Assembly: GCA_001303585.1 (NCBI GenBank)
Contig: LJTT01000005.1
Span: forward strand, 1-64,000
DNA length: 64,000 nucleotides
Direction of reading: 5' to 3'
Source of the DNA: Betaproteobacteria bacterium SG8_41
GTDB taxonomy: Bacteria > Pseudomonadota > Gammaproteobacteria > Burkholderiales > SG8-41
The position numbers were made by a program, and so were the translations under genes. The notes under the pieces were generated by a model. The model did not search any database. It saw nothing but the letters and a program-made list of their open reading frames with translations, and was not told the DNA's origin. Below are positions 1-64,000 of this stretch, one piece after another. The stretch's first letter is position 1, and every line of letters starts with the position of its first letter.

Positions 1-519
1 GCGGTGCCGGCGGAGATCGCGGAGCTGGCATCCTACGACCGCGAATTCGACAAGAAGGACCGCGCACAGCGGGCGCGCAAGCTGGCGGAACTCGATGAGC
101 GGCTGGGCGGCGACGGGTTAAGCCCATCTGAGCTCGCGCGGTTGCAAGATTTCCGCGCGACCTTGTCGCGCTTGGCCCAATACGATGCGGAGCGGGACCA
201 GGAGCCGCCGCCGGACCAGGCGCAACAGGCCGCCTTCTACGTGTCCTGGGTCGAAATGTGGAAGATGAACAAGGCGCTTTACGACGAATATGGGGGTGTC
301 GTCGCGCTCACGCGATTTGGTCCCGACCCGCACGGTGCTCGCGCCGCCCTTCTGGCGGATTACGAGCGCCAGGGCTTGCTGCATATCTCAGATCCCCTCC
401 TGCGTAACGAAGTCATTGCAGTGCTGGAGACGCGTCCCTCCATGGTCATCCCGCCGGACAGTGTCGATTTCACACCCTACTGGAAGCGGCCGATCCCGGC
501 GTCTTATTTTCCGGACTAA
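1..519 (+). CDS. Unknown protein, probably 5'-truncated by the window edge
   Basis: The frame is open to the first base. A GTG at 4 could start a 171-residue protein, but the true start may lie upstream. The sequence is charged and helical (many Glu, Arg, Lys, Asp in the first 75 residues), has no signal peptide or membrane segment, and ends in a Pro-rich tail (PPDSVDFTPYWKRP). I recognise no domain. Within 14 bases of its stop a heptad repeat array begins, which suggests this is the natural 3' end. Confidence 0.55.
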   Translation, partial: AVPAEIAELASYDREFDKKDRAQRARKLAELDERLGGDGLSPSELARLQDFRATLSRLAQYDAERDQEPPPDQAQQAAFYVSWVEMWKMNKALYDEYGGVVALTRFGPDPHGARAALLADYERQGLLHISDPLLRNEVIAVLETRPSMVIPPDSVDFTPYWKRPIPASYFPD

Positions 520-532
520 CGTCCTGTGCAAA

Positions 533-646
533 GTGACCAGTGACCAGTGACCCATGACCGGTCACCAGTAGTACTAAACTCCTTCTTCCCGTTCAGCGGG
601 GAAGGGGGTGAAACGCTTACCGGTTACCAGTCACCGGTCACGGTTG
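533..646. repeat. Heptad repeat array, GTGACCA/ACCGGTC words
   Basis: Five 7-base units of the type GTGACCA occupy 533-567. A second run of the inverse word (ACCGGTT, ACCAGTC, ACCGGTC) occupies 619-646. The arms are mutually complementary and could fold. They lie in the gap between the partial gene and the marC-like gene. Confidence 0.8.
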
Positions 647-1243
647 TCAGAGGTGGCGGACGAAGGTCTCGATGCCACGCAACAGCATCTCCACCGCGAT
701 CGCGGTCAGTATTAGCCCCATCAGCCGCTCGAAGGCAAGCAGCCCGCGCTCGCCGACCAGTGTCGAGATTCGTTCGGCGAATACAAGGAAGGCAAGCGTG
801 ACCAGCATGACGACGGTGATGGCGGCGATCCACTCCGGCAGGCGCTGCGGCGCGCGTGACACGAGCAGCATGACCGTTGCGATCGCAGCGGGCCCGGCGA
901 TCGCAGGGATCGCGAGCGGGACGATGAATGGCTCGCCGTCAACCTTGTCCCCGAACACTCCCTCGGGTCCGCGAAAAATCATTCGCACGGCGATCAGGAA
1001 CAGGATGACGCCGCCGGCGATGGTCAGTGATGGCTCGGACAACCCCACGATGCCCAGTATCCAGCGGCCAAAGAAGACGAACCCGAGCAGCACAACGAAC
1101 GCCAGCGCGCACTCGCGAACGATGAGCCAGGCGCGCCGGGCCGGATCGACATTGCGCAGCAGCGATATGAACAGCGGAATGTTACCGACCGGGTCCACGA
1201 CCAGGAGCAGGATCACGACCGCGGAGGCGAAAGAAACGTCCAT
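647..1243 (-). CDS. MarC family (UPF0056) integral membrane protein
   Basis: A 198-residue polytopic inner-membrane protein with about six hydrophobic segments. The N-terminal stretch contains the family-typical VDPVGNIPLFISL, followed by GGVILFLIAVRMIF and the central PLAIPAIAGPAAIATVMLL. Length and topology fit the MarC family, whose biochemical role is unresolved (the early multiple-antibiotic-resistance link was not upheld). Some members are called NAAT-type transporters. It stands alone, flanked by repeat-rich gaps on both sides. The family call is firm and the function is unknown. Confidence 0.88.
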   Translation of the reverse strand: MDVSFASAVVILLLVVDPVGNIPLFISLLRNVDPARRAWLIVRECALAFVVLLGFVFFGRWILGIVGLSEPSLTIAGGVILFLIAVRMIFRGPEGVFGDKVDGEPFIVPLAIPAIAGPAAIATVMLLVSRAPQRLPEWIAAITVVMLVTLAFLVFAERISTLVGERGLLAFERLMGLILTAIAVEMLLRGIETFVRHL

Positions 1244-1260
1244 GTAGATGAGAATTTAAC

Positions 1261-1290
1261 CGCAGATAAACGCAGATACACGCGGATTCA
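1261..1290. repeat. Decad repeat, CGCAGATAAA word (3 units)
   Basis: Three 10-base units (CGCAGATAAA, CGCAGATACA, CGCGGATTCA) in perfect register. The same word family recurs in both orientations at many gaps in the window. Confidence 0.85.
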
Positions 1291-1429
1291 GCCCAAGAAT
1301 GCTCATTTCTTGATCCTTTTCACCGCCGACAGACGCCAATGCAAGTGAGCGCAGAGCGCCTGGTGGACGGCAAAGACCGCGTGGCCTTTGTCTCCATTTC
1401 CTGATCCCCTTTTCCTTTTGTCTTGGTCA

Positions 1430-1456
1430 TCCGCGTTCATCGGCGTTTATCTGCGG
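1430..1456. repeat. Decad repeat, inverted orientation
   Basis: Units TCCGCGTTCA, TCGGCGTTTA, TCTGCGG are the reverse complement of the CGCAGATAAA word, opposite in orientation to the copy at 1261. Confidence 0.8.
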
Positions 1457-1472
1457 TGGACTAACTGTAAAG

Positions 1473-1507
1473 CAGAAAGCAGAAGTCAGAAGGCGGAAAG
1501 CAGAAAA
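1473..1507. repeat. Heptad repeat, CAGAAAG word (5 units)
   Basis: CAGAAAG, CAGAAGT, CAGAAGG, CGGAAAG, CAGAAAA follow each other with exact 7-base spacing. Confidence 0.85.
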
Positions 1508-1649
1508 CTGCAACACCCGTAAGATCAGGAGGTCGCATGATCGGGAGATCGACGCATCACTTCTCTTCCTTTTCCGCTCTCATGCTCTTGCTCAAAATCA
1601 ACCCCCTTGCCATTTGCCGTTCGCATGGTTTGGAAAGGGCGGTTTCTGG

Positions 1650-1679
1650 TCCGTGTTTATCTGCGTTCATCTGCGGTTA
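1650..1679. repeat. Decad repeat, inverted orientation
   Basis: TCCGTGTTTA, TCTGCGTTCA, TCTGCGGTTA: three units, ending 17 bases from the stop codon of the GntR regulator gene. Confidence 0.82.
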
Positions 1680-1695
1680 GATTTCGACGTGCGCT

Positions 1696-2394
1696 CTAGA
1701 AGCCGAACAGGTTGCGCCGTGCATGCTGAAGATGCGCGAGGATGCAAGCGCGAGCACTATCGGCGTCGCGCTCCTTGAGTGCGCGCACGATAGCGCGATG
1801 CTCTTCCTGATAGCGGACACGGCGTTCCGGGGTCACGATACGGTCTTTGAGTTTCCCCCATTCAGCCTGCTGCCGTACTGCGGTCGCGAGCGCGAACACC
1901 TGAACGATGAACTGATTATGAGTGGCCTCCGCCAGCGCCTGGTGGAGGGCAGCGTCCCAGAGTTCGAACTCGTCGAGGGTGGTCGATTTTTCGGCCTTTT
2001 CGAGGCACGTCTCCAAACGTTCGAAATCGGCAGGTGTTGCGTTGATGACGACTAGATCGGCCAGCGCCGGCTCCAGGCGCAGTCGTGCCTCCATCAGCTC
2101 GCCCGGGCTGGTGTGAGCGACGCTCGAGGCGGGAATCCCGCTCTCGCCGCTGCCGGCGCGGCCCGCAAGGTAGGTGCCGCGCCCGACGTGACGGGTGATC
2201 GAGCCCTCGGCCTCGAGCTGGCCCAGCGTTTTGCGCACGGCATTGCGCGGAATGCCGAATCGCCGGGCAAGCTCGCGCTCCGTGGGCAGCCTCGCGCCCG
2301 GGGCAAGCGCGCCGTCCGCGGCGCCTTCCTCGATAAAGGCCCGGATGCGCTGCGCGCCGTCGCGTGAGCGCGCGCGTGATGAGTAAGCAGCCAA
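1696..2394 (-). CDS. GntR-family (FadR/FCD subfamily) transcriptional regulator
   Basis: The N-terminal winged helix-turn-helix carries PGARLPTERELARRFGIPRNAVRKTL and GSITRHVGRGTYL. The C-terminal helical FCD effector domain has an LRLEPALADL segment, then EEHRAIVRALKERD and a His-containing helix (ACILAHLQHARRN). FCD regulators usually sense small carboxylates. I place the start at the TTG at 2394 (232 residues) because AAGGAG lies 8 bases upstream. An in-frame ATG at 2481 adds 29 non-conserved residues and falls inside an inverted repeat that looks like an operator. It is divergent from the catabolic cluster beginning near 2761 and probably controls it. Confidence 0.85.
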   Translation of the reverse strand: MAAYSSRARSRDGAQRIRAFIEEGAADGALAPGARLPTERELARRFGIPRNAVRKTLGQLEAEGSITRHVGRGTYLAGRAGSGESGIPASSVAHTSPGELMEARLRLEPALADLVVINATPADFERLETCLEKAEKSTTLDEFELWDAALHQALAEATHNQFIVQVFALATAVRQQAEWGKLKDRIVTPERRVRYQEEHRAIVRALKERDADSARACILAHLQHARRNLFGF

Positions 2395-2474
2395 GAGGTC
2401 TTCTCCTTGGGTCGAGGCGCCGGGCACGCAATCGGCGCGTAACTGGCAAGAGAGTCTAGCGCACGACTCAAAAT

Positions 2475-2497
2475 AAACCAATCTGGACTATTGGTTT
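2475..2497. promoter_or_regulatory. Perfect inverted repeat, candidate operator of the GntR regulator
   Basis: AAACCAAT, a 7-base spacer, then ATTGGTTT: a perfect 8+7+8 inverted repeat just upstream of the preferred regulator start. The ATTGG half-site resembles operators known for FadR-subfamily proteins such as PdhR (AATTGGT-n3-ACCAATT). Autoregulation is inferred. Confidence 0.55.
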
Positions 2498-2607
2498 TAA
2501 CATTTCGTGTAGACTCGCACCTTCTGGGCCGTAACGGGCGGTCCCATGAATGAATTTCTCTTGCTGCTCTGCAGCGAAAATTGCGGAATAAACCAAGTCC
2601 AATCACT

Positions 2608-2658
2608 TTGGACCAATCAGTTTCCGCATTGACAATTGGTTCACCCACTGACTAGTAT
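2608..2658 (+). promoter_or_regulatory. Candidate sigma-70 promoter with overlapping operator for the catabolic cluster
   Basis: TTGACA at 2629-2634 and TAGTAT at 2653-2658 are 18 bases apart. The palindrome TTGGACCAA lies at 2608-2616, and an AATTGGTT half-site at 2634-2641 overlaps the spacer. The half-sites match those of the inverted repeat at 2475. This suggests repression by the divergent GntR protein. Confidence 0.5.
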
Positions 2659-2760
2659 CCCCGTTCGCGTAACACTCCTGCCGCGCCGCAACCAGCAGGT
2701 TGCGGGAGCGGCAGCGCGAAGCTGACCGGGAGGAGGAGATCCGGGTCTTGCTCGCCCGAA

Positions 2761-3711
2761 TTGCGCCTATGCGTCACTAAGAAAAGACCGGCCGCTTCGG
2801 TGCCGCAGCACGATCCTGAGTTGCACGTGTTGAAGGTCGCCATCATTTCCGAAGGAACCAATACCTGGCCACTCTACGTGGCGCAGGCGAAGCGTCTTTT
2901 CGAGCGCGAGGGCCTGGACGTCGAGGTGACGCTGACTGCATCATCCGCGAAACAGCTCGAGGCGCTGTCCGCGGGCGGCTATGACATCGGATTTCAGCAA
3001 TCGGACCATATCGTGCGCGGCGTGGAGCACGGAGCTGATCTGTTCGTGTTCATGGCCCACGCCCACGCGCCGGAGCTCTCGCTGGTCGTCGCGCCGTCTG
3101 TCGGCTCGCTGAAGGACCTCAAAGGCAAGACGCTGGCGGTCGACGGCGCGCGCTCGGGTTACGCTTTACTGCTGAGAAGGCTGCTCGCCGACCACGGCCT
3201 TGGAGAGGGCGATTACGCCTTCGTCGAGTTCGGGGGGGCTCGCGAGCGCTTTGAAGCGTTGCAGAAAGGCGCGGCCGTCGCAAGCTTTCTCAACCCCCCG
3301 TTCGATCGCGCCCTCCTCGGGCAAGGTTTCAAAAAGCTCGGCAGCTCGCGGGATTATTTCCCAACGTATCCCGGCCCGGTCGTCGCCGCGCGCCGTGCCT
3401 GGGCGAAGGAGAACGAAGAGAGCCTAGTTGCTTTCATCCGTGCCCTCGAAGGCGCCTATGATTGGCTGACCGATAGATCCAACAAGGCTGAGGCGGTGAA
3501 AATCCTGATCGAGCGCCTCAAGAGCGACCCGGCCGAGGCGGACAAGGCGTACGAAACCTATGTCTCACAGCCGCGACCGGAGCTGCGGGCGGAGGGATTG
3601 CGCCAGGTGATCGACATCGTTTGGGATGCCGAAGGATTCCGGCAGCCAAAACCGAGTCCCGATAAGTATCTCGATCTTGGCTTTTACGCCAAGGCGCGCC
3701 GGCGCGCGTGA
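2761..3711 (+). CDS. NMT1/THI5-like ABC-type solute-binding protein, no signal peptide visible
   Basis: A periplasmic-binding-protein fold: KVAIISEGTNTWPLYVAQAKRLFEREGLDVEV, then GGYDIGFQQSDHIVRGVEHGAD, and SLKDLKGKTLAVDGARSGYA. Such proteins deliver sulfonates, pyrimidines or aromatic carboxylates to ABC importers. The longest reading starts at a TTG (2761). Homology begins only near residue 24, so the start may be one of the TTG/GTG codons at 2821-2830. No reading gives a normal export signal. An AGGAGGAG at 2731 is well placed only for an out-of-frame 10-codon ORF (TTG at 2748). First gene of the cluster; its stop overlaps the next gene. Confidence 0.75.
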   Translation: MRLCVTKKRPAASVPQHDPELHVLKVAIISEGTNTWPLYVAQAKRLFEREGLDVEVTLTASSAKQLEALSAGGYDIGFQQSDHIVRGVEHGADLFVFMAHAHAPELSLVVAPSVGSLKDLKGKTLAVDGARSGYALLLRRLLADHGLGEGDYAFVEFGGARERFEALQKGAAVASFLNPPFDRALLGQGFKKLGSSRDYFPTYPGPVVAARRAWAKENEESLVAFIRALEGAYDWLTDRSNKAEAVKILIERLKSDPAEADKAYETYVSQPRPELRAEGLRQVIDIVWDAEGFRQPKPSPDKYLDLGFYAKARRRA

Positions 3712-4790
3712 GAGCGGCCATGCCGGACGCACGAGTCGAATCGGCCATCGCGCATTGGGCGCCGCGGTTTGTCTCCAATGGTGTGCCATTGGCGGATTTC
3801 GAGGAGGTGACAGCCGGGATCGAGCGCTGGGAGGACTGGTGCGGCGCTTGGTGCCGGCGCGCGGCAGTTCACGAAGAGCTCGGGCGCAAGGCGCTGGCTC
3901 AAGGCTTCGGGCTCTCGGCCGGCGAGCACCTGACGCGAGCCGCGGTGTGCTACCACTTCGCCAAGTTCGTATTCGTGGTCGATTATGAGCAGATGAAAGC
4001 CGCGCACGCCAGGGCGGTCGAATGCCGCCAGCTGGCGCTGCCGCATCTCCAGCCGCCGGGCGAGCGCGTGCTCGTGCCGTATGAAGGCACGCGGCTCGCC
4101 GCGATTCTGCGAAAGCCGCCGGCCGTGACGCGCCCGCCGGTCGTCGTGATGTGCATGGGGCTCGACTCGACCAAGGAGGAGATGGACAGCAACGAGGTCG
4201 TCTTTCTCAATCGCGGCATGGCAACGCTCACGTTTGATGGCCCGGGCCAGGGCGAAGGTGAGTATGAACTGGCGATCCGCGGAGACTACGAGGCGCCGGT
4301 CAAATCCGTGATCGATTACATCGAATCACGCGATGATCTTGATGCCACTCGCGTCGGCGTGTGGGGCCTGTCACTCGGCGGCTATTACGCGCCACGGGCT
4401 GCTGCCTTCGAAAAGCGCGTCAAGGCCTGCGTTGCGCTCTCAGGTCCTTACGATTTTGGCGATCTCTGGGATACCCTGCCGGAGCTCACCCGCGAGACCT
4501 TCCGCGTCCGCTCGAAGCTCGACACGCCGGAGGCAGCTCGCAAGCACGCCGCGACCCTGAGCCTGAAAGGGGTTGCCGCGAAGATCACCTGCCCGCTTCT
4601 TGTGATCACCGGCAAGCTCGATCGCATCGTGCCGTGGCAGGACACGGAGCGCCTCGTGCGCGAGGCGAGCGGTCCGGCTGAGTTTCTACTGATCGAGGAT
4701 GGAAATCACGTGGTAAACAACCGTATCTACCGCTATCGCGCCCAGTCAGGGGACTGGATGGCCGTGCATCTGGGCGCCAACGGAGTCTAA
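3708..4790 (+). CDS. Alpha/beta hydrolase, 2,6-dihydroxypseudooxynicotine hydrolase-like
   Basis: 360 residues with an N-terminal helical extension (about 1-130) and a hydrolase core. The core carries the nucleophile elbow GLSLGG, an acid region ITGKLDRIVPW and a C-terminal EDGNHVV His. The block MCMGLDSTKEEMDSNE followed by TFDGPGQGEGEYE is typical of the subgroup that includes the nicotine-pathway C-C bond hydrolase and FrsA-like esterases. A beta-diketone or carboxylester substrate is plausible but unproven. GTG at 3708 overlaps the previous stop as GTGA; an ATG at 3720 is the alternative. Acts in the cytoplasm. Confidence 0.8.
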   Translation: MRAAMPDARVESAIAHWAPRFVSNGVPLADFEEVTAGIERWEDWCGAWCRRAAVHEELGRKALAQGFGLSAGEHLTRAAVCYHFAKFVFVVDYEQMKAAHARAVECRQLALPHLQPPGERVLVPYEGTRLAAILRKPPAVTRPPVVVMCMGLDSTKEEMDSNEVVFLNRGMATLTFDGPGQGEGEYELAIRGDYEAPVKSVIDYIESRDDLDATRVGVWGLSLGGYYAPRAAAFEKRVKACVALSGPYDFGDLWDTLPELTRETFRVRSKLDTPEAARKHAATLSLKGVAAKITCPLLVITGKLDRIVPWQDTERLVREASGPAEFLLIEDGNHVVNNRIYRYRAQSGDWMAVHLGANGV

Positions 4791-4824
4791 TGGGCCACGC
4801 CCGGGAATACGGAAGGACCGGGGA

Positions 4825-5805
4825 ATGCTAGCCGCCTGGTACGAACGGAATGGCCCCGCGCGAGACGTGCTCCGGGTCGGTGAGCAGCCGGATCCGCTGC
4901 CGGGAAAAGGCGAAGTGCGCGTCAGGCTGCGCGCTTCGGGTTTGAATCCCTCCGACGTCAAGGCCCGCGGTGGCAGCCGGCCGGTGATTCCGCCGCGTGT
5001 GATTCCAAACAGCGATGGTGCTGGCACGATCGACCGGGTTGGCGCGGGCGTTCCCCGGAAGCGACTGGGCGAGCGGGTGTGGGTCTATAACGGCCAATGG
5101 CAGCGTCCTTCGGGAACCTCAGCCCAGTACATCGTGCTGCCGAGCGCCCAGGCAGCACCTTTGCCGAAAAAGCTTTCCTACCAGCAGGGAGCCTGTCTTG
5201 GCATTCCGGTCATGACGGCGCACCGCAGCCTCTTCGCGGACGGCCCGATTCGAAACCGCAATGTCCTCGTTACGGGCGGCGCGGGCGTCGTCGGGCACTA
5301 CGCCGTGCAGCTCGCCCGATGGGCCGGCGCGCGCGTGATCGCGAGCGTGAGCTCCGGGGCCAAGGCCGCGCACGCGAAAAAGGCCGGCGCACACGCAGTT
5401 ATCGACTACCGGACCGAGGATCTCGGCAGGCGCCTCCGCGAGTTGACTGACGGCGCGGGTATTGACCGCGTTGTCGACGTCGAATTTGGCGCCAATCTGC
5501 CGGCTTACGCCGAGGCACTGCGCCCTGATGCAGTGGTTGCCACGTATGCTTCCATGAAGGCGCCCGAGCCGACATTGCCCTTCTATAACCTCATGCGGTT
5601 AAACTTCACGCTGCGGATGGTTTTCGTCTATTCGATGCCGCCCGCAGCCAAGGCGCGCGCGCTGGCCGACATCGCGCGCTGGATCGCGACCGGCCGCCCG
5701 AAGTTCGCAATCGCCGCACGTTTCCCGTTGCGCGAGGTTGTGGCTGCGCACGAGTTGGTGGAATCGGGAGACAAGGTTGGCCACGTAATACTGGATATCC
5801 CCTGA
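4825..5805 (+). CDS. NADPH:quinone oxidoreductase-like (zinc-free MDR family) enzyme
   Basis: A 326-residue medium-chain dehydrogenase/reductase. The N-terminal GroES-like domain has LRASGLNPSDVKARGG and a PNSDGAGTIDRVGAGV strand. The Rossmann domain has the nucleotide-binding stretch VTGGAGVVGHYAVQLARWAGA and the QOR-type GADRVVDVEFG equivalent. No zinc-ligand Cys cluster is seen, which fits quinone or enone reductases. It is followed 53 bases later by an old yellow enzyme, so two ene/quinone reductases sit side by side in the cluster. The substrate is unknown. Confidence 0.85.
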   Translation: MLAAWYERNGPARDVLRVGEQPDPLPGKGEVRVRLRASGLNPSDVKARGGSRPVIPPRVIPNSDGAGTIDRVGAGVPRKRLGERVWVYNGQWQRPSGTSAQYIVLPSAQAAPLPKKLSYQQGACLGIPVMTAHRSLFADGPIRNRNVLVTGGAGVVGHYAVQLARWAGARVIASVSSGAKAAHAKKAGAHAVIDYRTEDLGRRLRELTDGAGIDRVVDVEFGANLPAYAEALRPDAVVATYASMKAPEPTLPFYNLMRLNFTLRMVFVYSMPPAAKARALADIARWIATGRPKFAIAARFPLREVVAAHELVESGDKVGHVILDIP

Positions 5806-5858
5806 TCCGCCTCCGGGACTGATCAACAAGACCGACCAACTGCCGAGGACAGACTGAC

Positions 5859-6968
5859 ATGGCCAGTGCACTCTTTTCACCGATCAAATTGCGCGGGCTC
5901 GAGCTCGCGAACCGCATCGTGGTCTCGCCGATGTGCCAGTACAACTCCGAGGACGGGTCGGCCACTGACTGGCACCTGATGCACCTCGGGCAATTCTCTC
6001 TCGGCGCAGCGGGGCTGGTGATGACCGAGATGACCAATGTGAGCCCCGAGGGTCGCATCACGCTCAATTGCGCCGGGATGTACACCGACGCGCAGGAGAA
6101 GGCGATGAAGCGGGTCATTGATTTTTGCCGGAAGTACGGCGTCGCCAAGCACGGGGTGCAGCTGGCCCACGCGGGACGCAAGGGCTCGACCCAGCTGCCC
6201 GCCGCCGGCGGGAAGCCGTTGAAGCCCGAGGAAGGCGCCTTCGAGACGCTCGCTCCTTCGGCGCTGCCTTATGCCCCGGACTGGCCTGCGCCGCGCGCGA
6301 TGACCAAGTCCGACATCGAGCGCATCATCAACGCCTTTGCCGAGTCCACGAAACGGGTGCTGCGGGTCGGGTATGACCTGATCGAGCTGCACGGCGGACA
6401 CGGATATCTGATCCACCAGTTTCTCTCGCCGCTTTCCAATCGTCGCACGGACGAATACGGGGGCAGCCTCGAGAACCGCATGCGCTTTCCGCTGCAGGTG
6501 TTCGCCGCGATGCGGGCGGTGTGGCCTTCGGACAGGCCGATGGGCGCCCGCATTTCGGCGGCCGACTGGGTCGATGGCGGTTGGAACATCGACGAGACGG
6601 TGGTTTTGGCGCGCGAGTTGAAGAAGCTTGGCTGCGATTATGTGGACTGCTCCAGCGGCGGACTCGACCCGGGCCAGAAGGTGCCGTTTGCGCCGGGCTA
6701 CAATGCGTCGTTCGCCGAACGCGTTCGCAAGGAGGCGGACATCGCAACCATGGTGGTGGGCCTCATTGCGAGCCCGCGGCTCTGCGAAGACATCATCGGC
6801 AGCGGCAAGTCGGATTTCGTTTGCCTGGCGCGCGGCGCGATGTGGAATCCGCGCTTCGCGTGGCACGCGGCGGAGGAGCTTGGCGCCGAGACGGCATACG
6901 CGCCGAAGTACCGGGCGTGCCATCCGAGCCTCAGGCCGCAGATTTTTCCGAACCGCAAGGTCGCCTGA
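5859..6968 (+). CDS. Old yellow enzyme family NADH:flavin oxidoreductase (YqjM-like)
   Basis: 369 residues, a TIM-barrel FMN enzyme. Near the N-terminus VVSPMCQYN carries the Cys that tunes FMN in YqjM-type (thermophilic-like) OYEs. QLAHAGRKGS and the HGGHGYLIHQFLSP block hold the active-site His pair. NRRTDEYGGSLENRMRF is the family signature. The C-terminus binds the FMN phosphate (DFVCLARGAMWNPRFAWHAA). It reduces activated C=C bonds using NAD(P)H. The position in the cluster suggests reduction of an unsaturated intermediate of the unknown substrate. Confidence 0.9.
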   Translation: MASALFSPIKLRGLELANRIVVSPMCQYNSEDGSATDWHLMHLGQFSLGAAGLVMTEMTNVSPEGRITLNCAGMYTDAQEKAMKRVIDFCRKYGVAKHGVQLAHAGRKGSTQLPAAGGKPLKPEEGAFETLAPSALPYAPDWPAPRAMTKSDIERIINAFAESTKRVLRVGYDLIELHGGHGYLIHQFLSPLSNRRTDEYGGSLENRMRFPLQVFAAMRAVWPSDRPMGARISAADWVDGGWNIDETVVLARELKKLGCDYVDCSSGGLDPGQKVPFAPGYNASFAERVRKEADIATMVVGLIASPRLCEDIIGSGKSDFVCLARGAMWNPRFAWHAAEELGAETAYAPKYRACHPSLRPQIFPNRKVA

Positions 6969-6995
6969 CAGCCAGCGCCGATCGAGGAGCGAGAC

Positions 6996-8357
6996 ATGGC
7001 AAAGAGAAAGAGAATGGAGCCGAAAGTCATCAAGGCTTCCGCGATCAACCCGAAACGGGCGCGCCGCGGCCCGACGCTTGCCGAGACGATGGTCGAGCAC
7101 CCTGATCCGCAGCACCGCTGGGACCGCCCGCTGCAGGCGCCCGGCCGCATGCAGGTGGATTTCGAGGAGCGGGTGGATTTCCGCAGGCTGCACGATTACC
7201 GCCTGGCCCGCACGCGCAATGCGCTCGCGAAATCGGGCCTGGGCGCGCTGCTCGTGTTCGACCAGTACAACATCCGCTACATTTCCTCCACCGTGATCGG
7301 CGAGTGGGCGCGCGACAAGCTGATCCGCTATTGTCTGCTCACAGGGAATGGCGATCCGTACGTCTGGGATTTTGGCTCGGCCGCCCGGCACCACCGCCTC
7401 TACTGTCCGTGGTTGCCAGCCAATCACTGGCGCGCGGGCAATCCGGGCATGCGCGGCGCCATACACCCCAGGGTGGGTCTCTTCGAGGCGGCCGCGAAGG
7501 AGATCAAGGCGATTCTCGACGAGGAAGGCGTGGGCAAGATGCCGCTCGGCGTCGACATCGTCGAGCCGATGTTCCTGTTCGCGCTGCAGAAGCTCGGGAT
7601 CGAGGTGAGGGACTGCCAGCAGACCATGCTCGATGCCCGCGAGATCAAGAGCCACGACGAGATTTCTCTGCTTAACATCGCTGCGGCGATGGGCGATGGC
7701 GTCTATCAGGACATTTTCGAGGCGCTCAAGCCCGGAATCAGGGAGAACGAGATCGTCGCGATGGCAACCAAGCGGCTCTACGAGATGGGCTCTGACTGCG
7801 TCGAGGCGATCAATGCGATCGCCGGCGAGCGCTGCAGCCCGCATCCGCACAATTTCACCGACCGCATGATTCGTCCCGGCGACCAGGCCTACTTCGACAT
7901 CATCCAGACCTACATGGGCTACAAGACGTGCTACTACCGCACCTTCACGGTGGGCTCGGCCACGCCCGCGCAGCACGATGCCTATCGCAAGGCGCGCGAA
8001 TGGATGGACAGCGCGATCGATTCCCTGAAACCCGGCATCTCGACCGAGCGGGTGGCGCAGGCATTCCCCAAGGCTCAGGAAATCGGATTCGAGAGCGAGA
8101 TGGCGGCCTTCGGGCTCAACTTCTGCCACGGGTTGGGCCTGGGGCTGCACGAGCGTCCGCTGATCTCCCGCCTGAACTCGTTCAAGGATCCCTACGAGCT
8201 CAAGGCCGGGATGGTGTTCGCGGTCGAGACTTTCTGCCCGGCGAAGGACGGCATCTCTGCCGCCCGGATCGAGGAGGAAGTGGTGCTGACGCCGGATGGC
8301 GCGAAGGTGATCACGCTGTTCCCGGCGCAGGAACTGCCGATCGCGAACAAGTATTAG
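6996..8357 (+). CDS. M24 (pita-bread fold) protein, DddP/Xaa-Pro peptidase-like, with one metal ligand replaced by Cys
   Basis: 453 residues. The N-terminal creatinase-like domain includes ALLVFDQYNIRYIS, and the C-terminal M24 catalytic domain follows. Aligning by eye with aminopeptidase P and DddP, the five metal positions are Asp301, Cys312, His378, Glu411 and Glu426. The second Asp (normally in SDxTRT) is Cys here (TCYYRTF). The HGLGLGLHERP block with its second His is intact. DddP-type M24 proteins can be lyases rather than peptidases. A GGAG ribosome site precedes the ATG. The substrate is unknown; membership in the fold is firm. Confidence 0.8.
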   Translation: MAKRKRMEPKVIKASAINPKRARRGPTLAETMVEHPDPQHRWDRPLQAPGRMQVDFEERVDFRRLHDYRLARTRNALAKSGLGALLVFDQYNIRYISSTVIGEWARDKLIRYCLLTGNGDPYVWDFGSAARHHRLYCPWLPANHWRAGNPGMRGAIHPRVGLFEAAAKEIKAILDEEGVGKMPLGVDIVEPMFLFALQKLGIEVRDCQQTMLDAREIKSHDEISLLNIAAAMGDGVYQDIFEALKPGIRENEIVAMATKRLYEMGSDCVEAINAIAGERCSPHPHNFTDRMIRPGDQAYFDIIQTYMGYKTCYYRTFTVGSATPAQHDAYRKAREWMDSAIDSLKPGISTERVAQAFPKAQEIGFESEMAAFGLNFCHGLGLGLHERPLISRLNSFKDPYELKAGMVFAVETFCPAKDGISAARIEEEVVLTPDGAKVITLFPAQELPIANKY

Positions 8358-8361
8358 GGAC

Positions 8362-8389
8362 GTGACCCGTGACCGGTGACCAGTGACCG
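8362..8389. repeat. Heptad repeat, GTGACCG word (4 units)
   Basis: GTGACCC, GTGACCG, GTGACCA, GTGACCG in exact register, beginning four bases after the stop codon of the M24 gene. Confidence 0.88.
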
Positions 8390-8407
8390 GAACTCCTTCG
8401 GAAAAAT

Positions 8408-9430
8408 ATGGCTACGACAACGAAACGTAAGAAAGCGGCAGCCGCGGATGACATCGGGCAGGAGACGCGGCTCGAGCTCTACCGGCTGCAGGTGGAACTG
8501 CGTTACTGCGAGAAGCGCGCCTATGACCTGTTTCTCCAGAACCTGATCAAGGGCACGAGCCACCTCTCGCTCGGACAGGAGGCGATCGCCGCCGGCTTCG
8601 GCGTTGCGATGCGGCCGGATGACTGGACCTTCTGCACCTACCGCGGCCATGCGCACACGTTGGCACGCGGGGCATCCATGACCGGCGTGCTCGGCGAGCT
8701 GATGGGCCGCAGCTGCGGCCTGCTTGCCGGCAAGGGCGGGTCGATGCATCTTACCGACGTCGAGCACGGGGTGATGGGCTCCTACGCCATTATCGGCGCG
8801 CATCTGCCGGTCGCAGCCGGCGCTGCGCTGAGCGCCCAGTATCGCGGCACCGAGCAGGTGTCGGTGTGCTTCTTCGGCGATGGCACGACCAATATCGGCG
8901 CGTTTCACGAGGCGATCAATTTCGCCGCGGTATGGAAGCTGCCGGTGATCTTCGTGTGCGAGAACAACCTTTACATGGAGTACACGGCGATCCACACGGT
9001 GACCGCGGTCGACCATCCTGCTGCGGATCGCGCCGCCGCCTACGGCCTGGAGTCGGTCCTCGTCGATGGCAACGACGCGGACGAGGTGTACCTAACGGCC
9101 ATGAAATACATAAACCGCGCACGCAAAGGAGGCGGCCCGGCTCTCATCGAGGCCAAAACCTACCGCCATAGCGGGCACTCGCGCGCCGACCCCGGCAAGT
9201 ACCGGCCGGAGGGCGAGCTCGAGAAGTGGCTGGAACGCGATCCGCTCAAGATTTACCGCGAGCGTTTGCTCCAGGTCGGGTTTGCGGAGGGCACGCTTAC
9301 GGACATCGAAACCGAAACCATGCGCAAGGTGGAGGAGGCCACTGCCGCAGCGAAGGCCTCGCCACCGCCCGCGCTCGACCTTATCGACAAGGATGTCTGG
9401 GCAGACGGAGGCGCGGCATGGCGGAACTGA
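8408..9430 (+). CDS. Thiamine-diphosphate 2-oxoacid dehydrogenase E1 alpha subunit (PdhA/AcoA-like)
   Basis: 340 residues. The thiamine-diphosphate/Mg motif runs from FGDGTTNIGAFHEA to CENN. A phosphorylation-loop-like segment TYRHSGHSRADPGKYR and the substrate-channel segment TYRGHAHTLARG are typical of pyruvate or acetoin dehydrogenase alpha chains. It forms an alpha2beta2 E1 with the next gene, whose ATG lies inside this gene (13-base overlap). Together with the E2 gene downstream it would oxidatively decarboxylate or cleave a 2-oxo or acyloin product. No E3 gene is present, so the housekeeping dihydrolipoamide dehydrogenase is presumably shared. Confidence 0.9.
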   Translation: MATTTKRKKAAAADDIGQETRLELYRLQVELRYCEKRAYDLFLQNLIKGTSHLSLGQEAIAAGFGVAMRPDDWTFCTYRGHAHTLARGASMTGVLGELMGRSCGLLAGKGGSMHLTDVEHGVMGSYAIIGAHLPVAAGAALSAQYRGTEQVSVCFFGDGTTNIGAFHEAINFAAVWKLPVIFVCENNLYMEYTAIHTVTAVDHPAADRAAAYGLESVLVDGNDADEVYLTAMKYINRARKGGGPALIEAKTYRHSGHSRADPGKYRPEGELEKWLERDPLKIYRERLLQVGFAEGTLTDIETETMRKVEEATAAAKASPPPALDLIDKDVWADGGAAWRN

Positions 9431-10395
9431 CCTACCGCGACGCGGTTGCTGCCGGCATCGCGCAGGAGCTCGAGCGCGACGAGCGCGTGCTTTTTTTCGG
9501 CGAGGACGTGGCCGCGGCTGGTGGTGTTTTCAAGACGACCGTCGGGCTGTTGGAGAAATTCGGGCCCAGGCGGGTGCGCGACTGCCCGATCTCGGAGCAG
9601 GCAATCATCGGGGCAGCAATGGGCGCAGCCATGACGGGCTTGCGGCCGATCGCGGAGATAATGTTTTCGGATTTTCTCGCGGTGTGCTGGGACATGGTGG
9701 CGAACGAGATCGCCAAGGCCCGCTACATGTCGCATGGCCAGATCCAGCTGCCGCTGGTGATCCGCACGGCGAACGGCGGCGGCGCGCGGTTCGGTGCGCA
9801 GCATTCCCAGGCCGTGGAAAACTGGGCGATGGCGATTCCGGGCCTCAAGGTGGTGGCGCCGGCCACGCCCGCGGATGTTAAGGGCCTGATCGCCGCGGCC
9901 GTGCGTGATCCGGACCCGGTGCTGGTTTTCGAGCAAAAGTCGCTCTACGCGATGAAGGGCGAGGTGCCGGAAGGTGAGCACGTGGACAGGCTCGGCACAG
10001 CGAAAGTGCTGCGCCAGGGCAAGGACTGCACCATTGTTGCGCTGGCTCTAATGGTGCACCGCGCGCTCGAGGCCGCCGAGACGCTCGAAAAGGAGCACGG
10101 TATCTCGTGCACGGTTGTCGACGTGCGCTCGCTCGTGCCGCTCGACACGCAGACCATTCTGGCAGAAGTCGCGAAGACGGGGCGGCTGGTAACCGTGGAA
10201 GAGAACCCGCGGCTCTGCGGCTGGGGCGCCGAGGTCGCTTCAATCGTCGCTGACGAGTGCTTCTGGAACCTCGATGGCCCGATCGTGCGGATCACGACGC
10301 CCCACGTGCCGCTCCCCTCGGCCGACCAGCTCGAGGACAACACGATTCCCTCGGCCACGCGGATCGTGCGCGAGATTCGGGAACGGATCGATTGA
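9418..10395 (+). CDS. 2-oxoacid dehydrogenase E1 beta subunit (PdhB/AcoB-like)
   Basis: 325 residues from the ATG at 9418, inside the end of the alpha-subunit gene, indicating translational coupling. Family blocks: FFGEDVAAAGGVFKTTVGL, RDCPISEQAIIGAAMGAAMTGLRP, GARFGAQHSQAVENW and a transketolase C-terminal domain with VVDVRSLVPLD and VEENPRLCGWGAEVA. It binds the pyrimidine side of thiamine diphosphate and the E2 peripheral domain. An upstream in-frame extension to 9226 is only antisense-like readthrough of the alpha gene and is not used. Confidence 0.9.
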   Translation: MAELTYRDAVAAGIAQELERDERVLFFGEDVAAAGGVFKTTVGLLEKFGPRRVRDCPISEQAIIGAAMGAAMTGLRPIAEIMFSDFLAVCWDMVANEIAKARYMSHGQIQLPLVIRTANGGGARFGAQHSQAVENWAMAIPGLKVVAPATPADVKGLIAAAVRDPDPVLVFEQKSLYAMKGEVPEGEHVDRLGTAKVLRQGKDCTIVALALMVHRALEAAETLEKEHGISCTVVDVRSLVPLDTQTILAEVAKTGRLVTVEENPRLCGWGAEVASIVADECFWNLDGPIVRITTPHVPLPSADQLEDNTIPSATRIVREIRERID

Positions 10396-10399
10396 ATTG

Positions 10400-10496
10400 G
10401 TGAGCGGTGACCCGTGATCGGAGCAAAAATCGTTTCCCTAAACCGCCCGTCGAACGGTCCCTGTGAAAATCCCGTCACGGTGACGGGTCACCAGGG
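10400..10496. repeat. Heptad repeats, GTGAGCG / GTCACGG words
   Basis: GTGAGCG, GTGACCC, GTGATCG fill 10400-10420. A GTCACGGTGAC palindrome followed by GGGTCACCAGG lies at 10474-10493. They occupy the gap between the E1 beta and E2 genes. Confidence 0.7.
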
Positions 10497-10546
10497 ATGC
10501 GAGTTTGTCAAAGCAGTTTGAGAGCGAGAAAAGGCAGGTATTGCTG

Positions 10547-11788
10547 ATGGATGTGGTGATGCCGCAGCTGGGCGAGACGGTGACTGAAGGCACGGTCACA
10601 CGCTGGTACAAGAAGGCCGGCGACGCGATCAGGGCCGATGAGCCGCTGTTCGACGTCGAGACCGACAAGGTGAGCAGCGAAATACCGGCGCCAGTGGCCG
10701 GCGTGCTCACGGAGATTCTCGTTCCGGAAGGCGTGACCGCAAGCGTCGGCACGAAACTGGCCGTGATCCGCGAGAGTGGAGCGAGCGCCGCCCAGACGGC
10801 AGGGACGGCATCGGCGGCCCAGCCTTCGACCCGGGCCGGGACGGCGTCCACCGCGGCACGCTCGAAGCCGCCACGCGCCGACGCCGCCGAGCGCCTGTCG
10901 CCCGTGGTGCGCAAGCTGATTGCGGAGCACGATCTTGATCCGCGCGCCATCAGCGGGACCGGACGCGATGGCCGTATCACGCGCGAGGACGTGCTCGCGC
11001 ACCTGTCGCAACGTGGCGCTGTCCGACCGGTTGCGGCGAGTGTAGAGGCCCCGCCGCTCATTCCGGCTGGCGCGGCCGCGGAAAGCGCGCCGCTCAACAG
11101 CGTGCGGCGGCGCACCGCGGAGCACATGGCGAAATCCTGGAGCGCCGTGCCTCATGTGCTGCAGGCGGTGGAGGCAGATTTTCACAAGGTCGAGCAGGCG
11201 CGCCGGGTTGCGGGGGATAACTGGAAGCGTCGCGAGGGCTTCTCGCTGACGTATCTGCCGTTCATTCTTCGCTCGGTGTCGATCGCGCTCGCGAAGTTTC
11301 CGCGCCTTAACGCAAGCTTCGCGGGCGATCATCTGGTGCTTCAACCGCGCATCAACCTGGGCATTGCGGTCGATCTCAACTTTGAAGGGCTGGTGGTGCC
11401 GGTCCTGAAAGACGTTCCGCAGAAGTCGCTGCCCCAGATCGCGCGCGAGGCCAATGAGCTGGTTCAACGGGCGCGAACGAACCGGCTGAAGCCGGATGAT
11501 CTCACCGAGGGGACGTACACGATCACCAATAACGGCGCATTTGGCACGCTCATCACTGCGCCGATCATCAATCAGCCGCAGGTCGCGATCCTGTCTACCG
11601 ACAGCATTCAAAAGAGGCCGCTGGTAATCGAAACCGAAGGCGGTGACGCCATTGCCATCCGGCCGGTGGGCATGCTTGCACAAACGTTCGATCACCGGGC
11701 GGTGGATGGGGCTTACGCTGCTGCGTTCCTGCGCGAGGTGAAGATGCTCATCGAGGGGCGGGATTGGGTTCAGGCGCTGCAGGCGTGA
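10547..11788 (+). CDS. Dihydrolipoamide acyltransferase E2 component
   Basis: 413 residues from the ATG at 10547 (AGGCAGG upstream); a TTG at 10505 would add 14 residues. Domains in order: one lipoyl domain with lipoyl-Lys41 in VETDKVSSE, an Ala/Thr/Pro-rich linker (about 80-115), a peripheral-subunit-binding domain (RLSPVVRKLIAEHDLD then GTGRDGRITREDVLAHL), and the catalytic domain ending in FDHRAVDGAYAAAFL, which carries the catalytic His and Asp. It accepts the acyl group from E1 and transfers it to CoA. The single lipoyl domain and the E1alpha-E1beta-E2 order resemble branched-chain or acetoin systems. Confidence 0.92.
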   Translation: MDVVMPQLGETVTEGTVTRWYKKAGDAIRADEPLFDVETDKVSSEIPAPVAGVLTEILVPEGVTASVGTKLAVIRESGASAAQTAGTASAAQPSTRAGTASTAARSKPPRADAAERLSPVVRKLIAEHDLDPRAISGTGRDGRITREDVLAHLSQRGAVRPVAASVEAPPLIPAGAAAESAPLNSVRRRTAEHMAKSWSAVPHVLQAVEADFHKVEQARRVAGDNWKRREGFSLTYLPFILRSVSIALAKFPRLNASFAGDHLVLQPRINLGIAVDLNFEGLVVPVLKDVPQKSLPQIAREANELVQRARTNRLKPDDLTEGTYTITNNGAFGTLITAPIINQPQVAILSTDSIQKRPLVIETEGGDAIAIRPVGMLAQTFDHRAVDGAYAAAFLREVKMLIEGRDWVQALQA

Positions 11789-11819
11789 CACGGAATCTTG
11801 AATAAGAGGGAGCGTGGAG

Positions 11820-12671
11820 ATGGCATCGGGTAAAACGAGTGCGCTGGTCGATCCCGCCTGGCTGTACCGCAGGCGCAACGATCCGAGGGTGAAGGTAATC
11901 GAGATCGCGGGCAGCGGGCAGGAAGAGATGCAGGCATACAGAGCGGGCCATATACCGGGGGCCGTGTGCTGGAAGTGGAAGGACATGCTGTGGGACTCGC
12001 ACCGCCGCGACTTTCCGGCTCCGGAAGACTTCGCCCGGCTCTGCGGCAGTGCCGGGATCGGCAACGACACCACGGTGGTGTTTTATGGCGAGGGCGTGCA
12101 GTTTGGCTTCTACGCGTGGTGGACCTTTCGCTACTGCGGGCACAAGAACGTGAAAATGCTCGATGGCACGCGCTATCGCTGGGCAGCCGAGGGCCGGCCG
12201 CTCGTGCAGGATGAGCCGCCGCCGGCCTCGCCGGTCGAGTACAAGCCGGTCAAGCGCGTTGAGCGGATGCGCATTCACCGCGACAAGGTACTGGCGGCTC
12301 TGAAAAAGGACGCGACGCTCCTTCTTGACGGGCGCTCGCCGGAGGAATACCGCGGGGAGCGCGTCGGCGGCCCGGGCGGCCCCGATGAGGGCGCGCTTCG
12401 ATACGGACGAATCCCGGGCGCCAAGCATCTCTATTTTGAGGAATTGCTGGACAGCAACAAGGCGTTCAAGCCTGCTGCGGAGTTGAAGAGCCTTTTTGAG
12501 GCGCGTGGCACCGGACCGGAGCGGGATATCATCGCCTACTGCCGGATGAGCCATCGCGCGACCGTGCTCTACTTTGCCCTCACGCAGCTGCTCGGCTTCA
12601 AGAACGTGAAAATCTACGACGGCTCGTGGACGGAGTGGGGCAACCTTGTTGGCGTCCCTGTTGAACGATAG
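11820..12671 (+). CDS. Two-domain sulfurtransferase (thiosulfate/3-mercaptopyruvate, rhodanese family)
   Basis: 283 residues from the ATG at 11820 (AGGGAG about 8 bases upstream); a GTG at 11814 is possible. Tandem rhodanese domains: the N-terminal one is inactive-type (RAGHIPGAVCWKWKDML), while the C-terminal one has LLDGRSPEEYRGE and the active-site loop YCRMSHRATV with the persulfide Cys. The loop is CRMSHR rather than CGSGVT, so preference between thiosulfate and mercaptopyruvate cannot be called. Its presence in the cluster hints that the degraded compound may carry sulfur. Confidence 0.85.
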   Translation: MASGKTSALVDPAWLYRRRNDPRVKVIEIAGSGQEEMQAYRAGHIPGAVCWKWKDMLWDSHRRDFPAPEDFARLCGSAGIGNDTTVVFYGEGVQFGFYAWWTFRYCGHKNVKMLDGTRYRWAAEGRPLVQDEPPPASPVEYKPVKRVERMRIHRDKVLAALKKDATLLLDGRSPEEYRGERVGGPGGPDEGALRYGRIPGAKHLYFEELLDSNKAFKPAAELKSLFEARGTGPERDIIAYCRMSHRATVLYFALTQLLGFKNVKIYDGSWTEWGNLVGVPVER

Positions 12672-12705
12672 GGATGAGAGCAGAGGGATGAGGGAAGAAC
12701 TAGGA
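12671..12705. repeat. Heptad repeat, GGGATGA word
   Basis: GGGATGA, GAGCAGA, GGGATGA, GGGAAGA, ACTAGGA at 7-base spacing. The array begins at the last base of the sulfurtransferase gene. Confidence 0.6.
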
Positions 12706-12780
12706 CTAACGCTTTTGATCTTGATTTTCGCTCATCAGTGAGCGATGCCGATGGATGAAGCGAAAACGGAGATGTGAAGA

Positions 12781-13716
12781 ATGACGACTGCAAACATTAA
12801 GGCGCAGCGGCTGGGCTGGATCGGGATCGGGCGCATGGGCTATGCCATGGCCGAGCGGCTGGCGAAGGCCGGGTGCGACATCACGGTATGGAATCGCACG
12901 CGAGAGAAAGCCGAGCCGCTTGCGAAGGCCGGCGCGAAGATCGCTTCCTCGCTCGCCGATCTCGCGGGCTGCGATATCCTCTTTACGATGGTTGCGACGG
13001 GTAAGGACGTCAAGGAGGTTCTCTTCGGCGCCAATGGCGTCACATCCAAAGGCAAGGCGCCCGGCATTGTCGTCGACAGCACTTCGATCTCGCTCGAGGA
13101 ATCGGCGGAAATACGCGAAAAGCTTGGCAAGACCGGCGCCAAGTTTCTCGCGGCGCCCGTGTCAGGCAATGACAAGGTGGTCAAGGCGGGCAAGCTGATG
13201 TTCGTCGTATCCGGTCCGCAGGTCGCCTACGACACGGCGCGCCGCTACCTTGACCTCATGGGGCGGGGCTCGAGCTATGTTGGCGAGGCGGAGCTCGCGC
13301 GCATCGCCAAGATCTGCCACAACGTGCATCTCAGCGTCGTCATACAGTCGCTGTGCGAGATCACCGTGCTGGCGCAGAAGGCGGGCATGCCGCGCCACGC
13401 ATTCCTGGAGTTCATCAACAGCAGCATCTTCGGCTCCATGTTTACGCGCTACAAGACCCCCGCGCTGGTCAACCTCGACTTCCACGTGACGTTCACGCCC
13501 GAGCTGTTGCGCAAGGATATCGACCTTGGCTTGTCGGCGGGCAGGGAATTTGGCGTGCCGATGCCGCTCGCCTCGACCACCCGCGACCTGGTGCAGACCC
13601 TGATCGGGCACGGCTACACGGACCAGGATTTCGCCGCGCTGCTGATGCTCGAAGCCCGGGCATCGGGGATGGAACTGAAGCCGGAAAACGTGCCCGTTTC
13701 GGACGGGCTGTCGTGA
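12781..13716 (+). CDS. NAD(P)-dependent beta-hydroxyacid dehydrogenase (3-hydroxyisobutyrate dehydrogenase family)
   Basis: 311 residues. The N-terminal Rossmann motif is GWIGIGRMGYAMAERLAKAG. The family substrate-binding strand APVSGN follows, then the catalytic Lys in ARIAKICHNVH and a C-terminal helical domain with DLGLSAGREFGVPMPLA. Members oxidise 3-hydroxyisobutyrate, tartronate semialdehyde or related beta-hydroxyacids. The GGAG ribosome site sits about 10 bases before the ATG. It lies directly upstream of an ABC importer, so it probably belongs to the same catabolic unit. Confidence 0.88.
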   Translation: MTTANIKAQRLGWIGIGRMGYAMAERLAKAGCDITVWNRTREKAEPLAKAGAKIASSLADLAGCDILFTMVATGKDVKEVLFGANGVTSKGKAPGIVVDSTSISLEESAEIREKLGKTGAKFLAAPVSGNDKVVKAGKLMFVVSGPQVAYDTARRYLDLMGRGSSYVGEAELARIAKICHNVHLSVVIQSLCEITVLAQKAGMPRHAFLEFINSSIFGSMFTRYKTPALVNLDFHVTFTPELLRKDIDLGLSAGREFGVPMPLASTTRDLVQTLIGHGYTDQDFAALLMLEARASGMELKPENVPVSDGLS

Positions 13717-13773
13717 TCGGTTCCTCGGGACAATCACCGCGACCGTTTATCGGACAGCAGCGAGGCGGGTTGC

Positions 13774-14565
13774 TTGAATAACGCGACCGTCAACGGGCAA
13801 CCCCGGATCGTGGTGTCTGGGGCGGGCAAGCGCTACGGTGCGCTGCAGGTGTTCCAGGGCGTCGATTTCGAGGTCGGCGAGCGCGACGTCCTGACGATCA
13901 TCGGCCCTTCGGGGTGCGGCAAGACGACGCTTCTGCGGTGCATCGACGGCCTGATCCCGCTCACCGAAGGCGGGATCACGATGGATGGTGAGCCCATCAC
14001 GGCACCGCGCGAAGGCGTGGCCATGGTGTTCCAGCATTTCGGGCTCTTCCCGTGGAAGACGGTGTTTCAGAATGTGGCGTACGGTCTCAAGCTGGCCGGC
14101 GCCTCGCGTGCAGAAATCGACGAGAAGGTTCCCGGCTTCATCAATCTGGTGGGGCTCAGCGGTTTCGAGGACTACTACCCTTACCAGATCTCCGGTGGAA
14201 TGCAACAGCGTTGCGGTGTGGCGCGCGCGCTTGCGGTGGAGCCGCGGGTCTTGTTGATGGATGAGCCATTCGGCGCGGTGGATGCCCAGACGCGGGAGAT
14301 CCTGCAGTTCGAAATGCTTCGTATCTGGGAGGCCCGGCCGACGACCATGGTGTTCGTCACGCATGCGATTGACGAAGCCGTGCTGATGGGCGACCGGGTA
14401 ATGGTGCTAAAGGGCCGCCCGAGCAGCGTGCATGAAGTAATCGAGGTCGATCTGCCGCGGCCGCGCGACCGCAGCACGCTGCTGCACCCGCGGTTTGCAG
14501 AGCTTCGCGAGCATGTCTGGAGCACCTTGATGAAGGAAGCGAAGGAGGCCGAGTTCAAGGTTTGA
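13774..14565 (+). CDS. ABC transporter ATP-binding protein (TauB/SsuB-like)
   Basis: 263 residues starting at a TTG. Walker A GPSGCGKTT at residues 44-52, Q-loop FQHFGLFPWKT, signature ISGGMQQR, Walker B VLLMDEPFGAVD and the H-loop VTHAIDEA are all present, so the protein should be an active ATPase. The nitrate/sulfonate/taurine subclass is indicated by the short length and FGLFPWKTV. It powers the importer formed with the next three genes (binding protein, then two permeases). Confidence 0.92.
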   Translation: MNNATVNGQPRIVVSGAGKRYGALQVFQGVDFEVGERDVLTIIGPSGCGKTTLLRCIDGLIPLTEGGITMDGEPITAPREGVAMVFQHFGLFPWKTVFQNVAYGLKLAGASRAEIDEKVPGFINLVGLSGFEDYYPYQISGGMQQRCGVARALAVEPRVLLMDEPFGAVDAQTREILQFEMLRIWEARPTTMVFVTHAIDEAVLMGDRVMVLKGRPSSVHEVIEVDLPRPRDRSTLLHPRFAELREHVWSTLMKEAKEAEFKV

Positions 14566-14632
14566 GGGAGTATCTGGGTTACCGGCTGGCGCCGCCGACC
14601 GGTTGGTGTTTGCGAACTGACAGGAGGAGACA

Positions 14633-15694
14633 ATGAACAAATCGGGAGTTTCAATTATGAGAGCGATGGCACTGCGGTCTTTTGGGGCTATCGGCGTCAT
14701 GATGCTTGCGAGTGCCGTGCCGGTGAACGTTCAGGCGGCGGACAAGTTCTCGATCGGTCTGCCCGGGGTGCCCCCGGTCTTTATCTCTGCGATGGTTTAT
14801 ACCGCGAAAGAGGGCGGTTTCTACGAGAAGTACGGACTCGATGTAACCGTGAAGCCATTCAATTCCGGGGTTGGAGCAGCCAAGGCGGTCCTCAGCGGAT
14901 CCGTCGACGCGTCAATGTCCCCGACGGCGCCCGTAGCCCGCATGATCTCCAATGGCAACGTGCCGTTGATTGCCGTTCAGGGATTTGAGAAGCCGGATTG
15001 GTTCCTGGGATCGATGGATCCAAGCAAGAGCAAATGCGAGGACCTGAAGGGCCAGGCGGTCGGTGTCGATTCACCACACGGCGCGCGCTGGACCCAGCTC
15101 CAGAACATGTCGCGTTCCTGCGGCCTTTTTCCCGATAAGGACATCCCGACCGTGAACCTGAGCTCCAATGTGGGCGCCGCGATGGTTGCCGGCCAGCTGA
15201 CTTTCGGCGTGCTGCACCTTGACGATATTCCGGTGATCGAGCGGGAAAGCGGCAAGAAGCTGACCATCGTCCTGGAAATCGAGAAGACGGCGCCGGGCAC
15301 CCATTACTTGAGCCTGGTCACTAATTCGAAAAAGCTTGCGGCCAATCGCGACAAGCTGGTTCGGGTGGTTGCCGCGCACATCGAGGCGATCAAGTTCATG
15401 TACGATCCGGCCAATTTCAAGACGGTCGGAGGCTATGCCAAGCCCACCGGACGCAAGCTTGAGGACGCGACCGCGGCGGTCAAGGTCTTTACCGACTTCG
15501 GGTACTGGCCTAACGGCCATTCGGGCCTGGACCAGAAACGATTCGAGAAAACCGTGAAGATCCAGGCGATCGTGGGTAAGAAGACCAAAGGTAAGAGCGG
15601 CATCAAACCCGGGAAAACGCCCGTTTCCTACGAGCAGTTTGCAGATCTTTCGATATGGAACGATGCCATGGCGTTGGTGAAGAAATCGAAGTAA
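14633..15694 (+). CDS. ABC transporter substrate-binding protein (NMT1/SsuA-like)
   Basis: 353 residues with a Sec signal peptide: Arg near residue 10, a hydrophobic core GAIGVMMLASAVPV and a cleavage site after VQAA (about residue 35). Mature domain: IGLPGVPPVFISAMVYTAKEGGFYEKYGLDVTV, then SGVGAAKAVLSGSVDASMSP, the NMT1/SsuA pattern. AGGAGGAG precedes the ATG. Substrates in this class are alkanesulfonates, taurine, nitrate or aromatic acids. Here it is unknown. Confidence 0.9.
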   Translation: MNKSGVSIMRAMALRSFGAIGVMMLASAVPVNVQAADKFSIGLPGVPPVFISAMVYTAKEGGFYEKYGLDVTVKPFNSGVGAAKAVLSGSVDASMSPTAPVARMISNGNVPLIAVQGFEKPDWFLGSMDPSKSKCEDLKGQAVGVDSPHGARWTQLQNMSRSCGLFPDKDIPTVNLSSNVGAAMVAGQLTFGVLHLDDIPVIERESGKKLTIVLEIEKTAPGTHYLSLVTNSKKLAANRDKLVRVVAAHIEAIKFMYDPANFKTVGGYAKPTGRKLEDATAAVKVFTDFGYWPNGHSGLDQKRFEKTVKIQAIVGKKTKGKSGIKPGKTPVSYEQFADLSIWNDAMALVKKSK

Positions 15695-15719
15695 TCACGA
15701 CTTTGAAATCATAGAGTCG

Positions 15720-15757
15720 GGCGGAAGCGCGCCGGTGAAATACCGGCCGTTTTCGCC
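15720..15757 (+). promoter_or_regulatory. Long RNA hairpin between the binding-protein and permease genes
   Basis: GCCGGT/ACCGGC (15731-15736 with 15742-15747, loop GAAAT) is stacked on a 10-pair lower stem, 15720-15729 with 15748-15757, including two G-U pairs. One C bulges at 15730. Such hairpins after binding-protein genes often protect the 3' end of the message or reduce readthrough into permeases. Confidence 0.55.
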
Positions 15758-15773
15758 TGCGTGATCGATTGTT

Positions 15774-16622
15774 TTGAAAACACGTGTGTCGCGTTTTGGT
15801 TTCGGACATCGAACGGTAAAAGCGCTCGTGATCAAGCTGATAAATTCGGACGCACGTTGGATCCGCTGGTTGACATTCGCGGCCAGTATTCTGCTCGGCG
15901 CCGCGATCTGGGAGTTTGCGGGCCGCAATGCCAACCCCGTGTTCATGGCGCCGCTCATTGGCGACGCGGACACGCCGGGGGCTGCCAGAAGCTTGATCGG
16001 TTTCATCGGGGACGGCCAGTTCCGCGATGCCTTTCTGAGTTCAATCAAACTATTCGCGACGGGCTTTTTGCTCGCCCTCGTCATTGCCGTGCCGCTCGGC
16101 ATCGTTCTCGCCCGGCTGGTGCTGCTGCGTGTCGCGCTCGAGAGCTATATTCTCATGCTCTACGTAACACCGATGGTTGCGCTGATCCCGTTTGTGCTGT
16201 CGATCCTGGGTTTCGGCTTTTGGCCCAAGGTTCTGGTGGTCGTCCTCTTCGCGTTCTTTCCGATTCTTTACAACACGCTGGAAGGCGCGCGCAGCGTCAA
16301 GCACGAATTGCTGGAGGTCGCCGGCTCGTTCCGTGCCAGCGAATGGTCCATTTGGCGGGATATCCTTATTCCCTACACGCTGCCTTTTGCCCTGACCGGA
16401 ATCCGGCAGGCAACGGGCAGGGCGTTGGTCGGCATGATCGCTGCCGAATTTTTTCTGAGTACCAGCGGTCTCGGCGAGGTCATCATGATCGCCTCGCGCA
16501 CGCCTGATATGGCCAACATGCTTGCCGCGATCCTATTGATAGCGGGCCTGGGCGTCATCCTGATGCGGGGAGCCCAGGCGCTGGAGCAGAAGTATTCGGC
16601 CTGGCGCGGCGTAGACGGATGA
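15774..16622 (+). CDS. ABC transporter permease, first subunit
   Basis: 282 residues with about six membrane segments. The BPD_transp_1 (EAA-loop) region is LLEVAGSFRASEWSIWRDILIPYTLP, which docks with the ATPase. The start is uncertain: TTG at 15774, or GTG at 15829 (starting at VIKLINSD). Its stop overlaps the next gene by 4 bases (ATGA). Belongs to the nitrate/sulfonate-type importer family. Confidence 0.88.
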   Translation: MKTRVSRFGFGHRTVKALVIKLINSDARWIRWLTFAASILLGAAIWEFAGRNANPVFMAPLIGDADTPGAARSLIGFIGDGQFRDAFLSSIKLFATGFLLALVIAVPLGIVLARLVLLRVALESYILMLYVTPMVALIPFVLSILGFGFWPKVLVVVLFAFFPILYNTLEGARSVKHELLEVAGSFRASEWSIWRDILIPYTLPFALTGIRQATGRALVGMIAAEFFLSTSGLGEVIMIASRTPDMANMLAAILLIAGLGVILMRGAQALEQKYSAWRGVDG

Positions 16623-17428
16623 GCACCCAGGCAAACGCGGCCGCCGACAGGGCGGTCATGAGTCGTCTGTGGAACGCCATTCCATGGTCGGACGTCCGCG
16701 TGAAACTCATCGCCGGCCTCATCATCCTCGTTGCGTGGCAGGTCGGCGTGGCCGCTTTCGCGCCGCGCTTCGTCGCCAAGCCATTGGGCATTGCCGCCGC
16801 CTTTCCAGCAGTTATCACGGATGCCGACTTTCTCGCGGCGGTAGTGAGCACGTTGGGCGCCGTTCTCAAGGGCCTGTTGATCGCTGTGGTGGGTGGAGTC
16901 ATCGTTGGCATCTCGATGGGGCGGGTCAAGTTTTTTGACCGCATGCTGAATTTCTACGTCAACGGACTGTACGCGATGCCAATGGTGGCGGTGTTGCCGC
17001 TGCTCGCCATCTGGTTCGGATACGAAAGCGATGCCCGATTGGCGACGATCGTTTTCGCCGCATTTTTTTCAATTGCGATGAACGCCAGGGACGGCGCCCG
17101 GTCGGTGCCGCCGGAATACCTGGAAGTCTGCAAGGCCTATCGCGCCAAACGCCGATACATCTGGTTTGACATCACGCTTTATTCGTCGCTGCCCTATCTC
17201 GTCGCCGGCTTGCGACTGGCGTCGGGGCGAGCCTTGGTGGGTGCCGTGATCGCTGAGTTTTTTGTCTCGCTGGAGGGGGTCGGGATGTATATCCTGGCCC
17301 ATGCGCGGTCCTTCCAGCATAACGAAGCCGTCATCGGCGTGCTGGCCCTTGCCGCCTTCGGGCTCTTTGTCGAGGGGGCGATGAACTGGGTGATGCGCCG
17401 CTTCTTGCCCTGGGCAAGGCGTGGCTGA
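16619..17428 (+). CDS. ABC transporter permease, second subunit
   Basis: 269 residues, again a BPD_transp_1 permease with its EAA-type loop (YLEVCKAYRAKRRYIWFDITLYSSLPYL in two pieces) and about six membrane helices. It starts within the stop codon of the first permease (ATGA), indicating coupled translation. The pair likely forms a heterodimeric channel, unlike SsuC/TauC, which are homodimeric. Confidence 0.88.
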   Translation: MSTQANAAADRAVMSRLWNAIPWSDVRVKLIAGLIILVAWQVGVAAFAPRFVAKPLGIAAAFPAVITDADFLAAVVSTLGAVLKGLLIAVVGGVIVGISMGRVKFFDRMLNFYVNGLYAMPMVAVLPLLAIWFGYESDARLATIVFAAFFSIAMNARDGARSVPPEYLEVCKAYRAKRRYIWFDITLYSSLPYLVAGLRLASGRALVGAVIAEFFVSLEGVGMYILAHARSFQHNEAVIGVLALAAFGLFVEGAMNWVMRRFLPWARRG

Positions 17429-17512
17429 CGGAAAATCGGAAATGAGACGTAGTAGAGGCGGCGCACCTTGCGCAGTTTTCCGTTCACTCTTCACCGTGCG
17501 CTGTTCGCCGAC

Positions 17513-18496
17513 ATGAAATATCGCCGGTTGGGAAAGAGCGGCCCGCATGTCTCGGCCCTGGCAATGGGGCGCGGCGCCACCCCGATTCGGTTCGGCGAGC
17601 CAATGGAACAGGCGTTCAACGAGACGATTGCCCGGGCGATCGATCTCGGCCTCAATTTTTTCGATTCTTCTGATGCTTACTGGGGTTCCCGGCACGAGGT
17701 GCTGCTTGGCCGTGCGCTGAAAGGCAGGCGCGACCGGGTCATGATCTCGAGCAAGTTCGGCAATATTGATCTCCCGGACGGCAAGAAGGCGGTCAACGGC
17801 CGGCCCGAGTACATTCCAGGGGCCTGCGAGGCGAGTCTTAAGCGTCTGGGCGTCGAGGTCATCGACGTCTACTTCCTGCATCGCGTTGATAATTCCGTCC
17901 CGATCGAGGACACCATCGGAGCGATGGCGCGTCTCGTCGAGCAGGGCAAGGTGCGCTGGCTGGGCATTTGCGAGGCTTCGGCAGAGACGCTGCGGCGCGC
18001 GCAACGGGCGCATCCACTGGCGGCTCTTCAAACTGAGTATTCGTTATGGGCGCGGGATGTCGAGCGCTCGATTCTGCCGGCTTGCCGCGAGCTGGGCATC
18101 TCCTTCATGGCCTACGCGCCGCTCGGTCGCGGGTTGCTGACCGGCCGTGTCAAGACGGTGGACGACTTGCCGCCCGGTGATCGCCGGCGCGGGCACCCGC
18201 GCTTTCTGCCGGAGAATCTGGCCCGCAATGTGGCGTTGGTGAAAGAGCTTGAAGCCGTGGCGGCCCGCAACAAGGCAAGCGCGGCGCAGATTGCGCTTGC
18301 GTGGCTGCTCGCGCGGGGCGAAGACGTCATTCCCATTCCTGGCACCAACCACGTACAGAATCTGGAGCAGAATGTGGCGGCCCTCGGTCTCGTGCTGAAT
18401 GGGTCCGAACTCGAGCGATTGAGCGAAGTCTTCGCGCTCGGCGCGGGCGCCGGCGAGCGCTACAATCCGGGGCTGATGAAAAAGTGGGGCATCTAA
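17513..18496 (+). CDS. Aldo/keto reductase
   Basis: 327 residues from the ATG at 17513, where homology begins (MKYRRLGKSGPHVS); an upstream TTG at 17468 is less likely. The catalytic tetrad is visible: Asp in FFDSSDAY, Tyr in the same block, Lys in MISSKFG and His in YFLHRVD. The C-terminal NADPH site is PIPGTNHVQNLEQN. It resembles the YajO/YghZ-type class that reduces or oxidises carbonyls with NADP(H). It follows the importer and precedes an FMN 2-hydroxyacid dehydrogenase. Confidence 0.9.
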   Translation: MKYRRLGKSGPHVSALAMGRGATPIRFGEPMEQAFNETIARAIDLGLNFFDSSDAYWGSRHEVLLGRALKGRRDRVMISSKFGNIDLPDGKKAVNGRPEYIPGACEASLKRLGVEVIDVYFLHRVDNSVPIEDTIGAMARLVEQGKVRWLGICEASAETLRRAQRAHPLAALQTEYSLWARDVERSILPACRELGISFMAYAPLGRGLLTGRVKTVDDLPPGDRRRGHPRFLPENLARNVALVKELEAVAARNKASAAQIALAWLLARGEDVIPIPGTNHVQNLEQNVAALGLVLNGSELERLSEVFALGAGAGERYNPGLMKKWGI

Positions 18497-18501
18497 CTGC
18501 G

Positions 18502-18522
18502 GTGAGCGGTGACCCGTGAGCA
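18502..18522. repeat. Heptad repeat, GTGAGCG word (3 units)
   Basis: GTGAGCG, GTGACCC, GTGAGCA. A spurious upstream start (GTG at 18509) for the next gene lies in this array. Confidence 0.78.
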
Positions 18523-18559
18523 GCGGAGCAATGACGCATTGAAAGCGAAAGGCAGGGCG

Positions 18560-19729
18560 ATGGCTAGAACCAGGCGCAAGGCGGCAGCGTCGAACAGGCG
18601 GCGCGCGACGCAGAGACAAAAATACCCGCGCATTGACGAGCGGGCTGCGGAGAATTTCGTGTCCCTCCAGGAAATCGTCCATACGGCGCGCCGCAATCTG
18701 CCGAAGGCGCTGTGGGACCATCTTTCCGGCGGCGCAGATTCGGAGACGACCCTCTGCCGCAACCGGCAGGCGCTCGACAGCCTGGCGCTGCGGCAGCGAG
18801 TGCTGGTCGACGTGCGGGAGATCGACATCACCACGACGCTGCTCGGCAAGAAGCTTTCCAGCCCGGTATTCCTGGCGCCAGTCGGCGGATTCGTGGGTTT
18901 TGCGCACCCCGAGGGCGCGCGCAACGTGGCGCGGGCGGCGGTTGCCCACGGTACCACTGCCTTCATAAGCACCGCCGCCAAGCCGGGCCTCGAGGCGGCG
19001 GCCGAAGCGGTCAGGGAGCCGCTCATCTTCCAGCTCTACGTGCGCGCCGATCGCAAATGGGTCGAAGACATCCTTGATCGCGCGAAAGCGGCCGGTTACA
19101 GGGCGCTGTGCGTGTGCGTGGACCGGAATTACTATGGCCGCCGCGAGCGCGACATCATCAGCCGCGCCAACGTGCGCGAGGGGTTCGGCGACCCGAAGTA
19201 CCAGATGGGCCTCAAGTGGGACGACATGATCTGGATGAAGCAGCGCATGGGCATGCCCCTCATTTTGAAGGGCATCGCAACCGCCGAGGATGCGCGCCTC
19301 GCGGTGGAGCATGGCGCCGACGTCGTCTATGTTTCCAATCACGGAGGGCGGCAGCTCGACCACGCCCAGGGCACCATCGAGGTCCTGCCGGAAGTCGTGG
19401 ACGCCGTGGGCGGAAGGGCGGAGATTCTGTTCGATGGCGGAATCCTCCGCGGCACGGACGTCGTCAAGGCGCTCGCGCTCGGCGCGCGCGCGGTGGGCGT
19501 GGGCAAGCTTCTCGGCTGGGCGCTCGGAGCGGCGGGCGAGGCAGGCCTCAAACGCATGCTCGAGCTTATGGACGTGGAGATTCGCACGGCGCTCGGGCTG
19601 ATGGGGGTCACCTCCCTTGCCCAGCTCAATCCGTCGTGGGTGCGGCCGGCGCAGCCGGTGCGGCCCGCCAGACAGTTGAACGCCTATCCCTGGTTCGAGG
19701 AACAGAACATGAAACGGAGCCGCCGATGA
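18560..19729 (+). CDS. FMN-dependent alpha-hydroxy-acid dehydrogenase (lactate dehydrogenase/glycolate oxidase family)
   Basis: 389 residues from the ATG at 18560 (AAAGGCAGG upstream). FMN-binding TIM barrel with LAPVGGFVGFAHPEG, QLYVRADR and the catalytic signature SNHGGRQLDHAQGTIEVLPE, which contains the active-site His and Arg. The late FMN-phosphate block is DGGILRGTDVVKALALGARAVGVGK. It oxidises a 2-hydroxyacid to the 2-oxoacid, which the 2-oxoacid dehydrogenase of this cluster could then take up (inference). The stop codon lies inside a decad repeat. Confidence 0.9.
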   Translation: MARTRRKAAASNRRRATQRQKYPRIDERAAENFVSLQEIVHTARRNLPKALWDHLSGGADSETTLCRNRQALDSLALRQRVLVDVREIDITTTLLGKKLSSPVFLAPVGGFVGFAHPEGARNVARAAVAHGTTAFISTAAKPGLEAAAEAVREPLIFQLYVRADRKWVEDILDRAKAAGYRALCVCVDRNYYGRRERDIISRANVREGFGDPKYQMGLKWDDMIWMKQRMGMPLILKGIATAEDARLAVEHGADVVYVSNHGGRQLDHAQGTIEVLPEVVDAVGGRAEILFDGGILRGTDVVKALALGARAVGVGKLLGWALGAAGEAGLKRMLELMDVEIRTALGLMGVTSLAQLNPSWVRPAQPVRPARQLNAYPWFEEQNMKRSRR

Positions 19730-19794
19730 ACGCCGATAAACGCCGATTACACCGGGCAAAGCGCAAACCGGTCGCCGGTAACCGGTCGCCGGTC
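19721..19794. repeat. Decad array joined to a heptad array; supplies a stop codon
   Basis: CGCCGATGAA, CGCCGATAAA, CGCCGATTAC (19721-19750) contain the TGA that ends the FMN enzyme gene. ACCGGTC, GCCGGTA, ACCGGTC, GCCGGTC follow at 19767-19794. Both arrays lie upstream of the preferred start of the next gene. Confidence 0.85.
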
Positions 19795-19830
19795 GCGCCT
19801 TTGAGGCTTGCGCCGAGATTGAAGGCGATC

Positions 19831-20970
19831 ATGGCGAAGGAGTATCCGCGCTTCTCGGACGCAGAATACGCGCGGCGGCACAAGGCGCTGGCGGCCGCCA
19901 TGCAGGAGGCGGGGGCGGACACGCTATTGGTCGTGACCGAGAACCGTTCCGGCAACGCGCCGCAGTGGGTGACGGGCTGGCCCGGCACGGTCGAGGCCTA
20001 CGTCGTGTTTCGGCCGGGCGAAAAGATGTGGATGACCGTGGAGTGGGTCAACCACTATCCCCTGGCGAAGAAGATGTGCGCCGACATGGACGTGGTGTGG
20101 GGCGGGCACTGCGGGCCGGAGAAGCTGCTCGCGGAGTTGAAGCGCCGCGGCGCGAGGCGGGTCGCGGTGATCGGGCCGCTGCGGGCTGCCCGGTACCGGG
20201 CGCTGGAGCAGCACTTCCAGATGGTGTCGCTCGACGCGCAGTACATCCGCATGCGCATGGTGAAGTCGGAGGAGGAGCTCGACTGGATCCGCATCGGCGC
20301 GGCAATGTCTGATGCGGGGCTTGCGGCGCTGCTGGCTGGCGCGAAACCGGGGCTTACCGAGCGCGAGCTGGGGGCCATCGTCGAGAGCGCGTATATCAAG
20401 CACGGCGGCACGACAATGATCCATTACATCGGCGTGACATCGATGAAAAAGCCCCACATCTACGTGCCTCCGCAGCACCACTCGCCACGCAAGGTGAAAA
20501 AGGGCGACATGGCGTTTTGCGAGCTTTCGGCCTATTGGTGGGACTACGCGGGTCAGGTGCTGCGCACGTTCACGGTGGGCGCGGACGCGACACCGCTCTA
20601 CCGCGACCTGTACGAGACGGCGGAAGCGGCGTTCGACGCAGTCACGAAGGTCGCTCGCCATGGCACGACGATGCAGGAGATCGTGGACGCGACCGGCGTG
20701 ATCGAGAAGAGCGGCTTCACGATCTGTGACGACCTGATGCACGGCTTCGGCGGCGGCTACTTTCAGCCGATCATCGGCTCGATGAGTCGGCCGGCGGGGC
20801 CGAAACTGCCCGACATGACGCTGGAAGAGAATATGACGGTGGTCGTGCAGCCGAACGTGATCACCCGCGATCACAGCGCGGGGGTGCAGGTTGGCGAACT
20901 GATCCGGGTCACGAAAACCGGCTTCGAGCGCCTGCACCGGGCAAAGCGCGGCCTGTTCCGGGTGGGCTGA
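19831..20970 (+). CDS. M24-fold protein (creatinase/prolidase-like) lacking the metal ligands
   Basis: 379 residues from the ATG at 19831 (GAAGG ribosome site). Longer readings begin in repeat DNA (ATG 19726) or within the previous gene. N-terminal creatinase domain, then an M24 domain. Where peptidases have Asp, Asp, His, Glu, Glu, this protein has Glu231, Gln242, His304, Gln340 and Gly355 (alignment by eye), so dinuclear metal binding is not expected. This parallels true creatinase, which is metal-free and hydrolyses a C-N bond. A non-peptidase hydrolytic role on the cluster substrate is plausible. Confidence 0.78.
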   Translation: MAKEYPRFSDAEYARRHKALAAAMQEAGADTLLVVTENRSGNAPQWVTGWPGTVEAYVVFRPGEKMWMTVEWVNHYPLAKKMCADMDVVWGGHCGPEKLLAELKRRGARRVAVIGPLRAARYRALEQHFQMVSLDAQYIRMRMVKSEEELDWIRIGAAMSDAGLAALLAGAKPGLTERELGAIVESAYIKHGGTTMIHYIGVTSMKKPHIYVPPQHHSPRKVKKGDMAFCELSAYWWDYAGQVLRTFTVGADATPLYRDLYETAEAAFDAVTKVARHGTTMQEIVDATGVIEKSGFTICDDLMHGFGGGYFQPIIGSMSRPAGPKLPDMTLEENMTVVVQPNVITRDHSAGVQVGELIRVTKTGFERLHRAKRGLFRVG

Positions 20971-21057
20971 TGCCCGCTGCCGCCGGGCCCTTTTCTACCG
21001 GTGGGGTCTCTTTCGGCACCGGCAATCCGTGACGCGGTCGCCGCAGGGGAACGGGAC

Positions 21058-21085
21058 TTTCATCCTTCCGCATTTAGGCTAGAAT
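21058..21085 (+). promoter_or_regulatory. Weak candidate sigma-70 promoter
   Basis: TTTCAT at 21058-21063 and TAGAAT at 21080-21085 have a 16-base spacer. They lie about 125 bases upstream of the LVIVD-type gene. Consensus match only. Confidence 0.3.
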
Positions 21086-21210
21086 GCTATCGCTGGCGGC
21101 GCAACTGTGCCGCCAGCCTTCCGAGGAGCGATAACAATAACTAGCACGCGGACGGGAACAGCGTGTTCCCGGCGGCGGCGCTTGACCGTGTATTGCGCCT
21201 TGGAGGGGTG

Positions 21211-22620
21211 ATGTATCGGATGTGCTCGACGATGTCGTCGGTCAGCGGCGAGCGTCATTTCATTGCCGCGCTGGCGGCGATCCTCCTGTGCGCCGTGGCA
21301 CTAGTGGCGCGCCCGTGCATTGCCGCGGGACCGGACGGGGCCGAGAGTGGGGACATGCGGCTCGTTGGTCACCATGATCTCCACTCGCGCGGCGCCTATC
21401 AGCCGGTGATCAACCAGCATAACGGGCGTTGGATTGCCTATATCGGGCATCACGCCGGCTCCGGGTTCAATCCGTTAAAGGGCCGCGAAGAGCAAAACGG
21501 CACGTCGATCATCGACGTCACGGATCCATCGGAGCCGACATACCTCTCCCACATTCCAGCTGACCAGGGCGGCGGCGCGCAGATGGTGCGCGTCTGCAAT
21601 GGGAAGGAGCTGCCGAATGGCGATCGGGACAAGGTGTACCTGCTGCGCTCGTCGGGACATTCGAGTCATGAGCTCTGGGATGTCACGGTGCCGCAGGAGC
21701 CGCGGTTCCTGGTTACCGTTGCGGAGCGGCTGAATGGCACGCACAAAAGCTGGTGGGAGTGCGATACGGGGATCGCCTACCTCGTTTCGGGGGTGCCGGG
21801 CTGGCGCACGCAACGAATGACTCAGGTGTTCGATCTTGCCGACCCGACCCGGCCCGTTTTCGTCCGCAACTTCGGTCTGCTGGGACAGGAGCCCGGCGGA
21901 AGCGGGGTCGTGCCAACGGGGTTGCATGGTCCGATTTCAACCGGCCCGCGCGGCAACCGGGTCTACTTCGGACATGGAACGAGCAGCGGCGGCATTCTGC
22001 AAATCGTGGATCGCGCCGAACTGCTGAAGGGACCTGCGGAGCCCACACCCGAGAACCTGCTCCATCCCCAGGTTGGGCGCTTTTATTTGCCCGCCGACTT
22101 CGGCGCGCATACGGTTTTTCCGGTGATCGGGGTGAGCGTTGAGGGCGGACCAAGCGGGGAGCCTGCCGGCATTCGCGATTTTGTTGTGATCACTAACGAG
22201 GCGCTGAACGACGGATGCGCCGGGCCTCGGCAGCGGGTGTGGATCGTCGACGTAACGGACGAGTCGCGGCCCGTGGAGGTCGCGCAGTGGACGATCGACG
22301 AGGCGGCTGGCAGCTACTGTGCTCGCCGCGGCCGTGTCGGGTCGCATTCGTCGCACGAGAGCTTCACGCCCATCTACTATGGCCGCCTCATGTTCATCGC
22401 GCACTTCAATGCCGGGGTGCGCGCGGTGGACATTCGCAATCCATATCAGCCGCGCGAGATCGCGTACTTCGTTCCAGCGGCGGGTGTCGGCGGCGTGGTG
22501 GCAACGAACAACGTCGAGGTCGATAGTCGCGGTTACATCTACATAGTGGACCGCGGGAAACTGGGTTTGCACATTCTCGCGCTGACGGGGGAGGCGCGTC
22601 GTGCGGCGAAGTTCAACTAA
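21211..22620 (+). CDS. Exported LVIVD/beta-propeller-like repeat protein
   Basis: 469 residues from the ATG at 21211 with GGAGG 5 bases upstream; a GTG at 21163 would add 16. A signal peptide (core FIAALAAILLCAVALVA) should be cleaved near CIAAG. The mature part repeats short blocks of the type IIDVTDPSEPTYLSHI, LWDVTVPQEPRFLVTV, VFDLADPTRPVFVRNF, VWIVDVTDESRPVEVA and VDIRNPYQPREIAYFV. These are the repeat unit of LVIVD-type proteins that fold as a propeller on the outside of the membrane. Function unknown. Confidence 0.82.
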   Translation: MYRMCSTMSSVSGERHFIAALAAILLCAVALVARPCIAAGPDGAESGDMRLVGHHDLHSRGAYQPVINQHNGRWIAYIGHHAGSGFNPLKGREEQNGTSIIDVTDPSEPTYLSHIPADQGGGAQMVRVCNGKELPNGDRDKVYLLRSSGHSSHELWDVTVPQEPRFLVTVAERLNGTHKSWWECDTGIAYLVSGVPGWRTQRMTQVFDLADPTRPVFVRNFGLLGQEPGGSGVVPTGLHGPISTGPRGNRVYFGHGTSSGGILQIVDRAELLKGPAEPTPENLLHPQVGRFYLPADFGAHTVFPVIGVSVEGGPSGEPAGIRDFVVITNEALNDGCAGPRQRVWIVDVTDESRPVEVAQWTIDEAAGSYCARRGRVGSHSSHESFTPIYYGRLMFIAHFNAGVRAVDIRNPYQPREIAYFVPAAGVGGVVATNNVEVDSRGYIYIVDRGKLGLHILALTGEARRAAKFN

Positions 22621-22654
22621 AACCCGTGTTTGAAGTATGAAAAAACTTGTTAAC

Positions 22655-22684
22655 CGCAGGTAAACGCAGATGAATGCAGATGAC
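22655..22684. repeat. Decad repeat, CGCAGGTAAA word (3 units)
   Basis: CGCAGGTAAA, CGCAGATGAA, TGCAGATGAC in register, in the gap after the LVIVD-type gene. Confidence 0.83.
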
Positions 22685-22849
22685 AAAACCAAACCAATCA
22701 ACGAACTTCATGTTCGTTGGCGTTTTTCGCAGGGCATCGCTGGCTGGAGTTTGTTCTTTTGAGATTTCCGAGAGTGTAAAGGGGAGCGCCGGCGCGGCCT
22801 CACCCGCATCCAGGGAGGACGGGTTCGAGGCTGCGCCAGAAGAAGCGCG

Positions 22850-22888
22850 GAAGAGGGCGGGGCGGAAAACCTCGCCCTCTTCATTTTT
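22850..22888 (+). terminator. Candidate intrinsic terminator
   Basis: A perfect 10-base inverted repeat GAAGAGGGCG / CGCCCTCTTC (22850-22859 with 22873-22882) is followed by ATTTTT. It lies between the propeller gene and the ATP-grasp gene, on the coding strand of both. Confidence 0.6.
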
Positions 22889-22910
22889 GCAGACGCGCTA
22901 GAATTCCGTT

Positions 22911-23912
22911 ATGAGATCGAGCGCTGGAAAGCGATGTGACGTCGCGCTCCTCGTGGACGAGGAGACGGGCGAGTATTCTGAATCCGGACGGTTCATTCCC
23001 GAATCCGATGACGTCGAAGAGAAGGTCTTGCGGGCTTTGCGCAAGAGCTACGCCCACGTCGAAGCGGTACCGTTCTCTCCCAAGGTCGTCGAGACCATAC
23101 AGTGGCTGCGCCGGCTGCGTCCAAAGATCGTCTTCAACCTGACGGAGTGGGTCGAGGGCGACCGCAAGCTCGATGCCGCCATCACCGGGCTCCTCGATGT
23201 GCTCAAATTTCGCTACACGGGCACGGGGCCGGATGGGCTGAGGCTGGCGCGCGACAAGGCGCTCTCCAAGCAGATCGTCACCGAGTTCGGCGTGCCGGTT
23301 CCGCGCTATTACGTCGCGGAGGGGCCGCGCGACCTGCGCGGACACGACCTGGGATTTCCGCTTATCGTGAAGCCGCTGTTTGGGGACGGCTCGGACGAAG
23401 TCAACAAGCACTCGGTGGTTCGCAACGAAAAACAGCTGCGCGCGCGGGTGAACGCCCTTCGCAGACGCCTTGGGGAGCCCGCCGTTTGCGAGGAGTTCAT
23501 CCCGGGCAACGACCTCTATGTCGGGCTTCTCGGTAACGAGCCGCGCGTGCTGACGCCGGTCGAGCTCGTGGTGCGGAGCACCCACCGCGCGGCGCCGCAA
23601 TTCGCGACTTATCGGCTGAAGAACGATCCCCGTTACCGCGCACGCTGGGGCGCGCATTATCGCCGGGCACGGCTCTCCGCCGCGCAGATGCGAGAGGTGC
23701 GAAATGTCAGCCGGCGCATCTTTAAGGCGCTGAAGCTGCGCGATTATGCGCGGCTTGATTTCCGGCTGACGCCGGAAGGCGTGATTTATTTCATAGAGGC
23801 GAATCCCAATCCCGACCTCGATCCCTACGCACTTAATCGCAGCGGCTGTTTTGTCGGCGTGCCTTACGCGAGGCTGGTCAGGACGATCGTCGAGTCGGCG
23901 CGCAAGCGCTGA
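22911..23912 (+). CDS. ATP-grasp ligase, D-alanine-D-alanine ligase-like
   Basis: 333 residues. An N-terminal pre-ATP-grasp domain (LVDEETGEYSESGRFIPESD) is followed by an ATP-grasp core with RDKALSKQIVTEFGVPVPRY, LIVKPLFGDGSDEV and the metal/phosphate site DYARLDFRLTPEGVIYFIEANPNPDL (in two pieces). The EANPNP motif is that of D-Ala-D-Ala-ligase-like carboxylate-amine ligases. It is too divergent, and away from the dcw cell-wall cluster, to be called Ddl, so the substrate is unknown. No clear ribosome site precedes the ATG. Confidence 0.8.
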   Translation: MRSSAGKRCDVALLVDEETGEYSESGRFIPESDDVEEKVLRALRKSYAHVEAVPFSPKVVETIQWLRRLRPKIVFNLTEWVEGDRKLDAAITGLLDVLKFRYTGTGPDGLRLARDKALSKQIVTEFGVPVPRYYVAEGPRDLRGHDLGFPLIVKPLFGDGSDEVNKHSVVRNEKQLRARVNALRRRLGEPAVCEEFIPGNDLYVGLLGNEPRVLTPVELVVRSTHRAAPQFATYRLKNDPRYRARWGAHYRRARLSAAQMREVRNVSRRIFKALKLRDYARLDFRLTPEGVIYFIEANPNPDLDPYALNRSGCFVGVPYARLVRTIVESARKR

Positions 23913-24022
23913 GCGCGGAGCGCATCATCGCGCACCGCTGCTCATGTTGCAAAATGTAACGACGCTTCCACATACAGCGGGCGGGAGTAACATTGGTTCA
24001 AAGGTTCGGGCAGGAGACGGCA

Positions 24023-24448
24023 GTGCAGCAATGCTTGCTGATCGCTCTCGCAACAGTCCTCGGCACAGTCGCGTTTGAAGCCTGGGCAGACCGTGGAGCA
24101 TTCCGCGGCCACTCCCGGTATCACCAGTCGCTCAGCCTGCCGAGCGCCATCGCGAGGCTGCCGGCGTATTCCCCGAGATGGAACCAGCCGGGCTCAAGCG
24201 TGACGCGGCCTCCTCATGCGCCAACACGGCACCCGCGGAAATTCTTCCACCACCCGCACCCGCCGCACACGCACTCTGCGCCGGCTTATGTTGTGCCGCG
24301 GGTGGTTTATCCCTCGTCTGACGCGCCCGATGCGCAGGGCTACGCGTACTTCTGCCCGGATAGTCGGCGCTACTATCCGGACGTTCGCGAGTGCCCGTCG
24401 GACTGGCTGGCAGTTGTTCCAGATGCACCGGGTGCATCGGACCGTTGA
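24023..24448 (+). CDS. Small exported protein with a C-terminal YxCPDSxxYYPxVxxCP motif
   Basis: 141 residues from a GTG at 24023 with AGGAG 6 bases upstream. Signal peptide QCLLIALATVLGTVAFEAWA, then a His/Pro-rich middle (KFFHHPHPPHTH). The C-terminal block AYFCPDSRRYYPDVRECP carries two Cys likely to form a disulfide and continues with SDWLAVVP. I know this short Cys motif from small envelope proteins of Betaproteobacteria, none with a defined role. The His-rich segment could bind metal (inference). Confidence 0.6.
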   Translation: MQQCLLIALATVLGTVAFEAWADRGAFRGHSRYHQSLSLPSAIARLPAYSPRWNQPGSSVTRPPHAPTRHPRKFFHHPHPPHTHSAPAYVVPRVVYPSSDAPDAQGYAYFCPDSRRYYPDVRECPSDWLAVVPDAPGASDR

Positions 24449-24596
24449 GGCCGGCGCATCAGCGAATAACCCGTTGGCCGTGGGCATGAACGCCTCGCCG
24501 CAGCGCCCTGCGCGAGACCCACCGGGACCATCGTCAAAGCCGCGTGCAAGCGCTGCAGCGACAGGGGCCGCGGCTTTCAAGTGGAGCTGCGGCCAG

Positions 24597-25769
24597 TCAT
24601 GCCTTTTTCGGGTACGTCCAGTGCAGTACGAGATAGCCGGCGACGCCCGACAAAATCGAGCCTGCGATGATGCCGAGGCGCTCGTCGAAGAGCTGGTTGA
24701 CGCCCGTTTCTTCGAACGCCAGGGTGCCGATGAAGAGGCTCATGGTGAAGCCGATTCCGCACAGGAGCGCGGTGCCATAGAGCGCAGGCCACGACACACC
24801 CTCCGGCCGGCGCGCCAGGCCGAGCATCACGCCCAGCCAGCACGCGGCAAAGATGCCGAGCTGCTTTCCAACGAAGAGCCCTGCTGCAATTCCGAGCGGC
24901 ACCGGGTGGGAAAGGTACTCCAGGCTGGCGTCCGCGAGCGAGATACCGGCGTTCGCGAAGGCGAACAGCGGCAGGATCCCGAAGGCGACTGCTGTGTGCA
25001 GATCGTGCTCGAGCGTCCTCAGCGGCGAGCGTTCTGGCTGCTTGGGATCCCGCATCGGGATGAAGAGAGCAAGTGCTATTCCGGCGAGCGTCGCGTGCAC
25101 TCCTGACTTTAGCAGCGAGACCCACATCACGATGCCCAGGAGCAAGTAGGGCGCGTTGGCCGTGACGCCCCGCCGGTTCAGGACCAGCAGCGCTACCATC
25201 AGCGCGAGTGCCACGGCCAGCGCGCTCAGCGACAGGTCGCTCGTATAAAACAGGGCAATGATCGCGATGGCACCCACGTCGTCGAATATGGCGATGGTGA
25301 CGAGAAAGACCCTCAGACTCAGCGGCACGCGGCTGCCGAGGAGCGCAAGCACGCCGAGCGCGAACGCAATGTCGGTCGCGGCCGGAATCGCCCAACCCTT
25401 CAACGCGACCGCATCGCTCCAGTTGAACGCGGCGTAGATCGCTGCCGGCACCGCCATGCCGCCGACCGCGCCGAAGGCCGGAAGTACGATCTTTCGCGCG
25501 TCCGAAAGCTCGCCGTCCAGCACCTCGCGTTTGAGCTCGAGCCCTATAAGGAAGAAGAAGATTGCCATGAAGCCGTCATTGATCCAGAGCAGCAGAGGCT
25601 TCGCGATGTGCAGCGGACCGATGCGGATTTCGACCGGGAGATCGATGAAGAGGCTGTAAAGTCCTGCCAGGGGCGAGTTGGCTGTAATGATAGCGAGCGC
25701 AGCCGCGATCACGAGCACGATTCCGCCAGAGGCTTCGAGTTTCAGGAAGTTTCTGAGAGTCTCAATCAT
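24597..25769 (-). CDS. nhaA: Na+/H+ antiporter NhaA
   Basis: 390 residues with about 11-12 membrane helices. Diagnostic blocks: [46 protein letters not shown] and [18 protein letters not shown], whose paired Asp residues are the cation-binding site. [17 protein letters not shown] lies near the end. It exchanges cytoplasmic Na+ for external H+. It stands alone and converges with the small exported protein gene upstream. Confidence 0.95.
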
Positions 25770-25797
25770 CGGTGCAGTCAGGGTAAGTTCCGCCGGG

Positions 25798-26526
25798 TCA
25801 GCTGCGGTTTTTCAGAATGGGGGCCGTGAGCGCCGACAGTCGAATCCGCTGCCGGCCTTGTCGGTCGAAGTTCGCCGGATCGAGCCAGCGCAGAAACGCG
25901 CGTTCGAGCTCGAGCCAGTCCTTGTCGATTGCGGCGTACCAGGCCGTATCCCGGCTGCGGCCCTTGTATACCGTCGCCTGCCGGAAGGTTCCTTCGTATG
26001 AAAATCCGAGGCGCTGGGCGGCGGCACGCGAGGGCGCGTTGAGTGAGTCGCACTTCCACTCATAGCGCCGGTAGCCGAGTGCGAACGCGCGCTTCATCAT
26101 CAGGTACATTGCCTCGGTCGCAGCCGGTTTGCGCTGCAGCAGCGGCGAGTAGTTGATGTGCCCCACTTCGATCACGCCGGCCCTGACGTCGATCCGGTGA
26201 TAGCACGCCACGCCAGCCGCCATCCCGGTTGCGCTGTCGATGATGGCAGAAAAAATCAGATCCTCGCCAAGGCAAAATGTTTCCATCCAGCGGCGATAGG
26301 ACGCAAAAGAGTCGAACGGACCGTAATTCATGTAGGTCCAGTTACGCCCTTCCGTGTCCAGGCTGTTTGCGCGATAGAGCGCTTCCGCATGCCGGTCGGC
26401 GTCGAGGGGCTCGATGCGGCAAAAACGTCCCGCCATCGCTTCACGTGGTGGCCGCGGCGGCGGCACCCAGTCGGGCAGTGGCGCCCCTACGGGTTGACCC
26501 AGCGCATTTGTATGTTCCACGGCCAT
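25798..26526 (-). CDS. GNAT-family N-acetyltransferase (RimJ/RimL type)
   Basis: 242 residues from the ATG at 26526 ([13 protein letters not shown]). The RimJ/L-like pattern is visible: an N-terminal [21 protein letters not shown], a beta-bulge [26 protein letters not shown], and the acetyl-CoA-helix region [28 protein letters not shown] followed by [24 protein letters not shown]. Proteins of this type acetylate amino groups of proteins or small molecules. The substrate cannot be predicted. Confidence 0.85.
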
Positions 26527-26556
26527 CGAATGGGTTTCGCTTCCGTTGTCTTCCAA

Positions 26557-26697
26557 TGGTGATGATTACTGGTGATGAAAAACCGCTGGTGATCCCGGGC
26601 CTGTGGGGTTATACCAGCCCCTGTGCTGCCGTCCTACTGCGTCCTATCACCATTTCTCATCACCATTATTCATCGCCATCTCTCATCACCCTGTCTT
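26557..26697. repeat. Inverted 13-base-period repeat element
   Basis: Left arm: GGTGATGATTACT, then GGTGATGAAAAA, then GGTGATC (26557-26594). Right arm: ATCACCATTTCTC, ATCACCATTATTC, ATCGCCATCTCTC, ATCACCC in exact 13-base register (26646-26697). The arms are complementary, so transcripts could form a long imperfect hairpin. It lies between the GNAT and LeuD-like genes and has a sister at 47491-47591. Confidence 0.8.
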
Positions 26698-27216
26698 CTG
26701 TTGCTGACGCCACCAGCGCTTGAGCCAGCCGGCATTGCCGCCGAGCTCGACGATCTCCATCAGTGTCTCGGGCATTGGCGGGTACTCGCGCGAGATGCCG
26801 CGCGTGCGATTGATGAAAAACCCGTTGCGGAAGTCGACTTCGAGCTCATCGCCGCTTTCGCAGATTTCGCCTACGGCCGGACAATCGGTCAGCACGCGCA
26901 GCCCTTCGCCGATTGCAGCACGGTAGGCGAGGAAAGGCATCGATTCGCACACAAGCCCGAGCCCCAGGGCGCGCATCGCGATGTAGCCGTTCATCTTGGG
27001 CCCCATGCCGAAATTGCGGCCGGTGACGATGATGTCGCCGGCGCGGCAGCGATCGTGAAAACCGGGGTCGGTTTCCTCGAAGAGATGGGGGACCAGCTCG
27101 GCGGGATCGAACTGCCGCGCGACGATATAGCGGTTGGGAATCACGCCGCCCCCGTGCGGGACATCGTGTCCCAGCTTGTAGCAGCGGCCCTTTAGAATCC
27201 AGTCGAATTCGCTCAC
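26686..27216 (-). CDS. Aconitase-family small (swivel) subunit, LeuD-like
   Basis: 176 residues. The swivel-domain pattern is KGRCYKLGHDVPHGGGVIPNRYIVARQFD, IIVTGRNFGMGPKMNGYIAMRALGLG and DCPAVGEICESGDELEVDF. It pairs with the large subunit whose stop overlaps its ATG by 4 bases. Isopropylmalate, homoaconitate and related dehydratases share this fold. The GRNFGMG loop replaces the usual GxNFGCGSSREH of LeuD, so a substrate other than isopropylmalate is possible. Its C-terminus overlaps the 13-base repeat. Confidence 0.85.
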   Translation of the reverse strand: MSEFDWILKGRCYKLGHDVPHGGGVIPNRYIVARQFDPAELVPHLFEETDPGFHDRCRAGDIIVTGRNFGMGPKMNGYIAMRALGLGLVCESMPFLAYRAAIGEGLRVLTDCPAVGEICESGDELEVDFRNGFFINRTRGISREYPPMPETLMEIVELGGNAGWLKRWWRQQQKTG

Positions 27217-28514
27217 GCCGCCTCCTGCGCCAGGCGCAGAACCGCCTCCGAGGCGGAGACGCCGCGCGGGTCAGCAATGCGTCCGGCGACAGCCGAGGCC
27301 GCCACGGTCGCAGGGCTGCCCAGAAAAAGCTTCGCGTCCGGCGCCCCGAACCGTCCAGCGTTATTGTTGGCAGCGGTCGAGATCGAAGCTTCGCCCGAAT
27401 GCACAGGGCCGACCACGGCATCATTGCACGGGCCGCAGCCGGCCGGCAGCATGACCGCACCCGCCTCGATGAAGATCCTCATGATGCCGTCGTCAATCAT
27501 GCGTCTGGTTGAGCGCTCAGAACCCGGCGCGATGAAAAGCCGCATCCCAGGGTCGATGCGCCGGCCACCGAGGATACTGGCCGCCGTCACTAGGTCCTCG
27601 TACATCCCGGATCCGCATGACCCGATGAATGCGTGACTCACCGGCGTTCCCGCGACCTTCGATATGTCCACCGCCTTTTGCACGCCGCCGGGCAGCGCGA
27701 TTTGCGGCTCCAGCATGCCGACATTGAGCTCGAGGTCCGCCTCGTAGTTCGCGTCGACGTCGGGATAGATGGCCGTGAAAGGACGCTGCGCGCGCTTCCT
27801 GGCGAGGGTGAGGACCGATTCGGATGGCGGGAAAAAAACGCCGTAGGCCCGCATCTCGGTCGGGCTCGAGCAGAGCGCGGTCCGCGCCGCAAGCTCGAAC
27901 TGCCCGATATCACCCGCAAATTCCAGCACGCGGTAATCGAGATCGAGCGTCAGTGATTCATTGCCGATGAGCGTAGCGAGGTGAAAGCCGACGTCACGGG
28001 CATGCACGCCAGGCCTGAGGGCGCCGCGGACGCGCAGGCGCACTGACTTCGGGACCATCACCCAGTTAGTGCCGGTCGCGAGCACCCGCGAAATTTCGGC
28101 GCCGACCCGGAATCCGAATGCGCCGATGGCGCCGGCGTTGGTGGCGTGCCGGTCGTTGTCGAAGTAGAACATGCCCGGCAGCAGCATTCCCGTTTCCATC
28201 GGGAAGATATGACCATGTCCGCCGCGGCCGACGTCGAAGAAATGCTCGACGCCCCATTGGCGCGCCGCCTTGCGGTTGAAGTCGCCGCGTTCCGCAGCGC
28301 GCGCGCTGCCGTAGATCACGTCATGGTCGGTCACCATGACGACCTTGTCCGGCGCGGCGAGGCGGTCGATTCCCAGGGCGTCGAGCTCGCGCTTGGCCCC
28401 CATGACGACCCCATCGTGGATCATGATGAAATCGGGGACGGGGTAGACGACATCGCCCGGCTTCACGGCGGGCTTGCCGCTCGCCCGGGCCAGCATCTTT
28501 TCAACGGCGGTCAT
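27213..28514 (-). CDS. Aconitase-family large subunit, LeuC-like
   Basis: 433 residues from the ATG at 28514 (MTAVEKMLARASGK). The three [4Fe-4S] cluster Cys are visible: one in AFIGSCGSGMYEDL and two in AGCGPCND. NTAANNNAGRFG-type and GEASISTAANNNAGRF blocks are typical. MVTDHDVIYGSA replaces the usual DH(T/N) pattern near residue 60. With the adjacent small subunit it would form a hydro-lyase acting on a branched or extended hydroxy-dicarboxylate. The pair sits apart from leuB or leuA, so a catabolic dehydratase is as likely as leucine synthesis. Confidence 0.87.
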   Translation of the reverse strand: MTAVEKMLARASGKPAVKPGDVVYPVPDFIMIHDGVVMGAKRELDALGIDRLAAPDKVVMVTDHDVIYGSARAAERGDFNRKAARQWGVEHFFDVGRGGHGHIFPMETGMLLPGMFYFDNDRHATNAGAIGAFGFRVGAEISRVLATGTNWVMVPKSVRLRVRGALRPGVHARDVGFHLATLIGNESLTLDLDYRVLEFAGDIGQFELAARTALCSSPTEMRAYGVFFPPSESVLTLARKRAQRPFTAIYPDVDANYEADLELNVGMLEPQIALPGGVQKAVDISKVAGTPVSHAFIGSCGSGMYEDLVTAASILGGRRIDPGMRLFIAPGSERSTRRMIDDGIMRIFIEAGAVMLPAGCGPCNDAVVGPVHSGEASISTAANNNAGRFGAPDAKLFLGSPATVAASAVAGRIADPRGVSASEAVLRLAQEAA

Positions 28515-28536
28515 TCCCATTTCGGTTGCTCGAATT

Positions 28537-28564
28537 CGCGAATGGTGAATAGTGAATAGAAAAT
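28537..28564. repeat. Heptad repeat, GGTGAAT word (4 units)
   Basis: CGCGAAT, GGTGAAT, AGTGAAT, AGAAAAT, immediately upstream of the LeuC-like gene start. Confidence 0.7.
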
Positions 28565-28739
28565 ACAGCACCTCCTACGCGGCACCATTTCCCATTTTCT
28601 GATGGCCGGCGAGACGGGCGGGTGAAGTGATGCTAAGTTCTTGAATCAGCGCGTGAGACTAGCTATCGCCCGGCGCAGTGTCAAGTTGCATGGACAGAGT
28701 GCGGCCCTGAGCGCAAACTTGTTAAGGGGAGGAAAGGTA

Positions 28740-29249
28740 GTGACGCGTTGGATCTTAATCGCTTCCTGGCTCGTCGCCTCTGCGGTTTCCGCGCAGACGA
28801 CTTCCTATGACAACCTCGTGCAGTCGCGGTTCGTGCATTGCGCCTTCTACAAGTCATACGACATTGATCGCACCACCGGCGACCGCATCATGGTTGAGGG
28901 CCGCTCGGACACGCTGACGCATTTCCAGCGCATCGACGACCGGCATGCGCGCCAGATCACCACCCGCATCGCTGGCTCGCGCAACGTGGCGGTGCTGAGG
29001 ACGTCCCGGTATTTGCATTTCGTGGATGACCTCGGGGGCTTTTATCTCCTGACCACCATCTACGCCTGCCTCGACCGCGATGCGCGCACTGGAACCTGCG
29101 TGACCTACGGCGCGATGCAGTCGAGGCATTTCGATTCGCGCGTGCTGTTCGATCCGGATACGGTGTACGAGAGCATCCGCGACGTCTCCGAGCCCGGTTT
29201 CTGCGACCACAGCTTCATCGGCGTGCACGAAGCGGCCCGCAAACCGTGA
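28740..29249 (+). CDS. Exported protein of unknown function
   Basis: 169 residues from a GTG at 28740 with GGGGAGG upstream. Signal peptide TRWILIASWLVASAVSAQ, with cleavage likely after SAQ. The mature part has four Cys (HCAFYK, YACLDR, TCVTYG, FCDHSF), suggesting disulfides in the envelope. It shows alternating strands and no recognisable domain. A longer reading from 28641 lacks a signal at its N-terminus and is not preferred. Confidence 0.6.
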   Translation: MTRWILIASWLVASAVSAQTTSYDNLVQSRFVHCAFYKSYDIDRTTGDRIMVEGRSDTLTHFQRIDDRHARQITTRIAGSRNVAVLRTSRYLHFVDDLGGFYLLTTIYACLDRDARTGTCVTYGAMQSRHFDSRVLFDPDTVYESIRDVSEPGFCDHSFIGVHEAARKP

Positions 29250-29260
29250 CGAACATTAAC

Positions 29261-29280
29261 GGCAGATACACGCAGATACT
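29261..29280. repeat. Decad repeat (2 units)
   Basis: GGCAGATACA, CGCAGATACT, 12 bases after the preceding stop codon. Confidence 0.65.
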
Positions 29281-29311
29281 GATAATTGAACCGCCGAGAC
29301 GCCAAGTGAAT

Positions 29312-30022
29312 CTAAGTGCGATTCACGATCGCTGGCACTTCAAACCATGTCGACCGTGCGATCGCCACACGCTCTCCAGCCTCCGAAAATAGTGCAGTCC
29401 CGGTGAAATGCCGGCGCCCGTCGCGCCCCATCTCCCAGCCCACGGCCACATAACGTTCCCCGCTGTGGACAGACTTCTCCAATGAGGCAGTGATCTCTCC
29501 CAGCAGCAGCGCGGTGCCCTCTGAAGATTCGAACGAAAAGGCGCCGGGACAGTCCAGCGCAGCCCAGACGAACACCGGGCTCACCACGCCGCGCGTGGCG
29601 AGGGACGCATCCGGAATCCAAGGTGCCGCGACGAGGTTGGTGCCGGGAGATGGCCCGGCAAAAAGCCGTAGGCCGTTGTTTTCTTGTCGCGCTGGTCCGC
29701 AAACGAAGCAGCCGGGGAACGGATGCCATTGAAATCCCCGATAGGAGCGCGACGCGGCTTCAGCTTGCGTGTAATCAGGCGGGCTCGGCGCATCGATGTT
29801 AACCTCGCCCGGCCGCGCGGTGGCAACGACGGCATCGCCAAGGATCAGGTCGACGCCCCCGTCCGCCCGGCGTACTTCCATCGGTGTTTCAAGCGGGGGC
29901 GGCGTGCGCAGGCGCACAACGACCGGGCCTTGGATAAAGGCCGCGAGCCGGCCGCTGACATAGCCGCCATTGCCGGAATCCGGCGGTCCCTGAAAACGCC
30001 GATCAATCCACAGCGTGTTCAT
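29312..30022 (-). CDS. Hotdog-fold thioesterase-like protein
   Basis: 236 residues. NGGYVSGRLAAFIQGPVVVRLRTPPPL resembles the first helix-strand unit of a hotdog domain. FPGCFVCGPARQENNGLRL is a recurrent feature of this uncharacterised acyl-CoA-thioesterase-like group, and ALDCPGAFSF plus ERYVAVGWEMGRDGRRHFTGTALFSE fits the second hotdog unit. No signal peptide. It is probably cytoplasmic and acts on acyl-CoA, but the substrate is unknown. Confidence 0.65.
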   Translation of the reverse strand: MNTLWIDRRFQGPPDSGNGGYVSGRLAAFIQGPVVVRLRTPPPLETPMEVRRADGGVDLILGDAVVATARPGEVNIDAPSPPDYTQAEAASRSYRGFQWHPFPGCFVCGPARQENNGLRLFAGPSPGTNLVAAPWIPDASLATRGVVSPVFVWAALDCPGAFSFESSEGTALLLGEITASLEKSVHSGERYVAVGWEMGRDGRRHFTGTALFSEAGERVAIARSTWFEVPAIVNRT

Positions 30023-30040
30023 CTTGTCGACCCAGAAGTC

Positions 30041-30109
30041 GTGAAACGTGAAACGTAAATCGCCGGTCTTCGTTCGCGAATGGTTATCGGTGAACGGTCA
30101 ATGGTGAAA
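30041..30109. repeat. Heptad repeats, GTGAAAC and GGTGAAC words
   Basis: GTGAAAC, GTGAAAC, GTAAATC at 30041-30061; GGTTATC, GGTGAAC, GGTCAAT, GGTGAAA at 30082-30109. A CATCACC pair follows at 30124. Confidence 0.75.
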
Positions 30110-30147
30110 CGCAGTCCAATGAACATCACCCATCACCCGTAACGGTT

Positions 30148-30633
30148 TCACCGGGCCACAATCTCGCCCAGTTTTTGCTCGAGAAACTGGATCTGGGTAT
30201 GGCGCATGCCGGCGCTCGACCCGATCCACAGGACTGTCACGATCGTCACGAAGAGACCCAGGCCAAGCAGTCCCGGGCCGGTAGTGGTCTCAGACATTCT
30301 TTGCGCGACTCCCGCGATCGTTAGCAGCACGCCGATTGCAAGCAGGCCGGCGAACTGGATCTTGGTACCGGACTGATACCTGACTGTGCCCTCGATGACC
30401 GTTCCATCTCCGGTAGAGCGTATCTCGCCGTCGAATTCCACCACGTCCCCGGCGCGGCCGAGCATTGTGGCCCGCCAGGCTTTGAGCCGGGAGCCCCGAA
30501 GCGAACCGGTCAGGCGCTCCTTGCTCCCGAAGCGGCCGGTTGAAAATTGCGCATTGAGCCGGGAGATTGCGTTTGCGGTAGAGCCGGGACCTGCGACCCG
30601 CAAGGGCTGCTCCCAGAAGATCAGCCTGGCCAC
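30148..30633 (-). CDS. Membrane protein of unknown function
   Basis: 161 residues. A soluble N-terminal half (strand-rich, RLTGSLRGSRLKAWRATMLG) is followed by two membrane segments (about 92-110, FAGLLAIGVLLTIAGVA, and about 118-138, GLLGLGLFVTIVTVLWIGSS). A short C-terminal helix ends FLEQKLGEIVAR. No known family is recognised. The reading frame and hydrophobic pattern support a real gene. Confidence 0.5.
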   Translation of the reverse strand: MARLIFWEQPLRVAGPGSTANAISRLNAQFSTGRFGSKERLTGSLRGSRLKAWRATMLGRAGDVVEFDGEIRSTGDGTVIEGTVRYQSGTKIQFAGLLAIGVLLTIAGVAQRMSETTTGPGLLGLGLFVTIVTVLWIGSSAGMRHTQIQFLEQKLGEIVAR

Positions 30634-30683
30634 AAATCACCAGTCACAACAGCAGGTCGCGCAAATTAAAAAACATCATTAGC

Positions 30684-30762
30684 CGCCGATAGACGCAGTT
30701 AAACGCGGATGTGATTATATAAAATCTTGAACATTGAACATTGAACATTGAACACTGAACAC
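30684..30762. repeat. Decad array followed by heptad array TGAACAT
   Basis: CGCCGATAGA, CGCAGTTAAA, CGCGGATGTG (30684-30713), then TGAACAT x3 and TGAACAC x2 (30728-30762) in perfect 7-base register. Confidence 0.88.
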
Positions 30763-30862
30763 CTACCTCAGCCGCCGATGGACGCTCGCAAAATCTGAAT
30801 GAAATTCTTGGCGGTCCTGGCAGTTCAATAAAGTTCCGATTCACCATTCACGAATCATGGCT

Positions 30863-31111
30863 TTAATGTTTCTGCTCCTCAGTCAACGCCGCGATCACCT
30901 TCTGGCGCTTTTCCTCGACGTCCCGGGCGAAGCCCGGGTGCCGTTGCTCGACGAAACCGGTTGTCAGGCCCAGCTTGAGAAAGGCGACCGCCAGGCACGC
31001 AGCGAGGTCGTCGAGGTCCGGGCTTTCCTTCGCGAGCCGCATCGCTTCGCTGGTCTCGTCGCACAACTGCTCCAGCGCGTCTGCGAGCTCCTGGTCGAAT
31101 AAGGTTTTCAT
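30863..31111 (-). CDS. Small acidic helical protein of unknown function
   Basis: 82 residues, rich in Glu, Ala, Leu and Asp, predicted all-helical (ADALEQLCDETSEAMRLAKE, then EEKRQKVIAALTEEQKH). No signal or membrane segment. Unknown family. The flanks hold heptad repeats, as at real gene borders elsewhere in this window, which mildly supports it. Lies downstream of the 2-hydroxyacid dehydrogenase gene on the same strand. Confidence 0.5.
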   Translation of the reverse strand: MKTLFDQELADALEQLCDETSEAMRLAKESPDLDDLAACLAVAFLKLGLTTGFVEQRHPGFARDVEEKRQKVIAALTEEQKH

Positions 31112-31134
31112 TTCAATATCTCGACTGCGTGCAT

Positions 31135-31183
31135 GATGAATAGTGAATGGTGAATCGACCGACCGTCACGTTTCGTGTTTCGC
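31135..31183. repeat. Heptad repeats, GTGAAT and GTTTCG words
   Basis: GATGAAT, AGTGAAT, GGTGAAT at 31135-31155, then CCGTCAC, GTTTCGT, GTTTCGC at 31163-31183, running into the 3' end of the dehydrogenase gene. Confidence 0.65.
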
Positions 31184-32146
31184 GAATACCTCGGGGTTGA
31201 CGATATTCGCTGGCTTACCAGAGAGAAACGCCAGAACGTTGTCGAAGGCCTCGCCGAAGTAGAGCTCGTAGGTCTCGCGCTCGAGCCACGCGGAGTGCGG
31301 CGTGCAGACTGCGTTATCCAGCCTCAGAAGCGGATGGTCGCCGCCGAGCACGGGCTCGTTTTCGTAGACATCGGTCACGGCGAGGCCCGGCCGCCCGTTT
31401 TTCAGGGCATCGACGAGAGCACCCGGGGCCACGAGCTCGGCCCGCGCCGTGTTGACGAAAAGGGCGGTGGGTTTCATCCGCGCGAGATCTTTTGCCGTCA
31501 CGATGCCGCGCGTGCCGGGAGATAGTCTTAACATCACGCACAGCACATCGCTTTTCGCGAAAAGATCCGCCTTGTTGCCCGCGACCTCGTAGCCCGCTTC
31601 GCGCGCGGCGACAAAGGAGGACTCCCGGCCGTAAACGAGGACTCGCATGCCGAACGCGGACGCTGGCGCGGCGATCAGTTTTCCGATCATGCCCAGGCCA
31701 AAGATGCCCAGCGTCTTGCCGCGCAGCCCCGTGCTGAAGCGCGCTCGCCATTCGCCGCGCTTCATGAGCGCGGCGTCCTCGGGGATATGGCGCAGCGCTG
31801 ATAGGATGAGGGCCCAGGTATGCTCGGCAACGGTATGGGGCGAAGCATGTGTGCCTGCGGCGACAGCGACGCCGCGCTCGGTGCACGCCGCGATATCGAT
31901 ATGGCGTGTGCTGCGCCCGGTCTGGCTGAAGAGCCTCAATCCGGGCAGCGCGGCGATAAGATCCCGTGTAAAGCGCGTGCGCTCCCTGATCGGGACGATG
32001 ATCTCTGCGCCCGAGAGGTTTCGCAGGAGGGTCTCGGTGGGCGGCGCTGCCTCGCGGAAGACGCGCACCTCATGACCCGACAGCCGGGCGAAACAATCGA
32101 GCTGCGAGACTGCACCGTGATAGTCGTCGGGAATGGCGATGATCAC
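31166..32146 (-). CDS. D-isomer-specific 2-hydroxyacid dehydrogenase
   Basis: 326 residues. The NAD-binding motif LGIFGLGMIGKLIA with an acidic residue further on (GRESS) suggests NAD over NADP. Catalytic residues: Arg in FVNTARAELV, Glu in VYENEPVL and His in CTPHSAWLE. Family members include phosphoglycerate, glyoxylate and hydroxypyruvate reductases. The WLERETYELYFGEAFDNVLAF tail fits the group often annotated as hydroxyacid dehydrogenases of catabolic loci. The C-terminal codons (FAKHET) lie in heptad repeat DNA. Confidence 0.88.
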   Translation of the reverse strand: MIIAIPDDYHGAVSQLDCFARLSGHEVRVFREAAPPTETLLRNLSGAEIIVPIRERTRFTRDLIAALPGLRLFSQTGRSTRHIDIAACTERGVAVAAGTHASPHTVAEHTWALILSALRHIPEDAALMKRGEWRARFSTGLRGKTLGIFGLGMIGKLIAAPASAFGMRVLVYGRESSFVAAREAGYEVAGNKADLFAKSDVLCVMLRLSPGTRGIVTAKDLARMKPTALFVNTARAELVAPGALVDALKNGRPGLAVTDVYENEPVLGGDHPLLRLDNAVCTPHSAWLERETYELYFGEAFDNVLAFLSGKPANIVNPEVFAKHET

Positions 32147-32184
32147 CGACGCAGTTTAGCAGAGTCGGCAACCCGAAATCCTGA

Positions 32185-32288
32185 ACCGCCAAGCCGCCAC
32201 GAGAATCGATTAGCGAACCGCCAAGGCGCCAAGCACGCCGCGAAACCTGCATTGAAAACGCAGATACGCGCAGATGAAAGCGGATGTG
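32185..32288. repeat. Two decad word families: ACCGCCAAG and CGCAGATA
   Basis: ACCGCCAAGC-CGCCACGAGA at 32185 and ACCGCCAAGG-CGCCAAGCAC at 32217 form one family. CGCAGATACG, CGCAGATGAA, AGCGGATGTG at 32259-32288 form the other. Confidence 0.75.
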
Positions 32289-32351
32289 CTCATCAAGAAC
32301 CGCGAACCGCGTTGTCAGGTTTAAAAGTTCGCCGGGCGGGTGTCGGTCCCA

Positions 32352-32386
32352 CGTTGAACTTGAAAGTGCAAACCTGAAACCTTAAA
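32352..32386. repeat. Heptad repeat, CTTGAAA word (5 units)
   Basis: CGTTGAA, CTTGAAA, GTGCAAA, CCTGAAA, CCTTAAA in register. Confidence 0.75.
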
Positions 32387-32410
32387 CGGGATTATTTGCC
32401 TTCATCTCTA

Positions 32411-32485
32411 AAAAAAGAAGCGGGGCGCGCAGTTGCCGGAAAGGGGAGGGATTCGGCAACCGACAGGAGGGGGCGCGCCCCGCTT
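32411..32485 (-). ncRNA. Candidate small RNA / intrinsic terminator with anti-Shine-Dalgarno loops
   Basis: A perfect 13-base outer stem pairs 32418-32430 with 32473-32485. An inner 7-base stem pairs 32432-32438 with 32454-32460. Read on the minus strand the structure is followed by CTTTTTT, a normal intrinsic terminator tail. The unpaired segments contain CCCCCUCCU and CCCUCCCC, complementary to ribosome-binding sites. It lies 72 bases past the stop of the glycine-zipper lipoprotein gene, so it may be that gene's terminator, an independent sRNA, or a 3'-UTR-derived RNA. Confidence 0.55.
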
Positions 32486-32495
32486 GGCCTTGACT

Positions 32496-32544
32496 CCAGT
32501 GACCCGTGACCCGTGACCGGTAATCCGTGACCCTTAACCGGTCA
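32496..32544. repeat. Heptad repeat, CCCGTGA word (7 units)
   Basis: CCAGTGA, CCCGTGA, CCCGTGA, CCGGTAA, TCCGTGA, CCCTTAA, CCGGTCA: seven units in exact register. Confidence 0.88.
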
Positions 32545-32556
32545 GGCATTTCAGCG

Positions 32557-33018
32557 TCAGCGGCAGCTTGAGCCGGTCGAGCCCATGTTGCCGCCGATGA
32601 CGGCACCGGTGGCCGCGCCAACACCGGCTGCCGCGACCCGGCCACTACCCTTGCCGACTTGTGCGCCGAGCAGCCCGCCGGCGACACCACCGATGACGTG
32701 GCCCATGTTCAGATCGGGCTGGCACGGATCGGAGAGCTTGCCGCCGGCATAGGCTCCGGCTGCGGCGCCGACCGCGGCGGCAGCGACGCGGCCATTGCCC
32801 TTCCCAACTTGTGCTCCGAGCAACCCGCCGGCAACAGCCCCTGCGGCCTGTCCCAGCCGCGGATCGACGCTCGGCTGGCTCGAGTACGAGCCAGACGGGT
32901 AACTGCTCGCCTGCTGAGGATAACGATGCCCATGGTAGCCGCGGTGCGGGTAGCCGCCGGACGAAGCGCATCCTGCCGCAAGCACCGCTACTGCGGCCGC
33001 TGCCAAGATCTTCTTCAT
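32557..33018 (-). CDS. Glycine-zipper outer-membrane lipoprotein
   Basis: 153 residues. Lipoprotein signal KKILAAAAVAVLAAGC with Cys17 as the lipidated residue. A Tyr/Ser/His-rich linker precedes two near-identical glycine-zipper units (AGAVAGGLLGAQVGKGNGR and GGVAGGLLGAQVGKGSGR), each followed by an Ala/Gly run. Glycine zippers insert in the outer membrane. Related SlyB/YMGG proteins respond to envelope stress. The internal duplication is visible at both protein and DNA level. Confidence 0.85.
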   Translation of the reverse strand: MKKILAAAAVAVLAAGCASSGGYPHRGYHGHRYPQQASSYPSGSYSSQPSVDPRLGQAAGAVAGGLLGAQVGKGNGRVAAAAVGAAAGAYAGGKLSDPCQPDLNMGHVIGGVAGGLLGAQVGKGSGRVAAAGVGAATGAVIGGNMGSTGSSCR

Positions 33019-33187
33019 GACACCCTCCTATCTGCCGGACAACCCGGCCTCGATTGCGATGGAATCAGCATAGACCTGCGGCACGTAAAAAGCGGTTACC
33101 GTCGGCAAGCATTTGTAACGAGGTGTTTCGCGACGCCGCGCGTCCTGTGTCAGAATCCCGCTTTTCGGGAATTTGACAGGAGGATTC

Positions 33188-33961
33188 ATGGATCTGGCGC
33201 TGCGCGGGAAGGTCGTCGCCATCACTGGCGGCAGCGAAGGAATCGGGCGGGCTACCGCGCTGCGTTTTGCCGCGGAGGGCGCAAAGGTCGCGATCTGCGC
33301 TCGGCGACCGGAAGTGCTCAATGCGTTTGCAGAAGAGCTCAAAAAAACCGGCTGTGACGTGCTTGCCGTGGTGGCTGATGCGGCCAAGCCGGGCGATGCC
33401 GAGCGCTTCATTGACGAGACGGTCAAGCGCTTCGGGCGCATCGATGCCGTGATCAACAACGCGGGCGGTACCGGGCAATCTCCGTTTGATACGGTGGACG
33501 ACAAGGCCTGGCAGAGCGACATCGACATCAAGGTGTTCGCGCATATCCGTACGGCACGCGCTGCGATTCCGCACATGAAGAAGCAGGGCGGGGGGCGGAT
33601 CATCAGTCTCAACATGGTTGCCGCCAAGACGCCATTTGAAGGCACCTTCCCCACGACGATTTCGCGCGCCGCGGGGCTGGCGCTCACGAAGGCGCTGTCG
33701 AAAGAGCTGGCGGCCGACAACATCCTCGTCAATGCCGTGGCTGTCGGCAAAATCAAGTCGAAACAGCAGGAGCGCCGTGCAACGCGCACCGGAATTCCGG
33801 TAGAGGAGCATTACGCGAAAACCGGCAAGACCATCCCGCTTGGGCGCGTGGGCGAAGCGGAGGAGGTCGCGAACGTTATTGCTTTTCTTGCTTCCGACGC
33901 CGCGAGCTACGTGACGGGCTGCTGCATCAACGTCGACGGCGGACTCGCCGGCGTTCTTTGA
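33188..33961 (+). CDS. Short-chain dehydrogenase/reductase with non-canonical active site
   Basis: 257 residues from the ATG at 33188 with GGAGG 5 bases upstream. The NAD(P) motif ITGGSEGIGRATALRFA, the NNAGGTG strand and the C-terminal VTGCCINVDGGLAGV are classic SDR features. Where YxxxK is expected, the sequence reads TTISRAAGLALTKALS, so both Tyr and Lys are absent (Thr and Arg instead). It may be a divergent subgroup using other residues, or a non-redox member. Single gene. Confidence 0.85.
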   Translation: MDLALRGKVVAITGGSEGIGRATALRFAAEGAKVAICARRPEVLNAFAEELKKTGCDVLAVVADAAKPGDAERFIDETVKRFGRIDAVINNAGGTGQSPFDTVDDKAWQSDIDIKVFAHIRTARAAIPHMKKQGGGRIISLNMVAAKTPFEGTFPTTISRAAGLALTKALSKELAADNILVNAVAVGKIKSKQQERRATRTGIPVEEHYAKTGKTIPLGRVGEAEEVANVIAFLASDAASYVTGCCINVDGGLAGVL

Positions 33962-33970
33962 TGGCAGACA

Positions 33971-34047
33971 CGTTCAACGTTCCGTGTTCAGTGTTCCGGG
34001 TTCCGAGTTCCGCGTTCCGGGTTCAAAGTTCCATGTTCAAAGTTAAA
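33971..34047. repeat. Heptad repeat, GTTCCG word (11 units)
   Basis: Eleven consecutive 7-base units of the form NGTTCNN (CGTTCAA, CGTTCCG, TGTTCAG, and so on) cover 77 bases without a register slip: the longest heptad array in the window. It begins 10 bases after the SDR stop codon. Confidence 0.92.
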
Positions 34048-34109
34048 AGCGAGGAACTTCGTAAACCGCTTTCGTCCAATCTTGCTTGAACCTTGAACTT
34101 CGGAAGGCG

Positions 34110-34625
34110 TTAGCCTCGGCCGCTGGTGACGGCGCACAAGCGGCTGTCCACTTCCAGCCGGGCGCGATAACGGGAGAAAGGCACCCCGCCCACGTGAGGC
34201 AGGGGGACCCACCAGGTGAGCAGGCTGTCGCGGGATAATACAAGGTCAACCGGCACCCGCTCGATGCGGCAGGTCCCGATGACGAGGCTGACGTAGCGCA
34301 AATCCTCCAGCCACGTCGCGAGCCACTCGGCCTGTGTCCAGAAGCAGGCACGATAGTCCTCGGGCTTCAGGTCCGACCCGCAGTATCCGGCCACCGGGTG
34401 TTCGGTCATGACGATCCCGAACCGGTCGTCGGTTTTGCCCCGGGCGAGCTGCTTCGAGTCTGCGTCGAGAAAGGTGAGCTGCGCATTCGGCGCGCCTCCG
34501 CCGCGTCCGCGCCCGGAGGTGTCCTTGAGGCTCATGGTCAGAGTGGCGTGGGTGCTGCGGTGCCAATGGCCGTAGCCTGCCGAGGTCGCAACGGCGATGA
34601 CGAGCAGGATCAGCAGGACCCGCAT
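34110..34625 (-). CDS. Exported or membrane-anchored protein of unknown function
   Basis: 171 residues from the ATG at 34625 (MRVLLILLVIAVATSAGYG), an uncleaved or cleaved N-terminal signal segment. The mature part is strand-rich (THATLTMSLKDTSGRGRGGG, LTFLDADSKQLARGKTDD) with Cys in AGYCGSDL, RACFWTQ, GTCRIE and RLCAVT. Two disulfides are possible. The sequence ends GRG. No known family is recognised. Confidence 0.55.
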   Translation of the reverse strand: MRVLLILLVIAVATSAGYGHWHRSTHATLTMSLKDTSGRGRGGGAPNAQLTFLDADSKQLARGKTDDRFGIVMTEHPVAGYCGSDLKPEDYRACFWTQAEWLATWLEDLRYVSLVIGTCRIERVPVDLVLSRDSLLTWWVPLPHVGGVPFSRYRARLEVDSRLCAVTSGRG

Positions 34626-34664
34626 TGCGGCCGCCCCCGCAAGCAAGCGGTGTGCGTCACGAAA

Positions 34665-35495
34665 TCAATTACGAGGTTTCTTGCCAAAAGCAAACAATGC
34701 CCGCAGTTGGGTGTGGACTCCATCCGCCTTCCTGAAGACCCGGACCTTTTGCAGTACGTCGGCCTTGACCGCTGGTAGAGCTGATTCTTCGATCTGTTCA
34801 AGAAAACGCCTTATCCCATGCGACCAAAGGGACAGCCACAACTCTTCCTCGTCAGCGTAAACGAAATCGGCATCTTCCGCGGCGATGTCGATGTCCTCGA
34901 ACGCCGCCTTCTGCAGCGCCGCCTCCAGGGCCGGCACCGTATCAAAACGCGGAGGCTTTGAGCCCGCATCCGGCTGCGGGGGCAGGTATTGACGCCCCAT
35001 GCGAAGGCACCAACTGTTGAAGGGGCAATCCTGCGCCCAAGTTGTTAGTCCAATGTGTCCGCCTGGTTTGAGCACGCGGAAAAACTCCGCAAGCGCACGG
35101 TGCGGCCGGGGAAAGAACCAGATAGAAAACCCGCACAGGACCGAGTCAAACGAATCATCGTCGAAGCGGAGCTCTTCGGCGTCCATTTGCAGCATTTCGG
35201 CATTGTGCCAGCCACCATTTCGTATTTCCGCGGCGGTCTTCTGCGCCATCTCCGCGGACAGATCAGTGCCGACGACCCGCCCGAGCGGACCGGCCTGCCG
35301 CGCCGCCGGATATAAGACCGCGCCACGCCCGGCCGCGACGTCGAGCACCGTTGCCCCCTCGCGAATCCGCGTCCTCTCCACGAGCCGCTCGCCAAAGTGC
35401 GCGAAGAATCGCGGCCCAACGCTGTCGTACGTGGCCGCGGCGCGGTCAAAGATGCCGGCGATTTCTCTCTTTCTCGCCTGTTCCGCGTCGCTCAT
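34665..35495 (-). CDS. Class I SAM-dependent methyltransferase (UbiE/type 11 group)
   Basis: 276 residues. Motif I VLDVAAGRGAVLYPAA, post-I VVGTDLSAEM, motif II region FDSVLCGFSIWFFPRPHRALAEFFRVLKPGGHIGLTTW: the layout of UbiE-like small-molecule methyltransferases. A C-terminal helical extension (about 200-276) probably forms the substrate lid. It transfers methyl from S-adenosylmethionine to an unknown small molecule. Next to an alpha/beta hydrolase on the same strand. Confidence 0.88.
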   Translation of the reverse strand: MSDAEQARKREIAGIFDRAAATYDSVGPRFFAHFGERLVERTRIREGATVLDVAAGRGAVLYPAARQAGPLGRVVGTDLSAEMAQKTAAEIRNGGWHNAEMLQMDAEELRFDDDSFDSVLCGFSIWFFPRPHRALAEFFRVLKPGGHIGLTTWAQDCPFNSWCLRMGRQYLPPQPDAGSKPPRFDTVPALEAALQKAAFEDIDIAAEDADFVYADEEELWLSLWSHGIRRFLEQIEESALPAVKADVLQKVRVFRKADGVHTQLRALFAFGKKPRN

Positions 35496-35543
35496 CGGGA
35501 AATTTTCGAGGTGTCCTCTCGCTCAGGATGGGCGCTCAGCGAC

Positions 35544-36530
35544 TCACGACAGCATCCAGGCAATGAACGTGACCACAGTGGCGACGACCGCCACCACGGT
35601 GAATATCTTGTAGGTGGCGCTCGCCTCCACGCCTCGCGCAATGGATTGGAGCTTTGCCTCTGAGGCGCGCACAGCGCGCTTCCACGACTTCGGTTTTTGA
35701 TCTCCCAGGAATGCGGCCACCTCGCCGAAGAATACCTCCGTGGCCGGTTCATGCTCGAGGATAAGATGGTTGTTGCTCTCCAGCGCGACAAAACGGGCAC
35801 CGGGAATGTGCGCGGCGAGCTCGCAGCCCATCTCGAACGGCACCAGACGATCACCCCGGCAGTGCAGTATCAGCGTGGGAACCTTGATCTGCGGAAGGAG
35901 CTCGCGCACGTTCGCGTTTGTCACGGCCGTGTAGATCTTTTCCGCGATTTCCGGAGTGGCGGAAGTGCGCTCGAGATCGCCAAACCAGCGCAGCTGCTCC
36001 GGCGTCCCTTCGGGAAGTAGTTGCATGCCGAACATTTGCCGATAGGAGGGATCCTCGCTTCCCCAGCCCTGGCGAATGACCGCGCGTCTCATATCGACCG
36101 ACCCCGGGCCTTCCTTGGAGCGGTGCGTCGCGCCGCGCGCGTAACAGCCGAGGAGGATCAGGTGGCTGACGCGCTCGGGATTGCGAATGGCGTAGGCAAT
36201 GGCAACCGCGCCTCCCTGCGAAAGGCCAAACAAGGGGAAACGCTCCAGTCCGAGCGCGTCCACTACCGCACCGAGGTCGGTGACGAAGTGTTCGAACGAA
36301 ATGTCTGCGACGTCCCGTTCGGAAAGGCCGGTGCCGCGCAGGTCGTATCGAACGAGTTGACGATGCTCGGCGAGGCCCTCGATGACGTGCCGCCACACCG
36401 GGCTTTTCCAGTCGAACTCGAGGTGGGTGAACCAGTTGGCGACCTTGACGATGGGCGGCCCCTTGCCGGCGGTCGCGTAAGCGATCCGCACCCCGTCCGG
36501 TGCACTGCAGAACCCGATGCTCTGTTCCAA
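35544..36530 (-). CDS. Alpha/beta hydrolase with a C-terminal membrane anchor
   Basis: 328 residues. The nucleophile elbow is GLSQGGAVAIAYA, the acid LILHCRGDRLVPFE and the His in ESNNHLILEHEP, so the catalytic triad is complete. The N-terminus (GFCSAPDGVRIAYATAGKGPPIV) matches hydrolases often found fused to adenylate cyclase or LuxR domains. After residue 300 a single hydrophobic segment (IFTVVAVVATVVTFIAWML) ends the protein, a likely tail anchor that would hold the enzyme at the inner membrane. Function unknown. Confidence 0.82.
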   Translation of the reverse strand: MEQSIGFCSAPDGVRIAYATAGKGPPIVKVANWFTHLEFDWKSPVWRHVIEGLAEHRQLVRYDLRGTGLSERDVADISFEHFVTDLGAVVDALGLERFPLFGLSQGGAVAIAYAIRNPERVSHLILLGCYARGATHRSKEGPGSVDMRRAVIRQGWGSEDPSYRQMFGMQLLPEGTPEQLRWFGDLERTSATPEIAEKIYTAVTNANVRELLPQIKVPTLILHCRGDRLVPFEMGCELAAHIPGARFVALESNNHLILEHEPATEVFFGEVAAFLGDQKPKSWKRAVRASEAKLQSIARGVEASATYKIFTVVAVVATVVTFIAWMLS

Positions 36531-36690
36531 ACCGCTTATCCCTTAACAGTTCCCGGGTTGGACCCGTTCAATGTGCCGGTGAAGCCGATAATACCCGCGA
36601 GGGGCAACGCATGACCCGAAAATCCGTCGGATCCCGTCCCTCGAAGGCTCGCCAGGCACGAGTGGCTGGTCTCGCTTCACCAGGCGCGTC

Positions 36691-37398
36691 TTATGGCTTG
36701 AGGTGCTGGCCGAAGAAAGCGAGCATTTCCGTCCAGCTTCCGCGCGCCGGGCGCTCGCGGTAACGCGCTGCGTCGAGGAAGTTCTGGAACGCATGTCCGG
36801 CGCCGTGGTAGGTGTGGAACTCGTGCGGCTTGCCGAGGCGCGTCATCTCCGCATCGATTTTCTGGACGTCTTCCGGGCTGGGGTTCGTGTCCTCGACGCC
36901 GAAGAAACCGATCACCGGACATTTGATGTCCTTGGTGCGCTCGAAGGGGGTGGGGGCCGCGCCCCATGGTTTCAAAATATTGCCGCCGTAGAACACGGTG
37001 CACGCCTTGATTTCCGAGTTGGCTGCGGCCATGAGGTAGGACACGCGTCCACCCATGCAGAATCCGACGATTCCTACTGGGCCGACCGCCGGTTCCTTAA
37101 GGCCTTTCATGTGCGCGATCGTGGCGTTCATGTCCGCGACGATTTCGTCGTCCTTGAGCATTCCGATGCGCTCCAAGTTGTCCGCCATGTCGGGTGGCTG
37201 GCGGTGGTAGAGCTCCGGCGCGGCCGCGACGTAGCCGCGGCGGAAGAGGCGGTTGACGACGTCCTGCACGAATCCGTCAACGCCGCCGCCGTGTTGTGCA
37301 ACAAGAATACCGGCGCGCTTCGGCTGGGTATCCGGCACGCCGATGTAGACGCGCATCTTCTTTCCCATCACCTCCGTAGCATCCCAACGGACGGGCAT
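36691..37398 (-). CDS. Dienelactone hydrolase family protein
   Basis: 235 residues. The nucleophile is Cys in GFCMGGRVSYLMAA, the acid Asp in FFGVEDTNPSPEDV and the His in YHGAGHAFQNF: the Cys-Asp-His triad of carboxymethylenebutenolidase. LVAQHGGGVDGFVQDVVNRLF replaces the usual oxyanion-loop block. In aromatic degradation such enzymes open dienelactones. Here no ring-cleavage dioxygenase is adjacent, so the substrate is open. The neighbour upstream on the strand is a cupin gene. Confidence 0.88.
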   Translation of the reverse strand: MPVRWDATEVMGKKMRVYIGVPDTQPKRAGILVAQHGGGVDGFVQDVVNRLFRRGYVAAAPELYHRQPPDMADNLERIGMLKDDEIVADMNATIAHMKGLKEPAVGPVGIVGFCMGGRVSYLMAAANSEIKACTVFYGGNILKPWGAAPTPFERTKDIKCPVIGFFGVEDTNPSPEDVQKIDAEMTRLGKPHEFHTYHGAGHAFQNFLDAARYRERPARGSWTEMLAFFGQHLKP

Positions 37399-37522
37399 TA
37401 TCCTCTCCTCCTCCGCGCATTTTTATGCGCGGGAATCGTGACTGGCGACGAGAGCCAGATTCAAAATCATTCCAATGCCGTCGTTCGATGGCGTAGCGCT
37501 GGCGGTGCGCGCTTGAGTGTAT

Positions 37523-37891
37523 TCATCCGCGCGTTCGATTCGGGAACGAAATTTCGAGTACCGTGCAGCCCGTGTCGGTGTTGAACGGGCCATGTACCTC
37601 GCCCGGAGGCCGGCTGGCGTAATGACCGGTTTCCAGCCACATGTCGAACGCGGCGTCGTATAAACGACCGCTCACCACAAACACTTCCTCCGGATAATCG
37701 TGGCTCTTCCCGCCCAGGGCCGACGTATCCGCGCCCGGTAGAAATCGAGTAAGGCGCGTGTACTCACCGGTTGTTTCGTCAATGCTCAGCGTCAATTCCT
37801 CCGCGATTCCCTCGAGACCCTTTACGCTAGTCCATTCGGAGCGGTTGCTCGCCTCCAGGGGGTTCCAGTAGGTGCGAGTGCTCTTACTCAT
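37523..37891 (-). CDS. Small cupin-fold protein (ChrR-cupin-like)
   Basis: 122 residues. Strand pattern TRLTRFLPGADTS, then HDYPEEVFVVSGRLYD and HYASRPPGEVHGPFNTDTGCTVLEISFP. The second part has the His/Glu spacing of a single cupin metal site (His...Glu-Glu...His). Such proteins are anti-oxidant sensors or small isomerases. A metal-binding role is inferred. Confidence 0.75.
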   Translation of the reverse strand: MSKSTRTYWNPLEASNRSEWTSVKGLEGIAEELTLSIDETTGEYTRLTRFLPGADTSALGGKSHDYPEEVFVVSGRLYDAAFDMWLETGHYASRPPGEVHGPFNTDTGCTVLEISFPNRTRG

Positions 37892-37932
37892 AGCGCATTT
37901 CCTTACGGCTGCGCTTTTCAGACGCTCTTCGA

Positions 37933-38009
37933 TCCGCGTTCATCTGCGGCTGCAATGTAGTTTTCCATGGCGCGTTGGCGGCTTCTCGCTTTCGTGAATC
38001 GTGAATGGA
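37933..38009. repeat. Decad and heptad fragments
   Basis: TCCGCGTTCA, TCTGCGGCTG at 37933-37952; CGTGAAT, CGTGAAT at 37993-38006. Short but of the same word families. Confidence 0.55.
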
Positions 38010-38042
38010 CTAAAGCGTCGCCCATCACTCATCACGGGGTGG

Positions 38043-38768
38043 TCAGAACTTTTCCACGTAAGGCCGCAAGTCGAGCTCGAGCGTCCAGGCGCTTGGCGGC
38101 TGGGAATGCAGCTGATAATAGGCTTCGGCGATGGCGGCGGGGGAGAGCACGGCGTCCACCCCGCGCTCGGCGACGCTGCGTCCCGCGCGGTCGCTCTCGA
38201 TTTGACCGTCGATGATCACGTGCGCGATGTGAATGCCTTGGGACTGGAACTCGCGCGCCATGCTTTGCGCGAGCGCGCGCAGGCTGAACTTGCCGACGGC
38301 GAGATTGAGGAAGTTGGCCCCGCCACGAAGCGAAGCGGTGGCGCCGGTGAACACGATCGTGCCGCAGTTATGGCCATCGGCCTTTGCCGCAAGCATGCCG
38401 CGCGCCGCTTCGCGCCCGACGAGGAAGCCGCCCAGGCAGGCATTGCGCCAGCAGCGCTCGAATTCCTCCCGCGTCGTCTCGAGAACGCTCTTGCGCACGA
38501 AGCCGCCGGCGTTGTAAACGACCAGCCGCGGCGTGCCCAGCTCCTTGGCAACCTTGGCGAACAGGGCCGTCACCGAGCTCTCGTCGGTGGCGTCGCAGGA
38601 GTAGGCGCGGACCGCACCGCCGCAATCCTTGACGAGCCCGTTTAACTGCTCCGCATTCCGCCTTGCCGCGGCGACCTTCATTCCCGCGTGCACGAAGCGG
38701 CGCGCGAGCGCCGAGCCCAATCCGGGACCCGCGCCCATGACGACTGCGGTATCGGTGCTTTTCGCCAT
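38043..38768 (-). CDS. Short-chain dehydrogenase-like protein lacking the catalytic Tyr
   Basis: 241 residues. Nucleotide-binding VMGAGPGLGSALARRFVHAG and YNAGGFVRKS strands are SDR-like. The active-site region reads FTGATASLRGGANFLNLAVGK: the Ser and Lys are in place, but the Tyr four residues before the Lys is Leu. The C-terminal part keeps VIIDGQIESDR. It is probably an atypical SDR of unknown substrate. Alone on this strand, close to the cupin gene. Confidence 0.82.
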   Translation of the reverse strand: MAKSTDTAVVMGAGPGLGSALARRFVHAGMKVAAARRNAEQLNGLVKDCGGAVRAYSCDATDESSVTALFAKVAKELGTPRLVVYNAGGFVRKSVLETTREEFERCWRNACLGGFLVGREAARGMLAAKADGHNCGTIVFTGATASLRGGANFLNLAVGKFSLRALAQSMAREFQSQGIHIAHVIIDGQIESDRAGRSVAERGVDAVLSPAAIAEAYYQLHSQPPSAWTLELDLRPYVEKF

Positions 38769-38820
38769 GTCGACCCCTCCCCATGATGCGAAACCGGAAG
38801 TTTACGGCAACTCGACGTGT

Positions 38821-38860
38821 GTGACTAAGTTACTGAGTGACTAAGCGACCAAGTGAATAA
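38821..38860. repeat. Octad repeat, GTGACTAA word (5 units)
   Basis: GTGACTAA, GTTACTGA, GTGACTAA, GCGACCAA, GTGAATAA at 8-base spacing: the only clear period-8 array in the window. Confidence 0.8.
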
Positions 38861-38913
38861 ACTAGGACTGGAGAAGTCATTGCAGAGACCCAATTCGACG
38901 TTAACCGGGATCT

Positions 38914-38933
38914 ATCGGCGTGTATCTGCGGTT
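38914..38933. repeat. Decad repeat, inverted orientation (2 units)
   Basis: ATCGGCGTGT, ATCTGCGGTT, about 40 bases upstream of the putative secreted metalloprotease gene. Confidence 0.65.
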
Positions 38934-38969
38934 GATGAGCCGTTCCATTTTTGGAGATAGGTTCCAGTC

Positions 38970-39737
38970 ATGTGGCGAAAACTGCGCATCGTGATCCTGC
39001 TGTTCGTCCTGGCGTCGGTAGCCCAGGCGGCCTGGATCGCGCGCGCGCGCACCACCGAATGGAACAACACGGTCCGGGTGGCGATCTATCCCATCAATGG
39101 CGATGGCAGCAGTGTGGCGGCTCGCTACATCGGCGGGCTGGGCAAGTCCGGCTTCGAGCCGATCGAGGCGTTTTTTGCCAGCGAGGCGACCGGTTACAGC
39201 ATTGCGCTGCGCAAGCCGGTCGAGATCGGCCTCGCCCCGCCTGTTGAATCGCAACCGCCTTCACCCCCATTCGGCGGGAGCAAGCTGGACGTCGTGCTCT
39301 GGAGCCTGCAGCTTCGCTTCTGGGCCTGGCGCTACGATGACTACCGGGGACCGAAGCCGGATGTGCGGATTTTCGTCTCCTATTTCGATCCGGCTGCGCA
39401 CCCGCGGCTGCCGCATTCGACGGGGCTCCAGAAGGGCCTGATCGGCGTCGTGAACGCCTTTGCGCGCAGCGACATGGACGGGTCGAACAACGTCGTCATC
39501 GCGCACGAGCTCACGCATGCCTTCGGCGCCACCGATAAGTACGATCCGGGCAGCAATCTGCCGCGTTTCCCGGATGGTTTCGCGGATCCGCATGCCGTGC
39601 CCCTTTACCCGCAATCGCGCGCCGAACTCATGGCGGGACGAATCCCGGTGTCGGAAACCCGCGCGGAAACGCCAGCGACCATGGACGAGGTCGCGATCGG
39701 CATACGGACGGCGCGGGAGATCAACTGGCTCAGATAA
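38970..39737 (+). CDS. Putative secreted metzincin-like metalloprotease
   Basis: 255 residues. A signal peptide or anchor (RIVILLFVLASVAQAAWIA) precedes a mature domain containing VIAHELTHAFGATDKYD. This fits HExxHxxGxxD, the extended zinc motif of metzincins/gluzincins in which Asp replaces the third His. A later RAELMAGRIPVS could supply the Met-turn, which places it in a metzincin-like fold (inference). The other regions match no known family. Likely exported and zinc-dependent. Confidence 0.65.
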   Translation: MWRKLRIVILLFVLASVAQAAWIARARTTEWNNTVRVAIYPINGDGSSVAARYIGGLGKSGFEPIEAFFASEATGYSIALRKPVEIGLAPPVESQPPSPPFGGSKLDVVLWSLQLRFWAWRYDDYRGPKPDVRIFVSYFDPAAHPRLPHSTGLQKGLIGVVNAFARSDMDGSNNVVIAHELTHAFGATDKYDPGSNLPRFPDGFADPHAVPLYPQSRAELMAGRIPVSETRAETPATMDEVAIGIRTAREINWLR

Positions 39738-39739
39738 CT

Positions 39740-39788
39740 CTTGACCTGTGAGCCGTGACCGGTAACCAGTAACGGCTGACGACTGACA
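39740..39788. repeat. Heptad repeat, TGTGAGC/GTGACC word (7 units)
   Basis: CTTGACC, TGTGAGC, CGTGACC, GGTAACC, AGTAACG, GCTGACG, ACTGACA: seven units, starting 3 bases after the metalloprotease stop. Confidence 0.85.
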
Positions 39789-39890
39789 GTTCAATCCATC
39801 CGCCATTTGCGGCAGTCAGTGAGACGGTTTCACGAAACTTTAACGCAGCCAACCGAACACCGCAGCCACCTTTCCGCGCCCCGCGCAGAG

Positions 39891-39915
39891 GAAAAAGGGT
39901 CCTGACCCCTTTTTC
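39891..39915. terminator. GAAAAAGGGTC palindrome, terminator-like repeat
   Basis: GAAAAAGGGTC, CT, GACCCCTTTTTC: an almost perfect 11+11 palindrome (one extra C) with A- and T-runs at the ends, so it can act as a bidirectional intrinsic terminator between the convergent metalloprotease and aminotransferase genes. I recall very similar palindromes as widespread REP-like elements in proteobacteria. Confidence 0.65.
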
Positions 39916-39960
39916 TTTTGCCTCCTTTGCTTTTTCACGGTTGAATGATTTGGAACAGCG

Positions 39961-39990
39961 GCGTGTATCCGCGTTCATCTGCGGCTAAAT
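39961..39990. repeat. Decad repeat, inverted orientation (3 units)
   Basis: GCGTGTATCC, GCGTTCATCT, GCGGCTAAAT. The last unit overlaps the stop codon of the minus-strand aminotransferase gene. Confidence 0.82.
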
Positions 39991-41142
39991 CCGAGAGAGG
40001 ATTTCCGCGCCGCGCGCCAGCGTCTCGTCCGACTTCGCAAAGCAGAACCGCAGCACCCGGTGTGCCGGCGGCTCACGGTAGAACACCGACACAGGAATCG
40101 ACGCAACTCCCCGTTCCTTGGTGAGCCGCAACGCCATATCCATGTCGCGCTCGTCGCTGATCGCGTCATAAGCAAGGTTTTGGAAGAACGTGCCGCGCGA
40201 GGGCAGGGGCTTGAAGCGCGATGCCTTGAGGCACTCGAGAAAAAAATCGCGCTTACGCTGATAGAACGCGGCAAGCGACCGGTAGGCATCCTTGTTCTGC
40301 ATATATTCCGCAAGCGCGTGCTGGATCGGGCCGTTCGCGACGAACGAATTGAACTGGTGCACTTTCCGGAACTCCGCCATCAGCTCCTTCGGCGCGAGCA
40401 CGTAGCCTGTCTTCCAGCCCGTCACGTGATAGGTCTTGCCGAAGGAGGAGACGACGAAGCTTCGCTCCGCCAGCCCCGGGAAGCGGGCGACGCTCTGGTG
40501 CTGATGGCCATCGAACACGATGTGCTCGTAGACCTCGTCGCTCACCACGACAATGCCGGTGTTGCGCAGCATCGCTTCGAGCATTCGCATGTCCTCGCCC
40601 GAAAATACGCTGGCCGTAGGGTTATTGGGCGTATTGATGATCATCATCCGCGTGCGCGCCGTGATTGCTTTCTGAACGCCCGCCCAGTCGATGCTGTAAT
40701 CGGGATACTTCAGCTGAACATAAACCGGCACGCCGCCATTGACCTCGACCGCCGGCCCATAGCTGTCATAGGCGGGCTCGAACAGGATGACTTCGTCGCC
40801 AGGGCGGATCAGCGTCGCCACCGCGGTGAAAATGCCGTAGGTCGCGCCTGGAACCACGGTCACTTCATGCTCGGAATCGTAGCGCGTGCCGTAGAGCGTT
40901 TCGACCTTTTCTGCGATGGCTTCCCGCAACCGCGGCACGCCGGCCATGAGGGGATACTGGTTCAGCCCGGCGTTGAAGTATTTGGTGACGAGGTCGCGCA
41001 ATTCCTGCGCGCAGTCGAAATCGGGAAAGCCCTGTGACAGGTTGATCGCACTGTGCTCCGCTGCAAGCCGCGACATGACGGTAAAAATGGTCGTTCCGAC
41101 GTGGGGAAGCTTCGAGCTGATGCGGCCGGAATAAGTCGGCAT
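39985..41142 (-). CDS. Pyridoxal-phosphate aminotransferase class I/II (methionine/kynurenine type)
   Basis: 385 residues. Fold-type I aminotransferase: LSQGFPDFDCAQELRDLV near the start, PLMAGVPRLREAIAEKVE, TVVPGATYGIFTAVATL, the PLP-binding Asn in INTPNNPTASVFS, VVSDEVYEHIVFDG and the PLP Lys in FVVSSFGKTYHVTGWKTGYV. Similarity is to the methionine-preferring YbdL/kynurenine transaminase group. It ends inside a decad repeat. No pathway partner is adjacent. Confidence 0.92.
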   Translation of the reverse strand: MPTYSGRISSKLPHVGTTIFTVMSRLAAEHSAINLSQGFPDFDCAQELRDLVTKYFNAGLNQYPLMAGVPRLREAIAEKVETLYGTRYDSEHEVTVVPGATYGIFTAVATLIRPGDEVILFEPAYDSYGPAVEVNGGVPVYVQLKYPDYSIDWAGVQKAITARTRMMIINTPNNPTASVFSGEDMRMLEAMLRNTGIVVVSDEVYEHIVFDGHQHQSVARFPGLAERSFVVSSFGKTYHVTGWKTGYVLAPKELMAEFRKVHQFNSFVANGPIQHALAEYMQNKDAYRSLAAFYQRKRDFFLECLKASRFKPLPSRGTFFQNLAYDAISDERDMDMALRLTKERGVASIPVSVFYREPPAHRVLRFCFAKSDETLARGAEILSRI

Positions 41143-41346
41143 GGGATTTTACCGGGGCGGGATGCCCCGAATTCTATCAGCGCCGGCGCGCGCGGACGCG
41201 CCAGGCGCCAGGATCGGCATGGGGCTGGGAAGCGGAGCGTCTGAATGCGGGAGGGCGACGGCGCAGGGGCGCAATGTCCGCAGTGAGGGTGGCGTCTTGC
41301 CCGCTCGCGAGACCCGCACCGCCCGGCGCGCGCGAAAAGTTACCGG

Positions 41347-42231
41347 TCACCGCTCCTGTTGCACAGCCGCCGCGCGCACTTCCTGCCGACCGGCGAGCAT
41401 CCTGAAGTCGGCTATATAGCGCTGCAGCCGTCGCGCCGCGAACGCGCGCTGTTCTGGCGCCAGCGAGCGTTCGACCGCGAGCAGCAGTGCGATCGTCTGG
41501 TCGCGCCTGCGGGTCCAGGCCTGTTGATACTCCGGGGAGCGGCCCGCGTTCCAGCGGATCAGCCAGGTTCGTAACTCTTCCTTGAACGCGCCGGGGTCGG
41601 CGCGCGACTGCATCAACCGCATGAACTCGCGCTGGCGGCGCAACCGGTCCTCGTGCCGCAACGGGCCGATTATTTCCATTTTCCCCACATGCGCGCGGAT
41701 CGTGCGCTCCTGTTCCTCGCTCAGGTCGCCGAACCAGTCGCGGAAGCGGTTCATGAACCGTTGTGAGCTGGCTTGCCGCTGCTCCTCGACGCTCGCGTCG
41801 AGCCGGTTATCGCTCACGAACCGCTCGTTGAGTTGTTCCCAGCGCTCCCGCACGAAATCGAGCTGGCGGGGCGTGATGGTCAGGAGAATTGCCGCGGCGT
41901 CGTCGGCGCCCCGGTTCACGATGACGACATAGCGCTGCTCGATGCCTTCCAGGAACCAGAGAACGTCGTCCGCGCGCAGCCCCTGCTCCAGCCGCGTTTT
42001 GGCCTGCTCCAGAAACGTTGCGTAGTCCGGAAGCTGCTCGTCGCGGTGCCATTCGTGCAGTCGGTAGAAGCGCGTGCGGAAATTCTTTTTCTGCTGCTCA
42101 TCGAGGTCGAAGTAGCGATCGGCTGTCCACAGCGCAATGTTGTCGAGCTGGGTGTAGCCGATGCGCACGGTGCTGCATCCGGTGAGGAGCGCGAGGCCGC
42201 ATGCCAGCATCGTTTGGACCAGCCGTTTCAC
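41347..42231 (-). CDS. DUF6279-family lipoprotein
   Basis: 294 residues from a GTG at 42231, which overlaps the stop of the upstream aldo/keto reductase by 4 bases (GTGA). Lipoprotein signal KRLVQTMLACGLALLTGC with the lipobox Cys at about 20. The mature part is all-helical (LDNIALWTADRYFDLDEQQ, RLHEWHRDEQLPDYATFLEQ) and matches the DUF6279 pattern of Gamma- and Betaproteobacteria. Function unknown, outer or inner membrane anchored. A longer reading upstream of 42231 is only antisense readthrough. Confidence 0.82.
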   Translation of the reverse strand: MKRLVQTMLACGLALLTGCSTVRIGYTQLDNIALWTADRYFDLDEQQKKNFRTRFYRLHEWHRDEQLPDYATFLEQAKTRLEQGLRADDVLWFLEGIEQRYVVIVNRGADDAAAILLTITPRQLDFVRERWEQLNERFVSDNRLDASVEEQRQASSQRFMNRFRDWFGDLSEEQERTIRAHVGKMEIIGPLRHEDRLRRQREFMRLMQSRADPGAFKEELRTWLIRWNAGRSPEYQQAWTRRRDQTIALLLAVERSLAPEQRAFAARRLQRYIADFRMLAGRQEVRAAAVQQER

Positions 42232-43142
42232 AGCTGCTCCAGATGTTGCGCCATGCGGCGGCGCATGGAAGTGTCGGGCAGGCGCCCCATGCCGGCCTGC
42301 AGATTGTCCCGCAGGTGCTTGACTCGCCTCGTTCCGGGTATCACGCAGGTCACCGCCGGGTGGCCCAGGAGAAACTTCAGGAAAAACTGCGCCCAGCTCT
42401 GGCAATCGAAGTCGGCGGCCCAGGCGGGGAGGGCTTTGCCGCGCACTCGGCCGAACAGGTCTGCTTGCGAGAATGGCCGGTTGATGAGCACCGCTGTTCC
42501 GCTGTCCGCGCAGGCCGGCAGCAGGCGGGACTCCGCGGCGCGGTCATCAATCGAGTAATTGAATTGCACAAAGTCGTATTCGCGGGTCCTGACCAGCCGC
42601 TCGAGCTCCGCGAAGGCGCCGGAGTGGTAATGCGTGATGCCCATGTAGCGAATGCGGCCGGCCGCCTTCCATTCCTTCAGCGTCTTGGTGTGCGTCGCGA
42701 CGTCGACCAGGTTGTGCACCTGCATGAGGTCCATGCGCTCGGTGCGCATCAGCTGGAACGACTCCTCCATCTGCCGTATGCCGGCATTGCGACCGCTGGT
42801 CCAGACCTTGGTGGCGAAGAAGAGCTGGTCTCGCAAGCCGGCCTCGGCGCTCAGTTCGCCCACGACGCGTTCTGCTTCTCCGTACATGGGCGAGGAATCC
42901 ACAACGCTGCCGCCCAGCTCGACGAGCAGCTGCAGAACCTGCTTGAGCTCGGCAAGTTGTGGCGAGCCAGGCGCCACATCGAACGTTTGCCAGGTGCCGA
43001 GGCCGACAATCGGAAGGAGTTCCCCGCCGCGCGGGATGGGGCGCTTTTGCACGTTGGTGGCAGAGAGCGCGCTTTTCGGGGCGCTAGAGGATATCGCCAT
43101 GGCTGCGGCCGCTTTCAGTATCAGGCGTCTACCAGTGTTCAC
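42228..43142 (-). CDS. Aldo/keto reductase with Tat-like signal
   Basis: 304 residues from a GTG at 43142 with AGGAAG upstream. The N-terminus TGRRLILKAAAAMAISSSAP has twin Arg and a hydrophobic core, a plausible Tat signal, so this would be an exported reductase. Catalytic tetrad: Asp in VVDSSPMYG, Tyr in the same block, Lys in FFATKVW and His in LMQVHNLVD. PGTRRVKHLRDNLQA marks the cofactor region. Export of an NADP-dependent enzyme is unusual. The signal assignment is moderate. Confidence 0.78.
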   Translation of the reverse strand: MNTGRRLILKAAAAMAISSSAPKSALSATNVQKRPIPRGGELLPIVGLGTWQTFDVAPGSPQLAELKQVLQLLVELGGSVVDSSPMYGEAERVVGELSAEAGLRDQLFFATKVWTSGRNAGIRQMEESFQLMRTERMDLMQVHNLVDVATHTKTLKEWKAAGRIRYMGITHYHSGAFAELERLVRTREYDFVQFNYSIDDRAAESRLLPACADSGTAVLINRPFSQADLFGRVRGKALPAWAADFDCQSWAQFFLKFLLGHPAVTCVIPGTRRVKHLRDNLQAGMGRLPDTSMRRRMAQHLEQL

Positions 43143-43346
43143 GAAAGGCTTCCTGTCGCCGAAGTATAGAACGGTTGCTTTCGAATTCGTTCCCCGGGAG
43201 CGGCACCTGCTTTCAAACCTGCCTCGTATGCGGCCTCCCAGGCATTTGGATCCCGGTTGTGGGGAAAATGATACAGGCGCCGGGTGTGTATCTATCATGG
43301 CGCGAGGAATTCCCGCGCCCCGGGTTCCCTGCTTGAGTTGTGGCCG

Positions 43347-44690
43347 CTAGCTGTAACGCTTGACCCGCGCGTCGCTCAGCTTGTAGTCGTAGGCTTGTCC
43401 GATCTGCCAGGTGACCGCCTGCACCTCGCGGGGGATCCAGGCCACCGCTGGCGGCGTATCGAAACGCCCCATCATCTTCAGCACGCAATAGAGCGAGAGC
43501 TGGTCGAGGGCCCACGGCATCTGCCGTTGCTCGAAGAAATAAAGAATGTAGTTGCGGACCCGCCGCAGGAACTCCAGTCCAACCGGCGTCGGCTGGACGC
43601 CGACGATGTAGCAGATGATGTCCCACCAGGGAGAATCGATCGGTTCCCGGAGGACGAGCCCCAGGTCGTGGCCAACGATGTGCTCCAATATCCGGTCGAG
43701 CGGGGCCTCGACGACCGCGTCGACGTCAAAAGAGAGCATGGGCCTGCGGTAATGCGCGAGCAGGTCCGCCAGCTGAATGAAGCGGGCACAGGCGTAGTAG
43801 GTCCTGGCATTGGCGGGGTCCGCCGCCGCGTCGATGGGTGCGCGCTCTGTTGTCACGACCAGATTCAGGGAAGGCAGGCGGCCGGTGATGTCCGACAGCA
43901 GGTCAGCGAAGCGCTCATGCGGATCGACGATGTGAAGGTGCAGAAGGTTTCCGGACGCCGAGTTCGCGGCGTATGATTTGGTGAAAACGCGGCCGTACTT
44001 GCAGAAGTAGTCGGCGGTACAGCCGACGTAAACAACGTAGCGCACGTCGCCGCTGCCTGTGCTCATCAGCTGGGCGCGCTCGGGTACCCGGTCGTCGGTG
44101 GCTGCGCCCAGCGCGTCGTAAAAGTCCCGGCCGAAGCGCACTGCCTGACACTGGGGCGAGACGTTTGACGCTCCGGGCACGGCGAAATCCTGCTCAGCAG
44201 CCTCGTACTGTCCGAGATGCGCTCGTATCGCACCGCGGCGCACGGCCACGGCCGGATTCCCCGGGCTCAGCCGTTCAGTCTCCTCGATTTCGGCAAGCGC
44301 CTCCTCGAGGCGTTCTGCGCCCTGCAGCGCCGTGGCGAGGCCGAGTCGCGCCGGCACCGAGTCCGGGGCTATCTGAACGGCAGCACGGCTGGCGTCGATC
44401 GCGCGTTCCATATCGCCGATTTTTGTAAGGCACGTCGCCAGGTTGATGAACGTGCCCAGTTCGGGAAACGACTCCGCCGACCGCGTAAAAGCGTCGATTG
44501 CCGCTTCGTAGCGTCGCTCCAGCATGTTCACGAGGCCCGCCAGCCGCAATGCCATCGGACTGGCCGGGTTGTCAGCGAGCATTCCGTCGCACAGCTTGCG
44601 CGCGTGATCGAGCTCGCCGCGTTGCAATGCCTGTAGAGCAAGAGCTTCGGTCTCGACTTCCTTCTGGGAGGGTTGATGTTGAGTGGCCAT
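43347..44690 (-). CDS. TPR protein with C-terminal glycosyltransferase-like domain
   Basis: 447 residues from the ATG at 44690. The N-terminal 150 residues form tetratricopeptide-type helix pairs (ALQALQRGELDHARKLCDGM, ALRLAGLVNMLERRYEAAID, ALQGAERLEEALAEIEE). The second half begins with YVVYVGCTADYFCKYGRVF and has LLHLHIVDPH, MLSFDVDAVVEAPLDRILEH and a C-terminal LDQLSLYCVLKMM. The FDVDAV Asp cluster with the Rossmann-like strands suggests a GT-A glycosyltransferase. The donor sugar is unknown. Confidence 0.7.
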   Translation of the reverse strand: MATQHQPSQKEVETEALALQALQRGELDHARKLCDGMLADNPASPMALRLAGLVNMLERRYEAAIDAFTRSAESFPELGTFINLATCLTKIGDMERAIDASRAAVQIAPDSVPARLGLATALQGAERLEEALAEIEETERLSPGNPAVAVRRGAIRAHLGQYEAAEQDFAVPGASNVSPQCQAVRFGRDFYDALGAATDDRVPERAQLMSTGSGDVRYVVYVGCTADYFCKYGRVFTKSYAANSASGNLLHLHIVDPHERFADLLSDITGRLPSLNLVVTTERAPIDAAADPANARTYYACARFIQLADLLAHYRRPMLSFDVDAVVEAPLDRILEHIVGHDLGLVLREPIDSPWWDIICYIVGVQPTPVGLEFLRRVRNYILYFFEQRQMPWALDQLSLYCVLKMMGRFDTPPAVAWIPREVQAVTWQIGQAYDYKLSDARVKRYS

Positions 44691-44811
44691 TAACTGGTGC
44701 CAAGTCTGTTCGGGCAAGAATGCCGTACCCGCCGCTGCATCGCAACGTGCGCCTGAGTAATTGGGCACGGCCAGGCGCTTCCGAACGCGGCTGCTGCGAT
44801 GGGCGCGTCAA

Positions 44812-45198
44812 TTACGGCCGAGCAGGCTGCTTTTCGGGGCCGAGCGTATAGCCTTTGTTGCGCATGCAGGTGCCGACGAGCTCGGATTCCAGCACGGAAC
44901 GGTCGGCATCGAGCCAGGTTGAATAGGGCGACGGCGTCGCGACTGCCCGCCTGGCCCGATTCGTGACGACTAGGCGCGCCGTGTTGTTTGGAAACGGCCA
45001 CGCGAGATGCGCCGTATCGGCGCGCGCGAGCTGGCGGCAGTCCTGCAGATCGAGCTCAAGCGCCGCCGAATCGGACCCGTCGCGATGCCAGTCGAGCGCT
45101 GCGCAGCCGGCGCTCAGGCACAGCCCACCAACCATCCACGCCGCAGATAAACGCAGACACACGCCGATCAAGAACTTCCTTAACGATCTCGTTGCCAT
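44812..45198 (-). CDS. Small lipoprotein whose signal peptide is partly encoded by a decad repeat
   Basis: 128 residues from the ATG at 45198; the shortest ORF start is 45135. The stretch RKFLIGVCLRLSAAWMVGG ahead of the lipobox LCLSAGC is encoded by the decad array at 45142-45171. Starting at 45135 would leave a lipobox without any positive N-region, so the longer start fits better. The mature part is about 98 residues with Cys in DCRQLA and GTCMRNKGY. No family is recognised. Confidence 0.55.
   Translation of the reverse strand: MATRSLRKFLIGVCLRLSAAWMVGGLCLSAGCAALDWHRDGSDSAALELDLQDCRQLARADTAHLAWPFPNNTARLVVTNRARRAVATPSPYSTWLDADRSVLESELVGTCMRNKGYTLGPEKQPARP
45142..45171. repeat. Decad repeat inside a coding sequence (3 units)
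   Basis: CGCAGATAAA, CGCAGACACA, CGCCGATCAA. On the minus strand it is read as LIGVCLRLSA in the signal peptide of the lipoprotein gene. Confidence 0.8.
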
Positions 45199-45375
45199 TG
45201 TCGGACTTCGCCTGGTGCACAGGCTCCGCATGGTGCTGACAAGCCCATCGTTCCCGCCGATCGAGCGGCAGCTTGAACGCCCTGCGCGAGTCGGCGAGTT
45301 TGATCCGGGGCGGAGCGTTCCGATCAAGATGAGTTAGACTATCACCCCTCGGAATCATTCGCGTTGTGTTCTCAC

Positions 45376-45711
45376 ATGTTGGTAACCGACGGCCTCGTCG
45401 TCTTCTCGAAACGCGCCTGCCCCACCTGCTTCCTCATCGAGCCGGTCATGCAGCAGGTCGCCCGTTCGTTGCCGGCGTTCCAGGTAGTGTCGCAGGACGA
45501 CCCGGATTTTCCAGACAAGGTCGCAAATATCGTCGACGACCGCGAGCTGGACCAGTCCTGGCTCAACAACATCGAGGCGACACCCACCCTCGTGCGTTTC
45601 TCGCAAGGCCGCGAGGCGGAGCGGGTCGTCGGCTGGGACCGGGAGGGCTGGCGGCGCCTGACAGGCATTCGCGATCTGGCCGAGGGGCTGCCCGCTTTTC
45701 AGCCTGGGTGA
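45376..45711 (+). CDS. Thioredoxin-fold protein with CPTC active site
   Basis: 111 residues from the ATG at 45376. LVVFSKRACPTCFLIEPVMQ is a thioredoxin-type strand plus redox motif CPTC. IEATPTLVRFSQG holds the cis-Pro (TPT) of the fold, and a terminal helix follows. No signal peptide, so cytoplasmic. It is followed 24 bases later by a conserved 361-residue protein and then by a UGSC selenoprotein: an apparent three-gene redox unit. Confidence 0.8.
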   Translation: MLVTDGLVVFSKRACPTCFLIEPVMQQVARSLPAFQVVSQDDPDFPDKVANIVDDRELDQSWLNNIEATPTLVRFSQGREAERVVGWDREGWRRLTGIRDLAEGLPAFQPG

Positions 45712-45735
45712 GGCTCTCTCTCCCTCGAGCCCGGG

Positions 45736-46821
45736 GTGGCCGAGCGGCTGGAAGCGAAGCACCGCGGCGGTGCCGTGCTTGCTGCGCGCAAGATCGAGTA
45801 CGGCGACAACGACGACCCCGCGGAGATGTGCTACCTGCGCGGCTGGACGGACGGGCTGCCCGTCACGCCGCCGACCGATGTGCGGGTGATGCAGATGTTG
45901 ACCGGCACAAAACGCCGCCCGGATGAAATTGTCGGCAAGATTCCGCCTTATCTCGCCGAGTGCACGATCGAGAAGGTCGCGATCAATGCCGTGATGGCGG
46001 GATGCAAGCCGGAGTACCTCCCAGTGCTGCTTGCGGCGCTCGAGGCTGCGCTCGAACCGGTCTTCACGCTGCACGGTGTGCTGGCGACGACCTATTTCTC
46101 GAGCCCGATCATCATCGTGAACGGCCCGATCGCGAAGCGGATCGGGATGAATTCGGGCATGAATGCGCTGGGGCAGGGCAACCGGGCGAATGCGACGATC
46201 GGGCGCGCGCTCAATCTCATCGTGCAGAATGTCGGTGGCGGCCGCCCGGGCGAGGCCGATCGCGCCGCGCTGGGCGCGCCGAGCAAGTACACCCTTTGCT
46301 TTGCCGAGGACGAGTCGGATCCCGACTGGGAGCCGCTCTCGGTCGCGCGGGGTTTTCCGCGTGGCGCATCGACGGTCACGTTGTTCCAGGGACACGGCGT
46401 GGAGGCCTTCGTCGACCAGAAGTCGCGCTCACCCGAAGGACTCTCCCGATCGATTGCCATGTCGCTGGTCAAGATCGGACACACTCGGCTGACGCAGAGC
46501 GCGCGGGCGGTTTTCGTGCTCTCGCCCGAGCACTACGCCATCTACCGTGAGGCGGGATGGGACCGCAAGCGCATCGAGCGCGCACTTTATGAGGCGACCA
46601 TCCGTCCCGGCAGGGAAATCCTCGCGGGGCTCGATGGCGTGGGCGAAGGCGTGCCGGCAAGCCGGGCAGAGGAAATGGTTCCCAAGTTCCACGAGGACGG
46701 CTTGATGGTGGTGCGCGCGGGCGGCAAGGCAGGTTTGTTCTCGGCGATCCTGCCGGGCTGGCTCGCGGGACGTAACCGGCTCGAACTGCAGCCGGTTACG
46801 AAACAAATTCGTGACCAGTGA
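45736..46821 (+). CDS. Conserved protein of unknown function upstream of a selenoprotein gene
   Basis: 361 residues, GTG start. Compact and globular, without signal or membrane segments. Conserved-looking blocks: MCYLRGWTDGLPVTPPTDVR, MNSGMNALGQGNRANATIGR, LCFAEDESDPDWEPLSVARG and PKFHEDGLMVVRAGGKAGLF. A Cys in LAECTIEKVAINAVMAGCKP could be reactive. I cannot assign a family. The position between a thioredoxin-like protein and a selenoprotein suggests redox catalysis. Its stop codon TGA lies in the heptad array beginning at 46811. Confidence 0.7.
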   Translation: MAERLEAKHRGGAVLAARKIEYGDNDDPAEMCYLRGWTDGLPVTPPTDVRVMQMLTGTKRRPDEIVGKIPPYLAECTIEKVAINAVMAGCKPEYLPVLLAALEAALEPVFTLHGVLATTYFSSPIIIVNGPIAKRIGMNSGMNALGQGNRANATIGRALNLIVQNVGGGRPGEADRAALGAPSKYTLCFAEDESDPDWEPLSVARGFPRGASTVTLFQGHGVEAFVDQKSRSPEGLSRSIAMSLVKIGHTRLTQSARAVFVLSPEHYAIYREAGWDRKRIERALYEATIRPGREILAGLDGVGEGVPASRAEEMVPKFHEDGLMVVRAGGKAGLFSAILPGWLAGRNRLELQPVTKQIRDQ

Positions 46822-46838
46822 TGAGTGACCGGTGACCG
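46811..46838. repeat. Heptad repeat, GTGACCA word (4 units); supplies a stop codon
   Basis: GTGACCA, GTGATGA, GTGACCG, GTGACCG. The preceding gene terminates on the TGA at 46819-46821 inside the array, so its last codons (RDQ) come from the repeat. Confidence 0.87.
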
Positions 46839-46925
46839 GGCGGAGTTAAAGGCTTGCAGTTAAAAACCGCAAGATCTGGAACTTTGTAGGCGTGAAGAAT
46901 CCAACGTTTTCCGAAACTCGAAACT

Positions 46926-46940
46926 GACACCGGAGGTGTC
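46926..46940 (+). promoter_or_regulatory. Shine-Dalgarno site embedded in a perfect inverted repeat
   Basis: GACACC, GGA, GGTGTC. The ribosome site GGAGG spans the loop and right arm of this 6+3+6 hairpin, 8 bases before the selenoprotein ATG. Closed, the hairpin would hide the site. Confidence 0.5.
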
Positions 46941-46942
46941 TT

Positions 46943-47467
46943 ATGTGGATGCGTGATCCGACTGCTGAAACATCGTCCGTGAAGCGCCCGCGGCGGGCGC
47001 CGCCGGCTTCGCTCGAAGGTCTTACCGTCGGGCTGTTCGACATCGGCAAGACTCGTAGCGACGAATTCTTCAATCAGATCGAAAAACGCTTCACGGAGCG
47101 TGGACTCAAGGTCAAGCGTTTCGGCAAACCGACCAACGCAAAGGTCGCGACGCCGGAAAACGTGCAGAAGGTGGCGGATGAAGCCGATGTCGTGGTCATC
47201 GGCTTATCGGACTGAGGGTCATGCACGTCGTGCAGTCTGCACGACCTCATGAACTTCGATACGCGCGGGCTTCCGGGCGTCTCCGTCGTGACTCAGGCCT
47301 TTACCGACGCGGTCGAAAAGCAGTCGGGCGCGCTCGGTTTCGAGCCGGGCGTCGTCTATGTGCCGCATCCAATCCAGAACCGCACGCCCGAGGAGCTCGC
47401 GAAGATCGCGGACGATTGCGTCGAGCCCGTCCTCGCGCTGCTACAGGTCTCCACCAGGAAAACGTGA
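46943..47467 (+). CDS. UGSC-family selenoprotein (in-frame UGA decoded as selenocysteine)
   Basis: 174 residues when the TGA at 47213-47215 is read as selenocysteine (residue 91). Before it, a Rossmann-like half ends EADVVVIGLSD. After it come G92-S93-C94-T95-S96-C97, then SLHDLMNFDTRGLPGV and a C-terminal half PGVVYVPHPIQNRTPEELAKIADD. The frame continues unbroken to a second TGA at 47465. The UGSC motif defines a known selenoprotein family whose other members have CGSC. Start ATG with GGAGG. Function unknown, presumably thiol/selenol redox. Without recoding it would be a meaningless 90-residue stub. Confidence 0.85.
47216..47252 (+). promoter_or_regulatory. SECIS-like stem-loop just downstream of the UGA
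   Basis: A perfect 8-base inner stem GTCGTGCA/TGCACGAC (47227-47234 with 47238-47245) has a 3-base loop GTC. A lower stem TCATG/CATGA (47219-47223 with 47248-47252) is separated by short internal bulges. The loop is about 21 bases past the UGA, the distance seen in E. coli fdhF, with a G in the loop. All of it lies in the coding region, as bacterial SECIS elements do. Confidence 0.75.
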
Positions 47468-47490
47468 CCGCCCAGCAGTGGCCGGAAAAT

Positions 47491-47591
47491 GGTGATGAGT
47501 CCTGGTGATGATTACTGGTAATGGCTGGCATTTGCCGCTGGTTTTCATCACCATTTTTGATCACCATCATTGATCACTGTTAATCATCACC
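47491..47591. repeat. Inverted 13-base-period repeat element (sister of 26557-26697)
   Basis: Left arm GGTGATGAGTCCT, GGTGATGATTACT, GGTAATGGCTGGC (47491-47529). Right arm ATCACCATTTTTG, ATCACCATCATTG, ATCACTGTTAATC, ATCACC (47547-47591). The GGTGATGATTACT unit is identical to one at 26557. It lies in the gap after the selenoprotein gene. Confidence 0.85.
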
Positions 47592-47623
47592 TCTTCGTCT
47601 CGCCACGATGAAACGGCGCGAGG

Positions 47624-47652
47624 TTGACGGAGGCCGCCCCTGATAAGATACT
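47624..47652 (+). promoter_or_regulatory. Candidate sigma-70 promoter of the FAH-Tct operon
   Basis: TTGACG (47624-47629) and GATACT (47647-47652) with a 17-base spacer, about 37 bases upstream of the first FAH-family gene. Placement and spacing are good. Confidence 0.5.
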
Positions 47653-47688
47653 CTCGCGTTCCGCGTTAACAGGAGATTGCAGTCCATC

Positions 47689-48573
47689 ATGCGTTTAGTC
47701 ACTTTTTCTGATGACAAGGGCACGCGCGTCGGCGTGCATGACCCGGCATCCGGCAGCGTCGTAGACCTGTCGGCGGGCACGCGCCTCCCGCAGGATATGA
47801 ACGCTTTCATTGCGCTCGGCAAGAACGGACTGTCGCGCGCGCGACGTTCGGTGAGGAGCGGGGAGGGGCGTATTCCCTTCGACAGCGTCAAGCTGCACGC
47901 GCCGATCCCGCGTCCCGCGAAGAACATCCTGTGCGTCGGCAAGAACTATCACGATCACGCGCAGGAATTCCATGCAAGCGGTGTCGACGCCAGCGGCAAG
48001 GAAACCATCCCGGAAGTGCCAGTCATATTTACCAAGTGGCCCAACTCGGTGATCGGTCCCGGCGAGCCGATCCCGAGCGCGAATGACTATACGAACACGA
48101 CCGACTACGAGGGCGAACTGGCCGTGGTCATCGGGGACGGTGGGCGCCATATCAGCAAGAAGGACGCCCTCAGCCACGTGTATGGATATACGATCGTCAA
48201 CGATGTTTCGGCGCGCACCCTGCAAAACCGGCACCGCCAGTGGTTTCTCGGCAAGAGCCTCGACGGGTATTGTCCGATGGGGCCGTGCATTGTCACCGCC
48301 GATGAGGTGAAGGACGTCACGCAGCTGCAGCTTGTCACCAAGGTCAACGGCGAGCTGCGGCAAAGCGCTTTCGTGACCCAGCTCATCTTCGATATCCCGA
48401 CGCTTATCGAGACGATCTCGCGTGTGATGACGCTGGAGCCCGGCGATCTCATCGCTACCGGTACGTGCGCGGGCGTAGGCATCGGTTTTACGCCGCCGAA
48501 ATACCTGCAGCCCGGGGACAAGGTCGCGATCACGATCGAGCCCATCGGAACTCTCGAGAACCCTGTCGCCTAG
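47689..48573 (+). CDS. Fumarylacetoacetate hydrolase family protein (first copy)
   Basis: 294 residues from the ATG at 47689 (AGGAGA 12 bases upstream; a TTG at 47677 is the alternative). FAH-type metal site: Glu in TTDYEGELAVVIGDGG, with PAKNILCVGKNYHDHAQEF and TKWPNSVIGPGEPI before it. DYEGE and NDVSARTLQ blocks and LEPGDLIATGTCAGVGIGF follow. The family includes isomerases, hydratases and acylpyruvases acting on enol or 2-oxo acids. First gene of a run with a second FAH and a TctCBA transporter. Confidence 0.9.
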   Translation: MRLVTFSDDKGTRVGVHDPASGSVVDLSAGTRLPQDMNAFIALGKNGLSRARRSVRSGEGRIPFDSVKLHAPIPRPAKNILCVGKNYHDHAQEFHASGVDASGKETIPEVPVIFTKWPNSVIGPGEPIPSANDYTNTTDYEGELAVVIGDGGRHISKKDALSHVYGYTIVNDVSARTLQNRHRQWFLGKSLDGYCPMGPCIVTADEVKDVTQLQLVTKVNGELRQSAFVTQLIFDIPTLIETISRVMTLEPGDLIATGTCAGVGIGFTPPKYLQPGDKVAITIEPIGTLENPVA

Positions 48574-48623
48574 CGCATCGCGCCGGCTCAGCGAACTCAA
48601 CCGTTTTCGCATATGTTAAGGGC

Positions 48624-48723
48624 GCGACCGGTGACCAGTGACCGGTCACCGGGAAGAACGCAAGGAATACGCGGCTATTTACAGGTCAGAGGTCACGGGT
48701 CACAGGTCACGGGGCACAAATCA
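48624..48723. repeat. Heptad repeats, GTGACCG and GGTCACG words
   Basis: GCGACCG, GTGACCA, GTGACCG, GTCACCG at 48624-48651. CAGGTCA, GAGGTCA, CGGGTCA, CAGGTCA, CGGGGCA, CAAATCA run from 48682 right up to the ATG of the next gene, so they replace a normal ribosome site. Confidence 0.85.
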
Positions 48724-49679
48724 TGAAGCTAGTTCGATACGACAGAAATGGCGCGCTGCGCCTTGGGATGATAGATGGCGAGCACCTTGTCGACTTGCTC
48801 GACGCGTGCCCGACGGGAACGCCGCCTGCCGTCATCGCCGCAATGAGCGACATGACGCGGCTCATCGCGGCGGGCGAGGAAGGCCTCAAAGCGGCTGGCG
48901 CAGCACTTGCGGCATCGCGCGAGAGTGGTGGCGGCAGGATCCCGCTTGCGGGGGCCAAGCTCAGGGCGCCGCTCGATCCGTCGCTCATCCTTTGCAGCGG
49001 CGAAAACTACTGGGATCACCGCGACGAGAAGCCGGAGGTCACGCGCAAGGACCCCGAATTCTTCCTGAAAACAGGGCTCGGCGTGATCGGCCCGGGAGAC
49101 GAGATCATCCGCGACGAGCGGGTTACGCGGAAGCTCGATTACGAGACGGAGTTGCTGGTCGTGATCGGCAAGCCCGGACGGCACATACCGCGAGAGCGGG
49201 CGCTCGAGCACGTCTTCGGTTATTCGATTATGAATGACGTGACGGCGCGTGACCGCCAGGTGACATTGCGCCCTGACGGCTCCTCCGTTTACAACCTCGG
49301 GCCCGGGAAGAATTTCGACACCTGTGCGCCACTCGGCCCCTCGATCGTGACCCGCGACGAGATTCCGGACCCCCAGGCGCTGGACCTGAAGACCCTCGTC
49401 AACGGCGAGCTGCGACAGAGCAACTCCACCGCAAAAATGATCTGGGATTGCGCTCGCCTGGTCGAGTTCTTCTCGACATTCGTCACCTTGCAGCCGGGTG
49501 TGGTGATCTCGACCGGGACTCCCGGGGGCACGGCCTGGGGCACGGATCCGGAACTGGGCGGGAAGAAGCCGATGCGCAAGGACGTCGTTGCGCCAAAAGG
49601 CTACCTTCAGCCCGGCGACGTCGTGGTTTGCGAAATCGAACGCATCGGCCAGCTCGAAAATCGCGTGAAATCGGCCTGA
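48723..49679 (+). CDS. Fumarylacetoacetate hydrolase family protein (second copy)
   Basis: 318 residues. Metal-site block RKLDYETELLVVIGKPGRH, then VFGYSIMNDVTARDRQ and the long loop between AWGTDPELGGKKPMRK and YLQPGDVVVCEIERIGQLENRV. It differs enough from the first copy to act on another substrate of the same pathway. The start has no Shine-Dalgarno site: the upstream 40 bases are heptad repeat. Likely cotranscribed with the first copy and the Tct genes. Confidence 0.88.
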   Translation: MKLVRYDRNGALRLGMIDGEHLVDLLDACPTGTPPAVIAAMSDMTRLIAAGEEGLKAAGAALAASRESGGGRIPLAGAKLRAPLDPSLILCSGENYWDHRDEKPEVTRKDPEFFLKTGLGVIGPGDEIIRDERVTRKLDYETELLVVIGKPGRHIPRERALEHVFGYSIMNDVTARDRQVTLRPDGSSVYNLGPGKNFDTCAPLGPSIVTRDEIPDPQALDLKTLVNGELRQSNSTAKMIWDCARLVEFFSTFVTLQPGVVISTGTPGGTAWGTDPELGGKKPMRKDVVAPKGYLQPGDVVVCEIERIGQLENRVKSA

Positions 49680-49915
49680 AGGGCCTTTGCCGCTCCGAAT
49701 TCGGTAATTTGCCGTACCCGTATAGAATGGCGCTTGCTGCATCCCGAACGCCGGGGAGCGGAGCTTGAACAACAACCCGCGGCGAGGGGGTGGACCGATC
49801 GGGAAATTGCGGTGACCGTCGGGGTCGATTTCAGCCGGCCGACCGAAGGGTGGGCTGACTGCCCGACGATAGAGTGCATCACTTTGTTTTGTTTCCCAGA
49901 ACCAAGGAGGAGGTC

Positions 49916-50899
49916 ATGTTGATTCGCTTAGCCATATTTTCTGCTGTTTCCATTGCGCTGCTCGGCAGCGCGGCCGTTCAGGCGCAGGATGCCTACCCGA
50001 GCCGTCCCATCACGATGATCGTCGCGTTCCCGCCGGGAGGCGTGGCCGACAAAAACGCGCGGCCGACATCAGCCGCAATCGAGAAGGTGCTCGGGCAGCC
50101 GGTAACGATCACCAACCGGCCCGGGGCTGGCGGCGCGGTCGGCAATGCGGTCGTCGCGCATGCCAAACCCGATGGCTATACCATCGGCATGCTTCTCTCG
50201 AGCGTCTCGGTCATCCCGGCGGCGGACGAGCTATTCAATCGCAAGCCGGCCTACACGCTGGATGAACTGAGAACCATCGCCCTGATTTCTGCCGACCCGA
50301 TGATCCTCATCGTGGCTGCGAAAAGCAACTGGAAGTCGGTCAAGGATCTGGTCGACGACATCAAGAAGAAGCCAGGACAGTACTCTTTTTCGTCTTCCGG
50401 CATCTATGGCGCCCTGCACATGCCCATGGAAATGTTCTTCCACGCGGCGGGCGGCCTCAAGCTGCGTCACGTTCCGACCAAGGGTGGCGCACCGGCCCTG
50501 AGACAGCTGCTCGGCGAGCACGTGGATTTCACGGCGGGCGGTCCGGCGGCGATCGGTCCGCATATCAGGAGCGGCAAGCTGCGCCCGCTGGCAAGCTGGG
50601 GCGAGAATCGGCATCCGGCCTATCCGAAGGTCCCGACCTTCAGGGAGCTTGGCTACGATATCGTGTACTACATCTGGGCCGGGATGTTTGCGCCCGCAGG
50701 CACGCCGGATTCCGTGATCAAGGTTCTGCGTGATGCCACGCGCACGGCCGTAGCTTCAGCAGAGTTCAAAAAGGCCATGAAAAACCTGAACTCGCCAATT
50801 GTCTACAAGGACGCGCCCGAGTTTCACAAATACTGGCGCGATGACGCCACGCGTCTCGCTGCCATCGTCAAGATGGTCGGCAAAGTGGAAACGAAGTAG
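49916..50899 (+). CDS. Tripartite tricarboxylate transporter substrate-binding protein (TctC/Bug family)
   Basis: 327 residues from the ATG at 49916 (AAGGAGGAGG upstream). Signal peptide IRLAIFSAVSIALLGSAAVQAQ. Bug-family hallmarks: YPSRPITMIVAFPPGG, PGAGGAVGNAVVAHAKPDGYTI and a GAPALRQLLGEHVDFTAGG block. Binds a carboxylate in the periplasm and presents it to the TctAB membrane pair encoded next. In Burkholderiales such proteins are numerous. The substrate is not predictable but probably links to the FAH enzymes. Confidence 0.92.
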   Translation: MLIRLAIFSAVSIALLGSAAVQAQDAYPSRPITMIVAFPPGGVADKNARPTSAAIEKVLGQPVTITNRPGAGGAVGNAVVAHAKPDGYTIGMLLSSVSVIPAADELFNRKPAYTLDELRTIALISADPMILIVAAKSNWKSVKDLVDDIKKKPGQYSFSSSGIYGALHMPMEMFFHAAGGLKLRHVPTKGGAPALRQLLGEHVDFTAGGPAAIGPHIRSGKLRPLASWGENRHPAYPKVPTFRELGYDIVYYIWAGMFAPAGTPDSVIKVLRDATRTAVASAEFKKAMKNLNSPIVYKDAPEFHKYWRDDATRLAAIVKMVGKVETK

Positions 50900-50910
50900 C
50901 GGGCAAGCGA

Positions 50911-51399
50911 GTGGCTGAAAGGTCACAGGACGACGCGCAGGCTACGTCAAAAAGACGCGTACGAAGCGACCAGTTTTCAGGCCTGATGCTGGTCGCGTTC
51001 GCCCTCTACGTCGCGTGGGCGAACCGGGTTTATCCTGTCGGCACGGTCCATGTGCCGGGTCCCGGCTTCATGCCGTTGGCGCTGGCGATATTTCTGGGCA
51101 CGATGGGATTGCTGATCGCGGTGGGGGGTGCCCGCTCTCGCCCCCTCATCGAGATGCGCTGGACCGAAGCGAAACGCGCGGTCACGATCTTGATTGCGGC
51201 TGTCGTCTGCGTGTCAGCGCTCGAAGTCGTCGGATACCGGCTCACCATGATGGTGCTGCTGGTTTTTCTGATGGGCGTGATCGAGCGTAAGCCGCCGCTC
51301 ATGGTGGCCGTCCTGTCGATCGGTTTTCCCCTTCTGTCTTATTACGTCGTCGCCGATCTGCTGCTGGTGCCGCTGCCACGGAGCCCCTGGGGCTTTTGA
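50911..51399 (+). CDS. Tripartite tricarboxylate transporter small membrane subunit (TctB)
   Basis: 162 residues, GTG start 12 bases after the tctC-like stop. Four hydrophobic segments (SGLMLVAFALYVAW, PGPGFMPLALAIFLGTMGLLIAVGG, AVTILIAAVVCVSALEVVGY, LTMMVLLVFLMGVIE) with the typical VGTVHVPGPGFMPLAL loop. Forms the small subunit of the TctAB symporter. Confidence 0.88.
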   Translation: MAERSQDDAQATSKRRVRSDQFSGLMLVAFALYVAWANRVYPVGTVHVPGPGFMPLALAIFLGTMGLLIAVGGARSRPLIEMRWTEAKRAVTILIAAVVCVSALEVVGYRLTMMVLLVFLMGVIERKPPLMVAVLSIGFPLLSYYVVADLLLVPLPRSPWGF

Positions 51400-51400
51400 A

Positions 51401-51468
51401 AGTCACAAGTCAGAAGGCAGAAGGATGAACTGCGTTTCGTTTCACGTTTCACGTTTTACGTTTCACGG
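51401..51468. repeat. Heptad repeats, AGTCACA and TTCACGT words
   Basis: AGTCACA, AGTCAGA, AGGCAGA, AGGATGA at 51401-51428. GTTTCGT, TTCACGT, TTCACGT, TTTACGT, TTCACGG at 51434-51468, ending 11 bases before the tctA-like start. Confidence 0.87.
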
Positions 51469-51479
51469 ACGGCCGGTCA

Positions 51480-53000
51480 ATGGGTGAAACGCTAGACGGC
51501 CTGCTGCTCGGCTTTTCGATCGCTCTTCAGCCGTCGATACTCGTTTACGCGTTTGTAGGCTGCATCCTCGGCACGCTCGTAGGCATGATGCCGGGACTGG
51601 GGCCCTTGGCGGGGATCAGCCTTCTTCTGCCTGCAACGTTTGGCCTCAATCCCATCATCGCGATGGTGGTGCTGGGCGGCGTGTATTACGGCGCGATGTA
51701 CGGGGGCTCAACGACGTCGATCCTGATGCGCATTCCCGGCGAAGCCGCCTCGGTCATGACCTGTATAGACGGCTACGCCATGACGCAAAATGGACGGGCG
51801 GGGCCAGCCCTTGCGATCGCGGCAATCGGTTCTTTCTTTGCGGGTACTTTCGGCGTACTCGGGCTCATGCTGCTTGCGCCCACGCTGGCGGCATGGGCGC
51901 TGGCCTTCGGGGCGCCGGAGTTCACGGCGTTGCTGATGATGGGATTGTTCATTCTTGCCTACATGAGTGGCGGGTCGATGTTGAAAACGCTCTCGATGGC
52001 CGGGTTGGGGCTGCTGCTCGGCATGATCGGAATAGACCAGATGAGCGGGTTCACCCGGTTCACGTACGGCCTGGTCGAGCTGGGTGACGGCATCAGCATT
52101 GTGCCGGTTGCGGTGGGCTTATTCGGCGTGTCGGAGATCCTGCTCACGGCCGGGCAGGAAGAGCCCCCCAAGGTCCAGAAACCCAAGTTGCGCGAGCTCA
52201 TTCCCTCGCGCGAAGATTTCCGGCTTTCCGTCGGCCCGATCGGCCGCGGCAGTCTGCTGGGCTTCCTGATCGGCGTCATTCCCGGCTCGGCGCACATCAT
52301 CTCGTCGTTCGTGTCATACGGATTGGAGCGGCGCCTGTCGAAGCATCCGGAGCGCTTTGGCAACGGCGCGATCGAAGGCGTGGCGGGGCCGGAATCGGCC
52401 AACAATGCCGCGTCGAGCGGCGCGTTCGTGCCCATGCTGGCACTGGGCATTCCGACGAGCCCGATTACCGCGGTCATGATCGCCGCAATCATGGTGCACG
52501 GCATCGAACCCGGCCCGTTGCTGATCGTGGATCAGCCGGAACTTTTCTGGGGTTTCGTCGCCAGCATGTACGTCGGCAACGTGGTGCTTCTGATACTCAA
52601 CCTGCCGATGGTCGGATTGTTCGTCAACCTGCTGCGTATCCCCTACGCTTACCTCTATCCGTGCATCCTGGCTTTCTGCATCGTCGGGTGCTTCTCCGTG
52701 AACAACAGCATGATGGACGTCTGGATCATGCTGATCATGGGGGCAGTGGGTTATGGTCTGCGAAAGTTCGACTATGACCTGGCGCCGGTGGCTCTCGGGC
52801 TGGTGCTCTCGCCGATGCTGGAGATCTCGCTGGGACAGTCGCTAGCGATGAGCGCCGGCGATTACACCATTTTCATCGAGCGTCCCATCGCAACCACCAT
52901 GTTTGCGCTCGGCCTTGTTCTCTTCGGGTTTGCGATCAAGCCGCTCATCTTCAAGGGCAAGAAGGACTGGCGGTCGAAGGTGGGACTCGAGGGCGAGTAG
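51480..53000 (+). CDS. Tripartite tricarboxylate transporter large permease (TctA)
   Basis: 506 residues with about 11-12 membrane helices. Diagnostic stretches: GMMPGLGPLAGISLLLPATFG, GVYYGAMYGGSTTSILMRIPGEAAS, GPESANNAASSGAFVPMLALGIPTSP and LGLVLSPMLEISLGQSL. The repeated PGLGP/GIPTSP-type blocks come from the internal duplication known for TctA. It imports a carboxylate together with TctB and TctC. No ribosome site is clear because a heptad array fills the gap. Confidence 0.93.
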   Translation: MGETLDGLLLGFSIALQPSILVYAFVGCILGTLVGMMPGLGPLAGISLLLPATFGLNPIIAMVVLGGVYYGAMYGGSTTSILMRIPGEAASVMTCIDGYAMTQNGRAGPALAIAAIGSFFAGTFGVLGLMLLAPTLAAWALAFGAPEFTALLMMGLFILAYMSGGSMLKTLSMAGLGLLLGMIGIDQMSGFTRFTYGLVELGDGISIVPVAVGLFGVSEILLTAGQEEPPKVQKPKLRELIPSREDFRLSVGPIGRGSLLGFLIGVIPGSAHIISSFVSYGLERRLSKHPERFGNGAIEGVAGPESANNAASSGAFVPMLALGIPTSPITAVMIAAIMVHGIEPGPLLIVDQPELFWGFVASMYVGNVVLLILNLPMVGLFVNLLRIPYAYLYPCILAFCIVGCFSVNNSMMDVWIMLIMGAVGYGLRKFDYDLAPVALGLVLSPMLEISLGQSLAMSAGDYTIFIERPIATTMFALGLVLFGFAIKPLIFKGKKDWRSKVGLEGE

Positions 53001-53024
53001 ACCTAGCCTGATAAAAAAACGAGC

Positions 53025-53054
53025 CGCAGATAAACGCGGATAAACACCGCCAAT
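53025..53054. repeat. Decad repeat, CGCAGATAAA word (3 units)
   Basis: CGCAGATAAA, CGCGGATAAA, CACCGCCAAT in register, just after the tctA-like gene. Confidence 0.83.
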
Positions 53055-53196
53055 ACGAACCATCAAACCGCGGAGCTCCAAAAACGATCAAAACAGGAGC
53101 CAGCCGCGAAGGCTTAGTTCTTCCGTGGCACGATCCGCGTTTCACGATTCACGGAATTTGGCGAACTAGCAGGGCAAAGAGAAGATCTAATTTCCG

Positions 53197-53238
53197 CACA
53201 CCACTCACCACTCACCGTTCACCGCTCACCGCTCACGC
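53197..53238. repeat. Heptad repeat, CTCACCG word (6 units)
   Basis: CACACCA, CTCACCA, CTCACCG, TTCACCG, CTCACCG, CTCACGC in register, upstream of the MFS gene. Confidence 0.9.
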
Positions 53239-53270
53239 ACCTCAAGCCTGCTTCTTGTAGTATTCCGGAC

Positions 53271-54518
53271 ATGACCAACACCCGGAAGGTCGCGGTCGAC
53301 GCGACGTCGACTGCCTTGCCGTCGCTTCCGTTCCTTGTGGGAACGATGCTCGCCGCGCAGTCATTCGGCACGATGGCGACAATGACGCTGCCCGCCGTCG
53401 CGCCGAAGGTGGCCGAAACCTACGGTATCAGCTCGTCGCTGATCGGCTATCAGATCAGCATACTGGCAGGCGCAATGCTGGTGTCGTTGACGCTGGGCAG
53501 CCAGCTTGCCGCCCGCTGGGGCGCCTGCCGTGTGCAGCAGGGCGCCCTTTTACTGCTCGTCGCCGGATCGTTCGTGGCGATTCTTCCTCATGCAGCCTTC
53601 CTGTTTGGCTCCGCACTTGCGCTGGGCCTTGGCTATGGGCTGCTTACGCCGTCCGCCTCGCACCTCCTTGCGCGGTTCGCGCCGCCCAAGCGCCGCAACC
53701 TCATCTTCTCGCTCAAGCAGACCGGGGTGCCGCTCGGCGGCATCGGCGCGGCGGCGATCACGCCGGCGATCGCCTTGATCTTCGGATGGCAATGGGCGTT
53801 GGCGGGGAACGCGGCGGTTCTCTGCGGGCTCGTGCTGTTGCTGCAGCGTGGACGGCCGCAATGGGACGATGACCGCGATCCTGCGGCGCGCATCGGCATC
53901 AACCCGTTCGCGGACCTTGCCGAAATCTGGCGGCACGAGGCGCTGCGGCTCCTCTCGATCGCCGGCGGCTGCTTCGTGATCGTGCAGATCTGCCTCAGCA
54001 CCTTCACCGTGGTGTTCTTCGCGGAAGAGGTGGGGTTTGGGCTCATCGAGGCCGGCATCGTGCTTACTGCTTCCCAGGTAGGGGGGGTCGCAGGGCGTGT
54101 GTTCTGGGGCTGGCTGGCCGACGTAACGCGCAGCTGCTTCGGGGTCCTCACGGTGCTCGCTGCGGTGATGCTTGCCGCCTGCCTGTTTTCGTACTTCATT
54201 ACGCCGCGCTGGGCAATCCTGGCGGGCTGCGCGCTGTTCTTTGTCATCGGCTCGACCGCCAGCGGCTGGAACGGAGCATTTCTGGCGGAGGTCGCGCGCC
54301 TGACGCCGCGCGCCGCGATATCGCGCATGACGGGCGGCTCGCTCGCATACGTAAACGTGTGCAAGATGGTGGGCCCGATCCTGTTCACCAACGTTTATCT
54401 CGCGAGCGGCAGCTATGCGCTTGCTTTTGCGCTGCTCGCGGTTCCCGCGGGTATCGGGCTGGGGTGCGTGGTCGCGGCGTGGCGGGGCGAACTGCGTGCC
54501 GCGGTGGCCGCCCGCTGA
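53271..54518 (+). CDS. Major facilitator superfamily transporter
   Basis: 415 residues with 12 hydrophobic segments in two halves of six. The family loop between helices 2 and 3 reads GSQLAARWGACRV. Helix 1 has VGTMLAAQSFGTMATMTLPAVAP and the second half starts near EALRLLSIAGGCFVIVQICLS. Resembles the CynX/NimT or sugar-phosphate type branch, but the substrate is unknown. No adjacent pathway gene on this strand. Confidence 0.85.
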   Translation: MTNTRKVAVDATSTALPSLPFLVGTMLAAQSFGTMATMTLPAVAPKVAETYGISSSLIGYQISILAGAMLVSLTLGSQLAARWGACRVQQGALLLLVAGSFVAILPHAAFLFGSALALGLGYGLLTPSASHLLARFAPPKRRNLIFSLKQTGVPLGGIGAAAITPAIALIFGWQWALAGNAAVLCGLVLLLQRGRPQWDDDRDPAARIGINPFADLAEIWRHEALRLLSIAGGCFVIVQICLSTFTVVFFAEEVGFGLIEAGIVLTASQVGGVAGRVFWGWLADVTRSCFGVLTVLAAVMLAACLFSYFITPRWAILAGCALFFVIGSTASGWNGAFLAEVARLTPRAAISRMTGGSLAYVNVCKMVGPILFTNVYLASGSYALAFALLAVPAGIGLGCVVAAWRGELRAAVAAR

Positions 54519-54555
54519 GCATTCTCAATGCCCGGAACAGAAAACCTTCACTAGC

Positions 54556-54730
54556 CGCAGATACACGCAGATTTACTGCTTCAAACATTGCCAACCCTGA
54601 ACCTGGAACCCGGAACCGTTTCTTGGCCGCCAATGAACGCCGATACACGTTGATAAGAAAGAATGCTATCGATGTTGTGAGGGGGTTTCTGTTTGCATGC
54701 ATCAGCGTTTATCTGCGTGTATCTGCGGTT
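54556..54730. repeat. Cluster of three decad arrays and one heptad run
   Basis: CGCAGATACA, CGCAGATTTA at 54556. CCCTGAA, CCTGGAA, CCCGGAA (heptads) at 54595. CGCCAATGAA, CGCCGATACA, CGTTGATAAG at 54628-54657. Inverted ATCAGCGTTT, ATCTGCGTGT, ATCTGCGGTT at 54701-54730. The densest cluster in the window, filling the gap between convergent genes. Confidence 0.85.
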
Positions 54731-54761
54731 AATTCTGTTTGTCGATTTTCATTTTGTTGTT

Positions 54762-55670
54762 TCACCTCCCGGCGGGCTGGAGCGCGCCGATCGCGGCCAG
54801 CGCTTGTTTCACTTCCTCGACGCCCTCAGGTGGCAGCGGCGCCTGCGGCGGCAGCGGTGCGCCCACGGCGTAGCCCTGAAGCTCGAGGGCGCCCTTGATG
54901 CATGCCGCGAGGTTGTAGCGGGCAAAGGCCTGGTTGAGCGCCCAGAGCGGGCGCTGGCGCTCCATCGCGGCAACCCAGTCGCCACGCCGGCATGCGTCGT
55001 ACAGCTCGACGCTCTGGCGCGGCGCGACGCAGGCGGGCCCCGCCATCCAGCCGACGCCGCCGATGAGCATCACGCAGGTGGGTATGTGCGCCGACGCCGC
55101 AAAGACGTCAAGCCGTCCTTCGACTCTGCTGATGATCGAGAGCAGCCGTCCCGTATTGACCGACGCGTCCTTGATGTAACGGATGTTGTCGACGCGGCTC
55201 AACCGGTCGATCACGGCAAGGCTCAAATCCGAGCGCTGGAAGTTCGGATTCGTGTAGAGCACGATGGGCAGGGACACAGCCTTCGCGACTGCCTCGAAGT
55301 AGGAGAACACGCCCTCATCGGTAAGCGGGAAATACGCTTCCAGAATCGCCAGGATGCCGGAGCAGCCGATCCGCTCGAATTCGCGTGCCTGCGATACGGC
55401 ATCGGCAATGGTCGTTGAGGCTACGCCTGCGACGACCGGGACGCTGCCGGCCGCTGCCTCAACCGCGATTTCGACGATCCGGCGCCGCTGCGGCCACGAC
55501 AGATAGGCGAATTCGCCGGTCGAGCCCAGTGGCGTGAGCCCATGAACGCCTGCCTTTATGAGCTCTCGGCAGAGCTGCGCCAGGACGTCTGCCCTGACTT
55601 CACCGGTTGAGTCAACGGGTGAAACGAGATAGGGAAAAACCCCATGAAAGCCGGCATTGGACACGTTCAT
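54762..55670 (-). CDS. DapA-family dihydrodipicolinate synthase-like aldolase/lyase
   Basis: 302 residues from the ATG at 55670 ([12 protein letters not shown]). TIM-barrel class I aldolase of the N-acetylneuraminate-lyase/DapA family: [40 protein letters not shown], Tyr in [11 protein letters not shown] and the Schiff-base Lys in [14 protein letters not shown]. The GSTGE loop is typical. It stands alone away from lysine-pathway genes, so a 2-oxo-deoxy-acid or hydroxy-acid aldolase is as likely as true DapA. Confidence 0.88.
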
Positions 55671-55728
55671 CTCCCGAAGCGGCCAGGGCTGCTCTCGGGA
55701 ACCCCGCCAGCGTCGAAAAACATTAACC

Positions 55729-55825
55729 ACGGAATCATACGGAAATACACGGAAGAAGATCCGAAGGGTAGGGTGTGCTGGCGGGCAAGAACAATTTCGG
55801 TGTGCTTCCGTGTGGTTCCGCGACT
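55729..55825. repeat. Decad repeat pair of a different word, ACGGAAATAC, in inverted orientation
   Basis: ACGGAATCAT, ACGGAAATAC, ACGGAAGAAG at 55729-55758. Inverted TTCGGTGTGC, TTCCGTGTGG, TTCCGCGACT at 55796-55825. The two arms are complementary across a 37-base spacer. Confidence 0.82.
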
Positions 55826-55926
55826 ATGGTGTTTTCAGATAGCTTGTAGACCATTTCTCGGGTGCTTTCAAGCAAACGGGTACTATATGTCCTGCGATGC
55901 TCTCGATTAAACTATCGGACAACGCC

Positions 55927-56238
55927 ATGCGACTGTCCGCCGTGATTATCCTCCTCCTTCCATGCGTTGTGGCGCGGGCGGAAATCACGTGCGAGCAGCT
56001 CGTCGCGATTTCCCAGCAAACGGTCAACCTGCGCAATCAGGGCGCGTCGCTTCCGGCGCTGCTGGCTGACACCGAGGACGCTCAAATGAAACGCCGGTTC
56101 ACGCCCTCGGAGCTCGAATTCATCCGGCTTCTAATCAGCGAATCCTTTGTTGGAGCCTACTCGCCGCATGACGTCCATGAGGCGTGCGAGGCTGGCACGC
56201 TGGCGATTCCCGTCCGCAAGACCGGGGAAGGAAAGTAA
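55927..56238 (+). CDS. Small exported protein of unknown function
   Basis: 103 residues from the ATG at 55927. Signal peptide RLSAVIILLLPCVVARAE, cleavage after ARA. The mature 85 residues are helical and acidic with two Cys (ITCEQLVAI and HEACEAG), probably a disulfide. A longer start at 55897 has no signal peptide at its beginning. No family is recognised. Confidence 0.6.
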   Translation: MRLSAVIILLLPCVVARAEITCEQLVAISQQTVNLRNQGASLPALLADTEDAQMKRRFTPSELEFIRLLISESFVGAYSPHDVHEACEAGTLAIPVRKTGEGK

Positions 56239-56447
56239 GCGCCTGCCGGACGGTCGGGAAGGGCTGGGCGCCGGCAATGTCGCCGCGCTCGTGGCGCGGG
56301 CGATGGTGCTGTGGCGCTCGCGGTATATGCAGAACGACAGGCGCTGAGCGGCTGGCTTAATGGTCTGTTGCGCGTCACGGCGCTTGCCTTGAAAGCCAGG
56401 GCTCATTAGCCTTACGCAGTTGCGCTCAGGCAAAATCAGAGGACAGT

Positions 56448-57278
56448 ATGCAAGCAAGCCGCAGAATCGCAGTCAGTTTTGTCGCCGCCCTGCTGGCCGG
56501 TGTTCCGCTGTCGGGTGCGATGGCGCAGGACAAGGGCAAAGTCGAGGTGCTCTGGCTGGGACATGCTGCGGCGCGTATCACCACGACATCCGGCAAAGTG
56601 ATCCTGATCGATCCGTGGCTTTCCGACAACCCCAGGACGCCACCCGAATACCGCAAGCGTGGCGCGCTCGGCAAGGTCGATCTGATCCTCGTGACACACG
56701 GGCACGAGGATCACCTGGGCGATGCGCCGGCGCTCGCGCGACGCTACAAGGCGCCTCTGTGGGGGCCCGCGGGTCTGAACCAGACGCTGCGCGCGCTCGG
56801 CGTGCTTCCGGCGGCGCTGGCCCCGCTCATGAACAAAGGCGGTACCATCACGCCTTTCCCCGGCATAAAGATCACGCAGGTGCGGGCCGAGCACAGCTCG
56901 GAGCTGCTGTGGACCAACCCCGCGACGAAAAAGAAGGAAATGCATCCCGCCGGGGAGCCGGTCGGTTTCATCATCGAGTTCGAGAACGGCTTCAAGATCT
57001 ACCACATGGGTGACACGGGGCTCTTCGGCGACATGAAGCTGATCGCGGACTACTATAAGCCGGACCTCGTCATGATTCCGGTCGGCGGGCACTTCGGCAT
57101 GAACCCCAAGGACGCGGCGTACGCGACACGCGAATGGCTCAAGCCCAAGTACGCGATCCCGATCCACTACGGCACCCTGCCGGCGCTCGCCGGGACGGCC
57201 AAGGACTACATGCAGGCGCTCGGCAATGCGCCAACCAAAGTCCTTCCACTGGAGCCGGGTGAGAAAATCGCGTTCTGA
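56448..57278 (+). CDS. Exported metallo-beta-lactamase-fold hydrolase (UPF0173-like)
   Basis: 276 residues. Signal peptide RIAVSFVAALLAGVPLSGAMAQ. The zinc motif THGHEDHLGDAP (HxHxDH-type) is present, with Asp in YHMGDTGLF and a His in IPIHYGTLPAL, and the early strand LWLGHAAARITTTSGKVILIDPWLSDN. This is the UPF0173/UlaG-like branch, normally cytoplasmic. The signal peptide makes it periplasmic here. GAGGACAG ribosome site. The substrate is unknown. Confidence 0.85.
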   Translation: MQASRRIAVSFVAALLAGVPLSGAMAQDKGKVEVLWLGHAAARITTTSGKVILIDPWLSDNPRTPPEYRKRGALGKVDLILVTHGHEDHLGDAPALARRYKAPLWGPAGLNQTLRALGVLPAALAPLMNKGGTITPFPGIKITQVRAEHSSELLWTNPATKKKEMHPAGEPVGFIIEFENGFKIYHMGDTGLFGDMKLIADYYKPDLVMIPVGGHFGMNPKDAAYATREWLKPKYAIPIHYGTLPALAGTAKDYMQALGNAPTKVLPLEPGEKIAF

Positions 57279-57342
57279 CAGCGGTTGCAAAGCAGGGGCC
57301 GCGTGCCTTGAAACGCGGCGCCGCCCGTCACGCCTCGTCTCA

Positions 57343-58919
57343 TCAGTTAACCAGGAAAGCCGCCGGCAACGCGCGCACTACCTCCTGCCGGTAGATGAGC
57401 TGGCTTTCGGCCATGTCGTGAACCGCGCGGTTGTAGGCGTCGGTCACGATCTCGCCGTTCTCGAGGAGGTCGTGGTGAAGCGGCTGGGGGCGCGCGAGCA
57501 TCGCGCTCAGCGCGGCGCTGTGCCGCGGCGGAACGTAGTCAAGGGTCACCGCGCGCGGGTCCGGGAGCGGGCGAAGTCCTGCCACGACAAAGCTGTTGAC
57601 GTAAGCAGCCCCCGGCCAGTCGGGACGATAGACGGTGACGTACGGCAGCTCCGAGAGCAGCGTGGTGAGAAAGTGCGCGTAGGCGCTCGGCATGTCGAGG
57701 TCGGCGAAGGTATTGAAGATCGCCACACCGTTCGTCTCGAGGCAGCGGCGCAGATCCCGAAAGAAATCGCGGGTGATGAGGTATTCGGGAGTTCCATCGC
57801 CGTAGAAAAGATCAACCACGACGAGATCGTAGCGCCGGCCGCAACGGCGGAGATAGGTACGGGCATCCTCCAGATGCACCCGCGCGCGCGCCGGCTCGAA
57901 GCCGAAAAAACGCTGGGCCGCCGGTTCACACCTTTTCCGGCAAGCCGGCGCGGCAACACGCCCGCGCCCAGCCCGAGCACGAGGGCCGCATCGATGCGCG
58001 GCCGATAGGAGAAGGCCAGGGACTCCAACGCGTAGGTATAGAACGACAGGGAGTGCCCGTCCGAGCGCACCGTGTTCTGTATCAGGCCGTCCTGGAAGTA
58101 CATCCGGGCGAAATGGCCAGTCTCGGGATCGGCTTCGCTGCGCAGGATCTTCACCGTGCCGAAAAGCGAGCTCAAGCGCGCCTCTATGCGCCAGATCTGT
58201 CCAGCGTATGTCGCGGGCCACATGCGCCCGATGTAGGCGTCGGCCTGCCACAACAGCACCACGGCGCACAACGTTGCGAGCGCGGCCGCGATGCCGAGCT
58301 TGCGGCGCGCCAGTAGCGGGGCGGGGGGGCGTGCCGCCGCTGCCAGCGATACCAGTGCCAGCACCAGCGCGACCGCAAGGGTGGCCGAAAAGTTGCTCAG
58401 GGTCGGGATCAGCACGAAAGCGGTCACGAACACACCAGCGACGGAGCCGAGCGTGCTCACAAAAAAGACAGTGCCGGCCCCTGCGTCGCCCATGGAGCCG
58501 CCGCCCCGCGCGAGCAGGAGCGCGACGAGCAACGGGTTCATTGCCGACGCCGCGACGAGCGGCACGAACAGAAGCAGAAGGCAAGCGGCGAACGATCCCA
58601 GCACCAGGTCTGCGCGTGCCAGCGCGGGAAAAAGGTAAGGGTAGGCAAGACAGGCCAGCACGATCGCGAACGCAGCGACGGCGGGCAGGACCATGTAGAG
58701 CTGGGCGAGGCGGGCGGCACCCGCGGTTGCATTGCCTCGGCCCCGGGTCAGCCGCCCGCCCAGCCGGTAGCCGAACGCCAGGGCGACCAACGTGATCGAC
58801 AGGATCCCGGTCCAGATGTAGAGGCTGATCCCGAAATAGGGGGTCATGATGCGCGAGGCCAAAAGCTCGAGCGCGAGCACCGCGCCGCCCGAGACGAAAA
58901 TGATGGCGTAGAGCAGCAT
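57343..58919 (-). pseudogene. Membrane-fused spermidine synthase-like gene, frame disrupted by an out-of-frame deletion
   Basis: The N-terminal part (reading from 58919) has about seven membrane helices typical of fused spermidine-synthase proteins (LLYAIIFVSGGAVLALELLASRI, TGILSITLVALAFGYRLGGRL) and continues to ALVLGLGAGVLPRRLAGKG near 57945. The synthase C-terminal part (AAQRFFGFEPARARVHLEDA to RALPAAFLVN) is in another frame and ends at 57343. The residues that should join them, including the acidic nucleoside-binding motif (VEID type), are missing. So a deletion of roughly 10 codons plus a frame change is indicated, or a sequencing/assembly error. Confidence 0.7.
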
Positions 58920-58947
58920 GGTCAGGAGTGCGTAAGCATGGGTCGGG

Positions 58948-58953
58948 TATAAT
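58948..58953 (+). promoter_or_regulatory. Candidate -10 box for the methyltransferase-like array
   Basis: A perfect TATAAT, about 64 bases upstream of the first paralogue's ATG. No good -35 box is seen at the usual distance. Weak evidence. Confidence 0.4.
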
Positions 58954-59016
58954 GCGGCACTTTTGAATGTGGCAATATAACCCAGGCTGGCGCGAGGAGA
59001 GCAGCTCTAGAGGAGA

Positions 59017-59976
59017 ATGCCGGTGCATACCCCTTCTCGTCAGCCGATTTCGTCGCCGATTTGCGACAGGGTTTGCGGCGCGCTTCTGGCACTCGCTCTC
59101 GCCACGCCGATTGGGGCGGCCGAACCCGTTGTTCCCTACGTCCCGACCCCGCAGGCGGTCGTCGACCGCATGCTCGAGATAGGCAACGTTGGATCCAGTG
59201 ACTATCTCATCGATCTTGGCTCGGGCGACGGCCGCATCGTGATAACGGCCGCCAAACGATTCGGCACCCGGGGTTTCGGAGTAGACATCGATCCCGAGCG
59301 CATAGAGGAGAGTAACGAGAACGCTCGCCGCGCGGGCGTTGCCGACCGCGTCGCCTTCTATCGGCGCGATCTGTTCGAGACCAACCTGTCCGAAGCCACG
59401 GTGCTCACGATGTACCTGCTTCCGCGGATCAATCTCGAGTTGCGTCCGAGACTGCTCTCACTCAAGCCCGGCACGCGCATCGTGTCGCACGACTTTTCAA
59501 TGGACGACTGGCAGGCGGACCAGCACGTCGTGCTGGACGCGGGGGGCAAATTTGGCGGCTCGGGCGGCCGCAGCGACATCTATCTCTGGGTGGTCCCGGC
59601 CCGGGTCGCGGGCCGCTGGACCTGGAGGTCCACGGTCGCGGACAAGGAGCAGTCCTACGAGGTCGCGCTGCAGCAGCGCTACCAGGTCATCTCTGGCACG
59701 GCCCGCGTTGGCGGCCGCTCAGTCAAACTCGACCGAGCGCGGGTGCGGGGCGATGAGCTGCACCTGGAGTTCACGATTGACATCGACGGGGCCCGCGTCA
59801 GGCATGCCCTGACCGGGAAGGTCGATGGCGACGATGTCTCGGGTGCGGCGATGCTCTCGGGCGAACGCCTGGCGTCGCGGCGCGACTGGACCGCACGACG
59901 CGTGGCGCGGGCCGCGGTGGCGACCGATGACGCGGGGCTGCGCCGGTACGGCGCCCACCGGGTGGCGCTGCACTGA
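59017..59976 (+). CDS. Exported methyltransferase-like protein, paralogue 1 of 4
   Basis: 319 residues, AGAGGAG ribosome site. A signal peptide (core FATGFAARFW-like reading is out of frame; in frame: ALLALALATPIGAAEP) precedes the shared block VPYVPTPQAVVDRMLEI, then motif I LIDLGSGDGRIVITAAKRFG, an acidic post-I (FGVDIDPERIEE), YLLPRINLELRPRLLSLKPGTRIVSHDFSM, and a C-terminal 150-residue strand-rich domain. The core resembles seven-strand SAM methyltransferases of the FAM173/DOT1-like group. The predicted export makes SAM supply a problem. Paralogue of the next three genes. Confidence 0.78.
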   Translation: MPVHTPSRQPISSPICDRVCGALLALALATPIGAAEPVVPYVPTPQAVVDRMLEIGNVGSSDYLIDLGSGDGRIVITAAKRFGTRGFGVDIDPERIEESNENARRAGVADRVAFYRRDLFETNLSEATVLTMYLLPRINLELRPRLLSLKPGTRIVSHDFSMDDWQADQHVVLDAGGKFGGSGGRSDIYLWVVPARVAGRWTWRSTVADKEQSYEVALQQRYQVISGTARVGGRSVKLDRARVRGDELHLEFTIDIDGARVRHALTGKVDGDDVSGAAMLSGERLASRRDWTARRVARAAVATDDAGLRRYGAHRVALH

Positions 59977-60938
59977 TGGCGTATTGCGCGTCCGTGAGTT
60001 CGGTCCTGACGCGTTACGCGGGGAGCGTGCTGCTCGCTGCGGGGCTTGTGACTGCTGCGCTCGGCCAGGACTATGGCGACGTCCCCTACGTCCAGACGCC
60101 CACGAACATCGTGGACACGATGCTGAATCTGGCCAAAATTCGTGCCGATGACTACGTGATCGATCTTGGCTCCGGAGACGGACGGATGGTCATCACCGCG
60201 GCAAAGAAGTATGGCGCGCGCGGTTTTGGCGTGGAGCTCGATCGGCGCCTGGTCCGGCTTGCCAACGCCAGCGCGGCGAAGGCCGGGGTGGCCGACCGCG
60301 CGGTGTTCTACCAGCGCGATCTGCACGAAACCGACGTCAGCCCTGCCACCGTTGTCACGCTGTACCTCCTTCCGGAAGTGAATCTCATGATCCGCGCGAA
60401 GCTACTTGACACGCTGCGCCCGGGCACGCGCGTCGTCTCGCACGACTACGACATGGGCAGGTGGCAGCCGGATTATCAAACGGAACTGGAGGCGCCCGGG
60501 AAGACGGTCGGCGCGGTAAAGACGAGCAAGATTTTCTACTGGATGGTGCCGGGAAATGCGGCGGGACGCTGGTACTGGAAAGTGACGCAGGACGCCAAGG
60601 CGCCGGCGTTCGAATTGATACTCGAACAGACATTTCAGAGGCTCGCCGGCACGCTCACGATCGGTGGGGAGCGCGCGCAGATGGAAACTGTTCAGTTGGA
60701 GGGAGACCGGATACGCCTTGTGGCGTCGAGCGAGAAGGGCTCTGCACGGGCGCGCTACGAATTCTCCGGAAAGATCGTCAATCACGCGATCGAAGGCAAG
60801 GGCCATGTCATTCGCGGCCAGGAGCGGCACGCGGTCTCGTGGAATGCGGCGCGTATCGAATCTTGGGATCCCCGGCATTTTGCCCTGCGAGGTGTCCCGC
60901 CTTGCAAAGAGATGGGCGTGCCCTGCGGCGCCCGCTGA
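59976..60938 (+). CDS. Exported methyltransferase-like protein, paralogue 2 of 4
   Basis: 320 residues. Its ATG overlaps the previous stop (TGATG), so translation is coupled. Signal peptide core GSVLLAAGLVTAALGQ. Core: VPYVQTPTNIVDTMLNLAK, motif I VIDLGSGDGRMVITAAKKYG, FGVELDRRLVRLAN, YLLPEVNLMIRAKLLDTLRPGTRVVSHDYDMGRWQ. The DYDMGRWQPD end is shared by paralogues 2-4. The C-terminal domain (about 190-320) is strand-rich and unassigned. Probable periplasmic or membrane-tethered enzyme, or a repurposed SAM-fold protein. Confidence 0.78.
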   Translation: MAYCASVSSVLTRYAGSVLLAAGLVTAALGQDYGDVPYVQTPTNIVDTMLNLAKIRADDYVIDLGSGDGRMVITAAKKYGARGFGVELDRRLVRLANASAAKAGVADRAVFYQRDLHETDVSPATVVTLYLLPEVNLMIRAKLLDTLRPGTRVVSHDYDMGRWQPDYQTELEAPGKTVGAVKTSKIFYWMVPGNAAGRWYWKVTQDAKAPAFELILEQTFQRLAGTLTIGGERAQMETVQLEGDRIRLVASSEKGSARARYEFSGKIVNHAIEGKGHVIRGQERHAVSWNAARIESWDPRHFALRGVPPCKEMGVPCGAR

Positions 60939-60951
60939 GCTTCGACGCTCC

Positions 60952-60986
60952 GAGTTCCAGGTTTAAGGTTTCAGGTTCAAAGTCTA
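60952..60986. repeat. Heptad repeat, AGGTTTA word (5 units)
   Basis: GAGTTCC, AGGTTTA, AGGTTTC, AGGTTCA, AAGTCTA. It fills the gap before paralogue 3 and leaves that gene with no visible ribosome site. Confidence 0.8.
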
Positions 60987-60993
60987 AAGCCCA

Positions 60994-61911
60994 ATGGTCA
61001 AGCCTGCATCAGTCGCGAATCGCTGCCGTCGAGTTGTTAGCGCGGTCTCGTTCCTCGCTGCTGTTGGCGGCGCAGGATCGGCGCTCGGGCAGCCGGCGCT
61101 TGATGTGCCCTATGTGCCGACAGCCCCCAGTGTCGTGGAGGCCATGCTCGACATCGCAAAGGTTGGCCCGCAGGATTACGTAGTGGACCTGGGGTCGGGG
61201 GATGGGCGTATCGTCATTGCCGCAGCCAAGCAGCGTGGCGCGCGCGGTTTCGGCGTCGATCTGGACGAGTTTTTGGTCGCGCGTGCCCGGGACGCGGCCG
61301 ACCGGGCCGGCGTTGCGGAAAGGGTCAAGTTCTTTGCGGGCAACCTTTTTCTCACCGACATCTCGCGAGCCACGGTGCTCACCATGTATCTCTTTCCGTC
61401 GATCAACCTTCAATTGCGGCCGCGACTGTTCGCGGAGCTCAAGCCAGGCACACGCATCGTGTCGCATGACTTCGACATGGCGCAGTGGCAACCGGATGCC
61501 GAGCTCGTCATTCCGGTTCCCGACAAGCCGTACGGCGCGCCCGAGAGCCGCGTTTTCCTTTGGGTCATTCCTGCCAACGCCGCCGGCGCCTGGCGCGGCA
61601 GTATCAGCACGGACAGCGGACCGGTCGACTTCGAGGCTGAGATCCAGCAGACGTTCCAGGCGCTGTCAGGCACGGCGCGCGTCGGCGCGGCGGGTGGACG
61701 CCTTGGTGGCGGCACCTTGCGTGGCGATGCGTTGCGTTTTGCCCTCACCACGGGGGTGGATGACCGGGGCATGCGGCATGAGTTCGAGGGGCGCGTGAGC
61801 GGGGACACCGTTTCGGGGAAGGTGAAGACGGGCGAGGGCGAGGCTCGGGACTGGCGCGCAAGCCGCATCCGGCGCGCAGCCATCAATATCACGCCACCGC
61901 CGACGGATTAG
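60994..61911 (+). CDS. Exported methyltransferase-like protein, paralogue 3 of 4
   Basis: 305 residues. Signal peptide RVVSAVSFLAAVGGAGSALGQ. Same core: LDVPYVPTAPSVVEAMLDIAK, VVDLGSGDGRIVIAAAKQRG, FGVDLDEFLVARA, YLFPSINLQLRPRLFAELKPGTRIVSHDFDM. The C-terminal domain differs more. As in the others, the first strand and the LGSGDGR loop are complete, so SAM binding is possible. The gap before it holds only a heptad repeat. Confidence 0.77.
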   Translation: MVKPASVANRCRRVVSAVSFLAAVGGAGSALGQPALDVPYVPTAPSVVEAMLDIAKVGPQDYVVDLGSGDGRIVIAAAKQRGARGFGVDLDEFLVARARDAADRAGVAERVKFFAGNLFLTDISRATVLTMYLFPSINLQLRPRLFAELKPGTRIVSHDFDMAQWQPDAELVIPVPDKPYGAPESRVFLWVIPANAAGAWRGSISTDSGPVDFEAEIQQTFQALSGTARVGAAGGRLGGGTLRGDALRFALTTGVDDRGMRHEFEGRVSGDTVSGKVKTGEGEARDWRASRIRRAAINITPPPTD

Positions 61912-61944
61912 AGCGTGTCTCAAAAGATCAGAAACTACTTGGGC

Positions 61945-62080
61945 CGCAGGTAAACGCAGATGAACGCAGGTCACACAGTAAACAGGACGCAGAAAACAGT
62001 AAATTGGGAATAGCCACACGCGGCCCGCTGTTCGCGGAATTCAACATTCAACACTCAAAATTCATCGTTCATCACTCACA
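61945..62080. repeat. Decad array plus two heptad arrays
   Basis: CGCAGGTAAA, CGCAGATGAA, CGCAGGTCAC (61945-61974). ACAGTAA, ACAGGAC, GCAGAAA, ACAGTAA (61975-62002). ATTCAAC, ATTCAAC, ACTCAAA, ATTCATC, GTTCATC, ACTCACA (62039-62080). Two of the arrays abut without a gap. All lie between paralogues 3 and 4. Confidence 0.88.
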
Positions 62081-62100
62081 CGTGATTCGGGGGGCTTGAT

Positions 62101-63030
62101 ATGAAATTAACGACCCAGTTGAAGCGAATAGTTGCAGTGGCGCTGCTGCTCGCGGCGCCGGGCGTCGCCGCCCAGGAAGGCGAAGGGGATGTCATTTATG
62201 TGCCGACGCCGCAGGAAGTCGTCGAGGAAATGCTGAACATGGCGAAGGTCGGCCCCGACGACTACATCATCGATCTGGGCTCTGGGGACGGGCGTATTGT
62301 TATCACGGCGGCGACAAAGCATGGGGCACGCGGCTTCGGCGTAGACCTCGACCGCGTCCTGCTGAAGCGGGCGAACGAGAACGCGCGAGTGGCGGGCGTG
62401 GCCGATCGCGCCCATTTTATCGAGCAGAATTTATTTGAGACGGACCTTGCGCCCGCCACGGTGATCACCAGCTACCTGCTCCCGGAGATGAACCTCAAGC
62501 TGCGACCAACGATTCTGGGGCTAAAGCCGGGCACGCGCGTGGTGACGCACGATTATGATATGGATGACTGGTTCCCGGACGCGCAGAAGGTTATCCTCGT
62601 GCCGGGCAAAGAGGTAGGCGACGAAGGCAAGAGCTACGTCTTCCTTTATGTCGTGCCCGGTAAGATGGCGGGCCAGTGGCTATCCCAGATCGAACATGGC
62701 GGCAAGGCGGTGCCGTACGATTTCTCCTTCGACCAGGAGTTTCAGTTCGTCGAAGGCATGTTACGCGTAGGAAAGCGCGAAGGAAAAGTTCGCGAATTCA
62801 AGCTCGTGGGGGACCGCTTCGAGTTCACCGCACGGCTTATAGTTGAAGGGCGGTTAATTGCGCATCGCTTCAGCGGGAAGCTGAAAAATGATCTCATCGA
62901 GGGCACTGTCACGCTTGGCGACGGCAAGGCGCAGCGCAGCCAGGCATGGACAGCACGTCTGGTCAAGGCCAAAGAGGTCAGCTACGGCGGCGATCGTCCG
63001 GCTCGGCAGTACCGGCGCGTGACGCAGTGA
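62101..63030 (+). CDS. Exported methyltransferase-like protein, paralogue 4 of 4
   Basis: 309 residues; GGGGGG precedes the ATG. Signal peptide LKRIVAVALLLAAPGVAAQEG. Core: VIYVPTPQEVVEEMLNMAKVG, IIDLGSGDGRIVITAATKHG, FGVDLDRVLLKRAN, YLLPEMNLKLRPTILGLKPG, THDYDMDDWFPD. Motif I Asp and the Gly loop are present. A C-terminal domain of unknown type follows. The stop codon overlaps the GTG of the following permease gene by 4 bases, so the two are probably cotranslated. Confidence 0.8.
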   Translation: MKLTTQLKRIVAVALLLAAPGVAAQEGEGDVIYVPTPQEVVEEMLNMAKVGPDDYIIDLGSGDGRIVITAATKHGARGFGVDLDRVLLKRANENARVAGVADRAHFIEQNLFETDLAPATVITSYLLPEMNLKLRPTILGLKPGTRVVTHDYDMDDWFPDAQKVILVPGKEVGDEGKSYVFLYVVPGKMAGQWLSQIEHGGKAVPYDFSFDQEFQFVEGMLRVGKREGKVREFKLVGDRFEFTARLIVEGRLIAHRFSGKLKNDLIEGTVTLGDGKAQRSQAWTARLVKAKEVSYGGDRPARQYRRVTQ

Positions 63031-64000
63031 GCGGCCACGGCAGCTCTTCGGGGGCCAGCGCCGCGCCCCGCCCGACGCTCACCGTCTTCGATGCGGTAGC
63101 GATGATCGTTGGCATCGTCATCGGCGTGGGCATATTCAAGGCCCCGTCCATTGTCGCGGGCAATGTCGGGACTCCGTCCGCCTTCATCGCGGTCTGGCTC
63201 ATTGGCGGCGCGATCTCGCTGATCGGCGCGCTCTGCTACGCCGAGCTTGGCAGCTCGCATCCTAATGCCGGCGGAGAGTACTACTTCCTTTCCCGGGCCT
63301 ATGGCGACTGGCTGGGTTTTCTCTTCGCGTGGGCGCGCATGACGGTGATACAGACGGGCGCGATCGCTGCGATCGCTTTCGTTTTTGCGGATTATGCGAC
63401 TACGCTGATGCCGCTCGGCAAGCACAGCTCGCCCCTCTACGCGGGGTTGGCGGTCATCGGCGTCACCGCGCTAAACGTCGTCGGGACCACACAAAGCAAA
63501 TGGGTGCAGAACGTGCTGACGACCGCGCTGGCATTGACCGTGATTGCCGTGATTGTCGGCGGCTTGGGCGCGAGCCCGGCCGAAGCGGCGTCGGCGCCTG
63601 GGCCGGCAAAGAGCGGAGCGTGGTTTTCAGGGCTTGCGCTGATCTTTGTGCTGCTTACTTACGGGGGCTGGAACGAGGCCGCTTATCTGACGGCGGAAAT
63701 GCGCGATACCAAGCGCAACATCGTGCGGGCGCTGATGATTGGGATCGTCGTGATCACGTCGCTCTATGTGCTGCTGAATGTTGCCTACCTCAATGCCCTT
63801 GGCCTCTCGGCGATGGAGGAGTCGAAGGCGGTTGCGGCCGACCTCATGCGCGCGACGTGGGGCGAGGGCGGCGCCTGGCTCTTGAGCATTGTCGTTGTCT
63901 CGGCGGCGCTCTCGACGCTCAACGCCACGATCTTCACCGGTGCCCGCACGAACTACGCCCTGGGCCGGGATTTTGCGATCTTCAGCGCGCTGGGACGCTG
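63027..64000 (+). CDS. APC-superfamily amino-acid permease, C-terminus beyond window
   Basis: At least 324 residues, open at the window end. GTG start inside the previous stop (GTGA). N-terminal IVGIVIGVGIFKAPSIVAG is the LAT/APC helix-1 signature. LCYAELGSSHPNAGGEYYF in helix 2-3 and a helix-6 region (LIFVLLTYGGWNEAAYLTAEM) match L-type amino-acid exchangers. It presumably moves an amino acid or a related compound. Being coupled to exported methyltransferase-like proteins, it may supply or remove their cosubstrate (speculative). Confidence 0.85.
   Translation, partial: MSGHGSSSGASAAPRPTLTVFDAVAMIVGIVIGVGIFKAPSIVAGNVGTPSAFIAVWLIGGAISLIGALCYAELGSSHPNAGGEYYFLSRAYGDWLGFLFAWARMTVIQTGAIAAIAFVFADYATTLMPLGKHSSPLYAGLAVIGVTALNVVGTTQSKWVQNVLTTALALTVIAVIVGGLGASPAEAASAPGPAKSGAWFSGLALIFVLLTYGGWNEAAYLTAEMRDTKRNIVRALMIGIVVITSLYVLLNVAYLNALGLSAMEESKAVAADLMRATWGEGGAWLLSIVVVSAALSTLNATIFTGARTNYALGRDFAIFSALGR

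Follow-up and report, generated by a model that had tools for sequence, protein, structure and literature searches.

A predicted UGSC-family selenoprotein gene with a coding-region hairpin and a partner gene in Betaproteobacteria bacterium SG8_41

In a 64,000-nucleotide stretch of the genome of Betaproteobacteria bacterium SG8_41 (contig LJTT01000005.1, positions 1 to 64,000; hereafter the window), a reading frame starting at 46943 meets a TGA at 47213 and continues in frame. Is this UGA a stop codon that has split a gene, or is it decoded as selenocysteine (Sec), and what might the product then do? The original prediction took the frame to be open save for this one TGA and the UGA to be residue 91 (Sec91) of a UGSC-family selenoprotein; the frame was confirmed in the sequence, with a normal stop at 47465–47467. 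Features of the locus are listed in Table 1.

Table 1. Features of the UGSC locus in the window
Feature	Position	Strand	Basis
Thioredoxin-like gene with a CPTC motif (start may be 45376)	45364..45711	+	TIGR01068 and PF13098, below cut-off
Partner gene (361 aa) of an unnamed family that in other loci lies next to UGSC or is fused with it	45736..46821	+	Gene order, profile searches
Likely ribosome-binding site for UGSC, GGAGG	46932..46936	+	Sequence; inference
UGSC-family selenoprotein gene (predicted), 174 residues including Sec91	46943..47467	+	PF24696 and NF041046 matches
In-frame UGA, predicted to be read as Sec91	47213..47215	+	TGA in 29/29 orthologous loci (L060–L088)
Span of the lower stem TCATG/CATGA beneath the SECIS hairpin	47219..47252	+	Fold and bases
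Predicted bacterial SECIS upper stem-loop, 8 bp with GUC in the loop, or 7 bp with AGUCU	47227..47245	+	Fold, conservation, bSECIS model
Fumarylacetoacetate-hydrolase-family (FAH) gene, downstream of UGSC	47677..48573	+	PF01557, E 2.3e-71
Second FAH-family gene	48723..49679	+	PF01557, E 4.2e-60
TctC-type solute-binding protein	49874..50899	+	PF03401, E 7e-65

The UGSC gene and its in-frame UGA

The frame comprised an ATG at 46943 with GGAGG six bases 5′ of it, 90 codons, the single TGA (47213–47215), 83 codons and a terminal TGA. A codon-usage gene caller, trained on the codon usage of genes neighbouring the UGSC gene, called coding sequence on both sides of the internal TGA (46979–47215 and 47249–47467). 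The read-through product scored above the cut-off of Pfam family PF24696 (128.6 bits, E 3.4e-37, cut-off 25) and just below that of the NCBI equivalog NF041046 (124.3 bits, cut-off 125, alignment 2–146 of 147); because the latter score was marginal, the gene was filed under the Pfam family and not under the equivalog. The U/C-G-S-C motif was present at the aligned place. By these matches, 46943–47467 is one gene, a new member of the known UGSC selenoprotein family, with which it shares motif, length and the alternation of Sec and Cys. Ordinary gene calling splits genes of this type in two, as on plasmid pFER4 of Paracoccus ferrooxidans, where the UGSC gene is annotated as two hypothetical proteins.

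If the gene were a pseudogene or contained a sequencing error, the UGA would be a true stop or a fault of the assembly, and the 3′ half would be a relic. UGA is a stop codon, the same gene also ends in TGA, and the assembly is a draft of 147 contigs, all of which would suit this explanation. Against it, all 29 orthologous loci (L060–L088, 71–80% identical), which come from other assemblies, had the TGA at the identical Sec91 codon, and both halves of the product were kept as protein. These loci were 29 of the 44 places with at least 53% identity beyond the window's genome, the window copies (L058 and L059) being excluded; the orthologue L084 had a second TGA close to the match end. Each of the remaining 15 places contained a TGA, and one of them a TAA as well. 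A few UGSC matches of the lineage had no stop at all, e.g. G035:C18:335422-335925 (146 bits).

Fourteen plasmid-borne homologues were compared at the Sec site. TGA was present in four (Acidovorax T1 and three Paracoccus), CGSC in eight and CSTC in two; the alignment with CGSC homologues that the original prediction had proposed was thus obtained from eight of the 14, and Cys occupied the site in all ten non-TGA forms. In a table of the 2008 GOS survey, UGSC is entered with 255 Sec forms and 21 Cys forms (PMC2398784). If the UGA were read as an ordinary amino acid (for example as Trp under code 4, or through near-cognate decoding), such a regular replacement by Cys would be hard to account for, as would the use of TGA as terminator by the same gene. 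The original prediction had also named homologues with neither Sec nor Cys at this position as evidence against it. The 29 orthologues and the plasmid-borne forms agreed with Sec or Cys, but two distant fused UGSC-partner homologues, from Sporomusa termitida (L120, 5281–7005) and Vibrio europaeus (L121, 5323–7008), had Met at the Sec place in a by-eye alignment and lacked UxxC. Since these two were remote and had lost both redox residues, they have no bearing on the UGA of the window; they indicate that the partner can occur without this redox pair. Both fused genes were near aconitase X and DUF126 genes.

The source assembly (G000; draft, 3.75 Mb, 147 contigs, 92% complete) was searched for the selenocysteine machinery, as the original prediction had proposed, and selA, selB, selC and selD each gave a match above the cut-off of the family. 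On contig C114, SelA (E 1.6e-157), SelB (E 1.8e-128) and tRNA-Sec (77 bits, cut-off 47) were found within about 5 kb. The SelD match (E 1.6e-126) was broken only by a TGA (GGG-U-GCK; L010), so SelD itself was predicted to be a selenoprotein. In 14 control genomes, SelA, SelB and SelD each exceeded the cut-off in two, and the tRNA-Sec search was loose, giving weak matches in all 14 and matches over the cut-off in five; a second tRNA-Sec match in G000 reached 48.4 bits against the cut-off of 47. Weight was consequently placed on the 77-bit match adjoining selA and selB. Six UGSC matches were present in G000, each with exactly one TGA, and so was at least one protein resembling PrdB in which the UPNC motif includes a TGA (L255). 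SelB was found in 67 of the 74 genomes of the source organism's family at E 1e-60; at this threshold none was seen in G060, which has 35 UGSC matches, perhaps owing to an assembly gap. On plasmid pFER4 (L112, 5989–12507), selB lies ~3.3 kb from a UGA-bearing UGSC-partner pair.

The hairpin downstream of the UGA

A perfect 8-bp stem, GTCGTGCA (47227–47234) and TGCACGAC (47238–47245), encloses the loop GTC (47235–47237), and a 5-bp lower stem is formed by TCATG (47219–47223) and CATGA (47248–47252). All three elements had been described in the original prediction and were present in the sequence; its distance of about 21 bases from the UGA held for the loop (20 nt) but not for the stem, which begins 12 nt after. 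Folding returned this hairpin with an ordinary energy (z −1.19; 24 of 200 shuffles of 47207–47270 folded equally well). Folding energy was accordingly unconvincing as proof of the hairpin, and synonymous-recoding and covariation tests were used instead; these revealed conservation with compensatory changes.

Among synonymous recodings of this stretch, 2 of 300 contained a bSECIS-like hairpin. Across 30 orthologues (the window and the 29 loci), the mean share of the modal codon at codons +5 to +10 was 0.994, vs 0.690 in 75 other conserved codon columns. A larger comparison used 97 distinct 42-base stretches out of 128 TGA-bearing UGSC genes, mostly high-scoring (the window, 29 orthologous loci, 34 further search loci, 60 paralogues and four plasmid forms). 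GU occupied positions 23–24, counted from the T of TGA, in all 97, vs a mean of 5.9% and a maximum of 14.4% in 1000 trials of synonymous recoding with the family's own codon usage, and the seven stem pairs were complete in 82 of the 97, vs a mean of 7.5 and a maximum of 19 in the recodings. The loop codon was AGT in 90 of 90 Ser cases and TGT in seven of seven Cys cases; outside the loop, the same genes used AGT for 42 of 816 Ser codons and TGT for 22 of 132 Cys codons. Pair 21–27 was C-G in 65 sequences and G-C in 32, pair 16–32 was T-A in 96 and A-T in one, and pair 19–29 was T-A, G-T or T-G; pair 15–33 was unpaired in 15 sequences. None of the ten Cys homologues kept the GU loop, and five of them still formed six or seven of the seven pairs; because the amino acids are alike, the stem by itself fails to separate Sec from Cys forms, and only the GU loop separates them. 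By these tests the hairpin is an RNA-level signal under selection.

The bSECIS model calls for a loop of 3–9 nt with G within the first two places, an upper stem of 4–16 bp, a distance of 16–37 nt from the UGA and a minimum free energy of at most −7.5 kcal/mol (PMC13188914). All four constraints agreed with the hairpin of the window (loop AGUCU, 7–8 bp, 18–19 nt, and −21.6 kcal/mol for 47213–47262). Like the SECIS of E. coli fdhF (NC_000913), it lies within the coding region directly past the UGA, with the apex TGCAGTCTGCA corresponding to TGCAGGTCTGCA of fdhF; the apex of the window is one base shorter, and the stem below the apex differs.

The same pair positions failed in divergent copies from a relative rich in UGSC genes (G050, described below), whose motifs include GSCTPAVLRAS. 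A general bSECIS scan of the 54 UGA-bearing copies of G050 detected a hairpin in 48, vs 18.5 expected; the six without one were L217, L220, L221, L223, L228 and L233. In the GSCTPAVLRAS subfamily (L195, L222, L224, L225 and others), an apparently differently placed hairpin, GCCCGC-CGUGUU-GCGGGC, with GU in the loop was seen.

These results bear on both alternatives raised above. Synonymous sites frozen in the hairpin and complete Sec machinery in the genome add to the conserved TGA and protein halves in speaking against a pseudogene or an error, which is extremely improbable; the original argument that recoding fits better than a pseudogene was thus upheld. Reading of the UGA as an ordinary amino acid is likewise very improbable: the GU loop was present in 97 of 97 UGA forms and in none of ten Cys forms, and tRNA-Sec, SelA, SelB and SelD are encoded. 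Predicted decoding of the UGA as Sec91, the claim of the original prediction, is near certain, being supported by the 29 TGA-bearing orthologues, the sel genes and selection at the RNA level.

The partner gene and multiplication of the pair

The partner gene, the copy-number expansion and the relationship to GrdB described below were outside the scope of the original prediction. The family of the partner has a length of ~345 aa. The 361-aa protein of the window was without a match in Pfam or NCBIfam at E 1e-3. Searches with the profile or with members of the family returned nothing below E 0.01 from PDB sequences, Pfam and NCBIfam, nothing below 0.02 from Pfam and NCBIfam when E values as high as 1 were admitted, and nothing from PHROGs at 1e-3. 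Scans of viral contigs for the UGSC and partner families found no relative.

A partner gene stood beside six of six UGSC genes of G000, on either side, and beside UGSC in 22 of the 29 orthologous loci. The seven loci without a partner in 1.5 kb were L065, at a contig edge, and six that all belonged to genus g9; a 16.5-kb stretch around one g9 orthologue likewise contained none that could be seen. The g9 orthologues with no partner gene nearby were L068, L069, L071, L072, L080, L081 and L100 (G060). In G050, 54 of the 58 UGSC matches had a partner within 150 nt. By coordinates, the partner flanked UGSC in 13 of 14 plasmid records, which covered bacteria (Paracoccus, Acidovorax, Variovorax, Roseovarius, Neorhizobium, Arthrobacter and Embleya) and haloarchaea. 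When three loci were read through, UGSC and partner formed one frame, broken once, at the Sec-site stop. Copy numbers of the two families were correlated with r 0.988 (0.969 with genome size removed) over the 63 genomes with full counts, of 74; the other 11 were left out, the partner search having reached its ceiling of 28 scored candidates in them. Because these genomes are kin to one another, the p-value of the correlation is no true probability. An alignment of 19 partner sequences contained 23 invariant columns, including Cys90 of a MAGC motif; an AlphaFold model of the partner (pLDDT 33, from four close sequences) was not used. It is very probable that UGSC and its partner form a functional unit.

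In the 2008 GOS survey, UGSC was reported fused with a domain called "Unknown_1" (PMC2398784). Like the fused pairs seen here, that protein joins UGSC to a conserved unknown domain (PMC2398784), and Unknown_1 is a candidate, likely, for the same family as the partner. Within the available sections of the cited UGSC literature, this fusion apart, the partner, the thioredoxin genes and the many paralogues were not found, and no novelty is claimed. The UGSC family, known since marine surveys and little understood, is now seen with a near-constant partner family; it is this family, together with the unusually strong expansion of the pair, that gives the locus its interest.

UGSC was found in all 74 genomes of the source organism's family, with one to at least 40 matches each and at least 1,081 in total, some of them fragments. 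Outside that family it was rare (five of 398 phylum genomes sampled, the window's own among the five). G050, a draft genome of 5.7 Mb (98% complete, 2% contamination), contained 58 UGSC matches, 54 of them with TGA at the Sec site (L192–L245). Of these 54, 52 had no other stop in the match and 51 had exactly one TGA by the search listing; L241 looked frame-shifted. Over 60 or more aligned positions, identity to the nearest paralogue had a median of 64% and a maximum of 74%, and since no copy was over 75% identical to another, the copies are not strain duplicates. Some related bacteria would in this way devote dozens of selenocysteine codons to one UGSC-partner pair.

A survey from 2016, which covered over 5,200 organisms, lists UGSC with the figures 26 and 33 (PMC5029168). 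The largest whole bacterial selenoproteomes cited in a review comprise 57 and 63 genes (PMC13188914); the 54 UGA-bearing UGSC copies of G050 come near these numbers, and its selenoproteome is possibly among the largest bacterial ones. The selenoprotein-richest organisms are described there as predominantly anaerobic, with Thermodesulfobacteriota, Synergistota and Clostridia named, and the UGSC-rich lineage is not among the groups named in the available part of that source (PMC13188914).

A probable relationship to GrdB and a proposed function

Eleven of 15 UGSC proteins (five of the 15 being orthologues of the window gene) matched TIGR01917, the model for selenoprotein B of glycine reductase (GrdB), with E values no higher than 0.1; the best was 2.2e-5, and all were far below the cut-off. 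The UGSC protein of the window gave E 0.0045. An hhalign comparison of UGSC with four GrdB sequences of the lineage gave a probability of 83.9% (E 7.7e-6, 96 columns) with Sec aligned on Sec. When the same protein was scanned against Pfam at E 1e-3, PF24696 alone was returned, without the GRDB domain PF07355, which stops just short of the Sec. From these profiles, UGSC is probably homologous to the Sec-bearing C-terminal domain of GrdB. Like UGSC, the selenoproteins B of glycine, sarcosine and betaine reductase (GrdB, GrdF and GrdH; PF07355) have Sec-x-x-Cys (or Ser) in the homologous C-terminal stretch, and thioredoxin-system genes near some UGSC loci recall glycine reductase; unlike GrdB, UGSC is without the 340-residue N-terminal part, and its partner, unlike that of GrdB in glycine reductase, is not GrdE-like. 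The partner was tried as a homologue of GrdE, the pyruvoyl-type partner, against a lineage GrdE-like alignment and as a homologue of GrdB, and neither was supported (hhalign 0.2% in each case). A partner without similarity to GrdE or GrdB implies that the UGSC complex is no plain glycine reductase.

GrdE-GrdB pairs occurred separately in the same family of genomes (L246–L249), with UGA in UGTCTRC or UGTSTRC; a GrdE-like gene preceded three of the grdB genes and followed the fourth (L249), that of L246 being confirmed by PF09338. D-proline reductase offers a further comparison, PrdB being, like UGSC, a small Sec subunit with UxxC (PMC13188914). Profile similarity of PrdB to UGSC was, however, weak (hhalign 5.6%), and the lineage has separate PrdB-like UPNC proteins. 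Short proteins of this kind (L250–L260) were seen in the same family of genomes, with UGA in UPNC in six of the six read.

An AlphaFold model of UGSC (low confidence, mean pLDDT 57.4), used for the order of strands and helices only, was a Rossmann/flavodoxin-like sandwich with the Sec past the third strand. The best structural matches of the model were lumazine synthases, sugar-binding and LacI-type domains, and flavodoxins (Z up to 10.4); PDB profile searches with UGSC and partner gave nothing below E 0.01. In the 2008 GOS survey a thioredoxin-like fold was proposed for UGSC (PMC2398784), and the low-confidence model speaks against it, though not decisively. The question of fold bears on another account of the product, as a general thiol or peroxide oxidoreductase of thioredoxin-like fold with the partner as its protein substrate. 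The UxxC motif and the thioredoxin-like neighbour gene favour such an enzyme, but the modelled position of the Sec in the Rossmann/flavodoxin-like sheet and the profile link to GrdB do not, and the dozens of paralogues in some genomes, in the loci surveyed often near transport and catabolic genes, would better suit substrate diversity than a housekeeping redox role. We regard this account as unlikely, though the most substantial of the alternatives.

The genes around UGSC were surveyed. The CPTC gene preceding the partner in the window matched TIGR01068 (E 2.9e-4, 21 bits, cut-off 96.8) and PF13098 (E 5.9e-5, 23.8 bits, cut-off 27), in both cases below the cut-off, and a relative of it was present within a 1.5-kb flank in 18 of the 29 orthologous loci. 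In Arthrobacter the order was trxB-trxA-partner-UGSC; trxB followed the UGSC-partner pair in Roseovarius and lay upstream in Variovorax, but it was annotated beside only three of ten annotated plasmid loci with UGSC. Other neighbours of UGSC were TctC and TRAP uptake genes and members of the FAH, CoA transferase and PEP mutase/isocitrate lyase families (CoA and keto-acid chemistry). The cluster of the window's TctC contributed 42 proteins in 15 of 19 UGSC-centred loci, a count to be read with the proviso that the lineage may be TctC-rich anyway.

The same-strand run of two FAH genes and TctC 3′ of UGSC would also suit a selenium switch, in which low selenium gives a 90-residue product or ribosome drop-off that regulates the downstream genes. 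Paralogues and plasmid loci differ, however, in the order of the genes near UGSC, the C-terminal half is conserved as protein, and the Cys forms need no switch; this possibility is improbable. The preferred reading is a selenoprotein acting with its partner. The substrate of glycine reductase is bound by GrdB, and the complex is reduced by thioredoxin (PMC13188914). From this analogy, together with the thioredoxin, uptake and CoA/keto-acid neighbours, we infer a thioredoxin-fed selenol reductase of small organic acids or CoA esters.

As proposed, SelB bound to the hairpin at 47227–47245 would bring in Sec-tRNA for decoding of the UGA at 47213. The product would be a protein of 174 residues with the active-site motif U91-G-S-C94, a presumed relative of the Sec-bearing C-terminal stretch of GrdB. 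UGSC would act with the adjacent partner protein, whose Cys90 is invariant and whose role may be to hold the substrate or to select it. Once bound, the substrate would be cleaved reductively through attack by the Sec selenolate. Sec would thereby end up in a selenenyl sulphide with Cys94 (or a Cys of the partner), which a thioredoxin-like protein, e.g. that encoded at 45364–45711, would reduce. The substrate would probably be a small organic acid, free or as the CoA ester, brought in by TctC-type uptake and processed by an FAH-type hydrolase, and paralogue number would follow substrate diversity.

These parts differ in strength. The explanation as a whole, a Sec-recoded UGSC protein with the mechanism just outlined, is judged probable from sequence. 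The reductive-cleavage chemistry is a tentative hypothesis that falls a little short of an even call, and the assignment of the substrate as a small organic acid or CoA ester is, taken by itself, doubtful. Opinion is evenly divided on the wider claim that UGSC and partner constitute an undescribed class of two-part selenoenzyme, i.e. a thioredoxin-fed, GrdB-like reductase with a non-GrdE partner, multiplied in one Betaproteobacteria-like family for many substrates, with selenoproteomes at or beyond the largest reported.

Elsewhere in the window (59017–63030), four tandem, mutually similar genes of 305–320 aa with methyltransferase-domain matches (PF13847 and PF08123) were observed.
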